Origin: Telluribacter roseus
GTDB taxonomy: Bacteria; Bacteroidota; Bacteroidia; Cytophagales; Spirosomataceae
Direction: 5' to 3'
Assembly: GCF_017355915.2 (NCBI RefSeq)
Contig: NZ_JAFEUV020000001.1
Span: 434,001 to 498,000 of the forward strand
Length of the DNA stretch: 64,000 nt
In this document: positions 1-64,000 of the stretch, piece by piece
Position numbering within the stretch: the stretch's first letter is position 1
How the letters are laid out: every line of letters begins with the position of its first letter
Made by a program: the position numbers and the translations under genes
Notes under the pieces: model-generated
Database searches by the model: none
Told to the model about the DNA's origin: nothing
Seen by the model: only the letters and a program-made list of their open reading frames with translations

Positions 1-1201
1 TCGATCCGAACGTATAGGACATTCCAAAGGAGGATCCAAAGCGGAAATTGGTAGGTAACTGCCGGTTGTTGAGCAGGATTTCGCTGGCGTCACCTTCGCT
101 TTTGGCCAAAGAAATCTGATTGTTGATCAGGCTGAAATTGCTGTGGAGCCAGACCGACAGCCCCTGGATTACCCGCCAGTTGAGGTTAAGGCCCAGGCTC
201 AGGCTATTTTTCTTTAAGTCGTGCAGGTACTGGTACCCGTTCAGTTCAGCATTAAAGGTACCCCAGGGCTCGGTAACTCCCATGATGCCGGTCAGCTGGT
301 GGTAGGGTAGGGTCTCCTCCAGTTGATCGTAAATCGTCGTCTCAAGGTAGGTGAGCCGTCGAAAGCCAGTCTGGTAGACACACCGGAACTGGCGCCGCAT
401 GACCTCCGATACCGGGTAGTAGCTGTACTCAATGGCAGGAGCTACACTGTGGGAAAAGTCGATATTCTGGTATATGGAGTGGAAGCCCTTGTAGAAGCCT
501 CCCGCTGACCAATGGTCCGAAAAACTTTTGACGTAGAGGGCGGATAGTCCGTAGTTGGTATTACGTGCGCTTACTTCTTCACCGTCCACCACATAGCGGT
601 TGAAGTACTGGTTGTGGTAGCTGTAAAAAGAAAACTTGGAGGCGTCCGTCACCCGGTTAATGCTCAGTTCGGTATGGATGGAGGTGTTTTTCTTGTTACT
701 CTCGCTGTTATACGAGCCGCTCCCTCCCAGCCTGAATACCCAGAAATTCCACTTGTCTACAGCCGGAGCATCAGTTATTGCTTCTCGTTTGGCAAAATCA
801 ATGGTTACCGACTTCATCAGTTCAGAATCTATGATGTACCTGACCAGGCCCAGCTTGATGTTTTTGACTATGGCCTTTCTGATGATATCCTGCGTGTCGG
901 CCAGCTGGGTAGCAAACTGAATAGTATCGCCAATACTCGCGTAGTTGTTGTGTCCGATAAAAGTGAGGGTATATTCAAAACCACCCGAACCGGTGGGCAT
1001 CCCATTGACCATGATCTCAACATCAGCTACGTAGCGGTCCCGTACAAAGTCAAAGAAAGTAAGCTCAGACCGCACGTAATCGCTATGGCAGTGTGCAGTA
1101 CAATTGAGAAATAATTTCGGCGGAGCCGAATACTGGGCATAGGTACTCTGGAGAACTCCGGTACTAATAAGAAGCAAAAATACTAGGTAAATAAATTTCA
1201 T
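1..1201 (-). CDS. Outer-membrane beta-barrel-like protein, C-terminus beyond window
   Basis: The reading frame is open from the ATG at 1201 to the left edge of the window, so about 400 residues are visible and the C-terminus is missing. It begins with a signal peptide (MKFIYLVFLLL..., likely cleavage after TYAQ). A conserved-looking block follows, with FLNC, HCHSDYVR, FFDFVRDRYVADVEIMVN and GSGGFEYTLTFIG, resembling a Bacteroidota family of unknown function that pairs an N-terminal domain with a DUF481-like barrel. The rest alternates aromatic and polar residues as expected of beta-strands. Outer-membrane location is inferred. It is convergent with nothing visible and lies 68 bp from the end of the amidase gene on the same strand. 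Function unknown. Confidence 0.75.
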   Translation of the reverse strand, partial: MKFIYLVFLLLISTGVLQSTYAQYSAPPKLFLNCTAHCHSDYVRSELTFFDFVRDRYVADVEIMVNGMPTGSGGFEYTLTFIGHNNYASIGDTIQFATQLADTQDIIRKAIVKNIKLGLVRYIIDSELMKSVTIDFAKREAITDAPAVDKWNFWVFRLGGSGSYNSESNKKNTSIHTELSINRVTDASKFSFYSYHNQYFNRYVVDGEEVSARNTNYGLSALYVKSFSDHWSAGGFYKGFHSIYQNIDFSHSVAPAIEYSYYPVSEVMRRQFRCVYQTGFRRLTYLETTIYDQLEETLPYHQLTGIMGVTEPWGTFNAELNGYQYLHDLKKNSLSLGLNLNWRVIQGLSVWLHSNFSLINNQISLAKSEGDASEILLNNRQLPTNFRFGSSFGMSYTFGS

Positions 1202-1269
1202 ACTGTAGTGGGTTAATACCGCTACAGTATGAAATTATTGTGCCTAAAATGATTAATTCAGAAACAAAA

Positions 1270-2943
1270 TTAATCGAGCCTGGGGTGCTTGCGGTGGTGA
1301 TCCGTGGCATCCTGGTAAGCCTTGGCTACGGCCAGAACCTTATCTTCCTTCATGAGCTGCCCCATAAATGTAATACTGGTAGGAGTACCCTTCTGGCTGA
1401 ATCCGTTGGGCAGTACCACGCACGGATGCCCCGTCAGGTTGGTGATGGTGAGGTTGCCCCCGCCGTAGGTCGGTGACAGGTATACGTCTACGTTAGCCGT
1501 CTTGAGCGTCTTGTACATATCCTGAATGAGCTTCGTCCGCAGCCGGTTGGCTTGGATGTACTCTACTGCCGGTATAAAGCGGGCTGCCCGGAACACGTTA
1601 GGCCAGGCATTCTTGATCTGCCGCACCATCAGGTCGTCGCGGTTGGAGCGGGTGAGTTCGTCAAAAGCCGCCGCCCCTTCGGCCGACAGGATAATGGTCA
1701 TATCACCGGCCGGATAGCCGGAGGGCAGCTCCATGGGTACCAGTTCGGCTCCCAGTTTGCGGAGTGTCTCGAGTGTTGCCTGGTCGTTGGCTTTGTTGGG
1801 GTACTCCGCGTCAAAGGCTTTCTTTAGGTAGCCAATGCGGGTACCTTTCAGACTTTGCAGAGGAGCGTAGTTAAAGGGAGCTTCTATGATCGTAGCGTCC
1901 TGTCCGTCGGGGCCGTATATGGCGTTAAATACATAGGCGCAGTCTTCTACGGAGCGGGTGATGGGGCCAATCTTGTCCATGCTCCAGCTCAGCGCCATGG
2001 CTCCGTGGCGGCTTACCCGGCCGTAGGTGGGCCGTAGCCCGGTAGTACCACATACCGTCGAAGGCGATACAATGGAGCCGAGCGTTTCGGTACCAATGGC
2101 AAAGGGTACCAGTCCGGCCGATACCGCCGAAGCCGAGCCAGCCGACGAGCCACTGGAGCCGGATTCGGGGGCCCACGGGTTTCGGGTCATGCCACCAAAC
2201 CACACATCGCCCCAGGCCAGTGCTCCCAGTGTCAGCTTGGCGCACAGTACTGCGCCCGCCTCTTCCAGCCGCTTGATCACCGTCGCATCCAGGTCCAGGG
2301 TCTGGTCTTTGTACGGCATAGCGCCCCAGGTAGTCTTATAGCCTTTGGTAGCTAATAGGTCCTTGGCTCCGTAAGGGATACCGTGCAGTGGTCCGCGGTA
2401 CTTCCCGGCCTTGATCTCGGCGTCGGCCTTGCGGGCCTGAGCCAGTGCCAGGTCTTCCGTAAGCGTAATCACACAATGCAGCTTGGGATCGTACTTTTTT
2501 AGTCGCGCGATGAAAAACTTAGTAAGGTCCTCGGAGCTGATCTGCTTCGTACGAATCAGTTCCGATAGCTCAGATACCGTATAGTACGCCAGCTCCTCCT
2601 GATTCTTGGGCAGCACTACCTTGCCAGCGGGACTACGACGAAATGGCTTGCGCGTTTGATCAATAGTGAAGCCAGTAGGTATTGGGTTAAACTCAAGCGC
2701 GGGCGCGACATCATTGGAGAGGTCCACCTTACGTATCTTCTCGTAGCTTTCGCGAGCCTCGGTCAGCTCGGTCAGCATAGAGTCCCGCTCGGCCTCGGTA
2801 AACTCCAATCCGAATATCTCGGAGGCCTGATTGACCAGATCGGTAGTGATGGGGCGGGGCGGGTGAATGGTTAAGAAAGAGCCCAGGGTGAAGCTGCCCA
2901 GGAATCCGGCCCCCAGCAGGAGGCCTTTGGTATATTTCTGCAT
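1270..2943 (-). CDS. Amidase signature family hydrolase, secreted or membrane-anchored
   Basis: A 557-residue amidase-signature enzyme that hydrolyses a carbon-nitrogen (amide) bond; substrate not deducible. The Ser-cisSer-Lys triad is visible: Lys194 in GIPYGAKDLL, the glycine/serine-rich stretch SGSSGSSAGS giving Ser266, and nucleophile Ser290 in TETLGSIVSPS, with the family's 24-residue spacing between the serines. Residues 8-25 form a hydrophobic signal or anchor, so it probably acts in the periplasm. The frame stays open upstream to 3147, but those 68 codons look non-coding; the start at 2943 places the signal sequence at the N-terminus. A perfect TAnnTTTG word lies about 65 bp upstream. 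Lone gene, divergent from the permease. Confidence 0.9.
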   Translation of the reverse strand: MQKYTKGLLLGAGFLGSFTLGSFLTIHPPRPITTDLVNQASEIFGLEFTEAERDSMLTELTEARESYEKIRKVDLSNDVAPALEFNPIPTGFTIDQTRKPFRRSPAGKVVLPKNQEELAYYTVSELSELIRTKQISSEDLTKFFIARLKKYDPKLHCVITLTEDLALAQARKADAEIKAGKYRGPLHGIPYGAKDLLATKGYKTTWGAMPYKDQTLDLDATVIKRLEEAGAVLCAKLTLGALAWGDVWFGGMTRNPWAPESGSSGSSAGSASAVSAGLVPFAIGTETLGSIVSPSTVCGTTGLRPTYGRVSRHGAMALSWSMDKIGPITRSVEDCAYVFNAIYGPDGQDATIIEAPFNYAPLQSLKGTRIGYLKKAFDAEYPNKANDQATLETLRKLGAELVPMELPSGYPAGDMTIILSAEGAAAFDELTRSNRDDLMVRQIKNAWPNVFRAARFIPAVEYIQANRLRTKLIQDMYKTLKTANVDVYLSPTYGGGNLTITNLTGHPCVVLPNGFSQKGTPTSITFMGQLMKEDKVLAVAKAYQDATDHHRKHPRLD

Positions 2944-3007
2944 GTACTTAAAGAACTGGATTGGGTTGATGAATGGGTACTTGTTCTGGTTGAAACCTAC
3001 GAATATA

Positions 3008-3015
3008 CAAATATA
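3008..3015 (-). promoter_or_regulatory. Candidate -7 promoter element for the amidase gene
   Basis: Read on the minus strand this is TATATTTG, an exact match to the Bacteroidota -7 consensus TAnnTTTG, about 65 bp upstream of the chosen amidase start. No good -33 TTTG box sits at the usual distance, so the call is tentative. If correct, it also argues against the longer upstream amidase start. Confidence 0.35.
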
Positions 3016-3165
3016 GGTACGACAACTACCTAAAAAAATGGGGGAGTAGTCTGGTAGGAACAGTAATTCCAGTAGCAGTAGTGATAGGCTATAAAATTCC
3101 TTAGGGTCAAAATTTTCGTTAATTTGTTGAAGTACTATATTGATCACTAAACCTTACGCCTCCTG

Positions 3166-4386
3166 TTGCGATTCCCTTCGTTTATATCCAGCCGCATACG
3201 GCACAACAAAGTAGGTTCTTTCTCGGCTACTGTATCCCGGATTGGCGCGGCCTGTATCGCCATAGGAGTAGCCGTGGGCTCGGTTACATTTGCGGTCCTG
3301 CTTGGCTTTAAGCAAACCATCCAGGAAAAAGTGTTTCTATTTGGTGCCCACCTGCGGGTGAGCGCGCTAACGCTAAGCAATACCTACGAAGAAGGCCCGC
3401 TGTCCCGTCAGACTCCCTTGGCGGAAGATCTGGACCGGATGCCCGAAATCCGGCACTGGCACGCGGTGGCGCATAAGCCCGGTATCCTGAAAACACCCGA
3501 TGAGCTGAAAGGTATTGTCGTAAAAGGAGTGGACGAAAAGTACGACTGGACGCTTTTTGAAAAAAGCCTCGTGGAGGGGCGGCTGATCCAGCGACCCGAC
3601 AGCGGTTACTCCACCGAAATTATCCTCAGTCGCAAGATCGCCAGCCAGTTACGCCTTAAATCTGGTGACGACGTGCTAATGTACTTCGTTCAGAATCCGC
3701 CTCGCGCACGAAAGCTTCAGGTCGTAGGGATCTATGAGACGGAACTGGAAGAATTTGATACTAAGCTGATTATCGGAGAAATATCACTGGTGCAGCGCCT
3801 CAACGGTTGGGGCGCTGACACGGTAGGTACTTACGAAATTTATCTAAGGGACTTTGACCAGCTGGATCAGGTAGCCGAGCAGGTATTTGACCGGATGTCG
3901 CCGGACATGGTCCTGCAGAAAGTCACCGAAAGCTTCCGCCCCCTGTTCGACTGGCTCCAGATGCTCGACCGCACCACGGCTATTTTTATTACACTTATCC
4001 TGTTTGTGGCCTGCTTCAACATGATCTCAATCCTGCTGGTCATGATCATGGAGCGCACCCCGATGGTGGGGCTGCTCAAGACGCTGGGTAGCTCAGACAG
4101 ACAGATCCGGGAGATTTTTCTGCGCGTCGGGCTGCATATAGTAACACGCGGCCTGCTCATTGGCAACGCCATCGGCCTTCTTTTCTGCTGGGTACAGTCC
4201 CGGTTTCAGCTCATCCCCCTCGACCCCGTCAACTATTACATGGATACCGTTCCCATTGTCTTTGACTGGGGTACCATCCTGCTGGTCAACGCCATTACGT
4301 TATTGGTGGTTGGACTGGTATTACTAATTCCAACCTACGTCATTACCCGTATTCAACCCATCCGGGCTTTGCTGTTTAAGAAGTAA
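3166..4386 (+). CDS. FtsX-like ABC transporter permease (LolC/LolE type)
   Basis: A 406-residue inner-membrane permease with the LolC/E-MacB layout: an N-terminal transmembrane helix (about 25-50), a large periplasmic domain (about 50-265) and three C-terminal helices with the FtsX-like fold (ILFVACFNMISILLVMIMERT, then about 320-345 and 370-395). In the family such proteins extract lipoproteins from the inner membrane or act in transenvelope export together with a LolD-type ATPase, which is not encoded nearby. The frame begins after a TAA at 3148-3150 with no ATG in range; TTG at 3166 gives the family-like N-terminus MRFPSFISSRI, though TTG or CTG codons just upstream are possible. The region upstream is divergent from the amidase. 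Confidence 0.88.
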   Translation: MRFPSFISSRIRHNKVGSFSATVSRIGAACIAIGVAVGSVTFAVLLGFKQTIQEKVFLFGAHLRVSALTLSNTYEEGPLSRQTPLAEDLDRMPEIRHWHAVAHKPGILKTPDELKGIVVKGVDEKYDWTLFEKSLVEGRLIQRPDSGYSTEIILSRKIASQLRLKSGDDVLMYFVQNPPRARKLQVVGIYETELEEFDTKLIIGEISLVQRLNGWGADTVGTYEIYLRDFDQLDQVAEQVFDRMSPDMVLQKVTESFRPLFDWLQMLDRTTAIFITLILFVACFNMISILLVMIMERTPMVGLLKTLGSSDRQIREIFLRVGLHIVTRGLLIGNAIGLLFCWVQSRFQLIPLDPVNYYMDTVPIVFDWGTILLVNAITLLVVGLVLLIPTYVITRIQPIRALLFKK

Positions 4387-4605
4387 ATGGTTAGGAAAAT
4401 TATGAGTGGTAACAGCGTACTGCAAAATAGAAATGTATGATCAACCACTGGCGAAAGAAGAGCCATTCAACTAATTATATTAGCTGTTACTCTACCAAAG
4501 TAGTTAAGGCTTTCCGAGAGAAGTGTCAAGTCTAACAGTATGCTATGTAAGATTTAGACGCATGTAGTAAAGGAACCTTGGAATGTAGAAATATTCTGCA
4601 TCACT

Positions 4606-5904
4606 CTACTCCCGCCAGCCCTCCGGCATAGCCGATGTTTGCTTCTCACTATCCAGGCAGATAGCTGTGTAGGGTCGACTGCGGGAAGAATTATCAATAA
4701 GTTGAACAATTGGGACAGTCGGTGGATCGGGCTCCGGGTAGGGCAGTCGACGGAAAATCGCGTAGAACAATTGATCTGTCCCCGCAATGAAATTCCCGAG
4801 CGGGTCTACACCACCGCCGTAAGGTATTCCCCGGGTATCGGTGCGGTCGAGCCAGTACCTTTGCGTAGAGACAGCCGAAGCCGTAAAGTAACCTATCACC
4901 AGTTCCTCGGCGTTACCGCTATTTTGTACATTACCGATGGAGGCAGTGGGCGGTGGGTCAGCTATGCCTCCGTTGTTCTGGGTCTGCTCCTGTAGGTCCT
5001 TGAAGAAACGGTAGGCCGAGGGCGTTAGGCTGGACTGCCTTAACTCCACCAGGCAACCGTGTTGCTGGTAGTAAGGGATCTGTGCCACCTTGCGGTTGGC
5101 AATGAAGGCTCCATCGGTGTAGCCATCAGCAAAGAGGTTAAGCTCGTTACTAAAGAAGATGGACCAGCACTTGGTGCGGCAGCGATAGTCATAGTACCAG
5201 TAGGGGACAAGTCTATTTAGAAAGTAATCTGCGGGAGGAGAAAAGCAGTCTTCATAGAGTTCGTTTCCTAACTCTAAGATAGGACGGCCATTTGGCAAAT
5301 ACTTTATTATCACATTATTGATGGAGTACACGCCCTGCTCGCACGTCCGGCACCAATCCTGCTTTTCCCAGAGCTTCCAGTCCCACTTGTAGTAGTTGGG
5401 CTGCCCCTCCGGGTCCTGCGTATCAATGTAGAAGTCGTGGGCTGCCCGATAGCCGTTCAGCAGTGTAGGGGAGAGGCTATTGGGGTTAAACTCCGCCCGT
5501 ACCTTTCCCATAGGAGGTACATCCGGCATGACCTGCTGGGTAGACTGGTAAGTAGTGCCATCGCTGAGAGTGAAGCGCAGCTGGTAGGCGTGCCCCACCT
5601 GCCCCCGGAAGTCAGCGGGAAGGGCGTAGACGCCATCGTAGGTTTCATGAGCTTCCACTACTTGAGAGGAGTCTACCACTACCTGTACTTTGGCTTTGGT
5701 CAAAGGCATAAAGCCGGGCCTGCCGTTGATGGGGTCGCTCTTCGAGCGGTTGAGGCGTATAATCTGCGGCTCGGGCAGGTTGGTGATGGTACCATCCACA
5801 ACGACTACATCCAGATTGCCCGGTAACTGCGGGTCAAACTGGTCCACGCAGCCCGAAAGGAGTAGCATAAACAGTAGTAGAGGTAGAAAGGCCCTGGAAT
5901 ACAT
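4606..5904 (-). CDS. DUF4249 lipoprotein (copy 1)
   Basis: A 432-residue predicted lipoprotein with signal peptide and lipobox LLSGC, matching the DUF4249 family, which in Bacteroidota is usually encoded beside a TonB-dependent receptor and presumably sits at the outer membrane as its partner. Family hallmarks are VVVVDGTITNLPEPQIIRLNRS at the mature N-terminus and Ig-like strands after it; several cysteines in the middle (WCRTCEQG, YDYRCRTKCWS) could form disulfides. It is transcribed divergently from the receptor gene at 6030, sharing a 125-bp intergenic region. The second DUF4249 copy at 10557 is a close paralogue, sharing nearly the whole of this N-terminal block. Molecular function of the family is unknown. 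Confidence 0.9.
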   Translation of the reverse strand: MYSRAFLPLLLFMLLLSGCVDQFDPQLPGNLDVVVVDGTITNLPEPQIIRLNRSKSDPINGRPGFMPLTKAKVQVVVDSSQVVEAHETYDGVYALPADFRGQVGHAYQLRFTLSDGTTYQSTQQVMPDVPPMGKVRAEFNPNSLSPTLLNGYRAAHDFYIDTQDPEGQPNYYKWDWKLWEKQDWCRTCEQGVYSINNVIIKYLPNGRPILELGNELYEDCFSPPADYFLNRLVPYWYYDYRCRTKCWSIFFSNELNLFADGYTDGAFIANRKVAQIPYYQQHGCLVELRQSSLTPSAYRFFKDLQEQTQNNGGIADPPPTASIGNVQNSGNAEELVIGYFTASAVSTQRYWLDRTDTRGIPYGGGVDPLGNFIAGTDQLFYAIFRRLPYPEPDPPTVPIVQLIDNSSRSRPYTAICLDSEKQTSAMPEGWRE

Positions 5905-6029
5905 AGTCGAAGAAGGCTGGTGTGGGACATTTGGAGCTAAAAAGGTAAAAAAAATCAGTAGTAAATAAAAGTTTAATTATATTTCTTCATCCTTTTGCAC
6001 TACTACCTTTCTGCTCTCACTACACCGCT

Positions 6030-8426
6030 ATGACCCGACTCTACCTGCTGCTGTCCTTTACGTTCCTGTTGACCTTCCCTACCCTGGCCCAGCTCAGCCA
6101 CACCCTCTCCGGCACCGTGCGTGATTCGGCTTCTGGGCGGCCCCTGGTGCGGGCGGCGGTGATCATTGACTACGAAAAGACCACCAGCGGCACCTATACC
6201 GACGACAACGGGCACTACAGCATCAGAGTACCTGCGGGACCTCGCATTCTGGTGGTGCGCTACGTGGGCTACGTCCCCTTACGCACCACTCTGCGTGTCA
6301 CGGGTGATACCCACTACGATGTACGACTGGCCAGTGTGGAAAGCCAGCTCGAAGAAGTAGTAGTGACCTCCAAAGCCTACGACCGCACCGTGCGACAGCC
6401 CCTGCTGGGCGTCACCCAGATCAACATCGCCACCCTCAAACGCATGCCCGCCGCCCTGGGGGAGGTGGACATCCTGCGGAGCCTGCAGATGCTGCCGGGA
6501 GTGACCAGTGTGGGCGAAGCCGCTAACGGCGTCAACATCCGCGGCGGAAACACCGACCAGAACCTGATCCTGCTCGACGACACGCCCATCTTCAACCCCA
6601 CCCACATGTTCGGCATGTTCTCGGTCTTTCCGCCCGATGTGGTCAACAGCCTGGACCTCTACAAGGGCAGTGTCCCCGCCCGCTACGGCGGACGCGCCGC
6701 CTCGGTGCTGGACATCAATCTCAAAAACCCCGATCTGGACCAGACCCGCTTCAACGGGGGCATCAGCCTGGTAGCCAACCGGCTCACGCTCGAAACGCCC
6801 ATCATCAAAGGAAAGCTGGGGCTGCTGGTATCAGGGCGCGGGGCCTTCAATGACTACCTGATGCGGATGGTATCGCCGCGCCTGGAGAACATCAGGGCTA
6901 ACTTTGGGGACGGTACCACCAAGCTCTTCTGGCGGGTCAATGACCGCAACACCGTGACAGCCATGGCCTACTACAGCTACGACCTGTTCCAGACGGACCT
7001 GCTGGGGAGCCTGGCCAATGTCAATGCTGTCGCTACCAAGTACGAGCACAAGACTGCCAACGCCATGGTGCGCTGGTTCCACGCCTTCTCACCCCGGCTC
7101 AACCTGCAGACCACCGCCATGATCGCGGACTACCAGCCCAGCATCCTGTCGATAGAAGATAGCACCAACAACGCCGTGGAGCTCAGACAGGCGCTGCGGC
7201 AGCGGCAGGCCAAGACCAACCTCAACTACCAGCTGGAGAACCAGAAGATCGAGATGGGCCTGAGCGCCACCCACTACCAGTTGAACCCGGGGGAGCTGAT
7301 TCCCAACCGGAGCCCGGCGGTGCAGTACCGGCGCACGCCGCCTGAGCAGGCCCTGGAGCTGGCCCTGCACCTGGAAGACGAGATCAGCCTGAACGAGCAG
7401 GTGGCCGTGTCGGCGGGCGTGCGCTACTCGCACTTCCAGAACCTGGGTCCCTCGGTGGTGCGGCAGTATGGTAGCGGTGAGATCATAGATGTGACGACCG
7501 TAGTAGATTCAGTACGCTACGGAGCCGGAGCGGTCACAGCGCAGTACGGGGGCTTCGAGCCGCGGCTGGGGCTGCGCTACGCGCTGGGCGAGAATAGTTC
7601 GGTGAAGCTGGGCTACAACCTCATGCGGCAGTACCTGCAGGTGGTGTCCAACACCACCACGCCCCTGCCCACCTCCCGCTGGAAAACCTCCGACGCGCAC
7701 ATCAAACCGCAGGTCAGTCAGCTGTGGTCGGCGGGCTACTTCCACAACTCTAAGAGCAATATCTTTGAGCTATCGGTGGAGGTCTACTACCGCAGCACGG
7801 CCCAGGTACTGGACTACAAGCCCGGAGCCAACTTCCTGCTGGAAGCGTATCCGGAGACGAGCCTGCTGGCGGGCCGCAGCCGGGCCTACGGGCTGGAGCT
7901 GATGCTGACCCGCAAGAAGGGGGAGCTCACCGGCTGGGTCAACTACACCTATGCGCGCACCTTCAACCAGGTGGTGACCGGAGCGGACTTCCACCAGCGG
8001 ATCAACGGGGGCGACTGGTACAGGGCCAACTACGACCGGCCGCACAGCCTCAATGCCAGTCTGAACATTCGTCAGGGCAGGCACCACAGTTTTTCGTTTA
8101 ACATTGTCTACAGCACCGGCAGGCCCTACACGGCGCCTGAGGGCTTCATCCGCTACCAGGACCGCACCTATCCCTTCTATAACCAGCGCAACATGCAGCG
8201 GCTGCCTGACTACCACCGGCTGGACTTTGCCTGGAACATCTACAACCCCAGTATGCGGAACAAGCGCTGGCAGGGGCACTGGACCTTCACAGTCTACAAC
8301 CTCTACGGCCGCAAGAACGCCTACTCGATCTACTACCGCACCGAGGGGCAGGCGACCAACCCCTACCGGCTGGCGATCTTTGCCGCGCCTATTCCCAGTC
8401 TGACGTATAACTTGAAGTTTGAGTAA
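6030..8426 (+). CDS. TonB-dependent receptor with carboxypeptidase-regulatory-like domain
   Basis: A 798-residue outer-membrane receptor. Order of parts: signal peptide (1-20, ending TLAQ), a carboxypeptidase-regulatory-like/Ig domain (about 25-110: SGTVRDSASGRPLVRAAV, YTDDNGHYSIRV, RYVGY), plug domain (about 125-235: LPGVTSVGEAANGVNIRGG, LLDDTPIFNP, YKGSVPARYGGRAASVLDI), then a beta-barrel to the C-terminus ending LTYNLKFE. Such proteins import a ligand using the TonB-ExbBD proton-driven complex; this type is commonly paired with DUF4249 lipoproteins. The gene is clearly more GC-rich than most of the window. The last 98 bp of the coding sequence recur at 10458-10555, immediately before the second DUF4249 gene. 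Ligand unknown. Confidence 0.93.
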   Translation: MTRLYLLLSFTFLLTFPTLAQLSHTLSGTVRDSASGRPLVRAAVIIDYEKTTSGTYTDDNGHYSIRVPAGPRILVVRYVGYVPLRTTLRVTGDTHYDVRLASVESQLEEVVVTSKAYDRTVRQPLLGVTQINIATLKRMPAALGEVDILRSLQMLPGVTSVGEAANGVNIRGGNTDQNLILLDDTPIFNPTHMFGMFSVFPPDVVNSLDLYKGSVPARYGGRAASVLDINLKNPDLDQTRFNGGISLVANRLTLETPIIKGKLGLLVSGRGAFNDYLMRMVSPRLENIRANFGDGTTKLFWRVNDRNTVTAMAYYSYDLFQTDLLGSLANVNAVATKYEHKTANAMVRWFHAFSPRLNLQTTAMIADYQPSILSIEDSTNNAVELRQALRQRQAKTNLNYQLENQKIEMGLSATHYQLNPGELIPNRSPAVQYRRTPPEQALELALHLEDEISLNEQVAVSAGVRYSHFQNLGPSVVRQYGSGEIIDVTTVVDSVRYGAGAVTAQYGGFEPRLGLRYALGENSSVKLGYNLMRQYLQVVSNTTTPLPTSRWKTSDAHIKPQVSQLWSAGYFHNSKSNIFELSVEVYYRSTAQVLDYKPGANFLLEAYPETSLLAGRSRAYGLELMLTRKKGELTGWVNYTYARTFNQVVTGADFHQRINGGDWYRANYDRPHSLNASLNIRQGRHHSFSFNIVYSTGRPYTAPEGFIRYQDRTYPFYNQRNMQRLPDYHRLDFAWNIYNPSMRNKRWQGHWTFTVYNLYGRKNAYSIYYRTEGQATNPYRLAIFAAPIPSLTYNLKFE
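8328..8425 (+). repeat. 98-bp direct repeat, copy A (3' end of receptor gene)
   Basis: This stretch encodes the last 32 residues of the TonB-dependent receptor (IYYRTEGQATNP to LTYNLKFE) and is matched by 10458-10555 with three mismatches by eye. All three fall at third codon positions and keep the amino acid (Ala, Ala, Pro). The repeats flank a segment of about 2 kb that carries the TlpA-like gene. Confidence 0.9.
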
Positions 8427-8810
8427 GTAGGGCTAAAAGATACTATACTCTGACTCAAAGCCAGGGGGGGCTGCCGTGGTGTACCTGGAGTGGCTGATCT
8501 TTCCTATATGTAGTTCAAAAAAGATCCATTTCAGACAGAAAAGTATGCTTTACAGGGGGCGTAACTACTGGCAGATGACCGTTGGATAAATTTTTTCAAA
8601 CGCTGTAGTCCTTATTTGGGTGCTTATGGCAGAATTGTATAACTTAAAATTTAGTTATCCTTTACTTGCCTCTACTCTTCAAGGTATCTGCTGACTTATA
8701 TTACTAAAAGCCGGAGTAGTAAACTTTGATAAAGTTTAGAATGGGAGTTTATATCCTGAAAGGAAAGTCTGATTTGTAGCAAAGTTTGCACGTTATAACT
8801 ACCATTTCCT
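8427..8810. other. Intergenic region with an operator-like palindrome
   Basis: 384 bp without a convincing gene between the receptor and the TlpA-like gene. At 8720-8738 lies TAAACTTT-gat-AAAGTTTA, a perfect 8-bp inverted repeat with a 3-bp spacer, about 75 bp before the ATG at 8811; it could be a transcription-factor site. No terminator hairpin with a T-run was found after the receptor gene. Confidence 0.5.
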
Positions 8811-10409
8811 ATGAAAACAGTTCTTACTCTACTGGCTGTCATTTCGCACTTTTATTGTACCTCCTGCACAACAGAGCAGACTGGTAGTGAAGCGAGCAAC
8901 ACAGAGGCGAGCGATACAAAAGACAGCACACCTGACACCATCGTAGTGCTGTTCAAGAATAAACCCGATATTGACAACTACTTCTACCACACCGAAAAAA
9001 TGTGGCTGCGCAATGACCGGCTCGTTTCTCTCTATTGGGGAGTTGAGCAGGAGCAGATTGAGATGAAACCCGGCCTGCTACCCGAGCCCCTGGTACTCCC
9101 GCTCAAAGAGAAGTACCTGGTACTGCGCCACCAAACCAACTACCTGGATTACAACGATTACCTACTCCAGAAGGGCGACTCCGTCCAGATTGAGTACCGG
9201 CAGGGGCGCCCTCACCTCACCGTCCTGAACCGCCAGGTACGTTCCTATGACCTTGGTATTGAACAGTTGGTCCGCGACCACTTCCAATGCGGGCAGTATT
9301 CCTCCATGGGAAGCTACCTGGGAGCAAATCATTTTTCTGCAAAGGGACTTTTATCCAGCAAGGCGATGATAGCTGAGAACAGTCGGCTGACCTTAGAACA
9401 AATAATAGAAAGAAATAATAGGCTGCTACCTCCACTCAAAAAAGCTCTGTACCCCGACGCCTTGGCCTACCTGCAAAAGGAGGACGAGTTGCTGGATTCG
9501 CTCCGCGCGCTGGACCAGATGTCAGAGGTACCTTACCGGTATCACAAGAATAAGGTGCAGCAGCTGCGTCATTACATCAATATAGAAACCGATCAGGTAC
9601 CCGAGCCGCAAGTAGGGACGTTGCTACGGAACTACCAGGTCAACGCCTATGGCTATCCCGAGCCCTACCACCGCGAGCTCATTGAGGCTGTCGCGGAGAA
9701 GTACATTGTCCAGAAGGCCGCATACAAAGAAATAGAGGATGGCACTAACCGGGATCGGAAGGAGGTGTTTGCACAGCTAAGTACCTCGTCCCTTTTTGGT
9801 GAGCAGGACCGGAACCGTTTGCTGGCGCGCGAAGTCCGCCGTATCCGGCACTACTACTCTCACGAGGATTTTTTGTCGTACCTCGCCCAATTTGAGCAGC
9901 AGGTCCGGGACACGCTGCTGACGCGGCAGCTCCGGGAAGAGTTTGCGCTGGACCTCGACAGCAGTCGGCAGGAAACCGGTTCGGTCGTGCTGGCGGACCT
10001 GAAAGGCAACCGCCTCACGCTGGATGAGCTTAAGCAACGGCACAAGGGCAAGGTCATCTACCTGGACTTCTGGGCGAGCTGGTGTGCCCCCTGCCGCGCC
10101 GCCATGCCCGCTTCGGCCAGTCTGCGAGAAGGGTTGAAGGACAAACCAGTAGTGTTTGTGTACCTGTCCATCGACGGCAGCCCTAAACCCTGGCAGGTAG
10201 CCAGCGCGAAGGAGAAGCTTGATACCTATTCAGAGAACTACCTGGTGGTGAATGCCAAGGCTTCGGATTTTCTGAAAAAGCAAAAGGTAAATACCATCCC
10301 GCGCTACATGATCTTCGATAAGACTGGCAGGCTCACTTATGCCAACGCTCCCCGGGTGGAAAGTGGAGAGACAGGCTTATTATTGACCCAATTGGCAGCT
10401 AAACCTTAG
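8811..10409 (+). CDS. TlpA-like thioredoxin-fold lipoprotein
   Basis: A 532-residue protein with a signal peptide and a cysteine-containing N-terminus (YCTSCTTEQ) that suggests lipid attachment. The first 370 residues are a charged, mostly helical region of the kind found ahead of TlpA domains in Bacteroidota. The C-terminal third is a TlpA/AhpC-TSA-type thioredoxin domain with DFWASWCAPCRAAMP (Cys425 and Cys428) and the cis-proline segment NTIPRYMIF. It would act in the periplasm or at the outer membrane as a thiol-disulfide oxidoreductase; substrate unknown. It lies between the two 98-bp direct repeats, so it sits in a segment that separates the receptor from the second DUF4249 gene. Confidence 0.88.
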   Translation: MKTVLTLLAVISHFYCTSCTTEQTGSEASNTEASDTKDSTPDTIVVLFKNKPDIDNYFYHTEKMWLRNDRLVSLYWGVEQEQIEMKPGLLPEPLVLPLKEKYLVLRHQTNYLDYNDYLLQKGDSVQIEYRQGRPHLTVLNRQVRSYDLGIEQLVRDHFQCGQYSSMGSYLGANHFSAKGLLSSKAMIAENSRLTLEQIIERNNRLLPPLKKALYPDALAYLQKEDELLDSLRALDQMSEVPYRYHKNKVQQLRHYINIETDQVPEPQVGTLLRNYQVNAYGYPEPYHRELIEAVAEKYIVQKAAYKEIEDGTNRDRKEVFAQLSTSSLFGEQDRNRLLAREVRRIRHYYSHEDFLSYLAQFEQQVRDTLLTRQLREEFALDLDSSRQETGSVVLADLKGNRLTLDELKQRHKGKVIYLDFWASWCAPCRAAMPASASLREGLKDKPVVFVYLSIDGSPKPWQVASAKEKLDTYSENYLVVNAKASDFLKKQKVNTIPRYMIFDKTGRLTYANAPRVESGETGLLLTQLAAKP

Positions 10410-10457
10410 ATAGGTAACAATCCGTTTGCAGGTTACAAAAAAGGTATTTACTAATCT

Positions 10458-10556
10458 ATCTACTACCGCACCGAGGGGCAGGCCACCAACCCCTACCGGC
10501 TGGCGATCTTTGCCGCCCCCATTCCCAGTCTGACGTATAACTTGAAGTTTGAGTAG
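10458..10556 (+). pseudogene. Remnant of a second TonB-dependent receptor (last 32 codons plus stop)
   Basis: The sequence encodes IYYRTEGQATNPYRLAIF through LTYNLKFE and a TAG stop, identical in protein to the end of the receptor at 6030-8426. An in-frame TAA at 10452-10454 and unrelated DNA lie just upstream, so the rest of the gene is absent. The TAG at 10554-10556 abuts the ATG of the DUF4249 gene at 10557, the tight spacing expected of a receptor-DUF4249 operon. Differences from the intact copy are only synonymous, which suggests both descended from functional genes. It may alternatively be one arm of a duplication produced when the intervening segment arrived. Confidence 0.85.
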
Positions 10557-11879
10557 ATGGATAAGCTCCTGTTACACATAAGAAAAATGGCATGGCTGGT
10601 AGTGGTGGCGGTATGCCTGGCCCTGTCCGGCTGTGTGGATGCTTTTGACCCACAAATAAAAGCTACGGTGGATGTACTGGTAGTAGATGGTATGATTACC
10701 AACCTGCCCGAGCCGCAGATCATCCGGATCAACCGCTCCCGCGCCGATCCCATCACTGGTCGCTTTGGTACCTCACCCGTCACCGATGCTACCGTGGAGG
10801 TAATTGTGGATTCGTCGCAGGTAGTACCCGCTCACGAAACCGTGGACGGCAGCTATCAGCTTCCCAGCGATTTTCGGGGGCAGACGGGGCGCACCTACCA
10901 ACTACGTATCACACTCAAGGATGGTACTACCTACCTCTCCAACCAGCAGCTGATGCCACCGGTATCGCCCATTGAGCGGGTGCAGGCGGAGTTTAATCCC
11001 AGGGTACCTCGGCCAAACCACATCATCCCCACCATGGGGGCTCACGAGTTTTATCTGGATACGCAGGACCCCGAAAGTCAGCACAACTACTATAAATGGG
11101 ACTGGACGCTCTACGAGAGGAAGGAGTGGTGTAAAAGTTGCTCGAATGGCATTTATGCCGTTTACAACATCCTTCCCAATCAGTACTTTCACCGGATGTT
11201 TGTATCGGGGGATGAGCTGTTTGAAGACTGTTTTTATCCCCCCACTACTCCCGCTGTTAATGGGAATGAGCCCATTGTTCCGAGTTGGTACTGGGTGTAT
11301 GACTATCGCTGCCGAACTCGCTGCTGGGAAATTATCCATAACAACAATCTGAATCTTTTCAATGATGCCCTCAGTAACGGAGGCCCTATAAAGCGGCGAA
11401 AGGTAGGTGTGGTTCCCTACAACCAGCGATCACCAGCTCTGGTCGTCATCCGGCAGTCAGGTATTACTCCGGAAGCCCATTCGTTCTTTACCCTGGTCGA
11501 AACCCAGACTCAGAATTCGGGAGGCCTGGCAGATACGCCCCCCACGGCTCCCATCGGTAATATTCGAAATGCGGCCAATCCGCAGGAAATAGTAGTAGGA
11601 TTCTTCTCGGCTTCTTCGGTTACGGAGCTGCGTTACTGGCTCGACCGAAGGGATGCTACTGGCTTGCCCATAGGGGCTTATGATGATAATGGTGTAATTC
11701 TGAATTGGGAGGAAGAGTTATTTTATGCTCTTACCGGCCGTCGGCCTTCTCCCGAACCGTTACCCCCTTTTTCGCCTTTAATCAGTATTTACGGAGGTCC
11801 GCCCCGGGTACCCACGGCCATCTGTGAGAACAATAATACAAGTACCCCATTTAAGCCGGAGGGGTGGCGAGACGAGTAG
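10557..11879 (+). CDS. DUF4249 lipoprotein (copy 2)
   Basis: A 440-residue DUF4249 lipoprotein with lipobox ALSGC and the same N-terminal block as copy 1 at 4606 (VVDGMITNLPEPQIIRINRS, VDSSQVV, DFRGQ, YQLRITLKDGTTY). Paralogy is evident along the full length, including the paired-cysteine segments (WCKSCSNG, YDYRCRTRCWE) and the C-terminal PTAICENNN. The ATG directly follows the stop of the receptor remnant, so it was probably co-transcribed with a now lost receptor; a start at 10587 (MAWLVVV...) would also keep the signal peptide. It may now partner the receptor at 6030 or be an orphan. Molecular function of the family is unknown. Confidence 0.9.
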   Translation: MDKLLLHIRKMAWLVVVAVCLALSGCVDAFDPQIKATVDVLVVDGMITNLPEPQIIRINRSRADPITGRFGTSPVTDATVEVIVDSSQVVPAHETVDGSYQLPSDFRGQTGRTYQLRITLKDGTTYLSNQQLMPPVSPIERVQAEFNPRVPRPNHIIPTMGAHEFYLDTQDPESQHNYYKWDWTLYERKEWCKSCSNGIYAVYNILPNQYFHRMFVSGDELFEDCFYPPTTPAVNGNEPIVPSWYWVYDYRCRTRCWEIIHNNNLNLFNDALSNGGPIKRRKVGVVPYNQRSPALVVIRQSGITPEAHSFFTLVETQTQNSGGLADTPPTAPIGNIRNAANPQEIVVGFFSASSVTELRYWLDRRDATGLPIGAYDDNGVILNWEEELFYALTGRRPSPEPLPPFSPLISIYGGPPRVPTAICENNNTSTPFKPEGWRDE

Positions 11880-12028
11880 GTGAGTTAGTAATCCTCTGTG
11901 GGGAGCATTGGAGGTTTTATAAATAGAAAATCTTCTTCTTGATGTATTTGCCACCCCGTACAAAAGACAGCAAAGGTTGACCTGACACAGATATGTTCTT
12001 TATAAAATCATCCATCCAATTGTCCCTT

Positions 12029-12595
12029 ATGAACAAGCAATCCACCCTTTTACTGGCTTTGTTAACTTTACTGTCTTTCTCCTCTCTCGCCCAAACCGAC
12101 CAGGGTACCTGGATGGTGGGGCTCTCGGGAAATGGCTCATTTAAGCGGGCGAAGTATAGTACAACAACCAGCCTGCAGCTGGCCCCTCAACTTGGTTATT
12201 TCATAGGCAGAAATCTGGCTTTAGGTACTCAGTTCTCTTTGGATTATACCCACCATATCTTCTTTGAGGATCTTACTCATAAAGCCAAAAGAACAAGTTT
12301 TTATGGGTTGAGCCGCTACTATATTGGAAACTGGAAAGCCAGACCCTATGTGAACCTGATGGTAGGTCGAAGCTGGAACCGGGATATTATCACGTATTCG
12401 AATGGTGTAGTAAGTAGGATGAGAGAAGATGAGGCGTGGAATACATCGCTAGGGGCTGGTGTAGCCTACTTTGTAGGTCCTAAAGTAGCCATAGAAGCAG
12501 ATGCCAACTACCGCTATTACTTAAGAAATGATTTTGGCAGGAGAATTACTGACGCGGTAACGCTCCGATTCGGTCTGTCGCTGTATCTAAAATAA
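12029..12595 (+). CDS. Small outer-membrane beta-barrel protein
   Basis: A 188-residue protein with a clear signal peptide (MNKQSTLLLALLTLLSFSSLAQT) and a series of amphipathic strands typical of an eight-stranded OmpA/OmpW-like barrel (WMVGLSGNGSF, LAPQLGYFIG, GLSRYYIG, RPYVNLMVG, SLGAGVAYFVG, VTLRFGLSLYLK). It ends with an aromatic-poor but strand-like C-terminus. An upstream in-frame ATG exists at 11993 but would put a dozen extra residues before the signal peptide, so 12029 is preferred. Role probably structural or porin-like; not recognised further. Confidence 0.8.
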   Translation: MNKQSTLLLALLTLLSFSSLAQTDQGTWMVGLSGNGSFKRAKYSTTTSLQLAPQLGYFIGRNLALGTQFSLDYTHHIFFEDLTHKAKRTSFYGLSRYYIGNWKARPYVNLMVGRSWNRDIITYSNGVVSRMREDEAWNTSLGAGVAYFVGPKVAIEADANYRYYLRNDFGRRITDAVTLRFGLSLYLK

Positions 12596-12628
12596 ATCAA
12601 GTTAAGCCTTTATTATTTAAATGGACTC

Positions 12629-13564
12629 ATGAACAGAAGAACATTCTCCAAAAACATCCTTGGTGTTTCAACAGGTGCGCTATGTACACCCAAGGCATTG
12701 TGGTCCTACGAAAATAGGGACGGCCGACTAGAGAAAATACCTAAAACGGATACACACGTACATTTATTCGATTTAAACAATCTATCCTACAGTTGGCTAA
12801 AGAATTCGCCCACCATCAACCGTAATTTCGATTTACAGGATTACAAAGAGGCTACGAAAACTTCGAACATCGGAAAAATAGTGTTTATGGAAAGCGGGAC
12901 GGACGCCGGTTTGGGTCTTAAGGAAGCTAACCTCGTCAGCCAGTTGGCCCTATCCGAACCAAAAATCAAGGGAATAGTGGCCAGGGCGGATCTTTCGCAA
13001 GGCTCTGATACGGAAGAAACCCTGGAACAGCTCTGTGAGCTCCCTTTGGTGAAGGGGATACGGGCCGGTTTTCCGAAAAATGCGGCCTCTTCCAGTGATT
13101 TCCTAGCAGGCTTCAGGGCCCTGGCCAACCATAAGCTGAGTTTCGACCTATTGCTCTCTCCACCATTGATGGACGAAGCGGTTGAGCTGGCCAAAAAATT
13201 TCCTGATACAACCTTTATTCTGGATCACCTGGGCAATCCGAACGTAGACGAGGCAGATACCACGCCATGGCGAAACGGTATAGCGAAATTGGCGGAACTG
13301 CCCAACATAAATTGTAAAATATCAGGGATTATCACCCGTTTTGGGCAGGATTGGTCCGTTGAGAAAATCAAACCTTACATCCTGTATGTCATCGAAAAGT
13401 TCGGGATGGATCGCCTGGTCTTTGCCGGGGATTGGCCCGTGGTACTTAAGGCTGGCTCCTACCAAAGCTGGTCCAGAGCCTTTGAAAAAATTACGGAACA
13501 ATTTTCTGATGAAGAGCTACACAAAATATACCACAAAAATGCAGATCATATTTACAGGTTATGA
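12629..13564 (+). CDS. Amidohydrolase-2 family (fuconolactonase-like) metal-dependent hydrolase
   Basis: A 311-residue TIM-barrel hydrolase. It opens with MNRRTFSKNILGVSTGAL, a Tat-like signal with a twin arginine, suggesting export of the folded enzyme. Metal-site motifs follow: TDTHVHLFD near residue 41, ILDHLGNP near 200, CKISG near 230 and FAGDWPV near 270, the pattern of COG3618 proteins that open sugar lactones such as L-fucono-lactone. The substrate is inferred only at that level. Its end overlaps a PKD-domain remnant in another frame (13539-13742), so the downstream junction looks rearranged. Codon and word usage is more AT-rich than the housekeeping genes of the window. Confidence 0.85.
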   Translation: MNRRTFSKNILGVSTGALCTPKALWSYENRDGRLEKIPKTDTHVHLFDLNNLSYSWLKNSPTINRNFDLQDYKEATKTSNIGKIVFMESGTDAGLGLKEANLVSQLALSEPKIKGIVARADLSQGSDTEETLEQLCELPLVKGIRAGFPKNAASSSDFLAGFRALANHKLSFDLLLSPPLMDEAVELAKKFPDTTFILDHLGNPNVDEADTTPWRNGIAKLAELPNINCKISGIITRFGQDWSVEKIKPYILYVIEKFGMDRLVFAGDWPVVLKAGSYQSWSRAFEKITEQFSDEELHKIYHKNADHIYRL

Positions 13565-13742
13565 AAAACAAATCGACCTGAATAAATGGACCTGGGATTT
13601 CGGCAATGGCGATAGCCCGACGGAACAGAGTCCAATTTATCGATTTAAGAATAAAGAGGTGCGAACAGTCATTACCCTAACGGTTGAAGGGCCCGAGGGC
13701 AGTTCCAAACGTATCCGGTATAGGGAAGTGATGATACGGTAG
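13539..13742 (+). pseudogene. PKD-domain fragment, probable gene remnant
   Basis: From an ATG inside the end of the amidohydrolase gene, the frame reads on for 67 codons. Residues 12 onward have the PKD-domain signature: LNKWTWDFGNGDSPTEQSP, IYRFKNKEVRTVITLTVEGPEG and a final basic strand. PKD domains occur as Ig-like modules at the C-termini of secreted proteins, so a lone 55-residue piece without signal peptide or partner domain is most likely the end of a larger gene cut off at about 13560. It could still be translated by overlap with the hydrolase, but there is no sign of function. Confidence 0.6.
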
Positions 13743-13754
13743 GGCAACACCTGA

Positions 13755-15698
13755 TCAGCGGTAGAACTCATGAGCCGGATCAAGGCCGCGCGCTCCGTAG
13801 ATCACAGCCGGACTCCCTACTTCGAGCGCCCCCAAATCCGGGGCTTTTCCGCTAAAGCCATCGTTTACGTTTGGAATGATAACGCCAGCATCTACCGCTT
13901 TCCCCCTGGGATCAAGTTTGAAATTAAGATCTACGGCGTGGTAAACAGGACCAGGAATACTACCTACCGCTGGTACGACTGGTTTTTGAAGATTTTCAAA
14001 AATGTCGTAATCGACAGTTATACCGTGTGCTTCAAGACCACTCGCTTCGTTCAAACTCTTTAATGTCTTGAAGCCAACTACCTTCCCATCAGGTGCTAAC
14101 CAGCTAAATTGATTTTCAGGACTCTCAGGACCTCTATTGGGCCGGTATCCGTTGTAGTCAGCTACCGAATAGGCAGTGGTAAAGGGGAAAGCCGCCACGT
14201 TTACCGGACCATCCGTTCCAAGAATCAAGTTGTTCCGGTAGTTAGAATTCGGGTATTTGGAACCAGCATTGCTTTCCGAAATGAATGTGTTATGATAAGC
14301 GGTGAGACCCGGCACTCCCCCGTGAATTTTGAGCGCTCCTCCCTGTGGTACATTATAGAGGATATTCCTGATATAGTAGGCGGGACCACCGAATACGGGT
14401 TGGGCGCTTATTCCATTTTCGGCCGCATTCACACCTCTATTCCGCATGACGCGCACATTGTGTACACTCCCGTCTGCTTCAATAAAATCATCGACCAGGA
14501 GGTGCAGGTCGTTGTTGTAAATATCGATCGACACCGCTTTCAGTTCTTGTTCTTTTTCTGGGGTTCCGTAAGTCGATACACCAATGGCATCGTGGAAGAA
14601 GGCAATGGAATTGTGAGCGATTACGTGGCCGGAACCATACACTTTGATCCCATAGTAAGAATCCAATAGGTGCGTCCCGTAGGGAATCAGGCCCTCGCGG
14701 TGAGCGTTCCAGCCGTACAATCTGTACCGGTCATCGCGACCAAGCAGGACGTTATCCTGGATAAGGAAGTTTTTTGAACCGGCGAATTCAGTCACGACTC
14801 CCTCTCCAACATTCTCAAAACGACAGTTCCGAATAGTCAGATCACTTGCTCCCGCCAATCGTTTACGGCCGGCATCAAAAACCCGCCCCGCATTTTTAAA
14901 TGTAAGCCCCTGAAAGATATGATGTTCGGTGGCCATGACATTGAATAAAATAGCAGCGCCTGCTCCATCAAAAATGACTTCACCATCCCCCGCTGCCTCG
15001 ATTACAATGGGGCGTTCCGCCGTACCTTTTGCCGTGAAAAAATACGTCCCATCGAAGGGTATGTTGTGCCAATCAGGGTAGTTGAGAAGTACCCCCTGAT
15101 ACAGTCCTCCGTGTATCTTAATGATATCACCAGGTTGCACCATATCTTCGGTCACCACATTCCAGTCTCCCTTTGTGTTAACAGAGCCGCCATAAGCAGA
15201 AACCAGCCCCGGGTAATTCGGCTCTTCTTTCACACCCGTATAATATTGAGAATACACATGTCTTACCCTTCCTCCACGGGCAGCCACAGGCTCGGCCCGC
15301 GTGGAAACACTGACTACTTTAACCGCCTCCCCATCGACCCCATCGGGATCTTCCAGGGTAAAGCGCGCCTCATACTTAGTATCGGGATTGACGTCCAAAA
15401 TACTTCCAGCGAACATGTGGGGAACGGTATAATCGATTCCTGCTCTTTCAATATGTTCGCCCCCAAGCCTAAGGAGAGGCATGCCTTTTTTCCATGCGTT
15501 GCCCGTTCCTTCGATTCGATATTCGACTTGTATGGTAGCATTCCGGTTGTCGTCACCAGCGATATACCATTCAAATCCCAAATTTTGAAGGGTTGGTGGT
15601 TCAACGATAAAATTTTGTCCCTGAACCCTATTCTGGGCTTGTAAAAGCTGTGGCAGAAGAACGAGTAGGATAGAGAATCCCACGATTATATTTTTCAT
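13755..15698 (-). CDS. Secreted right-handed parallel beta-helix protein (pectate-lyase-like)
   Basis: A 647-residue secreted protein. After the signal peptide (MKNIIVGFSILLVLLPQLLQAQN) comes a fibronectin-III-like domain (about 25-135, TLQNLGFEWYIAGDD to VSVSTRAEP), then a long beta-helix (about 165-570) recognised from repeated short strands with Asn ladders: HHIFQGLTFKNAG, LTIRNCRFENVG, FLIQDNVLLG, GHVIAHNSIAFF. Such proteins bind or cleave polysaccharide such as pectin or alginate, but no catalytic motif can be assigned. An upstream in-frame ATG at 15719 is possible. The PQQ-dehydrogenase gene lies 54 bp before it on the same strand, suggesting co-transcription. Confidence 0.82.
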   Translation of the reverse strand: MKNIIVGFSILLVLLPQLLQAQNRVQGQNFIVEPPTLQNLGFEWYIAGDDNRNATIQVEYRIEGTGNAWKKGMPLLRLGGEHIERAGIDYTVPHMFAGSILDVNPDTKYEARFTLEDPDGVDGEAVKVVSVSTRAEPVAARGGRVRHVYSQYYTGVKEEPNYPGLVSAYGGSVNTKGDWNVVTEDMVQPGDIIKIHGGLYQGVLLNYPDWHNIPFDGTYFFTAKGTAERPIVIEAAGDGEVIFDGAGAAILFNVMATEHHIFQGLTFKNAGRVFDAGRKRLAGASDLTIRNCRFENVGEGVVTEFAGSKNFLIQDNVLLGRDDRYRLYGWNAHREGLIPYGTHLLDSYYGIKVYGSGHVIAHNSIAFFHDAIGVSTYGTPEKEQELKAVSIDIYNNDLHLLVDDFIEADGSVHNVRVMRNRGVNAAENGISAQPVFGGPAYYIRNILYNVPQGGALKIHGGVPGLTAYHNTFISESNAGSKYPNSNYRNNLILGTDGPVNVAAFPFTTAYSVADYNGYRPNRGPESPENQFSWLAPDGKVVGFKTLKSLNEASGLEAHGITVDYDIFENLQKPVVPAVGSIPGPVYHAVDLNFKLDPRGKAVDAGVIIPNVNDGFSGKAPDLGALEVGSPAVIYGARGLDPAHEFYR

Positions 15699-15752
15699 TT
15701 TATCAAAAATTCTAAACATGATCGTAGTTGTGTTTAAATAATTTCTGCCCTA

Positions 15753-17486
15753 TTATTTGCCCTTTATTTTACTCCTCACAGAAGCTACTTCCTTTTCGTG
15801 GATGGCACTTGCGCTATTATTGAAATTCATTCTGATGTAGGAGGTTACTTTTGAAATATCAGCATCGCTCAAAAAGTCATATTTAGGCATCTCGCCATGG
15901 AAGTGCTTCCCATTTACGGTAATTGGCCCTTTCAACCCATTTAGCAATACGGTTATTAGCCTATTTTTATCTCCGGTTACCCATTCCGATCCTCCCAATT
16001 GGGGATAGCGACTTCCGTCCCCCATGCCATCTTTCTGATGGCATGAAATGCAATAATTAGTATAGATTTTCTGCCCTTCGTCCGCAACACCTTTGGCAAG
16101 GTTATCTTTGATTTTATCAGGAGTCCTGAGGTGGGTTAGCAGTTTACGATCTACCATTTTTTTCAACTGATCCTTCCCAAAGCTTTTTTTACCTCCCTTG
16201 TACATGATTCGCCAAATCTTTCCTGTGACAGCATCACTTATGTATAAGGAGCCATCAGGACCCATGGCTATTCCCATTGGGCGATGAGCCGCTTCGGATG
16301 AACTCACAATTATTTCCTTCTCCGCAAATCCATCAGCAAATACTTCCCAGGAGCCTGACGGTGCACCATTTTTGAAAGGAACAAAACCAATGAAAAAACC
16401 TGATTGTGGGTACTGGGCCCGATTACTTGAACCTATAAAAGCGATAAAAGCACCATTTTTATAATGGTCTGGAAATTGGTTGCCGGTATAAAAGAAAAGA
16501 TCATTCGGAGCCCAATGTCCCGGAAAGCCCATAATTGGATTGGCGGGTTTATCTACTTCCTTTGTCAAATCTACACCACGGTATTCGGGAGATACTACTT
16601 TTTTGTTCTGCAGTTGGTCGTAATAATAGTATGGCCATCCGCCGTTCATTCCCTCTTTCACTTCAAAAAATTCCTCGGAAGGCAACATGGCACTTTCCCA
16701 TTCTGAATACAGGGATGGCCATGTTTGGTGCAATCCATCTCTGCCGTGTTCTACGGCGAATAGCGTGTTGGTTGCATGGTTCCAGTCCATAGCTATCCCG
16801 TCTCTAAGTCCGGTGGCATACCTGACTCCGTCTTTTTGAGTTTGATCAAGTTTATTGGCATCAAATCTCCATATGCCGGCATGTTCAGTAAGTTCAGCGC
16901 ACGGATATTGACCTGGGCTTTCGGGAATTCTGTTATCAATCTGACAATTATTACTTATTGACCCAAAGTTGACATACATGTGTCCATTGTCGTCAAAAGC
17001 AAGCGATTTGCCAATATGCTCCGTTTTATAATAGTCTGTAAGTACAAGTTCTGTTTTGCTTTCGGGTACTAGTTTTCCTGGTGTTAATTTTTGCCTATAT
17101 ACAGCACCTTTTGTACTAAAATAAATATGGCCATTGTAAATTCTCATGCTCGTTGGGCCATAACCGCTCTCCGCTTTGTAATCTCCAAAATAGGCTATAC
17201 GGTCAGCCTTACCGTCGTTGTTACTGTCGCGGATAGCTACATTTCCGGAGTCTTGCTTCGCATTAGTAAGTTTCACATAAATGTCCCCATTTTCATTCAC
17301 GGCCAGATGTCTGGCCCGGCCAATATGGTCTGCCACAACCACCGCTTCGAAGCCGTCGGGGAGGAAAAGACCGCCATTGTCAACACTTCCTGCCGGGATG
17401 GTTGATTTTTGAACAGAGCCGTAGAGGAATGCACTCGCTATGAAAATGCATATCAGTCTGAAAAAGTAGGCTTTCGATATATTCAT
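15753..17486 (-). CDS. PQQ-type sugar dehydrogenase fused to cytochrome c
   Basis: A 577-residue exported protein. An N-terminal signal peptide (1-25) is followed by a six-bladed propeller of the glucose/sorbosone dehydrogenase type (about 35-435; LPDGFEAVVVADHIGRARHLAV, GIAMDWNHATNTLFAVEHGRDG, GIAMGPDGSLYISDAVTGKIWRI). A C-terminal cytochrome c domain carries CISCHQ (Cys479, Cys482, His483) and a likely methionine ligand in GEMPKYDFLSD. It probably oxidises a sugar or polyol in the periplasm and passes electrons through its own haem to the respiratory chain; the substrate is unknown. The gene precedes the beta-helix gene in the same orientation, which could supply sugars from a polysaccharide. 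Confidence 0.87.
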   Translation of the reverse strand: MNISKAYFFRLICIFIASAFLYGSVQKSTIPAGSVDNGGLFLPDGFEAVVVADHIGRARHLAVNENGDIYVKLTNAKQDSGNVAIRDSNNDGKADRIAYFGDYKAESGYGPTSMRIYNGHIYFSTKGAVYRQKLTPGKLVPESKTELVLTDYYKTEHIGKSLAFDDNGHMYVNFGSISNNCQIDNRIPESPGQYPCAELTEHAGIWRFDANKLDQTQKDGVRYATGLRDGIAMDWNHATNTLFAVEHGRDGLHQTWPSLYSEWESAMLPSEEFFEVKEGMNGGWPYYYYDQLQNKKVVSPEYRGVDLTKEVDKPANPIMGFPGHWAPNDLFFYTGNQFPDHYKNGAFIAFIGSSNRAQYPQSGFFIGFVPFKNGAPSGSWEVFADGFAEKEIIVSSSEAAHRPMGIAMGPDGSLYISDAVTGKIWRIMYKGGKKSFGKDQLKKMVDRKLLTHLRTPDKIKDNLAKGVADEGQKIYTNYCISCHQKDGMGDGSRYPQLGGSEWVTGDKNRLITVLLNGLKGPITVNGKHFHGEMPKYDFLSDADISKVTSYIRMNFNNSASAIHEKEVASVRSKIKGK

Positions 17487-18306
17487 TTTACTTTCTTGGA
17501 TGCTGTATAAAGCTGTTTTTCAGCTTGATTTACTATCTTAGGAATATCAAAGCAAATACCAGGTAGAAGAGCATCAAAAATTGTGACGGTCCGCTGTTGC
17601 GGGGCCATGGAAAGACCATTCCCTGTTACTATTGACAAGTGAATAGAGCAATAAAGCATACGATTAGATGTGTCAGGCTGAGCGGACAGGGCCGGAGGGG
17701 CGCCTCCCGGAGGATCGCCTCCCGGAGGATCGCCTCCCGCCTGGCGGTCGAAGCCCTACTCGTCCTCGACCACAGCGGTGGCTGCTCCGCTCGGACTGAC
17801 ATAAAGAAGCAGACTTTTGGATCTAATGCACTGCTCTATGAATATACCGGGCTAGCCCATTAAGCTCCTTATTTGTATGAGTATCATAGCCGTTAATTCC
17901 GAAGGAGAGGTACAATAGATAAAGATTAGACTCTAGCCCAGGCTACTGTACACCTGCTCTAGTGGAGAAACTACTAAAGCTCAAAAGATTAGCAGCATCA
18001 TTTTTTGTTTACTTTTTTGTTGCAAGTCAACTAAAAACGACCCTTAGAATACATATAGAGGGCCGCTCTAACAGGTTTATAGGCCACCAAATTAATCCCA
18101 GATTGAAGAAGTAGAAGCTCAACCTAGCTAGCCTGTAAGACCGTAGGATAAAATTTAGCATTCAGTTCAAGAAATAGCGCTGGCTATCTCTTAACTTGGC
18201 CGCAGATGTGAAGGGCGCGTACCAGCAATTCGGCGATAAGAATACAGCCTCACTCATTTTCTGTAATTTATATTTATTCATAATGTATTTAAATGCGCAG
18301 AAACGC
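17487..18306. other. Long intergenic region, no convincing gene
   Basis: About 820 bp between divergent genes. It contains a palindromic repeat element at 17643-17839 described separately. The remainder (17840-18280) is AT-rich with scattered stops in all frames; I see no gene, tRNA or terminator. The frame of the next gene is open a little upstream (from 18196), but those residues do not resemble a protein N-terminus. Confidence 0.6.
17643..17839. repeat. REP/MITE-like palindromic element with internal 15-bp tandem repeats
   Basis: Inverted arms occur in matching order on both sides: ATAGAGCA (17643) with TGCTCTAT (17832), ATTAGAT (17663) with ATCTAAT (17821), TGTCAG (17671) with CTGACA (17796) and GAGCGGA (17680) with TCCGCTC (17786). 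Between them are about 2.6 copies of a 15-bp unit, cgcctcccggaggat, starting at 17701, then a smaller hairpin with GTCGA and TCGAC arms (about 17747-17770). This is a long imperfect palindrome of about 200 bp, GC-rich inside an AT-rich gap, like a non-autonomous or REP-type element. Confidence 0.7.
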
Positions 18307-19509
18307 ATGATGAAGACTTTGTTAGGATTGGCAATAGCAGGCTGGTTGGTTTTTCCAACAACAACCCGGGCTCAGGACATAAGCCTCACCGATGTTTTGA
18401 ATAAAGTAAATCAAGCTGTCCTACAACTGGACCAATGTCAGTTTACGTTTCACAATAGGATTGCCAAACACGTCGCAGATGATGACTCATCTTATACAGA
18501 GTATACAACAAAATGCTTCTTCAAAAAGACTCCTGGTGACTCAGTAATGAATTATCAGGTAGCTTCGTTTAGAAAAGATGGCTATCATCAGCAGATATAT
18601 GATGGCAATAATCTTTTCACCGTCATTGGCGAAACTCTTGAAGTAACCGGTAAGCAGACTTACTCCGGTAGGATAAAGGAACAGCTTGAGAACTCAGAGC
18701 CTACTTATCTAATCAATACCAATCGAGCTCTTCAAGACTTCAACCTGCCGTCTTCTGCTCAGTACATCCGCAATCTGCTCCTGGATCATTTCTTAGGCGA
18801 AAAATGCTATAAGTTGACTGTTGATTATCCGGGAGATTCACTGAGAACTTCTAAGGTTAGCTATTATATATCTGCCAAATCGTTTCTTCCCATAAGAACG
18901 GTCATCACCCTAACATCAATTGTTGGGAAAGTGAAAGAAACGCAGATTTTTGATCAATCGATCAGGGGTATGAAAAGTGCGCCACTTGAAGTTAACCAGT
19001 TCAGCCGGGAAAAACTATCCAACTACCGCATCGAAAAGAATTACGACCCTTCGGAAGAATACGCCAAAGATGAGTTGTTACCCATCGGTTCGCCTGCCCC
19101 CAATTGGAAGTTGCCCCTGATCAGCGGCGATACACTAGCACTGGCTGATCTTAGAGGCAAAATTGTCATAATGGACTTTTGGTTCAAAGCCTGTGCCCCC
19201 TGCCAGCAGCAAATGATTTCACTGCAGGCATTCCATGAAAAGTTCCCTTCAAATGAGGTTGCTTTTGTTGGCGTCAACACGATAGATGATCCGAAAAAGG
19301 ACCGCCTGGAGATGTTTTTGAAAAACAGACTCATCAGCATGCCCAGCGTTTATAAGGGCAAATCGATACAACCGCTTTATAATGTTCATGGCTCACCTGC
19401 TTTGTTTATCATCGATAAGCAGGGAATGATTGTCTATACAGTTTCCGGCTATTTATCTAAAACAGGAAGCGAAGTTGAACAGATTATCCTGAAACACCTG
19501 AAACAATGA
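18307..19509 (+). CDS. Secreted TlpA-family thioredoxin with N-terminal lipoprotein-carrier-like region
   Basis: A 400-residue exported protein. Signal peptide MMKTLLGLAIAGWLVFPTTTRAQ is followed by about 240 residues whose strand pattern (LDQCQFTFHNRIAKHV, FRKDGYHQQIYDGNNLFTVIGETL, YYISAKSFLPIRTVITL) recalls LolA/DUF2092-like folds. The C-terminal 130 residues are a thioredoxin domain with DFWFKACAPCQQQM (Cys296, Cys299) and cis-proline GSPALFII. It would act as a periplasmic thiol-disulfide oxidoreductase. Start chosen so the signal peptide is N-terminal; in-frame ATGs at 18283 and 18310 are alternatives. It differs in N-terminal region from the TlpA-like lipoprotein at 8811, so the two are not simple duplicates. 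Confidence 0.85.
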   Translation: MMKTLLGLAIAGWLVFPTTTRAQDISLTDVLNKVNQAVLQLDQCQFTFHNRIAKHVADDDSSYTEYTTKCFFKKTPGDSVMNYQVASFRKDGYHQQIYDGNNLFTVIGETLEVTGKQTYSGRIKEQLENSEPTYLINTNRALQDFNLPSSAQYIRNLLLDHFLGEKCYKLTVDYPGDSLRTSKVSYYISAKSFLPIRTVITLTSIVGKVKETQIFDQSIRGMKSAPLEVNQFSREKLSNYRIEKNYDPSEEYAKDELLPIGSPAPNWKLPLISGDTLALADLRGKIVIMDFWFKACAPCQQQMISLQAFHEKFPSNEVAFVGVNTIDDPKKDRLEMFLKNRLISMPSVYKGKSIQPLYNVHGSPALFIIDKQGMIVYTVSGYLSKTGSEVEQIILKHLKQ

Positions 19510-19526
19510 ATCATGTTCAATGAAGT

Positions 19527-19904
19527 GTGTGTCATTTCTTATACTACTTGGGCGGTAGTGGTATACCAGGCCCTGACCCGGAAGGCAACTTCCCTCCCGG
19601 ACATGGCCGGGTGCACGTTCAGGAAGCCCCGGAAGAACTGATTTCCATCCGCATCCTCGAGAATGTGGGCCGCACCCGGACCTTCGAGCGCTGCCGTGTG
19701 GTACCCATTGATACCACCGGCAACAAGTACCAGCACTTCGCCCGTATCATCAACACGGAGAATCAGATGGAAATTGCCAAAATCAGACACTGGTACTATT
19801 ACCTCAGCGGGATCAACCAGCCCCTGGAGCGCATCTACATCCAGTTTGATTTCATAGAAGATAATCAGCGTATTGAAATAAATGCTATTAAAAGAAATGA
19901 ATAG
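19527..19904 (+). CDS. Hypothetical fragment, 125 residues, possibly a gene remnant
   Basis: The only in-frame start is a GTG just after a TGA, with no signal peptide. The first 20 residues (MCHFLYYLGGSGIPGPDPEG) do not look like a domain start, while residues 35-110 look protein-like (ISIRILENVGRTRTFERCRVV, HFARIINTENQMEIAKIRHW). Base composition is more GC-rich than the gene just upstream, and the region ends in AT-rich DNA. I do not recognise a family. It may be the tail of a gene whose 5' part was lost, or a small unknown protein. It begins 17 bp after the thioredoxin gene. Confidence 0.4.
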   Translation: MCHFLYYLGGSGIPGPDPEGNFPPGHGRVHVQEAPEELISIRILENVGRTRTFERCRVVPIDTTGNKYQHFARIINTENQMEIAKIRHWYYYLSGINQPLERIYIQFDFIEDNQRIEINAIKRNE

Positions 19905-20050
19905 GAGGGCAGGAACACTTCACTCAGGCGGAGCAATTAAACACGCCATGCCTACTACTGGTACCGGCGGCGATGCGCCCCTTGTTCCGGGTTGGTAGCG
20001 GGACGAGTTGGTGTGTATGGTATGTAGCTCCTCAAACCTTCACCTCCGTA

Positions 20051-20098
20051 TTTGGTTAAAAAAGTGATTTTATGTTACCATTTTATCATTTAACCAAA
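20051..20098 (+). promoter_or_regulatory. Leader inverted repeat before the MBL hydrolase gene
   Basis: TTTGGTTAAA at 20051-20060 and TTTAACCAAA at 20089-20098 are perfect 10-bp arms; inner bases GTGAT and ATCA extend the pairing imperfectly. The 3' arm ends 9 bp before the ATG at 20108. It could be a protein-binding operator, or an RNA hairpin that controls access to the start codon. Confidence 0.5.
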
Positions 20099-20107
20099 AC
20101 CTTTACC

Positions 20108-20794
20108 ATGAAAATTACCTACTTCGGACACTCCTGCTTCGGGATTGAGACCTCTCATTTCCGATTACTGTTTGATCCGTTCATTACGCCTAACCAGCTG
20201 GCGACAAATATTAATATAGATGATATTGAGGCCGACTATATCCTCATCTCACACGGACACGAAGACCACGTAGCTGATGCGGTGTATATAGCTAAGCGGA
20301 CGGGGGCTACCGTGGTGGCGGCTTTTGAGATAACGCAGTGGCTGGGTAAGCAGGGGGTAGATAAGCTGCACCCCATGAACACGGGCGGGAAGTGGACATT
20401 TGACTTTGGTATGGTGCAGATGGTACCGGCCTTCCACTCGAGCAGCCTGCCCGACGGCAGCTACGGGGGGAGTGCGATTGGGTACGTGATCCAACTGGCC
20501 GGGTATACCTTCTACTTTGCCGGTGATTCCGCTCTGTATTCGGATATGCGGCTTATTGGGGAGCAGTATAAGGTAGACTTTGCTTTTCTGCCCATCGGTA
20601 GCAACTTTACCATGGATATACACGATGCGCTACGGGCTACCAAGCTGCTGGATACAAAGAAGGTATTCGGTATGCATTATGATACATTCCCCTACATCAA
20701 GATAAACAAAGAAGAGGCTGTAAAGCTGGCAGAGGAGAAAAGTGTGGACCTGCACCTGCTGCCGGTCGGAGGTTTCCACCTGATGCAGCAGTAG
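20108..20794 (+). CDS. UPF0173-type metallo-beta-lactamase-fold hydrolase
   Basis: A 228-residue cytoplasmic protein of the metallo-beta-lactamase fold. Metal ligands are visible: HGHEDH at residues 49-54, His113 region in VPAFHSS, Asp in FAGDSALY near 151 and His in GMHYDTFP near 203. Length and motif spacing match the UPF0173 metal-dependent hydrolases, whose physiological substrate is unknown. The ATG at 20108 starts exactly at the conserved MKITYFGHSCF; the frame is open 12 codons further upstream, but those codons lie in the leader inverted repeat. It stands alone and converges on the sulfite-oxidase-like gene across a strong terminator. Confidence 0.9.
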   Translation: MKITYFGHSCFGIETSHFRLLFDPFITPNQLATNINIDDIEADYILISHGHEDHVADAVYIAKRTGATVVAAFEITQWLGKQGVDKLHPMNTGGKWTFDFGMVQMVPAFHSSSLPDGSYGGSAIGYVIQLAGYTFYFAGDSALYSDMRLIGEQYKVDFAFLPIGSNFTMDIHDALRATKLLDTKKVFGMHYDTFPYIKINKEEAVKLAEEKSVDLHLLPVGGFHLMQQ

Positions 20795-20823
20795 GGTAGG
20801 GGGTACTTAAATATACTATACAC

Positions 20824-20863
20824 AAAAGCAGCGAAGGCGGATGAGCCCGCCTTCGCTGCTTTT
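20824..20863. terminator. Bidirectional Rho-independent terminator
   Basis: A perfect 17-bp stem (20824-20840 with 20847-20863) with a 6-nt loop atgagc, flanked by AAAA on the left and TTTT on the right. It lies between two convergent genes, so it can stop transcription from both. Confidence 0.92.
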
Positions 20864-20864
20864 A

Positions 20865-21569
20865 TTACTCATCATCGTCGCTGTACCGATCGTTGCGCCA
20901 GGGGTAGGCGGTGTTGGAGTAGCCGCGCTCTTCCCAGAAGCCCGGTTTATCTTCCTTCAAAAATTGGATGCGCTTGATCCACTTGGAGCCCTTCCAGGCG
21001 TACAGTTGGGGAACAATCATTCGTGCCGGTCCGCCGTGTTCTAAGGAAAGAGGCGCGCCATCAGCCGTATGCACCAGTAGTACATCGGGTTTCAGGGCTT
21101 CTTCGAGGGAGATATTGGTCGTGTAGGTATCGTAGCCGTAGCACATGATATGCGTAGCCGTCTCCTTGGGCTGCACCAGCGCCGCCAGGTCCATAAGCCT
21201 GACACCCACCCAGGGTACATCCATACGTGACCAGGTGGTGACGCAGTGGAAGTCACTGACATCCTCCGTCTGGGGCAGAGCCATGAAGTCTTCCCATTTG
21301 AGTACTACCGGGTTTTCCACCTCGCCATTAATGGTCAGCCGCCAGCGCTCCAGCGAGACGTCGGGGTGGTAGCCAAGGTCCAGCACAGGCCACTTCTGGG
21401 TCTGGTACTGCCCCACGGGCAGCTGGGGCATCCCGTGTCGGTTGGCAGGTCCGGTACCCAGCGGACGGTCGTCGGCCACGGAGGGAGTCAATTTCATCTT
21501 CTCCTCAAACCGGGCCTTCAGCTTCATCCGGGCCTCCACTATTTTATCAAACTTATTATTTGCTTCCAT
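20865..21569 (-). CDS. Sulfite-oxidase-like molybdopterin oxidoreductase
   Basis: A 234-residue protein of the sulfite oxidase/YedY molybdopterin-binding domain. The molybdenum ligand Cys109 is in DFHCVTTWSRMDVPWVGV, and later family segments are visible: YTTNISLEEAL, GGPARMIVPQLYAWKGSKWIKRI and a C-terminal FWEERGYSN. There is no signal peptide, so it appears cytoplasmic, unlike MsrP. It would perform an oxygen-atom or electron transfer on an unknown substrate, needing the molybdenum cofactor. It follows the TPR gene by 30 bp on the same strand, probably as an operon, and ends against a bidirectional terminator. Confidence 0.88.
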   Translation of the reverse strand: MEANNKFDKIVEARMKLKARFEEKMKLTPSVADDRPLGTGPANRHGMPQLPVGQYQTQKWPVLDLGYHPDVSLERWRLTINGEVENPVVLKWEDFMALPQTEDVSDFHCVTTWSRMDVPWVGVRLMDLAALVQPKETATHIMCYGYDTYTTNISLEEALKPDVLLVHTADGAPLSLEHGGPARMIVPQLYAWKGSKWIKRIQFLKEDKPGFWEERGYSNTAYPWRNDRYSDDDE

Positions 21570-21599
21570 ATGCTATGTATTATAAGGATGACCAGCTAC

Positions 21600-22724
21600 C
21601 TACTTATTCAGATAGGCCTTGACTTCTTTGATGATGGACTTGTACTTCGTTATATCCAGGCACTTTTTGTAGTAGCTCCGGGCCTGGGCCTTATTACCCG
21701 CCCGGTCGGCCAGACGAGCCAGACCCGCGTAGGCCATGGCGTGGTACTCACGCGTAAACTGTTCGTCGTAGGGAGTACGCAGAGCCGCCTGGTACTCGCG
21801 TTGTGCCTGGGCCATATCTCCTTCTTTTTTTTCCTCGATCAGGCCCCGAAAAGTATGCCACGCAATCGGATAAAATCCGCCGGTGTAGCGCTTCAGGTAG
21901 TTGACCTCATCGGTGGCCTCGTCGTACCGTCCGGCCAGTAGCAGCGACTCGGCGTGCAGCATTTTGTACACCGGGTTCTGGGGGTACAGGCTATTGAGCT
22001 TACCGCTGTATACCATAGCCCGGTCGGGCCGTGACTCTTGCTCTAGGTAGATACGCGCCAGGTAAAAACAGGCTTCGGCGCGGGTGATCACCCCTACGCG
22101 CGTAGCCGTATCTACCTGCTTCAGGCCCAGCGGTTTGTTGCCGCTCTTAAAGAAAAACATAATCGGCTTGACGATGGGGTGCTCATTAGGATATACCTCT
22201 ATATAGTAGTTGTACATGCCGGTTGTGAGATAAAATTCGGGGTTCTGGTCCGTGAGCTTCATACCCGCCATCAGGGCATTATAGGCGCTTTTGGCTTCCG
22301 TCGCTGCCTTGATGAGCTCATTCTGGTAGTTAAACATCAGCGCGCGGTAGCCATGGGCTGCCATGGTGAAAAACACCGCCTCCGGGTTGGTACTTTCCTT
22401 ACCGTACTGTTTCACTACCGCCGCCAGGCACTGGTCCAGGGTAGTGAGGTACTCCTGTGACCTGGCCTTGTTGGTCTGGATGGGGAGGTACTGCCAGTAC
22501 ATCTGAAAAGCCTTCAGCATATAGCTAACGGGGTGGTTGGGGTACCGGGCCTTTACCTGCTGCCCGATCCGGGTGGCTTCGTCAAACTCGTAATTGTAGA
22601 TATGGTCAATTCCTTCCTGAATCAATTTCATACCGGCCGCATCATTGAGCAGTTGTGCGCGGGCAGGGGTAAGGGTAGTGAGGTAAAGGAGGAAAAATAA
22701 AATGGAGTAGAGCGATTTATTCAT
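21600..22724 (-). CDS. Secreted tetratricopeptide-repeat protein
   Basis: A 374-residue protein with a signal peptide (MNKSLYSILFFLLYLTTLTPARAQ) and helical repeats resembling TPR units, clearest at about 200-330 (ACFYLARIYLEQESRPDRAMVYSGKLNSLYP, MLHAESLLLAGRYDEATDEVNYL, MAYAGLARLADRAGNKAQARSYYKKCL). TPR proteins act as protein-binding scaffolds; location is periplasmic or outer membrane. No enzyme motif is present. It is the first gene of a likely two-gene unit with the sulfite-oxidase-like gene, a pairing whose logic I cannot explain. It diverges from the M16 peptidase. Confidence 0.82.
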   Translation of the reverse strand: MNKSLYSILFFLLYLTTLTPARAQLLNDAAGMKLIQEGIDHIYNYEFDEATRIGQQVKARYPNHPVSYMLKAFQMYWQYLPIQTNKARSQEYLTTLDQCLAAVVKQYGKESTNPEAVFFTMAAHGYRALMFNYQNELIKAATEAKSAYNALMAGMKLTDQNPEFYLTTGMYNYYIEVYPNEHPIVKPIMFFFKSGNKPLGLKQVDTATRVGVITRAEACFYLARIYLEQESRPDRAMVYSGKLNSLYPQNPVYKMLHAESLLLAGRYDEATDEVNYLKRYTGGFYPIAWHTFRGLIEEKKEGDMAQAQREYQAALRTPYDEQFTREYHAMAYAGLARLADRAGNKAQARSYYKKCLDITKYKSIIKEVKAYLNK

Positions 22725-22749
22725 GGCTATGGTTAATGCTGTAGAGGGA

Positions 22750-22781
22750 TTTGGCTGATTACGGCCGGAACATTAGCTTTG
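22750..22781 (+). promoter_or_regulatory. Bacteroidota promoter for the M16 peptidase gene
   Basis: TTTG at 22750-22753 and TAGCTTTG at 22774-22781 match both the -33 box and the -7 box TAnnTTTG, separated by 20 bp. Transcription would start near 22788, giving a leader of about 50 nt. That leader contains a hairpin, ATGGTCTG (22799-22806) with CAGACCAT (22814-22821). Confidence 0.6.
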
Positions 22782-22840
22782 TTGATAACGTTAAAAATAT
22801 GGTCTGCGTTTCTCAGACCATTTATTTCCTACTACTATAC

Positions 22841-24082
22841 ATGATCAGATACGAACATTTTGTCTTGAGTAATGGCTTGCGTGTGTATGTACACGAAGAC
22901 CATTCTACACCGATGGCGGCGGTGAATATACTGTATAATGTGGGCTCCCGGGACGAAGATGAAAAGCGAACCGGCTTTGCGCACCTGTTTGAGCACCTGA
23001 TGTTTGGCGGCTCACAGCACATCCCCAGCTACGACGAACCCGTGCAGAAGGTAGGGGGGGAGAATAATGCCTTTACCTCCCCGGATATAACCAACTACTA
23101 CATCACCCTCCCGGCTGACAACCTCGAGACGGCTCTCTGGCTGGAGTCGGACCGGATGCTGAGTCTTTCCTTTGACCCCAAGGTACTGGAAGTACAGCGC
23201 AAGGTAGTGATAGAGGAGTTTAAGCAGAGGTACCTCAACCAGCCCTACGGCGATATATGGCTGAAGCTGCGTCCGCTCGCCTACAAGGTACATCCCTACC
23301 GCTGGGCTACCATCGGCAAAGATATTACCCATATCGAAGAGGCCGTCATGGAAGATGTGCAGGACTTCTTCTTCCGCTTTTACCGCCCCAACAATGCCAT
23401 CCTGGTAGTGGCCGGTGCCGTACAACCGGAGCAGGTAAAGCAATTGGTGGAGAAATGGTTTGGTCCTATACCAGCCGGTGAGCCCTATGTGCGTCAGTTG
23501 CCCAAGGAGCCCGCCCAGAACGAGCCCCGATTCCTGGAAACATCCGCGCAGGTACCTCTAAACGGCCTTATCAAGGCCTGGCACATGCCCGGACGCTTTG
23601 AGGAAGGTTTTTTTGCGGCCGACCTGCTGAGTGATATCCTGGGCAGAGGTAAATCGTCGCGGCTGTATCGCCACCTGCTAAAAGAAAAACCCTTGTTTAA
23701 CAGCGTGAGCGCCAGTATTACCTCTTCACTGGATCCGGGGCTGTTTCTGGTACGCGGATTCCTCAATCCAGGTGTTTCGCTGGAAGAGGCCGATGCGGCC
23801 GTCAATGAGCTGATCCATGACCTGGTACAGAATGGTGCAACGCCCGATGAGGTAAGTAAGGTAAAAAATCAGTCAGAGGCTACCCTGGCTTTTTCAGAAG
23901 TAGAGCTCCTGAACCGGGCTATGAACCTGGCCTTCGCGGCCAACGCCGGCAACGCTGAATGGGTCAACGAAGATGCCGACAAGATCAGAACGGTAGATGC
24001 CGAGGCCATTCACCAGGCCGCCCGTACGGTACTCCGTCCCGACAATTGCTCGACGCTGTACTACCGGGCCGAGGCTAACTAA
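22841..24082 (+). CDS. M16 family zinc metallopeptidase (processing-protease type)
   Basis: A 413-residue M16 peptidase. The inverted zinc motif HLFEH is at residues 48-52, with the third ligand glutamate at about 125 in KVVIEEFKQR; the C-terminal half (about 200-410) is the M16C domain with GRGKSSRLYRHLLKEK and the final RPDNCSTLYY. The family cleaves short or unfolded peptides inside a closed chamber, often as a heterodimer with an inactive partner; no partner gene is adjacent. The start at 22841 gives MIRYEHFVLSNGLRV, the usual family beginning; there is no signal peptide, so it is probably cytoplasmic. It has its own promoter and terminator. Confidence 0.92.
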   Translation: MIRYEHFVLSNGLRVYVHEDHSTPMAAVNILYNVGSRDEDEKRTGFAHLFEHLMFGGSQHIPSYDEPVQKVGGENNAFTSPDITNYYITLPADNLETALWLESDRMLSLSFDPKVLEVQRKVVIEEFKQRYLNQPYGDIWLKLRPLAYKVHPYRWATIGKDITHIEEAVMEDVQDFFFRFYRPNNAILVVAGAVQPEQVKQLVEKWFGPIPAGEPYVRQLPKEPAQNEPRFLETSAQVPLNGLIKAWHMPGRFEEGFFAADLLSDILGRGKSSRLYRHLLKEKPLFNSVSASITSSLDPGLFLVRGFLNPGVSLEEADAAVNELIHDLVQNGATPDEVSKVKNQSEATLAFSEVELLNRAMNLAFAANAGNAEWVNEDADKIRTVDAEAIHQAARTVLRPDNCSTLYYRAEAN

Positions 24083-24107
24083 AAGCCTACTTCTTTATAG
24101 TATACAT

Positions 24108-24149
24108 CAGCAACTACCGGTACTTCTTAACCGGTAGTTGCTGCTTTTT
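24108..24149 (+). terminator. Rho-independent terminator after the M16 peptidase gene
   Basis: CAGCAACTACCGG at 24108-24120 pairs perfectly with CCGGTAGTTGCTG at 24131-24143 across a 10-nt loop, followed by a T-run. Confidence 0.88.
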
Positions 24150-24296
24150 ATGGCCTACTGCCACACATACTGCCTCCGGCTGTTGTCTTTTCAGTTGGAT
24201 CTTCCCATTTTGCAGAGTAGATTTCCTGGTTGTGCCCTTTCGGGTAAGAGCCGGTTCTACATCTTAGTCCCATTCTTTACCATTTAATTTTACAGT

Positions 24297-24779
24297 ATGA
24301 TTCCTTTCCGCGTAGGGCAAGGCTACGATGTGCACCAGTTTGAAGAAGGCCGTCCTTTCTGGCTGGGAGGTATACTTATTCCGCATACCCACGGTGCCAA
24401 AGGCCACTCCGATGCGGACGTGGTGTGCCATGTACTGTGTGATGCCCTGCTGGGAGCCGCCAATATGCGCAACATCGGGTACCATTTCTCCGACAAAGAT
24501 CCGCAGTGGAAGGGGGTAGATAGTAAACTGTTACTGGCCAAAGTACTGGAGATGATCCGTGACAAGGGCTACGAAGTAGGCAATGTGGATGTAACGGTAG
24601 TACTGCAGCAACCCAAGCTGAACCCGCACATACCGGCTATGAAGGCGTGTCTGGCCGGAGTAATGGGGGTGGACGAAGAGGCCATCTCGATCAAGGCTAC
24701 TACCTCGGAGCACCTGGGATTTGTTGGTAGGGAAGAGGGTATAGCTGCCCATTGTGTAGCTTTGATCTATAAGCTTTAA
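24297..24779 (+). CDS. ispF: 2-C-methyl-D-erythritol 2,4-cyclodiphosphate synthase
   Basis: A 160-residue enzyme of the non-mevalonate (MEP) isoprenoid pathway, cyclising CDP-methylerythritol 2-phosphate and releasing CMP, normally as a homotrimer with zinc. Metal ligands are Asp11 and His13 in GYDVHQF and His45 in HSDADVVCHVLCDALLGA. The substrate-binding C-terminal segment ATTSEHLGFVGREEGIAAHCVALI is intact. The usual GDIG after the metal block reads MRNIG here, a small local variation. It is monocistronic as far as spacing shows, and its presence implies the organism makes isoprenoids by the MEP route. Confidence 0.96.
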   Translation: MIPFRVGQGYDVHQFEEGRPFWLGGILIPHTHGAKGHSDADVVCHVLCDALLGAANMRNIGYHFSDKDPQWKGVDSKLLLAKVLEMIRDKGYEVGNVDVTVVLQQPKLNPHIPAMKACLAGVMGVDEEAISIKATTSEHLGFVGREEGIAAHCVALIYKL

Positions 24780-24823
24780 TTAATGAAATCTTAAACCACC
24801 ATAGCCTTTCCTTTATTATTGAC

Positions 24824-25957
24824 ATGAAGAAACTCTTGTTTTTGTCGCTCGCCCTGGGAGTTGTTCAGGGAGTAGTAGCGCAAACCGCAACCAGGCCCGA
24901 GCAGCCACTAGGCTTTGAAGAATACGACCCGGTCTCTACCCTGAAGGTAGAGGAGCACGTAGTCCGCCGGGCTAAGTTTCCTTTTATAGATGTACACAAC
25001 CACCAGATGCGCATGGCCGATCAGGATGTGAACCACCTGGTGGCGCAGATGGATAGTATGAATATGGCTGTGATGGTAAATCTGAGCGGCCGGGGCTGGT
25101 ACCAGGAGTGGAACGAAGGGACCGCTCACCTGAAGGGCTCACTGGACAACGTAAAAAAGAATAATCAGGCCAAGCGGTTGACCATCTTTACCAACCTGCA
25201 GTTCAAAGGCTTCGGTTCGTCCGACTGGACGGCTAATGCCGTGAAGCAGCTCGAAGAGGATGTAAAAATGGGAGCCAAAGGGCTTAAGATATACAAGAGT
25301 CTGGGCTTTAGTGGTATCCGGGATGACAAGGGCAACCGGGTAAAGGTCAATGACCCGCGTCTGGACCCGGTATGGGCCAAATGTGGCCAACTGGGTATAC
25401 CTGTGCTAATTCATACGGCCGATGTACCTTCATTCTGGGACCCGCTGGACCGCTACAATGAGCGCTGGCTGGAGCTGAAGACGCACCCCAACCGCAAGCG
25501 TGACGCCAACGATCCGGCTCCTTTTGAAGACCTGATCGGGGAGCAGCACGATGTATTTCGCAAACATCCCAAAACTACCTTTGTCAACGCCCACATGGGC
25601 TGGTACGCTAACGACCTCCGCAAACTGGATAGCCTCATGCAGGTATTTCCCAATATGTACGTAGAGATCGGAGCGGTCATAGCTGAGCTGGGCCGTCAGC
25701 CCCGCAGCGGAAAAAAATTCTTCGATAAGTGGCAGGACCGCATTCTGTTCGGCAAGGACAGCTGGGTACCTTCGGAGTATACTACCTACTTCCGGGTACT
25801 CGAAACCGAGGATGAGTACTTCCCCTACCACAAAAAGTACCATGCCTTCTGGCGGATGTACGGGCTGGGGCTTTCGGATGATGTACTCAAGAAGGTCTAC
25901 TACAAAAACGCTCTCAAGATCATCCCCGGAATAGATAAGTCCCAGTTTCCGAACTGA
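24824..25957 (+). CDS. Secreted amidohydrolase family protein
   Basis: A 377-residue TIM-barrel hydrolase with signal peptide MKKLLFLSLALGVVQGVVAQ. Metal-binding signatures include FIDVHNHQMRM near residue 55, VLIHTAD near 198, FVNAHMGWYAND near 252 and the catalytic aspartate region ILFGKDSWVPSEY near 307, placing it in the amidohydrolase-2 superfamily. The exported location and the substrate class are not otherwise indicated. It is only distantly related to the lactonase-like hydrolase at 12629. It follows ispF by 44 bp on the same strand, but the functions do not connect. Confidence 0.85.
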   Translation: MKKLLFLSLALGVVQGVVAQTATRPEQPLGFEEYDPVSTLKVEEHVVRRAKFPFIDVHNHQMRMADQDVNHLVAQMDSMNMAVMVNLSGRGWYQEWNEGTAHLKGSLDNVKKNNQAKRLTIFTNLQFKGFGSSDWTANAVKQLEEDVKMGAKGLKIYKSLGFSGIRDDKGNRVKVNDPRLDPVWAKCGQLGIPVLIHTADVPSFWDPLDRYNERWLELKTHPNRKRDANDPAPFEDLIGEQHDVFRKHPKTTFVNAHMGWYANDLRKLDSLMQVFPNMYVEIGAVIAELGRQPRSGKKFFDKWQDRILFGKDSWVPSEYTTYFRVLETEDEYFPYHKKYHAFWRMYGLGLSDDVLKKVYYKNALKIIPGIDKSQFPN

Positions 25958-26007
25958 TAGTTCGGGCTTTAGGCAGTAAGCTATATGCTTTAGGCTGACA
26001 ATGGGCC

Positions 26008-26037
26008 AGTAGAGACGCAAGATATTGCGTCTCTACT
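26008..26037. repeat. Palindromic intergenic repeat
   Basis: AGTAGAGACGCAA (26008-26020) and TTGCGTCTCTACT (26025-26037) form perfect 13-bp arms around gata. It lies between two genes of the same strand, without a T-run, so it resembles a short REP-type repeat more than a terminator. The core word AGAGACGCAA facing TTGCGTCTCT is a type of intergenic palindrome I recall as common in other bacteria. Confidence 0.75.
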
Positions 26038-26133
26038 AGTTTACAGTAGGACCATCTAATTCCGCTCAACCGGTTATTCACCACTACGGTGGCCCTTCAA
26101 TTCCACTCACTCATTCACACAATCACTCAATAA

Positions 26134-27237
26134 ATGATCATCACCCGTATCGAAATCTACAAGCTGAACATACCTCTCAAAGCTCCCGTAACCATTGCCA
26201 TTGGTACCATTGAGGAGTCGCGGAATATAGTAGTGAAGATTCACACCGAAGAGGGTACCTACGGAATAGGAGAGGGCTCGCCCTTCTGGATGATTGTGGG
26301 TGAAACGCAGGAGACCTGCTTTGCCGCTGCTCAGGATTTCGCGCGCCTGCTCATCGGACGCAATGCTTCGGATATAGAGGGTTGCCTAGCCGCGCTGGAC
26401 CGGTACCTGACCCGCAACTATACCTGCAAGAGCGCCTTTGACATGGCCTTGTACGATCTGGCAGCCAAGCGGGCCCGGATGCCCCTGTATCAGTACCTGG
26501 GAGGAGAGAAGCGCAGCATCACCACCGACGAGACCATATACATAGGTACTCCGGAAGCCATGGCGGCTGATGCGGTGCAGATCAAAGCCCGGGGCGCGGA
26601 GGCGATCAAGGTAAAGCTGGGTACCAATGCCGCTGACGATATCCGTCGGGTAAAGGCTATCCGCGAAGCCATCGGACCGGAACTACCGATACGGGTGGAT
26701 GCGAATCAGGGCTGGGATTACGTGTCGGCCGTGAAGGTACTAAAGGCCGTAGCCAGTCTGAATGTGGAGTACTGCGAGCAGCCGGTGAAGCACTGGAACT
26801 ACGAAGATATGGCGCGGGTGCGGCAGAACTCACCCGTACCTATCTGTGCTGATGAGTCGCTCTTTACCCATACCGACGCCTTTCGCCTGGCGCAGATGGG
26901 CGCCGTGGATTATTTTAACATTAAGCTTTCAAAAAGTGGAGGTATCAACAATGCCCTCAAGATAAATGCTATCGCCGAAGCGGCGGGTATACCCTGTATG
27001 ATAGGCTGTATGTCCGAGAGTCGGCTGGCCATTACGGCCAACGCGCATCTGGCCTCAGCGCGTAGCAACATCCGGTTCTACGATCTGGACTCACCCTTTG
27101 AGCATGCCGTAGACCCTGTATTGGGCGGTGCCTACTACCACGATCATTACCGGCTCGAACTACCCGATAGGGCCGGTCACGGAGCGGACATGGACGAGGA
27201 GTACCTGAGCCGGATGGAGCGGGTGGAGATAAAGTAG
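26134..27237 (+). CDS. Dipeptide epimerase (L-Ala-D/L-Glu epimerase type)
   Basis: A 367-residue enolase-superfamily enzyme of the muconate lactonising/mandelate racemase group. Catalytic and metal residues are visible: KVK at 159-161, Asp189 in RVDANQGW, Glu215 in EQPV, Asp240 in CADES and the lysines of KLSKSGG at 264-267. The final DLDSPFEHAVDPVLGG is typical of dipeptide epimerases. It would interconvert L-Ala-D-Glu from peptidoglycan with L-Ala-L-Glu for recycling, or another dipeptide. No signal peptide, so cytoplasmic. Starts 176 bp after a secreted amidohydrolase; it converges with the ABC exporter gene downstream, with only 19 bp between stop codons. Confidence 0.9.
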   Translation: MIITRIEIYKLNIPLKAPVTIAIGTIEESRNIVVKIHTEEGTYGIGEGSPFWMIVGETQETCFAAAQDFARLLIGRNASDIEGCLAALDRYLTRNYTCKSAFDMALYDLAAKRARMPLYQYLGGEKRSITTDETIYIGTPEAMAADAVQIKARGAEAIKVKLGTNAADDIRRVKAIREAIGPELPIRVDANQGWDYVSAVKVLKAVASLNVEYCEQPVKHWNYEDMARVRQNSPVPICADESLFTHTDAFRLAQMGAVDYFNIKLSKSGGINNALKINAIAEAAGIPCMIGCMSESRLAITANAHLASARSNIRFYDLDSPFEHAVDPVLGGAYYHDHYRLELPDRAGHGADMDEEYLSRMERVEIK

Positions 27238-27256
27238 CAGACTTTACCTGGCTGGG

Positions 27257-29038
27257 CTATACCTCTTCGGTCTGAAGCTGTTTTTCGTAGAGTTCGCGGT
27301 AGACGCCATTCTTCTCCATGAGCTCGGTGTGGGTACCCTGCTCTACGATCTTGCCATCGTCCAGTACAATGATCCGGTCGGCCAGCTTGGCCGAGGACAC
27401 CCGGTGCGAGATGATCAGGGACGTGCGATGGTCCATGATCCGCTTCAGGTTGTTCAGGATGATATTTTCGGTATTGGTATCTACGGCGGACAGACAGTCG
27501 TCCAGGATCAGGATCTTAGGGTCGCGGGCAATGGCGCGGGCAATGGAAAGGCGTTGCTTCTGCCCGCCGGATAGCGTAATGCCCCGCTCACCCAGCCGCG
27601 TGTCAAAGCCTTTGGGAAGGTCTACGATGTTCTGGTACAGGTCAGCATCCTTCACCGCCTGCTCAATCTTATCCGTCGAAATATCCGGCGAACCAAAGCG
27701 GACGTTGTTGGTAATAGTATCCGAGAACAGGAATACATCCTGCGGTACGTAGCCCATCTGCTGACGCAGGTACTGCACGTCGTAGTCTTTGATCGGTTGG
27801 CCATCGATCAGAATAGCTCCCTCCGTCGGATCGTACAGGCGGGTAACCAGTGTAGCCAGGGTACTTTTGCCCGAGCCGGTAGTACCCAGTATGGCTACCG
27901 TTTCGCCGGCCGCGATGTCCAGATTAAAATCATGTAGTGCCCGGATACCTGAGTCGGGATATATAAAGCCCACGTTCTGGAAGGAAATTGCTCCCTGAAC
28001 CGGTGTACGCAGGTTCTTCTCCGACACCAGATGATTTTTCTCTTCCATAAACTCATTGATACGAGCCTGCGAAGCCGCCGCCCGCTGGATCTGGCTGGTA
28101 GTCCAGCCCAGGGCCATCACGGGCCAGGTCAGCATGTTGACGTACAGGATAAACTCCGTGATATTGCCGGGAGTCAGGTTGCCATTGATGATCTCCTGCC
28201 CACCTACGTACACCACCAGTACGTTACTCAATCCTACGAGCAGGAGTACCAGCGGGTAGAACAACGCATCTACCATATTTAGTCGTAGTGACTTGTCCTT
28301 GAAGTCCTTGGTCTCCTTCCTGAAATTTTGGATCGAATGTTTTTCCTGCACAAACGCCTTGATAACCCGGATACCCGAGAATGCTTCCTGCACGTAGGTA
28401 GAAAGGTTGGAGAGCTGACGTTGAATCTCTTCCGACCGCTTTATGATAATGCTATTTACAATATAGATACTTACCGACAGCAGGGGCAGGGGCAGCAGTA
28501 CGTAAAATGTCAGCTTGGTACTTACCGTTAGCATGTAGGTAATCACCAGTATGAACAGTACGATCAGGTTCATACCGTACATCAGCGACGGCCCCACGTA
28601 CATACGTACCTTACTGACATCTTCCGAAATACGCGCCATGAGGTCACCCGTGTTGTGCCGGCGGTAGAAGCTCATCGGCAGCGACTGGTAGTGCTCGTAT
28701 ATATCGTTCTTGAGGTCATACTCAATATGCCGCGACATGACGATGATGGTCTGACGTACCAGGAACAGAAAGATTCCTTTAAGCAGCGCCATGAGCAGGA
28801 TCAGGAGTCCGTACAGCAGAATGGCGTTCTGGAATACATCATACATCCGGCTCTGGATGGCTGCCCCGTCAAAGAGGTAGTAGATATCCAGCGTTTCGCG
28901 TACCAGGTCCAGCGCGTAGCGTACCAGCTGAGCCGGTATGATCCCAAACAGGTTGGAAATAATAGTAAATACAGTGCCTAATATCAGGTACCACTTGTAT
29001 TTGATAAAGTATTTGTTGAGGTACGCCAGTGCTTTCAC
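27257..29038 (-). CDS. ABC exporter half-transporter (MsbA-like), fused membrane and ATPase domains
   Basis: A 593-residue half-transporter that works as a dimer in the inner membrane. Six transmembrane helices occupy about residues 15-315, with a coupling-helix-like region. The nucleotide-binding domain has Walker A GTTGSGKST (lysine about 393), Q-loop QQMGYVPQDVFLF, signature LSGGQKQR (about 490), Walker B ILILDDCLSAVD and H-loop ISHR. Related proteins export lipid A, lipids or drugs; the cargo here is unknown. It faces away from the nusB operon across a 327-bp region with strong inverted repeats and a TAnnTTTG word on its own strand. Confidence 0.92.
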   Translation of the reverse strand: MKALAYLNKYFIKYKWYLILGTVFTIISNLFGIIPAQLVRYALDLVRETLDIYYLFDGAAIQSRMYDVFQNAILLYGLLILLMALLKGIFLFLVRQTIIVMSRHIEYDLKNDIYEHYQSLPMSFYRRHNTGDLMARISEDVSKVRMYVGPSLMYGMNLIVLFILVITYMLTVSTKLTFYVLLPLPLLSVSIYIVNSIIIKRSEEIQRQLSNLSTYVQEAFSGIRVIKAFVQEKHSIQNFRKETKDFKDKSLRLNMVDALFYPLVLLLVGLSNVLVVYVGGQEIINGNLTPGNITEFILYVNMLTWPVMALGWTTSQIQRAAASQARINEFMEEKNHLVSEKNLRTPVQGAISFQNVGFIYPDSGIRALHDFNLDIAAGETVAILGTTGSGKSTLATLVTRLYDPTEGAILIDGQPIKDYDVQYLRQQMGYVPQDVFLFSDTITNNVRFGSPDISTDKIEQAVKDADLYQNIVDLPKGFDTRLGERGITLSGGQKQRLSIARAIARDPKILILDDCLSAVDTNTENIILNNLKRIMDHRTSLIISHRVSSAKLADRIIVLDDGKIVEQGTHTELMEKNGVYRELYEKQLQTEEV

Positions 29039-29119
29039 GTAAATAGTATTTGAGGAGCAGGGACAAAAATCCGCTTGTCCATTAACGGGTTTCTAACACA
29101 GATAAATCCTAAATCGTTG

Positions 29120-29127
29120 CAAAAATA
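29120..29127 (-). promoter_or_regulatory. Candidate -7 promoter element for the ABC exporter
   Basis: On the minus strand this reads TATTTTTG, an exact TAnnTTTG match about 80 bp upstream of the exporter start. A -33 TTTG at ordinary spacing is not evident, so the call rests on one box. Confidence 0.35.
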
Positions 29128-29156
29128 ACCCCCCTAGAGTGGGAGTATCTTCCGAT

Positions 29157-29262
29157 TGTGAACAAAAAAATCTAATTTTGCAGATAATTAGAATTATCTG
29201 AAGTAGTCAGGCAATCGGGGTTCTTAAGTAACCAATCTGTCGTTGCCTGTGTTTTGTTCACA
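29157..29262. other. Nested inverted-repeat element between the ABC exporter and nusB
   Basis: An outer pair TGTGAACAAAA (29157-29167) and TTTTGTTCACA (29252-29262) is perfect over 11 bp and encloses two further hairpins: CAGATAATT/AATTATCTG (29181-29189 with 29192-29200) and CAGGCAA/TTGCCTG (29208-29214 with 29243-29249), the latter topped by GGTT/AACC (29219-29222 with 29230-29233). As RNA this folds to a three-way junction on either strand; as DNA it resembles a 106-bp MITE or compound operator. TAATTTTG at 29173-29180 could be a -7 box for nusB lying inside it. No gene is present from 29039 to 29365. Confidence 0.6.
29173..29180 (+). promoter_or_regulatory. Candidate -7 promoter element for the nusB run
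   Basis: TAATTTTG matches TAnnTTTG exactly, about 185 bp upstream of nusB and inside the nested inverted repeat. A TTG at 29156-29158 is only 14 bp away, closer than the usual -33 spacing. Confidence 0.3.
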
Positions 29263-29365
29263 GTAAAGGTACAAGTGAAGTAAGGAATTGTGAACTACTT
29301 TTTTTAAAACATACATCGTTCTTTGCTTTACTGCCACATTCAATTACCAATAGTAGTCCGGTTAG

Positions 29366-30595
29366 ATGCTGAATAGAAGATTATTACGAACCAAGGCTGT
29401 ACAGGCCCTGTATGCCAGCCGGTTAGCGGCTGATGCCAATCGTCTGGTAGCCATTGATGATATTGCCGAAGCGTATGCGCCCGACCTCAACTCCATGGAA
29501 CCTCAGAACCGTGAGAAACTGGAGGGTCTGAAGCGCCTTGCCGTTATGACCTTTGATGAGATCATCAGGAACGGCCAACCCAACGAGGACGAAGATATTC
29601 CTTATGACGTTATCCAAACGGCCCGTAAGGTGTACAATGGATACGAAAAGAAGGCTGATCCCAAGCGCGAGAAAGTAGCGGGTATCTATCCTTTCTTTAA
29701 CGGATACAAGAAACAGACCGAACTGGATCGTCAGAAAATGGTACGCCGGGTACTGGACGAGACGGAGTCAATCTACGATGAATTTCTGCTTGTACTGCTT
29801 CTGATGGTTGAGTTAGGGCACTTGTCCAAAATGGACCGGGAGCGGGAATTTGTGGATCCGGAATCAGATTTTCCAATGGAGTCGGGCCTGGATAATAACG
29901 TAGTAATCCTGAAACTGCAGAATCATGAACCCCTGCAGCAGGAGGTGATCCGGCGCGGAATCAGCTGGGGGAATGATATGGCGACAGTACGTAAAACGTA
30001 CCGCGAAGCACTGCGTAAAGACGAAGAGTACATAGAGTATTGCAAAAAGAACAGGCACACTGCGGAGGAAGATTACGAAATGGCCCAGCATGTGTTGCGC
30101 AAGATCATCCTTAAGCATGAGGTACCTGTTGAATTCTTCGAACAGCGGGACCTGTACTGGGTAGACCACAGTGAGCTCATTCGTAGCCTTGCTATCAAAA
30201 CTTTAAAATCAACCGAGAAAAACGGAGAACTTCAGCTGGCTACTCTTACCGATGATTGGGACGGAGATCGTTTCTTCGTGGAAGAACTGTTCCGCCGGGT
30301 AATCGAGAATGATGAGCAGTATGAAGCATATCTTAATGACCAGCTGAAAAACTGGGACCTGGAGCGCATAGCCCTGGTGGACATGATCATCATGAAAACC
30401 GCTCTGGCTGAGTTGATTTACTTCCCCGGCATACCGGTGAAGGTGTCCATCAACGAGTACATCGAGATTGCCAAACGGTACAGTACACCCAAAAGCGGAA
30501 AGTTTGTAAACGGAGTACTGGATGTACTGGCCGAAAAACTTAAAGCGCAGGGAATCATTAAGAAGAGCGGACGAGGACTGATTGATAATAAGTAA
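29366..30595 (+). CDS. nusB: Transcription antitermination factor NusB, enlarged form
   Basis: A 409-residue protein whose C-terminal part (about 300-400: WDLERIALVDMIIMKTALAELIYFPGIPVKVSINEYIEIAKRYSTPKSGKFVNGVLD) is the NusB RNA-binding fold. NusB joins NusE/S10 on boxA RNA to promote rRNA transcription and maturation. The first 30 residues (MLNRRLLRTKAVQALYASR) also match the NusB N-terminus, so the family's fold appears split by a long helical insertion of about 250 charged residues; enterobacterial NusB has about 140. Enlarged NusB is usual in this phylum. It heads a run of six same-strand genes ending with coaE. Confidence 0.92.
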   Translation: MLNRRLLRTKAVQALYASRLAADANRLVAIDDIAEAYAPDLNSMEPQNREKLEGLKRLAVMTFDEIIRNGQPNEDEDIPYDVIQTARKVYNGYEKKADPKREKVAGIYPFFNGYKKQTELDRQKMVRRVLDETESIYDEFLLVLLLMVELGHLSKMDREREFVDPESDFPMESGLDNNVVILKLQNHEPLQQEVIRRGISWGNDMATVRKTYREALRKDEEYIEYCKKNRHTAEEDYEMAQHVLRKIILKHEVPVEFFEQRDLYWVDHSELIRSLAIKTLKSTEKNGELQLATLTDDWDGDRFFVEELFRRVIENDEQYEAYLNDQLKNWDLERIALVDMIIMKTALAELIYFPGIPVKVSINEYIEIAKRYSTPKSGKFVNGVLDVLAEKLKAQGIIKKSGRGLIDNK

Positions 30596-30675
30596 GAGTA
30601 CCCTTCCGAATTGGAACATTGGGAAGAGTATTGTTAATTTATAGCAGCGAACTAAAAACTGTAATCAATATAACC

Positions 30676-30978
30676 ATGAGTTCAACTAGCCGTACCTTAC
30701 TGGCATTCCTGACTGGCTGCGCTACTGGCGCCGCGCTGGGACTGCTGTATGCACCTGATAAAGGAGAAGTAATGCGTGACCGATTGTCGTACCGTCTTTC
30801 CAAATACCGGGAGGAGCTCGAACAACTGATCGCTGACCTGATAGAAGGAAAGAATCTACCGGATAGCCTGGCCAAAGCCGAAGGCGAGCGCGTAGTAAGC
30901 GATGCCCGCGAAAAGGCCGAGCGACTGCTGGAAGATGTGGATCGCCTGATGGCCCAGATCAAAAGTCAGAACCATTGA
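30676..30978 (+). CDS. YtxH domain-containing small membrane protein
   Basis: A 100-residue protein with a glycine/alanine-rich transmembrane helix at the N-terminus (TLLAFLTGCATGAALGLLYAPDKG) and a charged coiled-coil-like tail (SYRLSKYREELEQLIADLIEG to LLEDVDRLMAQIK). The LLYAPDKG motif is typical of YtxH proteins, whose role, possibly in stress or envelope maintenance, is not established. Start chosen at the ATG at 30676 because the helix then begins at residue 6. Second gene of the nusB run. Confidence 0.85.
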   Translation: MSSTSRTLLAFLTGCATGAALGLLYAPDKGEVMRDRLSYRLSKYREELEQLIADLIEGKNLPDSLAKAEGERVVSDAREKAERLLEDVDRLMAQIKSQNH

Positions 30979-30992
30979 TCGTACACTGATTT

Positions 30993-31442
30993 ATGAAAAG
31001 AATACTAGTTGCCCTATTGGCATTGGGTCTGGGAGGATCAGTACTATCATGTGGGGGAAGCGATAGCAGCAAGGGAGGTAATAATGAGCTACGGGATAAA
31101 ATGCCGGTTCTGGCTCTGACGGATAGTGCTGCCTATAACTTTGGTACGATCAAGGAGGGGGAAGTGGTGGAGAAGAAATTCAGCTTCCGCAATACCGGTG
31201 AGTTCCCCCTGATCATCAACAACGTAACCGCCTCCTGCGGATGTACTATTCCGGAGTGGCCACGCGAGCCCATTGCTCCTAACCAGGAATCAAGCATCAT
31301 GGTACGCTTCAACAGCAAAGGCAAGCCTGGTCCTCAGGTCAAGACGGTAACCGTGTATGCTAATACCGAGCCGGCTATATCCGAGCTCCGACTCCAGGGT
31401 ATTGTGGAGAGTGTGCCGGATTCGACGCTGGCTCAGCAGTAA
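30993..31442 (+). CDS. DUF1573 lipoprotein
   Basis: A 149-residue lipoprotein with signal peptide and lipobox SVLSC. The mature part is one DUF1573 Ig-like domain of the ASPM-SPD-2-Hydin type: AYNFGTIKEGEVVEKKFSFRNTGEFPLIINNVTASCGCTIPEWP, then PNQESSIMVRFNSKGKPG. The family is abundant in Bacteroidota and its function is unknown. It starts 15 bp after the YtxH gene and is followed by yajC, a common order in the phylum. Confidence 0.9.
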   Translation: MKRILVALLALGLGGSVLSCGGSDSSKGGNNELRDKMPVLALTDSAAYNFGTIKEGEVVEKKFSFRNTGEFPLIINNVTASCGCTIPEWPREPIAPNQESSIMVRFNSKGKPGPQVKTVTVYANTEPAISELRLQGIVESVPDSTLAQQ

Positions 31443-31491
31443 ATAAGAATTCAATTATCCGAAATAACGACTAGAGTTAATCCATCGTACT

Positions 31492-31794
31492 ATGCAACTT
31501 TCACTTCTGGCTCAGGCACAACCCGGTGGCTCACAGGCTATGATCTATCAGATCGTCATGTGGGTAGGTATTATCGGCGTGTTTTACTTTTTCATGATTC
31601 GTCCGCAGCAGAAAAAGCAAAAAGAGCAAAAACAACTGCTGGAAAACCTGAAAAAAGGAGATAGCGTCGTGACCATAGGAGGTCTGCACGGTAAGATTTA
31701 CAGTGTAGAAGCCACCACCGTAACCCTTGAACTGGACAAAGGGATCAAAATGACTTTTGAGAAATCTGCCATTGCTCGTACGGTTACGGCCTGA
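31492..31794 (+). CDS. yajC: Preprotein translocase subunit YajC
   Basis: A 100-residue inner-membrane protein with one transmembrane helix (about 18-36, AMIYQIVMWVGIIGVFYFFMIRPQQKK) and the conserved small cytoplasmic domain (LKKGDSVVTIGGLHGKIYSVE, TVTLELDKGIKMTFEKSAI). YajC associates with SecDF and the Sec translocon. The RPQQKKQKEQ turn after the helix is diagnostic. In Bacteroidota it commonly lies next to DUF1573 and YbbR genes, as here. Confidence 0.95.
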   Translation: MQLSLLAQAQPGGSQAMIYQIVMWVGIIGVFYFFMIRPQQKKQKEQKQLLENLKKGDSVVTIGGLHGKIYSVEATTVTLELDKGIKMTFEKSAIARTVTA

Positions 31795-31864
31795 TCGGGT
31801 TTTGGTAGAGATACTATTTATACCACCCTCTTCCAACCCCCGTTGGGACTTATCTTAAAGAGTT

Positions 31865-32560
31865 TTGAACAATCCTACTTCACGGGCTGGCAAGCTTAAG
31901 ACCATTGTAGTGTGCCTGCTGGCCGCTACCTTTTTCTGGTTGATGAACGCGCTCAACAAGGACAACTACTCCCTGCGCCTCAGCTACCCCATCAACTTCG
32001 TCTATAACGATTCTGCCTATATTCCTGTGCAGCCTCTTCCCAATACGGTATCTGTCAATGTATCGGGAGATGGCTGGAATCTACTCCGAAAGTCGTGGTT
32101 TAACTTTAATGCGCGGCCGGTAGAGTACCGGGTGACCAATCCCCTGACGGCAAGCTTCATTAACTCTACATCCCTGACGGATCAGATCGTGGAGCAGTTT
32201 CCGGGTATGCGGGTCAACTATGTGGTAGCCGATACCTTTGAGATTGGTTTTGAGCGGAAGTTGAGCCGTACTATTCCGGTACGGGTGGATAGCTCATCCA
32301 TCAGCATGAACAACGGCTATGTGATATCGAGCTTTATTAACCTGTCTCCGTCACAAGTCACAGTAACCGGACCGGCCTCTGTAATCCGGCAGTACCCGGA
32401 TACTATTGTGCTGCAGGTACCGGCCCGCCGTATCCAGAACAACTACGACGAAACGCTGCCCGTGCCGCTGCCGGCGCATCCGCTGGTTTCAGTAAGTGAT
32501 CGGGGAGTACTGGTGAGTTTTGAAGTAGCCCAGTTGCTCCGGCCCATACCTGCGCTCTAG
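31865..32560 (+). CDS. YbbR/CdaR-like protein
   Basis: A 231-residue membrane-anchored protein. One N-terminal transmembrane helix (IVVCLLAATFFWLMNALN) is followed by a periplasmic region of YbbR-like repeats (YPINFVYND, VSVNVSGDGWNLL, IPVRVDSSSIS, ITVTGPASVIRQYPDTI). In Firmicutes the YbbR protein CdaR modulates the diadenylate cyclase CdaA; whether that applies here is unknown and no cdaA is visible. The start is TTG at 31865; there is no ATG in frame before the helix. It ends 5 bp before coaE, so translational coupling is likely. Confidence 0.85.
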   Translation: MNNPTSRAGKLKTIVVCLLAATFFWLMNALNKDNYSLRLSYPINFVYNDSAYIPVQPLPNTVSVNVSGDGWNLLRKSWFNFNARPVEYRVTNPLTASFINSTSLTDQIVEQFPGMRVNYVVADTFEIGFERKLSRTIPVRVDSSSISMNNGYVISSFINLSPSQVTVTGPASVIRQYPDTIVLQVPARRIQNNYDETLPVPLPAHPLVSVSDRGVLVSFEVAQLLRPIPAL

Positions 32561-32565
32561 CTACT

Positions 32566-33174
32566 ATGGACAAGCCTCTGCAGATAGGTATAACAGGAGG
32601 GATCGGATCCGGCAAAAGTGTGGTTTGCCGGATCCTGGCTTGTCTGGGAGTACCTGTCTACGAGGCAGACGAGCGGGCCCGCTGGCTTACCAATCACGAT
32701 CCCCAGCTGCGGCAGGAAGTGGTAGCGTTACTGGGGCCGCAGGCCTATACTACGGCCGGTGCCTACGACCGTGCCTACGTGGCCTCCCGCGTTTTTGGTG
32801 ATCCGGTACTGCTCAATAAGTTGAATCATATTGTACACCCCCGCGTATTTGCTGATTCGGACCGGTGGATAGCCCGATACGCGCAGGTACCCTACGTAGT
32901 TCGTGAGGCGGCTCTTATGAATAAAGCCGGCGATAAAAATACCCTTGACTACGTAGTGGTGGTGAATGCGCCGGTGCAGCTTCGTTTTGAGCGCACCCGT
33001 AAACGCGATCCCCAGCGCTCGGATGAAGAGATACGGGCGATTATGCAGCGGCAGGTACCTGACGAAGAGCGCCTTCGGATTGCCGACTTCGTTATCTACA
33101 ACGACGACTCCACCGCCCTGATTCCGCAGGTACTACACCTTCATCAACTGATTCTGGAAAAGCGGGGGTACTGA
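32566..33174 (+). CDS. coaE: Dephospho-CoA kinase
   Basis: A 202-residue P-loop kinase that phosphorylates the 3'-hydroxyl of dephospho-CoA, the last step of coenzyme A synthesis. The Walker A motif is TGGIGSGKS at the N-terminus, the adenosine-binding DxD region is EADERAR at about 36, and the HPRVFADS and NAPVQLRFERTRKRDPQRSDEEI segments match the family. It closes the nusB run and is convergent with dnaX, with only 10 bp between stop codons. Confidence 0.95.
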   Translation: MDKPLQIGITGGIGSGKSVVCRILACLGVPVYEADERARWLTNHDPQLRQEVVALLGPQAYTTAGAYDRAYVASRVFGDPVLLNKLNHIVHPRVFADSDRWIARYAQVPYVVREAALMNKAGDKNTLDYVVVVNAPVQLRFERTRKRDPQRSDEEIRAIMQRQVPDEERLRIADFVIYNDDSTALIPQVLHLHQLILEKRGY

Positions 33175-33184
33175 TCAGTACCCC

Positions 33185-35023
33185 TTAGAAATCAACGTCC
33201 AGTCCCAGCGATTGCTGCAGCTCCCGGAGGTAGGGGTTTTTCTCGGCCATGTAGTTGAATTTCTCCTGTGGCGTGTAAGGCATACGCTTTACTTCCTGCG
33301 GAGCTACCCGCGGCTCTATGTTCAGGGATGACTCCTGAAAGCGATGACGCAGGAATGTCAGCAGGTCTCCCCTCAGTGACTGCATGGTCTCTTTCTGCAG
33401 GTCATTATCCAGCGCCATACGGATAGTAGTACCATCCAGCTCTACCTCCCGGTTCAGGGTTACTTCTTCGGTAATAGAATCACGCTCCTGCTTCCGTATT
33501 TCCGCAAATTCCTTCCAGGCAGCATTCAAATTTTCTACGGTAAGCGGAGTAGTCTTTTCCGGATGCAGGTACTGGGGGCTGCTGCTTTCTTTAACGGGTA
33601 CTGTTTCCCGGATATGATCTTCGGAAAGGGTAGGTGTAAGGAGCTGCATGGTACTCCGTAGCTTACTCGTTACGGGTCGGGCAGGAGGTGCTGCCGTAGC
33701 TACTCCCTGAACGGATGGGGCGGGTACGGGCATAGCTGGAGTAGTGGCTACGGGAGCCGGGGCCACAGGGGGGGCTGGCATCGGAGGAATAGCCACAGGG
33801 GCGGGCGTACCATTACCATTGCTTTTGGCGTAAGCCGGAGGGGCCGGCTCGGTGGTTACCGGCTGGCGAGGCTCATCTTTTTTTTTTGCCGTTTCGTCAA
33901 CGGCTACCAGATTGTCAAGATTCAGGACATGGCTTAGGTTCGCCAGCTTCATCAGACACAGCTCCACGTGCAGGCGCTGGTTCTTGGCCGCCTTGTAGTT
34001 GATATCGCACTGGCTCCCCACGCTCATGGCCGACAGCAGGAAGCTCATCGGTGCCTGGGCCGACTGCGACAGGTACTTCTGGTGGGCAGCCGTAGATACC
34101 TGTAAGAGCGGTATGGTAGCCGGGTCTTTGCACACCAGCAGGTTGCGGAAGTGCTCCAGCAGACCTACCACAAACAGGTGCCCGTCAAAGCCCTTACGTA
34201 CTATTTCATCAAACAGTACCAGCGTCCTGGCTACGTTACCTTCCATCAGCGCATCCGTCACCCGGAAGTAGTAGTCGTAGTCGAGTATGTGCAGGTTTTC
34301 GAGTACAGCCTGGTAGCTGAGCTGGCTCCCGGTCGAGAACGTTACGTTCAGGTCAAACATCGAGAGCGCATCCCTGAGTCCGCCGTCGGCTTTCTGACCA
34401 ATGAGTTCTAGGGCTTCGCGTTCGGCCTGAATGCCTTCCTTCTGGGCGATTCTGTCCAGGTGGTCGGCAATGTCGGTAGAACGGATGCGGTTGAAGTCAA
34501 AGATCTGACAGCGCGACAGGATCGTGGGCAGGATCTTGTGCTTTTCGGTAGTAGCCAGGATGAATATGGCGTAGCTAGGGGGCTCTTCCAGCGTTTTCAG
34601 GAATGCGTTGAAAGCCGCCTGCGACAGCATGTGTACCTCATCAATAATGTAGATCTTATACGTACCGGTATGGGGTGGGTACCTGACCTGGTCAATGAGG
34701 TTACGGATATCTTCTACGGAGTTGTTAGACGCCGCATCAAGTTCGTGAATATTAAAGGAAGCATTATTCTGGAAGCTCACACATGACTCACACTCACCGC
34801 ACGACTCTACATCATCACCCAGGTTCTGGCAGTTGATGGTTTTGGCCAGAATACGGGCACAGGTAGTCTTACCAACCCCACGCGGACCGCAGAACAGAAA
34901 GGCCTGCGCCAGGTGATTGGTACGGATTGCGTTTTTTAAGGTAGTAGTAATATGTGATTGCCCCACCACCGAATCAAAGGTGACCGGGCGGTATTTTCGT
35001 GCCGATACGACAAAATGCTCCAT
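33185..35023 (-). CDS. dnaX: DNA polymerase III subunit gamma/tau, with A10 slippage site
   Basis: A 612-residue clamp-loader ATPase that places the beta clamp on DNA. Walker A GPRGVGKTT at 46-54, a zinc knuckle with Cys65, Cys75, Cys78 and Cys81, Walker B YIIDEVH at about 125-131 and the SRC arginine finger at about 168 are all present. Domains I-III end near 375, then a proline/alanine-rich linker (380-450) and a tau-specific C-terminal part. Codons 379-382 contain ten consecutive A (33878-33887); a -1 shift or one-base gain there gives KKKR and an immediate TGA, a 383-residue gamma-like protein. A promoter-like TTTG-N19-TAACTTGC lies just upstream. Confidence 0.95.
   Translation of the reverse strand: MEHFVVSARKYRPVTFDSVVGQSHITTTLKNAIRTNHLAQAFLFCGPRGVGKTTCARILAKTINCQNLGDDVESCGECESCVSFQNNASFNIHELDAASNNSVEDIRNLIDQVRYPPHTGTYKIYIIDEVHMLSQAAFNAFLKTLEEPPSYAIFILATTEKHKILPTILSRCQIFDFNRIRSTDIADHLDRIAQKEGIQAEREALELIGQKADGGLRDALSMFDLNVTFSTGSQLSYQAVLENLHILDYDYYFRVTDALMEGNVARTLVLFDEIVRKGFDGHLFVVGLLEHFRNLLVCKDPATIPLLQVSTAAHQKYLSQSAQAPMSFLLSAMSVGSQCDINYKAAKNQRLHVELCLMKLANLSHVLNLDNLVAVDETAKKKDEPRQPVTTEPAPPAYAKSNGNGTPAPVAIPPMPAPPVAPAPVATTPAMPVPAPSVQGVATAAPPARPVTSKLRSTMQLLTPTLSEDHIRETVPVKESSSPQYLHPEKTTPLTVENLNAAWKEFAEIRKQERDSITEEVTLNREVELDGTTIRMALDNDLQKETMQSLRGDLLTFLRHRFQESSLNIEPRVAPQEVKRMPYTPQEKFNYMAEKNPYLRELQQSLGLDVDF
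33872..33889 (-). promoter_or_regulatory. dnaX: Candidate slippage/frameshift signal in dnaX
   Basis: On the coding strand the codons are gca aaa aaa aaa gat gag. An extra A in the transcript, or a -1 ribosomal shift, yields aga then tga. A 6-bp stem AGCCGG/CCGGCT with a 5-nt loop lies about 30 nt downstream and might act as a stimulator. Compare the known gamma-producing slippage in dnaX of Thermus (A-run) and frameshift in Escherichia coli. Confidence 0.6.
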
Positions 35024-35027
35024 GGCT

Positions 35028-35058
35028 GCAAGTTACTGCCGCGGCGTGGATTTTCAAA
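35028..35058 (-). promoter_or_regulatory. Candidate dnaX promoter
   Basis: On the minus strand TTTG (35055-35058) is followed after 19 bp by TAACTTGC (35028-35035), which resembles the -33 and -7 boxes, although the -7 deviates from TAnnTTTG in its last bases. It would start transcription very close to the dnaX ATG at 35023, implying a very short leader. Confidence 0.4.
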
Positions 35059-35881
35059 GCTTCTTCTTGTCGATCAGCTCATAAATCCGGACGTAATCCA
35101 CGACCATTTTCTGGGGGAAAATACTGTCGTCCACTCCCTTTTCGCCGCCCCAGGTACCTCCGATAGCCACATTAAGAATCAGGTGAAAAGGATGGTCAAA
35201 GGGCCACTCCTGCCACCGATATGATTCTTCCCGCTTATAGGTAAGATTTGTTTTTCCATCTACCTTTAAAGTGATACGATCGGGGGTCCATTCACAGGTA
35301 TAAATATGGTAGTCAGAGGAGGCACTTTTGATTACCATGCTATTACCTCTGGTAGGAAAGGCCTTTGTATGGACATTACTATACACCCGGTTCTGATCAA
35401 AACCTACGTGCGCAACCAGATCCATACCACCATTGTCGGGCCAGAACTGCTCGCCGTATGACTGCTGGCTTGCCAACGCCCAGATGGCGGGCCATGTACC
35501 CCTTCCGCTGGGGAGCTTGGCCCGTACCTCCACCTTACCATAGGTAAAGTCGCCCTTGCCCCTGTTGACCAGCCTGGCTGAACTGTAGGCGCGGTTGCCG
35601 GAGGCTTCCTTACGGGCTTCAATGGTGAGCATACCATCTTCTACCCGGGCATTTTCCAGTCTATCGGTGTAGTTCTGTAGCTCGTTGTTGCCCCAGCCGT
35701 GTCCGCCCAGGTCGTAGTCCCACTTCTCCGGATCAGGCTTACCCTGGTAGCTGAACTCGTCGCTCCACGTGGGCGTACTACTAAAGGTATAGTTGTCGGA
35801 ACTGGTTATTTCTTTCTCTTTGCAGGATATAATGAGTAGTGCAAGTGAGCAGGAGTAGAGTAGAGGTAGGATCTTCATCAA
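35054..35881 (-). CDS. GH16-family lipoprotein lacking both catalytic glutamates
   Basis: A 275-residue lipoprotein (lipobox IISC, Cys20) with the jelly-roll fold of glycoside hydrolase family 16: TWSDEFSYQGKPDPEKWDYDLGGHGWGNNELQNYT, KLPSGRGTWPAIWAL, CEWTPDRI and YVRIYEL. The catalytic motif should read E-I-D-I-M-E; here it is G-M-D-L-V-A (Gly152, Asp154, Ala157), so nucleophile and acid/base are both missing while the rest of the fold is kept. The loop after HTKAF is five residues shorter than in the neighbour at 36018, which is otherwise closely similar and lies directly upstream on the same strand. It may bind beta-glucan without cutting it. Confidence 0.9.
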   Translation of the reverse strand: MMKILPLLYSCSLALLIISCKEKEITSSDNYTFSSTPTWSDEFSYQGKPDPEKWDYDLGGHGWGNNELQNYTDRLENARVEDGMLTIEARKEASGNRAYSSARLVNRGKGDFTYGKVEVRAKLPSGRGTWPAIWALASQQSYGEQFWPDNGGMDLVAHVGFDQNRVYSNVHTKAFPTRGNSMVIKSASSDYHIYTCEWTPDRITLKVDGKTNLTYKREESYRWQEWPFDHPFHLILNVAIGGTWGGEKGVDDSIFPQKMVVDYVRIYELIDKKKL

Positions 35882-36017
35882 ATATAGTGAGTGATACAGG
35901 TGTTTTCAATGGAATGAAAGAGCTCCTTGAAGTTGCTGTACCATTAATCGTGCCATATTTTAGAAGGATACAAATGTCCCTTGGTTGTGGCCGTCCACTC
36001 TACTCCTGATGCTAGTC

Positions 36018-36884
36018 CTACTGCTTATTTACCAGCTCATATACCCGCACGTAGTCCACCACCATTCTCTGTGGGTAGACCGTCTCGTCCACGCCTTTCT
36101 GACCACCCCAGTTACCCCCGACGGCTATGTTCAGGAGCAGGTGAAAGGGCTGGTCGAAGGGCCACTCCTGCCAGCCGTACTGAGCTTCCTTTCGGAAAGT
36201 AAAGTAGTCTTTGCCGTCTACCAGCACCGTCACCCGATCGGGCGTCCACTCACAGCTGTACACATGAAAGTCCTCGGAGGCTCCCTCTACCATTACATTG
36301 TTACCCTTGTTGGTTTTGATGGAGTGGTTAAAGGCTTTGGTGTGGATGTTGCCGTGTACCCGGTTCTGGTCAAAGCCCACGTGCTCCATGATGTCGATCT
36401 CGCCGTTGTCGGGCCAGAACTTATCACCGTAGGTACTTTGGCTCGCCAGCGTCCAGATGGCCGGCCAGGTACCCCGGCCGGTAGGTAGCTTGGCCCGTAC
36501 TTCAAACTTGCCGTATTTGAAGTCACCCTTGCCCTTGGTTACCAGCCGCGCCGAGCTGTACTGGCGGTTGGCGGAGGCTTCCTTACGGGCTTCGATGATT
36601 AGCATTCCGTCTTCTACCCGGGCATTTTCCAATCTATCGGTGTAGTTTTGTAACTCATTGTTGCCCCAGCCGTGTCCGCCCAGGTCGTAGCTCCACTTCT
36701 GCGGATCAGGTTTTCCTTTATAACTGAACTCATCACTCCACGTGGGCGTACTGCTGAAGGTATATTCTTTGGCCGGACCAGGAGTGGTCACCAGGGATGG
36801 TAAGGTATTTGTTTCGTTTCCGCGGAAGGCCAGCAATAGTGATAGTAAAGAAAAGGCGCCACTAAGTACTATTATTCGTTTCAT
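36018..36884 (-). CDS. GH16 endo-beta-glucanase (laminarinase-like)
   Basis: A 288-residue secreted glycoside hydrolase family 16 enzyme. The signal peptide spans about residues 1-20, then the catalytic jelly roll with the intact motif GEIDIMEHVG (Glu162 nucleophile, Asp164, Glu167 acid/base). WPDN and HGNIHTKAF around it are typical of beta-1,3-glucanases, suggesting laminarin-type substrates. It would act outside the inner membrane. It is a tandem duplicate of the gene at 35054, sharing long identical stretches, and that copy has lost the catalytic residues. It is divergent from the GSCFA gene. Confidence 0.92.
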   Translation of the reverse strand: MKRIIVLSGAFSLLSLLLAFRGNETNTLPSLVTTPGPAKEYTFSSTPTWSDEFSYKGKPDPQKWSYDLGGHGWGNNELQNYTDRLENARVEDGMLIIEARKEASANRQYSSARLVTKGKGDFKYGKFEVRAKLPTGRGTWPAIWTLASQSTYGDKFWPDNGEIDIMEHVGFDQNRVHGNIHTKAFNHSIKTNKGNNVMVEGASEDFHVYSCEWTPDRVTVLVDGKDYFTFRKEAQYGWQEWPFDQPFHLLLNIAVGGNWGGQKGVDETVYPQRMVVDYVRVYELVNKQ

Positions 36885-36937
36885 AAGGATAAAGGGTGAA
36901 TTGGTGTTATTAGTAAAGACGATTAATCAGAAATATA

Positions 36938-37942
36938 ATGAAGTCATTACAACTTCGGACCGAAGTAGCCGTACAACCCTCAACCTGGAAACTCAGCCTC
37001 CAGTCGTCTATCCTGACCATTGGCTCCTGTTTTGCGGAGGTACTGGGTACCCAGCTGGCAAACTATAAATTCAACGTGCTCTCCAATCCTTTCGGTACTG
37101 TATTTAATCCGGTGTCGGTGGCGAAGCTGGTGCGGATGTCGCTACGGGATGAGCTGCCGCTCATGGGGCATTTTGTAACAACTGGCGACGGCGTCTGTCT
37201 TCACCATGACTTTCACTCGTCGCTCTGGGCACCTGACTCCCACACGCTGGACGTAAAGCTGCGTACCCGCATGGCCGAGGTAAAGCAGTACCTGCTCAGG
37301 GCCGATACGCTGGTACTTACGCTGGGTACTTCCTTTGTGTACCGATCCACCCGAACGGACGAATTTGTCACTAACTGTCATAAAGTACCCTCTAATCTGT
37401 TCCGGAAAGAGCTGTTATCGATGGAGATGATCCACCGGGAACTGGAAGCGCTGGTAGTCCTGCTTAAGAGCTACAACCCCGGCCTGCGCCTGATCCTGAC
37501 GGTGAGCCCCGTCCGGCATACCCGTGATACCTTACCCCTGAATCAGGTGAGCAAATCGATCCTGCGGGTGGCGTGCCATATGCTGTCAGAGGCGCATGCG
37601 CACGTAAGCTACTTCCCCAGCTACGAGATCATGATCGACGACCTGCGCGACTACCGGTTCTACGAGCCGGATCTAATTCATCCCAATGAGGTGGCTCAAG
37701 ACCATATCTTTCGTACTTTTGCTGAGGCATTTATGGAGGCCCCTGCGCTTGAATTCATTGAAGAGTGGGATGCCATCCGGCGCATGCGGCAGCACCGGCC
37801 CCAGCACGGCATGACCGAAGCACACCGCAAACTGCTGCTGAACCTGACCGAGCGGCTGCAAAACTTGTCCGGGCAAGTGGATGTACAGCAGGAGCTTAGG
37901 GAAGTGGAAGCGGAGCTACGCAACTTTCCGTCCTCGGAGTAA
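36938..37942 (+). CDS. GSCFA-domain protein
   Basis: A 334-residue protein of the GSCFA family, named for the motif seen here in LTIGSCFAEVLG at about residues 27-38. Further conserved blocks are SNPFGTVFNP, TLGTSFVYRS, TVSPVRHTRD and the C-terminal EPDLIHPNEVAQDHIF, whose D-x-x-H resembles SGNH esterase active sites with Ser30 as possible nucleophile. The function is unestablished; an esterase role is inference. No signal peptide. A charged helical tail follows from about 285. It stands alone and diverges from the GH16 gene. Confidence 0.9.
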   Translation: MKSLQLRTEVAVQPSTWKLSLQSSILTIGSCFAEVLGTQLANYKFNVLSNPFGTVFNPVSVAKLVRMSLRDELPLMGHFVTTGDGVCLHHDFHSSLWAPDSHTLDVKLRTRMAEVKQYLLRADTLVLTLGTSFVYRSTRTDEFVTNCHKVPSNLFRKELLSMEMIHRELEALVVLLKSYNPGLRLILTVSPVRHTRDTLPLNQVSKSILRVACHMLSEAHAHVSYFPSYEIMIDDLRDYRFYEPDLIHPNEVAQDHIFRTFAEAFMEAPALEFIEEWDAIRRMRQHRPQHGMTEAHRKLLLNLTERLQNLSGQVDVQQELREVEAELRNFPSSE

Positions 37943-37992
37943 ACTCATTTTGAGGAATAGGTGTTGTCAGTAGTGGACCCAACTACGTTTTT

Positions 37993-38007
37993 TATAATTA
38001 AATTATA
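37993..38007. promoter_or_regulatory. AT-rich palindrome upstream of the Mrp gene
   Basis: TATAATT-a-AATTATA is a perfect palindrome of 7-bp arms about 42 bp before the ATG at 38049. It may be an operator or simply promoter-region DNA. Confidence 0.35.
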
Positions 38008-38048
38008 CCTCAACTACGCTTACCCTCAGCTTAGGCTGACTAGTTACA

Positions 38049-39155
38049 ATGGGAGAATTTACTGTCAATAAAGAAAAAGTACTGAAGGCCCTCAGCACCG
38101 TGGAGGAGCCCGATCTGAAGAAAGATCTGGTTACGCTGGGTATGGTCAAAGATATCGAAGTAGGAGTAGATCAGGTGAGTTTTACGGTAGTATTGACTAC
38201 CCCCGCCTGTCCGCTCAAGGAGCTGATCCGCCAGCGATGCGTGACGGCCATCCATACACACGTAAGTCCTGACGTGGAAGTAATTGTGAACCTGACCGCC
38301 GACGTAACGTCCAGCCGTCAGGGGGCTGTTATGATCCCAGGTGTTAAGAACTTAATCGCCGTAGCCTCCGGTAAAGGGGGAGTGGGTAAATCTACTGTAA
38401 CGGCCAACCTGGCCATGGCACTGCACCGCTCGGGCGCGAAGGTAGGTATTATCGATGCCGATATTTACGGACCTTCCATTCCGGTGATGTTCGGAGCCGA
38501 AGATATGCAGCCTACTATCACACCACGTGACGGTAAGAACTACATCAACCCCATCAGCCAGTACGGCATCAAGATGATCTCCATCGGCTTCCTGACTCCA
38601 CCCGACAGCGCGGTAGTATGGCGTGGTCCGATGGCTAGTCAGGCGCTGCGTCAATTCTTTGCTGATACGCACTGGGGCGAGCTGGACTACCTGCTCATAG
38701 ACCTGCCACCAGGTACCAGTGATATTCACCTGACGCTCGTTCAGACAGTACCTGTAACCGGAGCGGTGATCGTTACAACGCCACAGAAGGTAGCCCTTGC
38801 GGATGCCAACAAAGGTCTGGCGATGTTTAAGCAGCCTCAGATCAACGTGCCCGTACTGGGTGTGATTGAAAACATGGCGTACTTCACTCCGGAAGAACTC
38901 CCCGATCATAAGTACTATATATTTGGTAAAGGAGGTGGACAGCAACTGGCTGAGCGTCACGACGTACCCTTCCTGGGACAGATCCCGCTGGTGCAGAGTA
39001 TCCGGGAGGCTGGTGACGAAGGTCGTCCGGTAGTGATGAACGATGAGCCGGTGACAAGCGGAGCCTTCAAGGAGGTAGCGGCGGTACTGGCGCAGTATGT
39101 TTCGATCCGAAATGCCAGCGCCGATAAGACCAAAGTAGTAGAAGTGCGCGTTTAA
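38049..39155 (+). CDS. apbC: Mrp/NBP35-type iron-sulfur carrier ATPase
   Basis: A 368-residue P-loop ATPase thought to carry iron-sulfur clusters to apo-proteins in the cytoplasm. An N-terminal MIP18/DUF59 domain (about 1-90, EEPDLKKDLVTLGMVKDIEV, TPACPLKELI) precedes the ParA/MinD-like domain with the deviant Walker A SGKGGVGKST (about 108-117), DADIYGPSIP and LIDLPPGTSDIHL. The cluster-binding CxxC expected near the C-terminus of many Mrp proteins is not present after NMAYFTPEE, where the cysteines appear replaced. The NifU-like gene follows 63 bp downstream, consistent with a shared role in cluster delivery. Confidence 0.93.
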   Translation: MGEFTVNKEKVLKALSTVEEPDLKKDLVTLGMVKDIEVGVDQVSFTVVLTTPACPLKELIRQRCVTAIHTHVSPDVEVIVNLTADVTSSRQGAVMIPGVKNLIAVASGKGGVGKSTVTANLAMALHRSGAKVGIIDADIYGPSIPVMFGAEDMQPTITPRDGKNYINPISQYGIKMISIGFLTPPDSAVVWRGPMASQALRQFFADTHWGELDYLLIDLPPGTSDIHLTLVQTVPVTGAVIVTTPQKVALADANKGLAMFKQPQINVPVLGVIENMAYFTPEELPDHKYYIFGKGGGQQLAERHDVPFLGQIPLVQSIREAGDEGRPVVMNDEPVTSGAFKEVAAVLAQYVSIRNASADKTKVVEVRV

Positions 39156-39218
39156 GAATTAGCAGGCCTGTTTGATTATTTCGTAAAAATGTTGCATTTT
39201 AGCGCATATACTGATACA

Positions 39219-39482
39219 ATGAACGCAATCGAAAAAGAAAAGACCCTGGGACTGATCGAGCAGGCACTCGATTCGGTACGTCCCTATCTGATAGCGGATG
39301 GTGGCAATGTGAAGCTGGCTGAACTAACAGATGATTTAATAGTGCGACTGGAACTGACCGGCTCGTGTCAGACGTGCCCCATGAACGCTATGACCTTCCG
39401 GGCCGGCCTCGAAGAAGCGGTTCGTAAGGCAGTGCCGCAGGTGCAGAAGGTAGAAGCCGTCAATGTACCGGCCTTAGCCTGA
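39219..39482 (+). CDS. NifU-like iron-sulfur scaffold protein
   Basis: An 87-residue protein made of the NifU C-terminal domain: LGLIEQALDSVRPYLIADGGNVKLAEL, then the cluster-binding CxxC in TGSCQTCPMNAMTFRAGLEEAV. Such small proteins hold a [4Fe-4S] or [2Fe-2S] cluster and pass it on. The ATG at 39219 starts the domain correctly; the frame is open ten codons earlier. It lies downstream of the Mrp ATPase and is closed by a strong terminator, so the two form a likely operon. Confidence 0.93.
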   Translation: MNAIEKEKTLGLIEQALDSVRPYLIADGGNVKLAELTDDLIVRLELTGSCQTCPMNAMTFRAGLEEAVRKAVPQVQKVEAVNVPALA

Positions 39483-39539
39483 TATTTTAATCGTAGTATA
39501 CCAGGTTTACTGACGTAAAGATTTACTGTCTCATAATAG

Positions 39540-39587
39540 TGCCGGATGTTCACAGGCAATACGTGAACATCCGGCATTTTGTGTTTT
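39540..39587 (+). terminator. Rho-independent terminator after the NifU-like gene
   Basis: TGCCGGATGTTCAC (39540-39553) pairs perfectly over 14 bp with GTGAACATCCGGCA (39563-39576), loop 9 nt, followed by TTTTGTGTTTT. Confidence 0.9.
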
Positions 39588-39711
39588 AGGAGGGCATTGT
39601 AGCATATTTCGGGCGACTCAATTCTACGCTCCCCACGAACTTAGTAAGTAGCTTTTCAATTACCCGGCCAATCCCTATCTTGCGCCCTCCTCATAAAACA
39701 TTGGTTACGTC

Positions 39712-41457
39712 ATGCGTATTGGCATTTTCTTCGGGGGACCTTCCCGTGAGCGTGAGATTTCTTTTGCCGGTGGTAAAACCGCCTTCGAAAACCTGGATAA
39801 ACAACTATTTGAGCCGGTTCCGGTATTTGTAGATAGCTTTGGGCGCTTTATTAAGTTGGACCCCAGGTGGATGTACGAGACCAGCATCCGTGACTTTTTT
39901 CCTAGTCCGGTGCAGCAGACTGACGGCTACCGCGTATATATCGAATCACTGCCTCACCTGGCGCACGTAGCCGTTTCCCCCGAAGTAGGCGAGCTCATTA
40001 CTCCCGACAAATTCAGAGACCATTTTGACTTTGCCATGCTGGCCATGCACGGTCCTGACTGCGAGGATGGAGCCATTCAGGGGCTACTGGAGTGGTACCG
40101 TATCCCGTACAGCGGCCCGGGACTGATGGGTTCGGCGGTAGGTATTGACAAGGTACTTCAAAACGAAATGATTGCCCTGGCCAACGGACAGGACAAGGGC
40201 ATGATGGTAGTACGCTATGATCAGTGGCAGCGCGGAGACCGTCAGCAGCTTTTTGAAGAGGTAAAAGGGAAGCTTGGCGTACCTATAGTAGTGAAGGCGC
40301 CGCATCAGGGCTCTTCCATCGGCGTAGCCATTGTGCGTCAGGACAGCTACGGCGAATTTGTGACGGCCCTCAACCAGTGCTTCTTCCAGATGGAGGTAGG
40401 GGCTGACGAGTGGCTGGCTCTGGACCAGGAGGCCAGGCAGGCCTGGGCACAACGGATCGCTAACCTGGACGAAGGGATAGGTTTTCCGGTGGTAACGGGT
40501 ACTACTTTCCTGTACCACCCCAAGGAACTGATCGCTTATCTGGACAAGACTTTCCTGGCTTCTAAAGATACTATCATTCTTTCGAGTGCCCATGCTGAAG
40601 ACCAGGTACTGCTCGAAGCCTATGTAAGCGGACAGGAGTTTTCGTGCGGGTGCATTCAGCACGACGATGGATCTACCCTGGTACTGCCGCCAACGGAGAT
40701 CATCAAGATAGTAGAAGTATTCGACTTTAACTCCAAGTACAAGCCCGGAGCTACCCGTAAGCGTATACCTGTCAATACCACCCTGGCTAATAACCAGAAG
40801 ATCCAGTACAACATCGGTCTGGTATTCCAGCGTTTAGGGATTAACGTCTGCGCCCGCATTGACGGCTTCCTGACGCCGGAAGGGGAGGTACTTCTGCACG
40901 ATCCGAATACCATTCCGGGGATGTCGCCTACTTCGCTTATCTTTAAGCAGATGGCCGAGATAGGCCTGAATGTGACCCAAGCAATTACCTACTTTATACG
41001 TCAGTCGATCCGGGAGCGCATTCGTACCGGCAAGGATACCTGGCACCTGCGGCAGCTACTCCAGACACTGGATGATAAAATCAATTTGCAGAGATCGGCA
41101 GTTATACCTGCAAAAGGCATACTTTTTGAAGCTACCGACGAGCAGTACGCCAAGGCCCGTCAGTGTTTCGGGAAGCTCAACGCCGAGGGAAAATGTACAC
41201 CCGTACCCGTGCTGAAATTAGATGATACGACTTACTACCAGCTGCCCGTACCGTTGATGTTCAAGGACTACGTAGAGGACCTGCTGGCACTGGTCCGTGA
41301 GGAGCGGGATCCGCTGCTGGTGGAAACTTCGGAGCGGGCGGCCCAACTCACCGCTTTCTATGCCGGTCGTGTGGAGTATGGTGTGAAAATGGGAAGCACG
41401 CCTGAAGCTATTACTCCCGTGGAAGATTGGGTTGTGCTTTGTGCCGAAAGCGTATAA
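39712..41457 (+). CDS. D-alanine--D-alanine ligase-like ATP-grasp protein, enlarged
   Basis: A 581-residue ATP-grasp ligase related to Ddl, which joins two D-alanines for peptidoglycan precursors; typical Ddl has 310-370 residues. Family marks are GIFFGGPSREREISFAGG at the N-terminus, LAMHGPDCEDGAIQGLLEW, VVKAPHQGSSIGV, LLEAYVSGQEFSCG, ARIDGF and HDPNTIPGMSPTS, where Asp replaces the usual metal-binding glutamate. About 60 extra residues lie between the SSIGV loop and LLEAYVSG, and about 165 residues follow the end of the normal fold. It may be the true Ddl of this organism or a ligase with another substrate; a normal-length ddl is not in the window. TATCTTGC about 30 bp upstream could be a -7 box. 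Confidence 0.85.
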   Translation: MRIGIFFGGPSREREISFAGGKTAFENLDKQLFEPVPVFVDSFGRFIKLDPRWMYETSIRDFFPSPVQQTDGYRVYIESLPHLAHVAVSPEVGELITPDKFRDHFDFAMLAMHGPDCEDGAIQGLLEWYRIPYSGPGLMGSAVGIDKVLQNEMIALANGQDKGMMVVRYDQWQRGDRQQLFEEVKGKLGVPIVVKAPHQGSSIGVAIVRQDSYGEFVTALNQCFFQMEVGADEWLALDQEARQAWAQRIANLDEGIGFPVVTGTTFLYHPKELIAYLDKTFLASKDTIILSSAHAEDQVLLEAYVSGQEFSCGCIQHDDGSTLVLPPTEIIKIVEVFDFNSKYKPGATRKRIPVNTTLANNQKIQYNIGLVFQRLGINVCARIDGFLTPEGEVLLHDPNTIPGMSPTSLIFKQMAEIGLNVTQAITYFIRQSIRERIRTGKDTWHLRQLLQTLDDKINLQRSAVIPAKGILFEATDEQYAKARQCFGKLNAEGKCTPVPVLKLDDTTYYQLPVPLMFKDYVEDLLALVREERDPLLVETSERAAQLTAFYAGRVEYGVKMGSTPEAITPVEDWVVLCAESV

Positions 41458-41483
41458 GCTAACCCATTGATAAACAAATCGAG

Positions 41484-41508
41484 AAAAGAGCCCACAAGCT
41501 CTTTTTTT
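41484..41508 (+). terminator. Rho-independent terminator after the Ddl-like gene
   Basis: AAAAGAGC (41484-41491) and GCTCTTTT (41498-41505) form an 8-bp stem with loop ccacaa and continue into a T-run to 41508. Confidence 0.8.
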
Positions 41509-41540
41509 GTGAGGTTCCCATCGCTATTTTTTTATATTTG
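41506..41540 (+). promoter_or_regulatory. Promoter for the GH63-type glucosidase gene
   Basis: TTTG at 41506-41509 and TATATTTG at 41533-41540 match the -33 and -7 boxes with 23 bp between them. Transcription would start near 41547, leaving a leader of about 60 nt. The -33 box overlaps the T-run of the preceding terminator. Confidence 0.5.
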
Positions 41541-41606
41541 TGATAAGGGGAAAGAAAAACAGTTCAAAATTTAGTTATAACCAGAATAGGAATAACCGAG
41601 AGCAAC

Positions 41607-44300
<2,694 letters not shown>

Positions 44301-44372
44301 ATATTAGGTTTCTTTATCCCGGTTTAATTATCCAACCCAAACTCATACACATATAACACATCTTCCAATCAC

Positions 44373-46136
44373 ATGGCAGTACAACTAGAAAGTAATGTTC
44401 TGGATAAAGTAAATGTATGGCTCAATGGTAACTATGACATTGATACCAAAGCCGAAATCCAGGATTTGATTGATAATCAAAAAAACACTGAACTCACCGA
44501 CGCTTTCTATAAGGATCTGGAATTTGGTACGGGTGGTCTGCGGGGGCTGATCGGTATCGGGTCCAACCGCATGAACCGCTACACTATAGGAGCGGCTACC
44601 CAGGGCCTCGCCAACTACCTCAACAAGACATTTGCCGGAGAAACCATCAAAGTAGCCATTGCGCACGATAGCCGTATCAAGTCGGATGAGTTTGCCCGGA
44701 TTACGGCTGACATCTTCTCTGCCAATGGAATCAAAGTGTACCTATTCGATGCGCTGCGGCCTACCCCCGAGCTGTCATTTGCCATCCGATTGCTGGGTTG
44801 CCACAGTGGGGTAGTAGTGACTGCTTCGCACAACCCCAAGGAGTACAATGGCTACAAAGCCTACTGGGTAGATGGCTCACAGGTAGTAGCCCCGCACGAT
44901 AAAAATATTATCACCGAGGTAAATGCTATTACTTCCATTGATGACATCAAATTTGAAGGAGATGAGTCGCTGATTGAGAAGATCAGCACCGAGGTAGACG
45001 AAAAGTACCTGGATCAGATTCTTTCACTGTCTATCTCCAAAGACGCGATCAGCCGCCAGAAAGCCCTCAAAATAGTATATACGCCGCTGCACGGGACAGG
45101 TATCACCCTGGTGCCGCAGTTGCTGCAGCGTATGGGCTTTGAAAATATCACTATAATAGAGGAGCAGGCCGAGCCCAATGGGAATGGTCAGTTCCCGACT
45201 GTAGTATATCCTAATCCGGAAGAGACCGAAGCCATGAGCATAGCTCTGGAAAAGGCCCGGGAAATAGACGCGGATCTGGTGATGGGTACCGACCCCGACT
45301 CGGACCGCGTAGGTATCGGTGCCAAGAACCACCACGGCGAGCTGCAGCTGCTCAATGGTAACCAAACCGCCAGCCTGCTCATATACTACCTCCTGAATGC
45401 CTGGAAAGATGCGGGCAAGCTGACAGGTACTCAATTTGTATGTAAGACCATCGTAACTACCGACCTGATCGACCGCATGGCCGAGGCGTACGGGGTAAAG
45501 TGCTACAATACTCTGACCGGCTTTAAGTACATCGCACAGGTGATCCGCGAGAAGGAAGGGGTGGAGCAGTTTATCGGTGGAGGTGAAGAGAGCTACGGCT
45601 ACCTGATCGGCGATGCCGTTCGGGATAAGGATGCCATTGCCTCCTGCGGTATGATCGCCGAGCTGACGGCTTATGCCAAGGACAAGGGTCTGAGCCTGTT
45701 CGATATGCTCATGGAGATCTACAAGCAGTTTGGATTTTACTACGAAGGCCTGATCTCCCTGACCATGAAGGGTAAGTCAGGAGCCGATGAGATACAGCAG
45801 ATGATGGCTGATTTCCGGGCTAATCCTCCCAAGACTCTGGCGGGTTCGACAGTAATCCGCATGGATGACTACAAAGCCCTAACTACGACGGATCTGCGTA
45901 CGGGCAACCGGGACGAAATACCTTCCGGTGAGATGGGTATTGAGCCTTCTAATGTACTGCAGTTCTTTACTGAAGATGGCACCAAGTTTACCTGCCGTCC
46001 GTCGGGTACTGAGCCCAAGATCAAGTTTTACGTAGGTGTTCGGGCTGCGCTCGAACGTAACGAGGACTTCGATGCGGTATACGATAGCCTCAAGCAGAAA
46101 GTAAAGGCTATTGGCGCAGAGCTGAAACTGCAGTAA
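44373..46136 (+). CDS. Phosphoglucomutase/phosphomannomutase (alpha-D-phosphohexomutase)
   Basis: A 587-residue alpha-D-phosphohexomutase that interconverts sugar 1- and 6-phosphates through a phosphoserine. The active serine is Ser152 in TASHNPKEYNGYK, the magnesium loop is DPDSDRVG at about 307, the sugar-binding loop is GGGEESYGYL and the phosphate-binding loop is RPSGTEPKIKFYVG near the C-terminus. The early FGTGGLRG motif places it with the longer PGM type found in Bacteroidota and Bacillus. It is co-oriented with the glucosidase and may feed glucose units into glycolysis or nucleotide sugars. A strong terminator follows. Confidence 0.94.
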   Translation: MAVQLESNVLDKVNVWLNGNYDIDTKAEIQDLIDNQKNTELTDAFYKDLEFGTGGLRGLIGIGSNRMNRYTIGAATQGLANYLNKTFAGETIKVAIAHDSRIKSDEFARITADIFSANGIKVYLFDALRPTPELSFAIRLLGCHSGVVVTASHNPKEYNGYKAYWVDGSQVVAPHDKNIITEVNAITSIDDIKFEGDESLIEKISTEVDEKYLDQILSLSISKDAISRQKALKIVYTPLHGTGITLVPQLLQRMGFENITIIEEQAEPNGNGQFPTVVYPNPEETEAMSIALEKAREIDADLVMGTDPDSDRVGIGAKNHHGELQLLNGNQTASLLIYYLLNAWKDAGKLTGTQFVCKTIVTTDLIDRMAEAYGVKCYNTLTGFKYIAQVIREKEGVEQFIGGGEESYGYLIGDAVRDKDAIASCGMIAELTAYAKDKGLSLFDMLMEIYKQFGFYYEGLISLTMKGKSGADEIQQMMADFRANPPKTLAGSTVIRMDDYKALTTTDLRTGNRDEIPSGEMGIEPSNVLQFFTEDGTKFTCRPSGTEPKIKFYVGVRAALERNEDFDAVYDSLKQKVKAIGAELKLQ

Positions 46137-46161
46137 GTAGTACGTCCAGCTTTATAATATC

Positions 46162-46193
46162 AATCCTCCGGGGCACGCCCCGGAGGATTTTTT
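46162..46193 (+). terminator. Rho-independent terminator after the phosphohexomutase gene
   Basis: AATCCTCCGGGGC (46162-46174) pairs with GCCCCGGAGGATT (46177-46189) in a long GC-rich stem with a tiny loop, followed by TTTT. It sits between convergent genes, but an A-run for the reverse strand is weak. Confidence 0.88.
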
Positions 46194-46196
46194 ATG

Positions 46197-47234
46197 TTAT
46201 ACGGGCAGGATCACCTTCTCCCGGCTGCTTTGCCAGGCCAGGTCTATAACCCGGGTGGTGAGCAGTACCTCTTCCGGCTTTACAGCCGGTGCGGCTTTAT
46301 TTACAATTACCTTATATAGATTGTCGTAGAAAGGCATGTAGTTGCCGGGGAGGCTTTGGTGTACACCTGTGTAGGCTTCCGAAGAAAGGTGCCCCCAGCG
46401 GTCTTCGGGCTCTTCGCCCCAGGTAGTGGTGTCGGGTAGTACATTCTGCCGCAGTGTTTCTTCCTGTACATCCAGGCCCGTCTTGATAAATGAGCCGGTG
46501 GTACCATGCAGCGTGTAGCGCAGGCTGTTGTTGTACACCATCAGGCTGGACTTCAGCAGTACGCTCTTGTCCGGGTAGTGCAGCCGGATCGCAAAGAAAT
46601 CGTCAATCAGACTCCCTTCGCGAAGTGTCTTTATCTCGGCCGATACGGCTTCGGGTTTCCCGAAGAGCGCCAGGGCCTGGTCTACCAGGTGAGGGCCCAG
46701 GTTGTAGAGGTTACCCCCTCCTTCACCCGACTGTTCTTTCCAGGTATTGGTTACCGGTACGGGACGGTAGCGGTCGTAGCGGCTTTCAAATTCTACTACC
46801 TGCCCGATGGTACCTTCATTGATGAGTTGCTTAATGGTCAGGAAGTCAGAATCCCAGCGGCGGTTCTGGTAGGCCGTGATCATCAACCCTTTCTGAGCGG
46901 CCAGTTCCACCAGTTCCCGCGCTTCCTGCTCCGTATTGGCAAACGGTTTTTCGATCACCACGTGCTTTCCTTTCTGGAGTGCAGCCTTCGCGTAATCAAA
47001 GTGCGTATCGTTGGGGGTACATATAAATACCAGATCTATGGCTTCGTCGGCCAGTAGCTCTTCGACCGACCGCACGTTTTCAATGGATGAATCAAATTCC
47101 TGAGCCTCGTTCTTACTTCGTTCCATTACTTTTTTTAGTCGAAAATGAGGATTGACGGAAAGAAAAGGAGCATGAAAATAACGGCCCGAAAGACCAAAGC
47201 CAATTAGGCCAACCTGCAGTATTTTGTCTGACAT
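46197..47234 (-). CDS. Gfo/Idh/MocA family oxidoreductase
   Basis: A 345-residue NAD(P)-dependent dehydrogenase. The N-terminal Rossmann fold has GLIGFGLSGRYFHAPF, CTPNDTHFDYAKAAL and the signature lysine in HVVIEKPFANTEQEA at about residue 95. The C-terminal alpha/beta domain has GGGNLYNLGPHLVDQALALFG, with the active-site His in PHLVDQ. These enzymes oxidise or reduce sugars, inositols and related polyols, and specificity cannot be read from sequence. Cytoplasmic. It is convergent with the phosphohexomutase and divergent from tsaE. Confidence 0.9.
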   Translation of the reverse strand: MSDKILQVGLIGFGLSGRYFHAPFLSVNPHFRLKKVMERSKNEAQEFDSSIENVRSVEELLADEAIDLVFICTPNDTHFDYAKAALQKGKHVVIEKPFANTEQEARELVELAAQKGLMITAYQNRRWDSDFLTIKQLINEGTIGQVVEFESRYDRYRPVPVTNTWKEQSGEGGGNLYNLGPHLVDQALALFGKPEAVSAEIKTLREGSLIDDFFAIRLHYPDKSVLLKSSLMVYNNSLRYTLHGTTGSFIKTGLDVQEETLRQNVLPDTTTWGEEPEDRWGHLSSEAYTGVHQSLPGNYMPFYDNLYKVIVNKAAPAVKPEEVLLTTRVIDLAWQSSREKVILPV

Positions 47235-47386
47235 CTTAAAGTAGATTAGTATGAGTTAGAGAGTGACATATTGGAAAAGCATAGATAATGACACTTTTAA
47301 TAGTACCTGGCCCGTAAAACTACTCCATTTAATGAACTAAGAAGAGCTCAGTTAGAGCAGGTAGGAGTATCGTGGCAAAAAAATCA

Positions 47387-47394
47387 TATTTTTG
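47387..47394 (+). promoter_or_regulatory. -7 promoter element of the tsaE operon
   Basis: TATTTTTG is an exact TAnnTTTG match ending 4 bp before the tsaE ATG at 47399. The transcript would therefore be leaderless or nearly so. A -33 box is not clear. Confidence 0.45.
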
Positions 47395-47398
47395 CGCT

Positions 47399-47872
47399 AT
47401 GAAAGCCCCTGACATCATGATCCGGTTCCGGGATCTGTCCGAGTTAGATTCCGTTGCTTCCCAACTCCTGGCGCTGGGTGATGAAGTGCCCGTGTGGCTG
47501 TTTGAAGGGGATATGGGAGCCGGAAAAACTACCCTGATTAAAAAACTTTGTAGTCAGTTGGGGGTTGTTTCAGTAGTACAAAGCCCGACTTTCGCTTTGG
47601 TCAATGAGTATGTGACGGATCAGGGAAGAGTAATATACCACTTCGATTTTTATCGGATCAGAAACGAAGCGGAAGCTCTTGATATGGGAGTAGAAGAATA
47701 TTTCTATTCAGGTGATCATTGTTTTGTGGAGTGGCCCGGGAAGATACCTTCCTTGTGGCCTTCCAGCTACCTGCTTGTTGAAGTCACTGCTGATGAAGAG
47801 GGTGAACGTACCGTACAAGCCACTATTATTACTAACGAATTAAATGCTACGCAATGGGACAGCCTCAGGTAA
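47399..47872 (+). CDS. tsaE: tRNA threonylcarbamoyladenosine biosynthesis ATPase TsaE
   Basis: A 157-residue P-loop ATPase that with TsaB and TsaD makes the t6A modification at position 37 of tRNAs reading ANN codons. Walker A EGDMGAGKTTL is at residues 36-46, followed by SPTFALVNEY and HFDFYRI, which are diagnostic of the family, and the FVEWPGKIPS segment. The start at 47399 follows a -7 promoter box directly. The last 19 bp overlap the next gene (ald), suggesting translational coupling. Confidence 0.94.
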   Translation: MKAPDIMIRFRDLSELDSVASQLLALGDEVPVWLFEGDMGAGKTTLIKKLCSQLGVVSVVQSPTFALVNEYVTDQGRVIYHFDFYRIRNEAEALDMGVEEYFYSGDHCFVEWPGKIPSLWPSSYLLVEVTADEEGERTVQATIITNELNATQWDSLR

Positions 47873-49080
47873 CAGGTTTTGAAGAATTAGCCAAACAAAC
47901 GGCCCTGTACCCTCAGGAGTCTTTGGCAGCTGTCAAAACCAACAATAACTCGCTGCACATAGGCCTCCCCCGCGAAATATCTCTGCAAGAAAACCGCATT
48001 GCTCTTACTCCCGACGCGGTGTCGATCCTGGTACGGAACGGCCACGATGTATGGGTGGAAAAAGGAGCGGGTGAAGAAGCAAACTACCGTGATCATGAGT
48101 ACAGTGAGGCGGGAGCCCTGATTGTACCGGGGCCCGAGGAGGTATACAAGTCCAACCTCATCCTGAAAGTGGAGCCCCTGGTCGAAGAGGAGTTTAAATA
48201 CATCAAATCGGGCTCTACCGTTATATCAGCACTCAATCTGCCCAGTCTGGAAAGGGGGTACTTCGAGAAGCTGAATCAGAACAAGATTACGGCTATTGGG
48301 TACGAGCTCATTGAAGATCAGGTCGGTGGGATGCCCGTGATCCGGGCCATGAGCGAAATAGCGGGTAGTGCCGTGCTGCTCATCGCGGCCGAGTACCTGA
48401 GCAATGCCAACGGTGGGAGAGGAGTAATACTGGGGGGAATTACGGGAGTGCCACCTACCAAGGTAGTCATACTGGGGGCAGGTACGGTGGCCGAATACGC
48501 CGCCCGGGCCGCTCTGGGGCTGGGGGCTGATATCAAGGTATTTGACAAGCACATCTACCGTCTGCAGCGTCTGAAGTACGCCGTAGGCCAGAACATATAT
48601 ACCTCCATCATTGACTCGGATACGCTCACCGAAGCCATTAGCCGGGCCGATGTGGTCATAGGAGCCATGCGGGCGGAAGACGGATGGAGCCCCTGTGTGG
48701 TAACGGACGAGATGGTGTCACGAATGAGACCCGGCTCCGTCATTATCGATGTTAGTATTGATCAGGGGGGCTGTTTTGAATCCTCACGCATGACCACGCA
48801 CCGGCAGCCCGTATTCCGTCACCACGATATTGTCCATTACTGTGTACCCAATATTCCTTCACGGGTAGCTTACACGGCCAGTGCCGCTCTGAGTAATATA
48901 TTTCTGCCTTTTTTACTGCAGACAGGTACTATAGGGGGTATTGAGGAAATGATTTATGCCAATCGGTGGTTTATGAAAGGGGTGTACAGCCACAGAGGAA
49001 CTCTTACCAATCCATTCATAGCACGTAAGTACAACATGCGCTATAAAGACCTGACCCTTTTGCTGGCTGCCCGCATGTAG
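47854..49080 (+). CDS. ald: Alanine dehydrogenase
   Basis: A 408-residue NAD-dependent enzyme that reversibly deaminates L-alanine to pyruvate. Family motifs: GLPREISLQENRIALTPDAV near 37, a substrate-binding lysine in ILKVEPL near 110, the Rossmann GAGTVAEYAARAALGLGADI near 208-228 and DVSIDQGGCFESS near 290. The family is usually about 370 residues; the first 34 here (GFEELAKQTALYPQESLAA...) are an extra N-terminal extension common in Cytophagales. It overlaps tsaE by 19 bp in another frame and is followed 46 bp later by a small hypothetical gene. Confidence 0.93.
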   Translation: MGQPQVTGFEELAKQTALYPQESLAAVKTNNNSLHIGLPREISLQENRIALTPDAVSILVRNGHDVWVEKGAGEEANYRDHEYSEAGALIVPGPEEVYKSNLILKVEPLVEEEFKYIKSGSTVISALNLPSLERGYFEKLNQNKITAIGYELIEDQVGGMPVIRAMSEIAGSAVLLIAAEYLSNANGGRGVILGGITGVPPTKVVILGAGTVAEYAARAALGLGADIKVFDKHIYRLQRLKYAVGQNIYTSIIDSDTLTEAISRADVVIGAMRAEDGWSPCVVTDEMVSRMRPGSVIIDVSIDQGGCFESSRMTTHRQPVFRHHDIVHYCVPNIPSRVAYTASAALSNIFLPFLLQTGTIGGIEEMIYANRWFMKGVYSHRGTLTNPFIARKYNMRYKDLTLLLAARM

Positions 49081-49126
49081 TAGGGATGAGGTACCTGACG
49101 GTACCCAAAACAAAACACGTTATAGA

Positions 49127-49531
49127 ATGATTAATCATAGCAACGAAAACGTACTGATGGACGATGCCAACTCGCCCGAAGTGAATAAAAAACTTCTGGG
49201 GATGGTGTCGGAGGATTTTGTGAAAGTGGCCGATCAACTCAAAGAGGCTTCCTATCAGATCAGGAAGAGAGGATTTTCGGAACATCCCGTGTTTGTAACG
49301 TCGAGGGACTATGTAGAGATAGGCGTCTTACTGCTCGGGGCAACGGAGCTAACCAACCAGTGGAATTACCGGGCTTCCTTCCTGCAGGAGTTCATTGACC
49401 GCAATCTGGTAGGGCAGGAGTCCGAAGAGTTATTTAAAGAAAACTATAAAAACGCCGATGAGTACTGTTGCCTCTTTGTCATTCATGGCGACTTTGCCGG
49501 TTTTATATTTGTACCCTATCCGGAAGACTAG
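49127..49531 (+). CDS. Conserved-looking hypothetical protein
   Basis: A 134-residue soluble protein that I do not recognise by family. It is rich in acidic residues, without signal peptide or transmembrane helix. A central helix-rich part (LLGMVSEDFVKVADQLKEASYQIRKRGFSEHPVFV) leads to strand-like segments (VEIGVLLLGATELTNQWNYRASFLQEF, YCCLFVIHGDFAGFIFVPYP). Its place directly after ald in the same orientation suggests it belongs to the tsaE-ald transcript. A strong terminator follows. Confidence 0.75.
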   Translation: MINHSNENVLMDDANSPEVNKKLLGMVSEDFVKVADQLKEASYQIRKRGFSEHPVFVTSRDYVEIGVLLLGATELTNQWNYRASFLQEFIDRNLVGQESEELFKENYKNADEYCCLFVIHGDFAGFIFVPYPED

Positions 49532-49585
49532 CCTAACATAGTGACTCATGTACCTAGCTGATTATCAATAGACACAATATTTAGG

Positions 49586-49613
49586 AGCAGATACTGACCG
49601 TATCTGCTTTTTT
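49586..49613 (+). terminator. Rho-independent terminator after the tsaE-ald unit
   Basis: AGCAGATAC (49586-49594) pairs with GTATCTGCT (49600-49608) over 9 bp around tgacc, followed by TTTTTT. Confidence 0.88.
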
Positions 49614-49796
49614 AGTAAGTAACCCAGTAACGAGTATATCTATACTTTACATCTTACCTTTGCTCAGCCGGCTTATCGCTGCCTGAGGAGTGGTAAGCTG
49701 ACTGAGCAAGACTGGACTATAACGGGTAAAGCTCCTGCCGGACCTGCCTTAATTGAAACCTTATTTACCACTTTAACGACGCTGATCGGGAATACA

Positions 49797-51470
49797 ATGA
49801 ATAGTAAACCAAAAGCTATCCTTCTCTCCATTGCCCTACTGTTTCCTGTTGTTGTTTATCTCATCTATGTTATTGCCAACGCCGTACCGGTCTTCTTTGC
49901 GGATGATTTCCATCTGCTTAAGACGATCGTATGGGGGCAGGAGGCTCCCAGTCTTTCGGAGAAGTACATGCTGCTGATCCAGCAGCACAACGAGCACCGT
50001 ATCCTGATCCCCCGGCTGCTCACCTGGCTGGATTACCTCCTGGAGGGGAGTATCAACTGGGTAAGTCTCATCGTGTTTGGTAACCTGCTCTGGATCGCTA
50101 CGCTTTGGTTTTTCTGGAAGGCTTTTAAGTCGTTAGAAGTACCTTACTGGTTGTTTATCCCCCTGCCCTGGATCCTGTTTCAGCCCCAGTACTACGATAA
50201 TGTTACCTGGAGCATCAGTATCCTACAGCAGTCGGTCATTGTGTTCTGGTTTGGTCTGATCGCCTACCTGTGTGCACAGAACAAGTACCGCTGGGCGGTG
50301 GCAGTGGCGGTACTGGCCACTTTTACCCATGGTAACGGTATCTTCAGTTTTATCGTCATCGGAGCCATGATTGTACTGGAGCGCAAGTGGAAGGAAGCGG
50401 CCATCTGTCTGATCGTAATGGTACTGGTAGCCTTGCACTACTTCTGGGACTTCGGTAAAGGCCCCAACGCCGACTTCACGCGCAGCCTTTCCAATCCGGT
50501 ACGTCTGGTAGCTTCGTTCTTCGCCTTCTTCGGTACCATGACCAAGGTCATGCTTACCAATCCGCTCTATGCCGCCGCGCTGGGGGCAGTCCTGTTTATG
50601 ATACCGGCCCTGTACCTGTTGCCCAGGCTGTTTCCCGTGTTCCGAAAGCCGCTCAACCTGAGCTTTTTTGATAAGATTCTGCTGGGCAACCTGCTGTTCC
50701 TGGCTATTACCGGTGCCCTGGTGAGTGTGTCCAGGAGCTGGGGAGGCATCGAGACCATCATAGCCCCCCGCTACCAGCACTATTCCCCCTACGTATGCGC
50801 CTGGACGTATCTGGTGCTGATCAGGCTCACGGCAGGCTACCTGCGTAATGCAGTGGGTGTGGTATTCCTGGTAGGTGGTATACTGTTCAATGGGTTGGCG
50901 TACTTCGTGTACACACAGGAGATCAAGTTTCGTAGGGATTGGCTGGTGGCCGATGATACTAACTGGACCAACCATAAGCGGTTCCTGCAGTACAACGATT
51001 TCTTCAACGATAACATCAGGAAAGAGTACGGCGAAGCCGAGTCGCGGGGGATCTGTGCCACCAGGAGTCATTTCAACACACTAGCCCGGTACACGATGGG
51101 TAATGGAGTAGTACCTCTCGAATTTTCAACCAATACGTTTGTGATGGAGGCGGCGGACTGGCGCGAGGAGCATCAGAATCTGCGTATAGCTAATACCACC
51201 GTGGAGGCAGACAATATTTTCCTTTGCTTCAAAGCAGCTAATCATAAAGAGTACTGGGTACCCGTACAGAAGCACCGGAATTCGGTGCAGAGCTTCCTGA
51301 GTACCGGTAGCCACTACAAGCCCGGCTTCATTACGGATATGTTACCTGAGAACTTAGCACCGGGTGAATATCGACTCGGCGTACTGGTCAATAATACCTT
51401 CTACTGGACCGACTCAAGAGCCCTTATTCAGGAGAATAAGAGCGTGTCAATAAAAAAAGGTAATAATTAG
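49797..51470 (+). CDS. Polytopic membrane protein of unknown function
   Basis: A 557-residue protein with about ten hydrophobic segments across residues 8-390, for example LLSIALLFPVVVYLIYVIANA, WVSLIVFGNLLWIATLWFFW, WAVAVAVLATFTHGNGIFSF and VVFLVGGILFNGLAYFV. The FFADDFHLLKTI near residue 35 and HNEHRILIPRLL near 65 recall the first external loop of membrane glycosyltransferases of the GT-C or GtrII type, where an aspartate pair binds a lipid-linked sugar; that role is inference. A soluble C-terminal domain (about 400-557) may be periplasmic. It lies alone before the SusCD locus and there is no clear operon partner. Confidence 0.75.
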   Translation: MNSKPKAILLSIALLFPVVVYLIYVIANAVPVFFADDFHLLKTIVWGQEAPSLSEKYMLLIQQHNEHRILIPRLLTWLDYLLEGSINWVSLIVFGNLLWIATLWFFWKAFKSLEVPYWLFIPLPWILFQPQYYDNVTWSISILQQSVIVFWFGLIAYLCAQNKYRWAVAVAVLATFTHGNGIFSFIVIGAMIVLERKWKEAAICLIVMVLVALHYFWDFGKGPNADFTRSLSNPVRLVASFFAFFGTMTKVMLTNPLYAAALGAVLFMIPALYLLPRLFPVFRKPLNLSFFDKILLGNLLFLAITGALVSVSRSWGGIETIIAPRYQHYSPYVCAWTYLVLIRLTAGYLRNAVGVVFLVGGILFNGLAYFVYTQEIKFRRDWLVADDTNWTNHKRFLQYNDFFNDNIRKEYGEAESRGICATRSHFNTLARYTMGNGVVPLEFSTNTFVMEAADWREEHQNLRIANTTVEADNIFLCFKAANHKEYWVPVQKHRNSVQSFLSTGSHYKPGFITDMLPENLAPGEYRLGVLVNNTFYWTDSRALIQENKSVSIKKGNN

Positions 51471-51683
51471 GATCTGTAAAATAATATTTTGAAGTAGTTG
51501 TATGCAGTTACTTATAGGTACTGTGTATATACAAAAGTGGAGTATGTCGTTCGGCTGCTGATGAAGATGATGCTCCTTCATATTTAGTACTGGATAAAAA
51601 ATAAATTGCATTTTTCGTAGTAGGTTTGGCCTCACTGTGTTACTATAACACGAATGATTTGTAATAAAAATTAATTTGTTGTA

Positions 51684-51742
51684 ACTGGTTATCTAAATAT
51701 TTAATTTTCAAACCAGTCAAACATTTAATTTTCAACTCAGTC
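51684..51742 (+). promoter_or_regulatory. Direct and inverted repeats upstream of susC
   Basis: ATTTAATTTTCAA followed by CAGTC occurs twice with a 24-bp period (51699-51718 and 51723-51742). ACTGGTT (51684-51690) is the inverse of AACCAGT (51711-51717). They lie 25-80 bp before the ATG at 51765, the position expected for operators of a regulated SusCD locus. Confidence 0.45.
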
Positions 51743-51764
51743 CTAACAAATCCTTCGAACATCT

Positions 51765-54700
51765 ATGGTCAAAAAATTACCTCTCAGGTTGCTCCTCTGT
51801 GTATGGGCAACCTTTTTTGTTACACACCTATTTGCGCAGGACCGGCAGGTCACGGGTCGCATTCAGGATGAAGGCGGCGCCGGTATGCCGGGTGTGAGTG
51901 TACTCGTAAAAGGTACCACGCGAGGTACTACTTCTGACGCGGAAGGTAATTTCAGTATTGGGGTAGCAGGCGGCTCTGCTACGCTGGTGTTTTCTTCGGT
52001 GGGCTTCGAAACCAAGGAAGTACCTGTAACGGCTTCGACTTCAACCCTAACTGTAAGTATGACGCCGGATGTACGGAGCCTGGGTGAAGTGGTAGTAACG
52101 GCCCTTGGTATTGAACGTAGCGCCAAGACGCTGACTTACTCAACTCAGCAGATCAGTGGAAAGCAGCTTACTGATGTACGTGATGCTAACTTTGTGAATA
52201 CACTTTCCGGTAAAATCGCCGGGGTAGTGATCACACAGGGTGCTTCGGGCCCCGGTTCGGCTACCCGTGTTACGTTACGTGGTAACCGTTCGATCAGTGG
52301 TAACAATAATGCCCTGTTTGTAGTGGACGGAGTACCCATCGATAATACCGTACAGGGGCAGGTAGGTAGTGACTTCGGAGGAATCAATGGAAGTGACGGA
52401 GCGGCCAACATCAACCCGGACGACATCGAGTCAATGAACGTACTGAAGGGAGCTGCTGCTGCCGCTCTTTACGGTAGCCGGGCTGCCAATGGTGTGATCA
52501 TGATCACTACCAAGAAGGGTAAGGCCGGACGAGTATCCGCCGACATCAACTCAGGAGTAGTAGTTGAATCACCTTTTCTGTTGCCGGCACTTCAGAACAC
52601 CTATGGTCAGGGAAACGGGGGTGTAAACAGCGACCGGGCCAGTGGTAGCTGGGGTGCCCAAACTACTACGTACCCTAACAACATCGGCGACTTCTTCCGC
52701 AACGCTATCTCAACCAACAACTCAATAGGTGTATCGGGTGGTACCGAGAATGTACAGACCTACCTGTCGTATACCAACAATTACAACCAGGGCTTGCTGC
52801 CTAACAACGATCTGTCGCGTCATACGCTGAACCTGCGTATCAACTCACAGGTGTCGAAGCGCCTGACTACCGATGCCAAGATCACCTACACCAATCAGCA
52901 GATCAACAACAAGCCCCGTTCGGGTGAAGAGAGTGCGGTAGTGATGAACCTGTATAAGATCCCCCGCAGTGTGGATCTGAACCAGTACCGCACCTTCCAG
53001 GATGAGAATGGCATTCCTACCTACTGGACCACCTCATCCATCTACATGAACCCCTTCTGGACCATCAATAAGACCTCTGACCTGGAGCGTCGTAACCGCA
53101 CCATTCTGCTGGGATCGGCCAGGTACCAGCTTACCGACTGGCTGAACATCCAGGGACGCGTCAGCTTTGACCGCTACGACGACCGCTATAACCGTAGCTG
53201 GGCCGACCGTACGCTGCTGTTTGCCGGTCCCGGTGGCTCGTACCAGGATTTTACCAACGATGTACTGGAACGGAACATGGACGTAATTGTATCCGGAAAC
53301 AACCAGGTAGGTCAGGACATCAATATATCGTATAACTTCGGTGCGGGTCAGACCTACAAGAAGTTTTCGCAAGTAGGTGCTAATGCTACGGGTCTGCTGG
53401 TACCTAATAAGTTTGACCTGTCATTTGCCAGAGCACTGCGACAAATCGCTGGTTTCTCCGAAAAAGAGCTGCAGTACGTATTTGGTACGGCTACGTTCAC
53501 CTACCGCGACTACCTGACGCTGGATATGTCGGCCCGTAACGACTGGTCGTCGACCTTGCCTGCTCCTCACTCGTACTTCTATCCTGCTTTTGGTGCTAAC
53601 TTCATCCTGTCCGATGCGATGCAGATGCCAGATTGGGTAAGCTTTGCCAAGGTACGTGGTTCATGGGCTCAGGTAGGTAACGACACTGATCCGTATCTGA
53701 TCGCTCAGACCTACTCATTCTCACAGGGTGGTACGGGTGGTTTTATCTCAAGAGACCCGACACAGCCTGCGATCAGCCTGAAGCCTGAGATTTCTTCATC
53801 CACTGAGTTTGGTGTAGACCTGCGTTTCTTTGGTGGCCGTCTGGGTATTGATGCTACCTACTACAATAGCAACACCGTAAACCAGCTGCTGACCCTGGGT
53901 CTGGCACCTGCCTCTGGATTCTCCAACCAGTTTATCAATGCCGGAAAGATCAATAACAGAGGGGTTGAGTTTACCATCACCGGTAAGCCTTTGAGAAGCT
54001 CAGATCTTAACTGGGACATGACCCTGAACTTTGCGCGTAACGTCAATACCATCGTAGAGCTGCATCCTGATATCAAGATCGCCTTCCTGGCCGGTGGATT
54101 TGGTCGTACGGCGGGTCCGGTGGTAGCCGAGGGAGGCTCGTACGGCGATCTGTACGCGCAGCGCTGGAAGCGTGATGAGCAGGGACGTTTTGTGGTGGAT
54201 GCCAACGGTAAGCCCGTAGCTACTTCCAACGAGAAGATCGGAAACTTCAACCCTAAGTTTACTCTGGGCTTCAACAACCAGTTTAGCTACAAAAACTTCG
54301 TCGCCAGCTTCCTGATCGACGGTCGCTTCGGTGGGGTGATGACCTCAGGTACCCAGGCTAACCTGGCCTTTGACGGTAATGCCGACTATACCCTTGCTAA
54401 CCGTGAGGGCGGCTGGGTACTGCCTGCCGTGACTGCCTCGGGCGAAACCAACACCAAAGCGATCGACGCCGAGACCTTCTGGACTACGGTATCGGGTGGT
54501 CGCTACTCGTGGGGTGAGTTCTTTACCTACTCAACTACCAACGTGCGTCTGAGAGAGCTGTCGCTAGGCTATTCGTTCAGAACACCGGCCAACTTCTTCA
54601 TCAAGAATGCCCGCCTGTCGCTGGTGGCGCGTAACCTGTTCTTCCTGTACCGTGGCTACGCAACGCTGGATATTCCGGGTGTAGAGAAGCGTAAGCTGCC

Positions 54701-54806
54701 CTTTGATCCGGATGTTAACATCGGCGCCGGTAACTTCCAGGGCGTTGAGTACGGTAACCTGCCTTCTTCGCGTACCGTGGGTCTTAACCTGAAACTAGGC
54801 TTCTAA
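51765..54806 (+). CDS. SusC/RagA-family TonB-linked outer-membrane protein
   Basis: A 1013-residue outer-membrane transporter that imports glycans or peptides with its SusD partner using TonB energy. Signal peptide (1-24), then a carboxypeptidase-regulatory-like domain (about 27-100: GRIQDEGGAGMPGVSVLVKGTTRGTTSDAEGNF, VVVTALG at about 115), plug (RGNRSISGNNNALFVVDGVPID, then MNVLKGAAAAALYGSRAANGVIMITTKKG) and a barrel of about 750 residues. The C-terminus ends with LNLKLGF. The susD gene follows by 39 bp and a VCBS-repeat lipoprotein gene after it. Ligand unknown; no dedicated hydrolase is in the locus. Confidence 0.95.
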   Translation: MVKKLPLRLLLCVWATFFVTHLFAQDRQVTGRIQDEGGAGMPGVSVLVKGTTRGTTSDAEGNFSIGVAGGSATLVFSSVGFETKEVPVTASTSTLTVSMTPDVRSLGEVVVTALGIERSAKTLTYSTQQISGKQLTDVRDANFVNTLSGKIAGVVITQGASGPGSATRVTLRGNRSISGNNNALFVVDGVPIDNTVQGQVGSDFGGINGSDGAANINPDDIESMNVLKGAAAAALYGSRAANGVIMITTKKGKAGRVSADINSGVVVESPFLLPALQNTYGQGNGGVNSDRASGSWGAQTTTYPNNIGDFFRNAISTNNSIGVSGGTENVQTYLSYTNNYNQGLLPNNDLSRHTLNLRINSQVSKRLTTDAKITYTNQQINNKPRSGEESAVVMNLYKIPRSVDLNQYRTFQDENGIPTYWTTSSIYMNPFWTINKTSDLERRNRTILLGSARYQLTDWLNIQGRVSFDRYDDRYNRSWADRTLLFAGPGGSYQDFTNDVLERNMDVIVSGNNQVGQDINISYNFGAGQTYKKFSQVGANATGLLVPNKFDLSFARALRQIAGFSEKELQYVFGTATFTYRDYLTLDMSARNDWSSTLPAPHSYFYPAFGANFILSDAMQMPDWVSFAKVRGSWAQVGNDTDPYLIAQTYSFSQGGTGGFISRDPTQPAISLKPEISSSTEFGVDLRFFGGRLGIDATYYNSNTVNQLLTLGLAPASGFSNQFINAGKINNRGVEFTITGKPLRSSDLNWDMTLNFARNVNTIVELHPDIKIAFLAGGFGRTAGPVVAEGGSYGDLYAQRWKRDEQGRFVVDANGKPVATSNEKIGNFNPKFTLGFNNQFSYKNFVASFLIDGRFGGVMTSGTQANLAFDGNADYTLANREGGWVLPAVTASGETNTKAIDAETFWTTVSGGRYSWGEFFTYSTTNVRLRELSLGYSFRTPANFFIKNARLSLVARNLFFLYRGYATLDIPGVEKRKLPFDPDVNIGAGNFQGVEYGNLPSSRTVGLNLKLGF

Positions 54807-54845
54807 TAATCTATCTGTGCTAAAACATTGTCAATAAAGAGTTAT

Positions 54846-56426
54846 ATGAAACTACTACATAAAAAAAGCCTCCTTAAAATAGCAGCTATGGGCTTGATGG
54901 TGGGCTCTGCCGGACTCTGGTGGGGTTGTACGGAGCATTTCGAGGAAATGAATACCAGCAAGACCAAGCTTACCTCGTTGGGTAAAGATGAACTTCCGTT
55001 CCTGTTTTCGCGGGCGGAGCAGCAGGCTTCTTACGCGGGAGGTACCTACCAGATCGCCCAGAACCTGTTTGCCGACCTGTACGCGCAGTATTTTGCTACC
55101 TCCGCTACCTACTTCCCCTCAGACCGCTACGTAATGCGGTTTGACTGGCTCACCGGCCACTGGAACCCCATCTATACGCAGGTAGTACCTCAGCTCAAAA
55201 CCATCATGAGCTCCGTAGAGCCTAATTCTGCGGAGTATGCACTGGCGGATATCATGTGGGTATTTGCATTCCACCGCCTGACTGACTACTACGGACCCAT
55301 CCCTTACTTTGAGGCCGGCGAGCCCGCTCGTAGCGTTAAGTACGACCCACAGGACAAGATCTACGAAGACTTCTTCAAGCGCCTGGATGCGGCTACTACC
55401 ATACTGAAAGGTAAAACAGCCGAGAAGCCTTACGGTACCTTTGACCTGATCTATGGTGGCGACGTCAACAAGTGGATTAAGTTTGCCAACACACTCCGTT
55501 TGCGCCTGGCCCTACGTATTTCTAAGGTAGCGCCGGCTGAGGCCAAGAAGCAGGCCGAGGCAGCCTACGCGGGTGGCGTCATGACAGACCTGGCTGATGG
55601 AGCCTTTATGGTGAAAAACCTGGCCGGTGACGACCACAACGGTCTGGGCCGGATCGCCATCTGGAATGAGTTCCGGATGAGTGCTTCCATGGAGTCAGTA
55701 CTGAAAGGCTACGACGATCCCCGGATTGGTATCTACTTCCAGCCTGCTTCGGCTACCGGTACCTATGAGGGTCTTCGCAATGGCTTGCTACCCGCCCAAC
55801 TCAACCAGACTGGTAACGGCAACAACGATAACTCCAACGTAGGTACCCGCTGGGCTACCGGTAGCGGTGCTGCCTGGAACAGCGAGCTTACCGTACCTCA
55901 GGATATCATGCATACGTCAGAAGCCTACTTCCTGCGGGCCGAAGGAGCCCTGAATGGCTGGAACATGGGAGGTACAGCACAGGAACTGTACGAAGAGGGA
56001 ATCGAGATATCGATGCGCCAGTGGGGTATTACCAACGATGCCACGATTCAGGCATATGTTAACAGCTCCAAGACACCCGTTGCTCCCGGCGATCCGTTGA
56101 AATCACCGGCTCTGTCGAACATCCCGGTGAAGTGGGATCCGGCATCAACGGAAGCCGTGAAGCGTGAGCAGATCGGTACCCAGAAGTGGCTGGCCCTGTA
56201 CCCCGATGGTATCGAAGCCTGGGCCGAGTTCCGTCGTACCCGCTTTCCAAAGCTGTACCCCATCGTAAGTTCGGATAATGCCGACCTGCCGGCTGGTAGC
56301 TTTATTCGTCGGATCCCATTCCTGGATCTGGAGAAACAGACCAATGGTGACGCGGTGAAGGCAGCCGAAGGTCTGCTGAACGGACCTGACAAGGCCAGTA
56401 CCCCTTTGTGGTGGGATAAGAACTAA
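54846..56426 (+). CDS. SusD/RagB-family nutrient-binding lipoprotein
   Basis: A 526-residue outer-membrane lipoprotein that forms the lid of the SusC transporter and binds the ligand. The lipobox is LWWGC. Helical TPR-like content is seen in VPQLKTIMSSVEPNSAEYALADIMWVFAFHRLTDYYGPIPY and FFKRLDAATTIL, matching the SusD-like_2 type in which YGPIPYFEA and KWIKFANTLRLRLALRIS are characteristic. The C-terminal part has QDIMHTSEAYFLRAEGAL and WLALYPDGIEAWAEFRRT, typical of the family. The frame is open from TTG at 54828, but the ATG at 54846 begins the signal peptide. Confidence 0.95.
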   Translation: MKLLHKKSLLKIAAMGLMVGSAGLWWGCTEHFEEMNTSKTKLTSLGKDELPFLFSRAEQQASYAGGTYQIAQNLFADLYAQYFATSATYFPSDRYVMRFDWLTGHWNPIYTQVVPQLKTIMSSVEPNSAEYALADIMWVFAFHRLTDYYGPIPYFEAGEPARSVKYDPQDKIYEDFFKRLDAATTILKGKTAEKPYGTFDLIYGGDVNKWIKFANTLRLRLALRISKVAPAEAKKQAEAAYAGGVMTDLADGAFMVKNLAGDDHNGLGRIAIWNEFRMSASMESVLKGYDDPRIGIYFQPASATGTYEGLRNGLLPAQLNQTGNGNNDNSNVGTRWATGSGAAWNSELTVPQDIMHTSEAYFLRAEGALNGWNMGGTAQELYEEGIEISMRQWGITNDATIQAYVNSSKTPVAPGDPLKSPALSNIPVKWDPASTEAVKREQIGTQKWLALYPDGIEAWAEFRRTRFPKLYPIVSSDNADLPAGSFIRRIPFLDLEKQTNGDAVKAAEGLLNGPDKASTPLWWDKN

Positions 56427-56459
56427 ACAAACACCCTATTCTATAAGGATTTATAGCAG

Positions 56460-56491
56460 GAAAGGCAGGCAATTAGTCTGCCTTTCTTTGT
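56460..56491 (+). terminator. Rho-independent terminator after susD
   Basis: GAAAGGCAG (56460-56468) pairs with CTGCCTTTC (56478-56486) over 9 bp, loop 9 nt, then TTTG. The VCBS gene starts 37 bp later, so it may need its own promoter or readthrough. Confidence 0.75.
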
Positions 56492-56527
56492 AAATTGCAC
56501 TACTAAATACTTCCTCTTCTCAGTGGC

Positions 56528-59500
56528 ATGAACCGAATTGCTCCCCTCTTACTCCTTGCCTTGCTTTCCACAGGCTGCCAAACCAAAGACACCCTTTTTA
56601 CCCTGCTTGATCCGGGCGACACCGGTGTTGAATTCAACAACTTCATTGACGAAGATACCGAGAACAACGTACTCGAGTACGGCTACTTTTACAATGGGGG
56701 CGGGGTAGCGGCCGCCGATTTTAACAACGACGGGCGGGTAGATCTGTACTTCACCGGTAATATGGTGGCCAATAAGCTGTACCTGAATGAGGGCGAGATG
56801 AAGTTTAAAGACGTCTCTGAACAAGCGGGAGTAGCCTTAAATGAGGGATGGAAAACGGGTGTGTCGCTGGTAGATATCAATGACGATGGCTGGATCGACC
56901 TGTACGTGTGCCGGTCGGGAGCGGCCAATCCGGCGCTACGTCGTAACCTGCTCTATGTAAACAATGGCAAAACTGCCGACGGCATCCCTACCTTCACCGA
57001 AAGGGCAGCCGAGTACGGCCTGGACGATCCTTCGTACACTACGCAGGCGGTTTTCTTCGATTATGACAAAGATGGCGATACCGACTGTTTTCTGCTCAAC
57101 CACTCGGTGCAGGAGTACGCCGGCTTTAGCAATCTCCTGAGCAGCTATCGGCAGCAACACAATCCGGCCTACGGTAATAAGCTCCTCCGTAACGAGGGTG
57201 GGAAGTTTGTGGACGTGACGGATCTATCGGGTATTGTATCCAACGTACTCAGCTTTGGGCTGGGTATTAACGTCAATGACTTCAACAACGACGGCTGGTC
57301 GGACCTCTATATCGCCAACGATTACAACGAAAACGACTACCTGTACCTCAACCAGAAGGATGGTACCTTTAAGGAAGTCATACGGCAGGCTACGGGGCAT
57401 GTTTCGCTCTACTCCATGGGTACCGATGCCGCCGATCTGAATAACGATGGCTGGGCGGACATAATAACGCTGGATATGCTGCCCGCTACCAACGACCGGA
57501 TCAAGCTAACGGCCGGAGATGATAACTACGACAAGTACCAGCAACTGCTGATGGCCGGCTTCCACGACCAGACCATGCGCAACATGCTCCAGCTCAACAA
57601 CGGTACCAATGCCGAAGGAGTACCGGTATTCAGCGAAGTAGGTCAGCTGGCGGGTATCTCCAACACCGACTGGAGCTGGTCGGCGCTGATGGCCGACTTT
57701 GACAACGATGGCTTCAAAGACCTCTTCGTAACGAACGGCTACGCCCGCGACTACACCAACATGGAGTTTCTGAAGTACTCCACGGATGTTCAGCTCTCCT
57801 CACGTACCTCGGGCAAGACGCCCGAGCAGATGGACATTATAGCCGAGATGCCCCCCATCAACCAGCCCAACTATATCTTCCGAAACGAGGGGAATCTGAG
57901 CTTTACCAAAAAGATGGAAGACTGGGGCTTTGACAGGAAGAGTCAGTCCAATGGAGCTATTTACGCGGATCTGGATAATGATGGTGATCTCGATCTGGTA
58001 ACCAGTAATGTGAACGAGAAGGCATTTATCTACCGGAACAACAGCAAAAAGAGTGACTCCAGCCAGTACATAGCTCTGCAGTTGCAGGCCCCCCGCTTTG
58101 CGCAGAAGGCCGGGGCCCGGGTAGTGCTCTATGGGGCTGGCGGGGCAGTACAGATGCAGGATTTTATGCCGGTGCGGGGTTTCCAGTCGGCCATGTGGGG
58201 ACCACTGCATTTCGGGCTGGGAAACAACCGGATCATCGATTCCGTACGTGTTACTTGGGCGGACGGAAAGACGCAGACCTTAACGGGCATTACCGCCGGC
58301 AAACCCATTGTAGTTGATTACAAGAATGCTGCTGCTGCCGGACTGCCGGAGGCCAAAGCCGCGCCCCTTCTAGAGGAGGTAGCTGGCATCACCTTTACCC
58401 ACCGTGAAGACAAACGCAATGACTTCCGGATACAAACCCTCCTCCCAACCATGCAGTCGTTTCAGGGGCCCGCTATGGCCCAGGCAGACCTGAATCAGGA
58501 TGGTATACCCGATGTATATTTGGGAGGAGCCCGTGGCCAGGCCGGTGAGCTATTCCTGAGCCAGGGCGGCAACTACAAGTCGGCTTCGGTACCGGCCTTC
58601 GTGCAGGACGCCCTTTTTGAGGACTCCGATGCGGCCTTCTTTGACGCCGACGGAGACGGCGATCCCGACTTACTGGTGACCAGCGCCGGCTATGAGCTGA
58701 ATCCGACGGACACGCTACTTCATCCCCGGTTCTACCTGAATGAGGGGAGCCGGTGGACCAGAGCCTCCTTTCCGGCTCTCACGATCAATGCTTCCTGTGT
58801 GGCGGTAGCCGATCTGGATGGGGATCAGGATCTGGACTTGTTTATTGGCGAGCGCGTGGCACCGGGACGATTCCCGCATAGTCGTGGAGGGTACCTGCTG
58901 CTCAACGATGGCAAAGGAAGATTCACCGACAAGACCACCCAACTCCTGCCGGCGCATGAGTCGCTGGGAATGGTGACTGGAGCTGTATTTCAGGATCTGA
59001 ACAAGAACAAGGTACCTGAGTTGGTCACTGTAAGCGACTGGGGGGGCATACAGGTGTGGCAGAGGGACGGCAAAGGCGTATGGCAGAACGCCAGCGAAAC
59101 ATGGGGCACCTCCTCCCTTACCGGCTGCTGGACTGCCCTGGAGCCAGCTGACCTGGATGGAGATGGCGACGTGGATTTTGTGGTAGGTAACATGGGTACC
59201 AACTGGCAATGGAATCTGACAGCTCCGCAGGGCTTAAAGCTATATACAGATGAGTCATCGGAGCGTACGGTGCCGGTGGTAACGGTACGGGCCGATGGCA
59301 AAGAGTACCCTTACGCCAGCCGGGATGAACTCCTGGATCAGGTACCTGCTCTGAAGAAGAAATTTACTGATTATATAAGCTACTCCAGCGCCACCCTGGC
59401 GGATCTGTATTCTACCGATCAGCTGCAGAAAATGCCCCCTCGTGAAGTAGCCGAATTCAGGAGCGGAATATTGGAAAATACTAATGGTAAGCTCATCTTC

Positions 59501-59827
59501 AAACCCCTGCCCGTTCAGGCTCAGTTTTCACCTGTACATGCGGTAGCGTTGGCGGATCTGGACGGGGACGGCAGCCGGGATATTGTACTCGGCGGCAACC
59601 AGAGCAAGGTACGGGTAAGGCTGGGCCGAAACGACGCCAATCTGTTGCAGGTGTTTCTGAATAAAGGAAAGAATGGCTTCGAGTACCTGCCTCAGGCACG
59701 TAGCGGACTCTACCTGACGGGTGATGTACGGAGCCTAGTCGTTCTTGATCGGCCGCAGGATTTTGTGATAGTGGTGGGCAGGAATGATTTACCTATAAAA
59801 AGCCTTCAAATAGTGAAAAAGAGGTAG
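56528..59827 (+). CDS. VCBS/FG-GAP repeat lipoprotein with ASPIC/UnbV domain
   Basis: A 1099-residue lipoprotein (lipobox LLSTGC). Multiple calcium-binding FG-GAP/VCBS repeats (D-x-N-x-D-G type: ADFNNDGRVDLYFTG, VDINDDGWIDLYV, FDYDKDGDTDCFLL, NDFNNDGWSDLYI, ADLDNDGDLDLVTS, DLDGDQDLDLFIG, DLDGDGSRDIVLGG) form one or two beta-propellers. An ASPIC/UnbV domain is seen near residues 515-590 (YIALQLQAPRFAQKAGARVVLY, GFQSAMWGPLHFGLG, DSVRVTWADGK). Such proteins accompany SusCD pairs in Cytophagales and probably bind extracellular ligands. It is 1.1 kb longer than many two-repeat proteins and the only non-SusCD gene in the locus. Confidence 0.93.
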   Translation: MNRIAPLLLLALLSTGCQTKDTLFTLLDPGDTGVEFNNFIDEDTENNVLEYGYFYNGGGVAAADFNNDGRVDLYFTGNMVANKLYLNEGEMKFKDVSEQAGVALNEGWKTGVSLVDINDDGWIDLYVCRSGAANPALRRNLLYVNNGKTADGIPTFTERAAEYGLDDPSYTTQAVFFDYDKDGDTDCFLLNHSVQEYAGFSNLLSSYRQQHNPAYGNKLLRNEGGKFVDVTDLSGIVSNVLSFGLGINVNDFNNDGWSDLYIANDYNENDYLYLNQKDGTFKEVIRQATGHVSLYSMGTDAADLNNDGWADIITLDMLPATNDRIKLTAGDDNYDKYQQLLMAGFHDQTMRNMLQLNNGTNAEGVPVFSEVGQLAGISNTDWSWSALMADFDNDGFKDLFVTNGYARDYTNMEFLKYSTDVQLSSRTSGKTPEQMDIIAEMPPINQPNYIFRNEGNLSFTKKMEDWGFDRKSQSNGAIYADLDNDGDLDLVTSNVNEKAFIYRNNSKKSDSSQYIALQLQAPRFAQKAGARVVLYGAGGAVQMQDFMPVRGFQSAMWGPLHFGLGNNRIIDSVRVTWADGKTQTLTGITAGKPIVVDYKNAAAAGLPEAKAAPLLEEVAGITFTHREDKRNDFRIQTLLPTMQSFQGPAMAQADLNQDGIPDVYLGGARGQAGELFLSQGGNYKSASVPAFVQDALFEDSDAAFFDADGDGDPDLLVTSAGYELNPTDTLLHPRFYLNEGSRWTRASFPALTINASCVAVADLDGDQDLDLFIGERVAPGRFPHSRGGYLLLNDGKGRFTDKTTQLLPAHESLGMVTGAVFQDLNKNKVPELVTVSDWGGIQVWQRDGKGVWQNASETWGTSSLTGCWTALEPADLDGDGDVDFVVGNMGTNWQWNLTAPQGLKLYTDESSERTVPVVTVRADGKEYPYASRDELLDQVPALKKKFTDYISYSSATLADLYSTDQLQKMPPREVAEFRSGILENTNGKLIFKPLPVQAQFSPVHAVALADLDGDGSRDIVLGGNQSKVRVRLGRNDANLLQVFLNKGKNGFEYLPQARSGLYLTGDVRSLVVLDRPQDFVIVVGRNDLPIKSLQIVKKR

Positions 59828-59896
59828 GAAAAACGGCTAAAAAATTGTATATTTACACGATTAAAAAACCCATAAGACGGGTGCTTTATATTTTAG

Positions 59897-61867
<1,971 letters not shown>

Positions 61868-61911
61868 AGCCTTTTAAGGTCTTTGCATTCATTCTGAGAA
61901 AATTATACGAT

Positions 61912-61948
61912 ACGGGTGGCTGACTGTAGTTCGGCCACCCGTTTTTTA
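61912..61948 (+). terminator. Rho-independent terminator after gyrB
   Basis: ACGGGTGGC (61912-61920) pairs with GCCACCCGT (61934-61942) over 9 bp with a 13-nt loop, then TTTTTT. Confidence 0.9.
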
Positions 61949-62032
61949 TGGTTTTACTGGAAGAGAAGAATTAACAATAGCATTATCTCCAACCCTGAAA
62001 GAGTACCTCTTTTATGGTTAGTATTGCAGTAT

Positions 62033-62186
62033 AATCAACGAAGATAGAGACTTTCCTGTGGTAGAGCAGGAGGTAGGCAGGTGCCCTGGCAACCCTGTTT
62101 TTGGGGTAAAGCCGTACTGTTCAGGATGATCCCTTCGTTCTTTGATAAAGTACCCGATCGGCCTCACAACCAGTGGCCGCTTTTTT
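62033..62186 (+). ncRNA. Candidate structured leader or small RNA before ppk
   Basis: About 150 bp between the gyrB terminator and ppk with several possible stems: TTTCCTG/CAGGAGG (62052-62058 with 62067-62073), GGC-CCC/GGG-GCC (62088-62095 with 62104-62113) and a terminal CGGCC/GGCCG (62159-62163 with 62175-62179) followed by six T (62181-62186). That last hairpin is a Rho-independent terminator only 37 bp before the ppk ATG. TAGTATTG at 62019-62026 is one mismatch from a -7 box. The start is inferred. Motifs of known riboswitch classes were not found. Confidence 0.4.
62159..62186 (+). terminator. Terminator hairpin between gyrB and ppk
   Basis: A 5-bp GC stem CGGCC/GGCCG with an 11-nt loop and a run of six T. 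It would end a short leader RNA or act as an attenuator for ppk. Confidence 0.6.
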
Positions 62187-62223
62187 AGTTATATATATAC
62201 ATCAAGAAGATTCCCTTTAGCCT

Positions 62224-64000
62224 ATGAATAACGATCCTGACCATATATCCAGCAGTGAAAAAAAACATACATTTTCCAATCTGCTATCCTATTTTAGTGA
62301 CCGCCGCGACAGCCAGGAAGAAGGTCGGTTTATGCGCTCTGACGAGAAAGTAAATAACGTCATTGAGCAGAGCGACTTTATCAGCCGGGATCTTAGTTGG
62401 CTACGATTCAACGAACGGGTGCTGGACCAGGCCAAAAACCCGGAGCGTAATGTATTTGACCGCCTGAAGTTTCTGGCTATTACTTCATCCAACCTGGACG
62501 AGTTCTTCACCATCCGGATTGGTAGCCTGTATAATTACCTGGATTACGGAAAAGAACGGGTGGATTACTCAACCTTGCGTGAAGTACCTTTCCGTAAAAC
62601 CCTGTTTAAAGCAGCCCAGCAGTTTGTCAAAGAGCAGCACGACTGTTACAACCAGCAACTGGTTCCTCTGTTTAAGGAGCATAAGTTTCGTCTGGCCAAC
62701 ATAGCGGATCTTGATGAAGAAGAACAGCGAAAGGTATCCGACTATTTCGATCGTACAGTATACCCCATGCTGACCCCCATGCTGTACGATTATACGCACG
62801 TATTTCCGGTACTGCTGGCTAAGGTACTTATATTCGGAGTCATAACGCAGGCCGCTGATACTACGTCTGCCGACGACCGTAAGCTATCGTTTGTGCAGTT
62901 GCCTCCCAACCTGCCCAGGTTCTACGTGATCGAGCGTGACGAGGAGATCCTCTTCCTGCCTATCGAGAACATCGTACGGCAGTTTATCACCAAGCTATAC
63001 CGCAACGTAGATATTGTATCGGTTAATCTGTTCCGGATCATGCGGAATGGTGATTTTTCACTGGATGAAAGCGATGATATCGAAGCCGGATTGATTGACG
63101 AAATCAAGCAAAAGATCAAAAACCGTCGGCTCGGTAGAGTAGTGCGGGTTGAAATAGAGCCTGGTCTGGATGGAGAGCTCCTTAATCTGCTCAAGAAGCG
63201 CTGGGAGATTGATGACTACAATGTATTCAAGACGGAGGGCTTCCTGGACTATACCGCCTTCTGGCAGATCATCAAGCATCCGGAGTTCAAAGATCAGATT
63301 CCACCTATCCACCCTCCGGTACCACCACTGGGGTTAGGCAAGGAGCGTAATACGGATATATTTGAGGTAATGCGGGAGCGGGACATCATGCTGCACCATC
63401 CCTACAACAACTTCGAGCCGGTGCTACAGCTCCTCGAGCAGGCAGCCGAAGACCCTAATGTGCTGTCCATCAAGCTGACGATCTATCGCCTGGCCAAGAA
63501 GTCACGGGTGACGGAGGCCCTGCTAAGGGCTGCCGAAAACGGTAAGCACGTAGCGGTACTCTTTGAGGTGAAGGCACGGTTTGACGAAGAGAACAATATC
63601 CGGGAGGCGCAACGCCTGCAGAAGGCCGGTTGCTTTGTGATCTATGGTATCGGACTCCTGAAGACCCATACCAAGCTGTTGCTCATAGTCCGGAATGAAG
63701 GCGACCGCGTTGTGCGCTATGCCCACATGTCCAGCGGTAACTACAACGAAGAAACGTCCCGCCTGTACACGGATATAGGTATCCTGACTACCAATGAGGA
63801 GTACACTCACGATATATCCGAGTTCTTCAACGTTATTACGGGCCACTCCCTGCCGAGTGAATACCGTAACCTGATCACGGCTCCCCGCGACATGCGCAAG
63901 AAGCTCATCGAACTGATTACCCGCGAAGCAGAAAATGCCCGTCAGGGGCTCGACAGCGGCATCTGTATCAAGATCAATTCGCTGGAAGACCGGGAGGTAA
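62224..64000 (+). CDS. ppk1: Polyphosphate kinase 1, truncated by the window edge
   Basis: The reading frame is open from ATG 62224 to the right edge, giving 592 residues of an expected about 700. It makes polyphosphate from ATP reversibly. Order seen: N-terminal domain (about 60-170: SRDLSWLRFNERVLDQAKNPE, LAITSSNLDEFFTIRIG), head domain (about 180-370: YPMLTPMLYDYTHVFPVL, LPRFYVIERDEEI), first catalytic domain with HHPYNNFEPVLQLLEQAAEDPNVLSIKLTIYRLAKKS, FEVKARFDEENNIREAQRLQKAG and the phospho-histidine His482 in KTHTKLLLIV, then AHMSSGNYNEETSRLYTD. The ATG is preferred because it follows a short leader; the first 50 residues are poorly conserved. Confidence 0.95.
   Translation, partial: MNNDPDHISSSEKKHTFSNLLSYFSDRRDSQEEGRFMRSDEKVNNVIEQSDFISRDLSWLRFNERVLDQAKNPERNVFDRLKFLAITSSNLDEFFTIRIGSLYNYLDYGKERVDYSTLREVPFRKTLFKAAQQFVKEQHDCYNQQLVPLFKEHKFRLANIADLDEEEQRKVSDYFDRTVYPMLTPMLYDYTHVFPVLLAKVLIFGVITQAADTTSADDRKLSFVQLPPNLPRFYVIERDEEILFLPIENIVRQFITKLYRNVDIVSVNLFRIMRNGDFSLDESDDIEAGLIDEIKQKIKNRRLGRVVRVEIEPGLDGELLNLLKKRWEIDDYNVFKTEGFLDYTAFWQIIKHPEFKDQIPPIHPPVPPLGLGKERNTDIFEVMRERDIMLHHPYNNFEPVLQLLEQAAEDPNVLSIKLTIYRLAKKSRVTEALLRAAENGKHVAVLFEVKARFDEENNIREAQRLQKAGCFVIYGIGLLKTHTKLLLIVRNEGDRVVRYAHMSSGNYNEETSRLYTDIGILTTNEEYTHDISEFFNVITGHSLPSEYRNLITAPRDMRKKLIELITREAENARQGLDSGICIKINSLEDREV

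Follow-up and report, generated by a model that had tools for sequence, protein, structure and literature searches.

A putative slippage site in dnaX of Telluribacter roseus and an apparent exchange of recoding signals for two clamp-loader subunits in Bacteroidota

The window analysed here is a stretch of 64,000 nucleotides from Telluribacter roseus (Spirosomataceae), and it carries dnaX on its minus strand. The genome gives eight matches to the NCBIfam dnaX profile, only one of them above the cut-off; this is the present gene, and dnaX is single-copy here. The features of the locus, in window coordinates, are the following.

33185..35023, minus strand: dnaX, full-length (tau-like) open reading frame of 612 aa, identified from the ORF and the NCBIfam dnaX N-terminal profile
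33920..34960, minus strand: clamp-loader part that would be common to both products, with coordinates derived from Pfam matches at residues 22-368
33878..33887, minus strand: A10 run, the proposed slippage site (T10 on the plus strand), beginning at the last base of codon 379
33873..33875, minus strand: stop codon TGA in the frame entered by gain of one A or by a -1 ribosomal shift, for a 383-residue product, as read from the sequence
33856..33858, minus strand: stop codon TAA in the frame entered by loss of one A (or gain of two), for a 388-residue product in the case of loss
33185..33877, minus strand: tau-specific linker and C-terminal tail in the zero frame, residue 383 onward, including the stop codon

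Also on the minus strand, at 35054-36884, lie two adjacent similar ORFs of 275 and 288 aa, by their motifs putative duplicated family 16 glycoside hydrolases.

The coding strand around the run reads ACG GCA AAA AAA AAA GAT GAG; the ten A's start at the last base of codon 379 and continue to the end of codon 382, which places them at about 62% of the gene (codon 379 of 612). The original prediction had placed an A10 run within 33872-33889 of a gene for 612 residues, with a stop after residue 383 upon gain of one A; the run, exactly at 33878-33887, the product length and the TGA at 33873-33875 all agree with it. The claimed position at the end of domain III is likewise borne out, the Pfam domain III match (PF12169) ending at residue 368 and the run beginning in codon 379. 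Solved gamma/tau chains align to DnaX residues 4-321 or 4-361, and one set of entries to 4-441. As computed from the sequence, tau has 612 residues and 68.2 kDa, the product with one extra A ends ...AKKKR-stop (383 residues, 42.8 kDa) and the product with one A fewer ends ...AKKKMSLASR-stop (388 residues, 43.3 kDa). Both shifted frames past the run therefore close early, after residues 383 and 388, the latter closure being absent from the original prediction.

Gamma forms of DnaX are made by frameshifting, slippage and proteolysis, reversed arrangements are mentioned as well, and the place of gamma in the replicase has been controversial, according to the accessible text of PMC5009743. In Thermus thermophilus, dnaX undergoes transcriptional slippage on an A9 run, with tau as a single ORF and nearby stops in both other frames (accessible parts of PMC5009743 and PMC1088944). 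An A-run of nine or more within a single tau ORF, 3' of the clamp-loader domains and with nearby stops in both other frames, is also present in T. roseus dnaX. The two cases differ in that the run is A10 in Bacteroidota and A9 in Thermus, in that it lies at about 62% of the gene in T. roseus and at seven-eighths in Thermus (PMC1088944, accessible part), and in that slippage has been measured in Thermus and is predicted in T. roseus. The shorter product of the E. coli dnaX -1 frameshift ends right after the clamp-loader domains, at a stop in the -1 frame (PMC5009743, accessible part), as would the shorter product of T. roseus.

The A10 run is most probably a selected recoding site through which a single dnaX would give two clamp-loader subunits. 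RNA polymerase would slip on the run, producing dnaX mRNAs whose runs differ in length. A run of 10 A's in the message, or of three more or fewer, would encode tau of 612 aa or one residue more or less, and other run lengths would encode gamma-like proteins of about 383 or 388 aa, which would retain the clamp-loading domains but not the linker and tail. In known gamma/tau systems the tau tail contacts polymerase and helicase, and gamma lacks these contacts; by analogy, the short form of T. roseus would join the clamp loader without them. Part of the gamma may also come from ribosomes shifting by -1 on A_AAA_AAA. Both the slippage and the short protein are what we infer for T. roseus.

Conservation was assessed in 321 dnaX loci remaining after removal of duplicates. 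Named dnaX records contributed the best 80 of at least 594. In the host family (Spirosomataceae) 56 of 61 genomes matched, and 51 loci were used, five of the 56 being left out. In the phylum sample 292 of 296 genomes matched, of which the 30 best-scoring and 80 chosen to spread genera were taken, and in a Bacteroidales family 59/61 and 97/101 genomes matched in overlapping sets, from which a subset was taken. Non-dnaX hits (L002, L003), duplicates and release-factor loci were dropped before counting. The samples are non-random, shared ancestry makes the counts of loci non-independent, and run lengths may be in error in those loci that come from metagenome assemblies. The site was defined as at least nine A's within 60 codons past residue 352, inside the plain frame; L015, where an A10 run lies about 75 codons further on, was counted as lacking it.

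A run of nine or more A's (A9+) is present at the site in 195 of the 321 loci, with lengths of 9 (38 loci), 10 (144), 11 (11), 12 (1) and 13 (1). It was found in 65 of 80 named records, in 51 of the 55 loci that make up the remainder of the class sample, in 16 of 52 from the phylum's other classes and in 25 of 83 from the Bacteroidales family. The alignment of relatives proposed as a check thus favoured the original prediction in the rest of the class, in one other species of the genus of T. roseus and in 38 of the 51 host-family loci. The expectation that relatives keep the run did not hold for the remaining 13 of the 51, ten of which have a -1-like signal; overall, no A9+ run occurs at the site in 126 of the 321 loci. 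Where present, the run lies in all three codon phases (108, 54 and 33 loci), the encoded peptide differing accordingly, and its phase changed at least 34 times on a FastTree tree of the N-terminal domains.

The run could in principle be a product of chance, or be kept at the protein level as part of a lysine-rich linker, with no dual product; this is very improbable. Within the 64-kb window, the only A9+ run on either strand is that of dnaX (two overlapping 9-mers), and shuffled windows have a mean of 0.41 A9 matches, 8 of 100 reaching two. One such run per window is by itself mildly unusual, which leaves room for chance, and it is the comparative evidence that marks the dnaX run as non-random. 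The 6.3-Mb genome has 49 overlapping A9 matches, collapsing to 43 runs; three are of length 10 or more, and the two others of these are in no ORF of 80 aa or more. Among the 42 other genomic A9+ runs, 20 were examined for ORFs (ATG-start or contig-edge, at least 80 aa), and 9 of the 18 examined runs of exactly nine A's fall inside an ORF of this kind on either strand, so that location in a reading frame also favours chance. Against it, the DNA of the same 195 loci outside the site has 26 A9+ runs in 1.41 Mb (both strands), from which 0.0033 are expected per 180-nt window at the site; the original prediction had likewise held the location to be unlikely for a random A-run. No A9+ run occurs in 204 kb of N-terminal dnaX coding sequence of these loci, and run length peaks at 10 at the site, whereas elsewhere in the same loci runs of nine outnumber runs of ten by 23 to 3. 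Preservation in all three phases, with different peptides, also argues against a protein-level cause, as does the occurrence of the run in 15 of 40 genes of at least 55% GC (outgroup classes left out). In the clamp-loader part of T. roseus dnaX, which has 53.5% GC, only 40% of lysine codons are AAA. The comparative counts already contradict both the chance and the lysine-linker explanations.

The frames around the run give further evidence for recoding. In the 131 A-run loci with tau in frame, the frame entered with an extra A stops within 5 codons in 95%, compared with 36% and 30% for two control sets of positions taken from these genes, which bears out the predicted immediate stop in relatives. 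The other shifted frame stops within 5 codons in 72% (controls 27% and 25%), and both are closed within 14 codons in 126 of the 131. In tblastn comparisons with the C-terminal 132 residues, the tail matched in the zero frame in 101 of the 131 loci and in another frame in 1, and 29 had no match at E<1e-3.

The other 64 A-run loci have the reverse arrangement, in which the plain frame stops just past the run (gamma) and tau lies in a shifted frame, reached by one extra A in 62 and by two extra or one fewer in L083 and L122. The T. roseus tail found the shifted-frame tail by tblastn in 38 of the 64; for the 26 without a hit at E<1e-3, the evidence for a tail is the long open frame. Among the 62 shifted-frame tails, compared in pairs of similar length, six pairs with Ks <1 have Ka/Ks of 0.04-0.33, and the next, more distant and saturated pairs range from 0.39 to about 1. 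The tails of the close pairs are thus under purifying selection, so that a shift must occur there if tau is made, and the 64 gamma-in-frame relatives further support the gamma/tau interpretation.

A GeneTack survey reported 17 two-ORF dnaX genes, nine of them with A10, and proposed slippage; its three named genes with shorter runs are from Chlorobi-type organisms (PMC3711429, accessible part). The 64 gamma-in-frame relatives are of this two-ORF type, and T. roseus dnaX, a one-ORF gene with tau in the zero frame, differs from the type reported in the accessible part of that survey. We infer that the two types interchange. At least 21 changes of arrangement are needed on the tree, compared with 53.6 with shuffled labels, so that the arrangement is clade-wise stable as well. 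It differs within genus codes g23, g14 and g156; in the last of these, from the host family, tau is in frame in L309 (A10) and gamma in L336 (A9). A single-A change, which would break an ordinary gene, is tolerated here, as is predicted of a slipping site.

Homopolymers also slip in replication, and A9 and A10 forms do occur within genera, so that the run might be a mutational hot spot for phase variation, with DNA slippage switching tau on or off between cells. This is very improbable, since dnaX, an essential gene, is single-copy in T. roseus, the close pairs of shifted-frame tails are under purifying selection, and other relatives have non-homopolymer signals at the same place.

Slippage of RNA polymerase on the A10 run is very probably the main route to the shorter product. 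It is favoured by the length mode of 10 and the independence of codon phase, by the early stops in both other frames and by the fact that an SD-like stimulator or 3' structure is generally lacking. An unlikely alternative is that ribosomes slip by -1 on A_AAA_AAA and stop at the TGA, giving gamma as in E. coli, where dnaX has an SD-like stimulator about 10 nt 5', an A_AAA_AAG heptamer and a 3' stem-loop. The T. roseus run does present the ribosome-slippable A_AAA_AAA in the zero frame, but A_AAA_AAG is absent and no SD-like motif (GGAG, GAGG or AGGA) is found 5' of the run, in which the site differs from that of E. coli. Such motifs are commoner upstream of A-runs generally, in 36 of 195 loci (18%), than at control positions (7%), which would suit a ribosomal shift, yet only 3 of the 38 A-run loci of the host family have one. 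The 63 nt shortly 3' of the T. roseus run (33812-33874) fold somewhat better than shuffles (-19.8 kcal/mol, z -1.5, 15 of 200 shuffles as good), which may suit a contribution of the ribosome. RNA structure past the run was not above controls in a random draw of 90 of the 195 A-run loci, and 3' structure was rejected as a general stimulator on this ground. Seven A's would moreover suffice for a -1 shift, yet 10 is the length that is kept; the two shifted frames are mostly closed; and L083 and L122 need a shift opposite to that of the other gamma-in-frame loci. The original prediction had offered gain of an A by polymerase slippage or a -1 ribosomal shift; the first is the better supported, though not proven, and the second less so. 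An Rfam scan of the gene region gave one below-cut-off match, to Xist exon 1 (an animal lncRNA), which was taken as chance.

An argument for -1 shifting at this place comes from the host family itself, where 10 of the 13 loci without a run (L306, L307, L312, L313, L330, L331, L332, L337, L343 and L347) have GGAGG beginning 15 nt before an in-frame heptamer, G_GGA_AAG in six and A_AAA_AAG in four. This signal, lacking in T. roseus, resembles that of E. coli. The -1 frame stops within 4 codons in eight of the ten, and in L332 and L347 it is the plain frame that ends immediately, with tau in -1. The invariable GGAGG at a fixed distance also counts against ribosomal shifting at the A-runs, which are unlike these loci, and the +1 frame is closed within 5 codons in 1 of the 8 compared with 94 of 131 A-run loci (Fisher p=0.0014). 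Among the 96 loci with neither run nor UAG element (described below), the rule for the -1 signal picks out these 10 and leaves 86, a count that is descriptive because the rule was drawn after seeing the loci; a GGAG-like upstream motif is part of the rule, and the fixed spacing of 15 nt is not. On the tree the ten do not form one group but lie among the A-run loci of the family, with at least two changes, and a placement of the ten as a sister clade apart from the A-run loci was therefore dropped. The number of lysine tRNAs was considered as a means of telling slippage from a ribosomal shift, an idea taken from PMC5009743; a tRNA-Lys(CTT)-like pattern gave one match in each of nine Bacteroidales genomes, and tRNA-like-looking matches to it (by eye) among 21 host-family genomes only in G415.

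Several other loci without a run have short motifs at this place. L217, L218, L220 and L223 read CCC AGG CAA AGC [AT]TA with a stop in the +1 frame, by eye a possible +1 frameshift site, and L232 (CCC TCG), whose plain frame stops and whose tail lies in +1, may be another. GGG C[GA]T AGC, with TAG in the -1 frame, was seen by eye in L031, L035, L069 and L100, which have Bacteroidaceae-like dnaX, and L219 has a T9 run at the site. The translation of L069 near its contig end reads LSLIHI, which resembles sequencing adaptor left in the assembly.

A third type of signal appears in Bacteroidales. The plain frame stops early in 101 loci, and in 30 of these the same frame stays open for at least 150 codons directly after the stop; this criterion is independent of the UAG element and recovers exactly the 30 loci first picked by motif (L043:2599-2658, L060:2599-2658 and 28 further loci). 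Each of the 30 has UAG as its early stop, with ATT (24) or ATA (6), GCn, and AGA (19) or AGG (11) directly after it, and the open stretch is 186-254 codons long. These codons are unusual, since the same genes use AGR for 5% of Arg and ATC for 62% of Ile, and tau itself ends in TGA (21), TAA (6) or TAG (3). In 27 of the 30 loci, compared with 13.9% of control windows, a GC-rich hairpin (3 bp or more) is present 9-26 nt past the UAG, at a position chosen after viewing the alignment; covariation in it is slight, by eye, and the folding energy of the 50 nt past the UAG is not exceptional. By tblastn, 21 of the 30 post-UAG tails match tau without a change of frame (nine gave no hit), and eight tail pairs with Ks <1 have Ka/Ks of 0.10-0.61. 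Of these genes, 28 have at least 50% GC. The 30 loci form one clade together with L257, so that these counts too are not independent.

Programmed readthrough of the UAG looks like the simplest explanation of the 30 loci. Reading of UAG as a sense codon in cells devoid of a release factor was rejected, as release factor 1 scored above the cut-off in 12 of 12 genomes tested, and separate translation of the tail was judged unlikely, the first in-frame ATG being 23-209 codons downstream of the UAG and the first ATG, GTG or TTG 11-90 codons. L257 has a shortened copy of the element with its tail now in the +1 frame, and may be broken or a further variant. The early-stop loci with neither A-run nor UAG element are seven: L069 (at a contig end), L076, L232, L241, L257, L332 and L347.

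The finding is real, and its interpretation as a case of the known gamma/tau slippage kind is, on comparative grounds, well supported. For Bacteroidota at large it appears fairly likely that the need for two DnaX forms has been constant while the device has been repeatedly replaced in the same gene region, by A10 slippage (195 of 321 loci), by an SD-like motif with a heptamer for a -1 shift (ten host-family loci) and by UAG readthrough (one Bacteroidales clade, 30 loci). Compared with the slippage site itself, this apparent exchange of devices, seen at the level of sequence, is the more surprising. In the literature searched, which mostly did not extend to subscription papers, no account was found of dnaX UAG readthrough, of the one-ORF site in Bacteroidota or of its interchange with the two-ORF type, and the species of PMC3711429 may include Bacteroidetes. 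If true, UAG readthrough would be a route to gamma and tau with no description in that literature.

Annotation by plain ORFs would give only the short form for gamma-in-frame and UAG-type genes. The within-genus pairs that differ by one A, together with the slippage, frameshift and readthrough types, would allow transcriptional and translational routes to one outcome to be compared. The gamma-making signal is kept while the plain-ORF product changes and the device is apparently swapped, which argues that both forms of DnaX are under selection.
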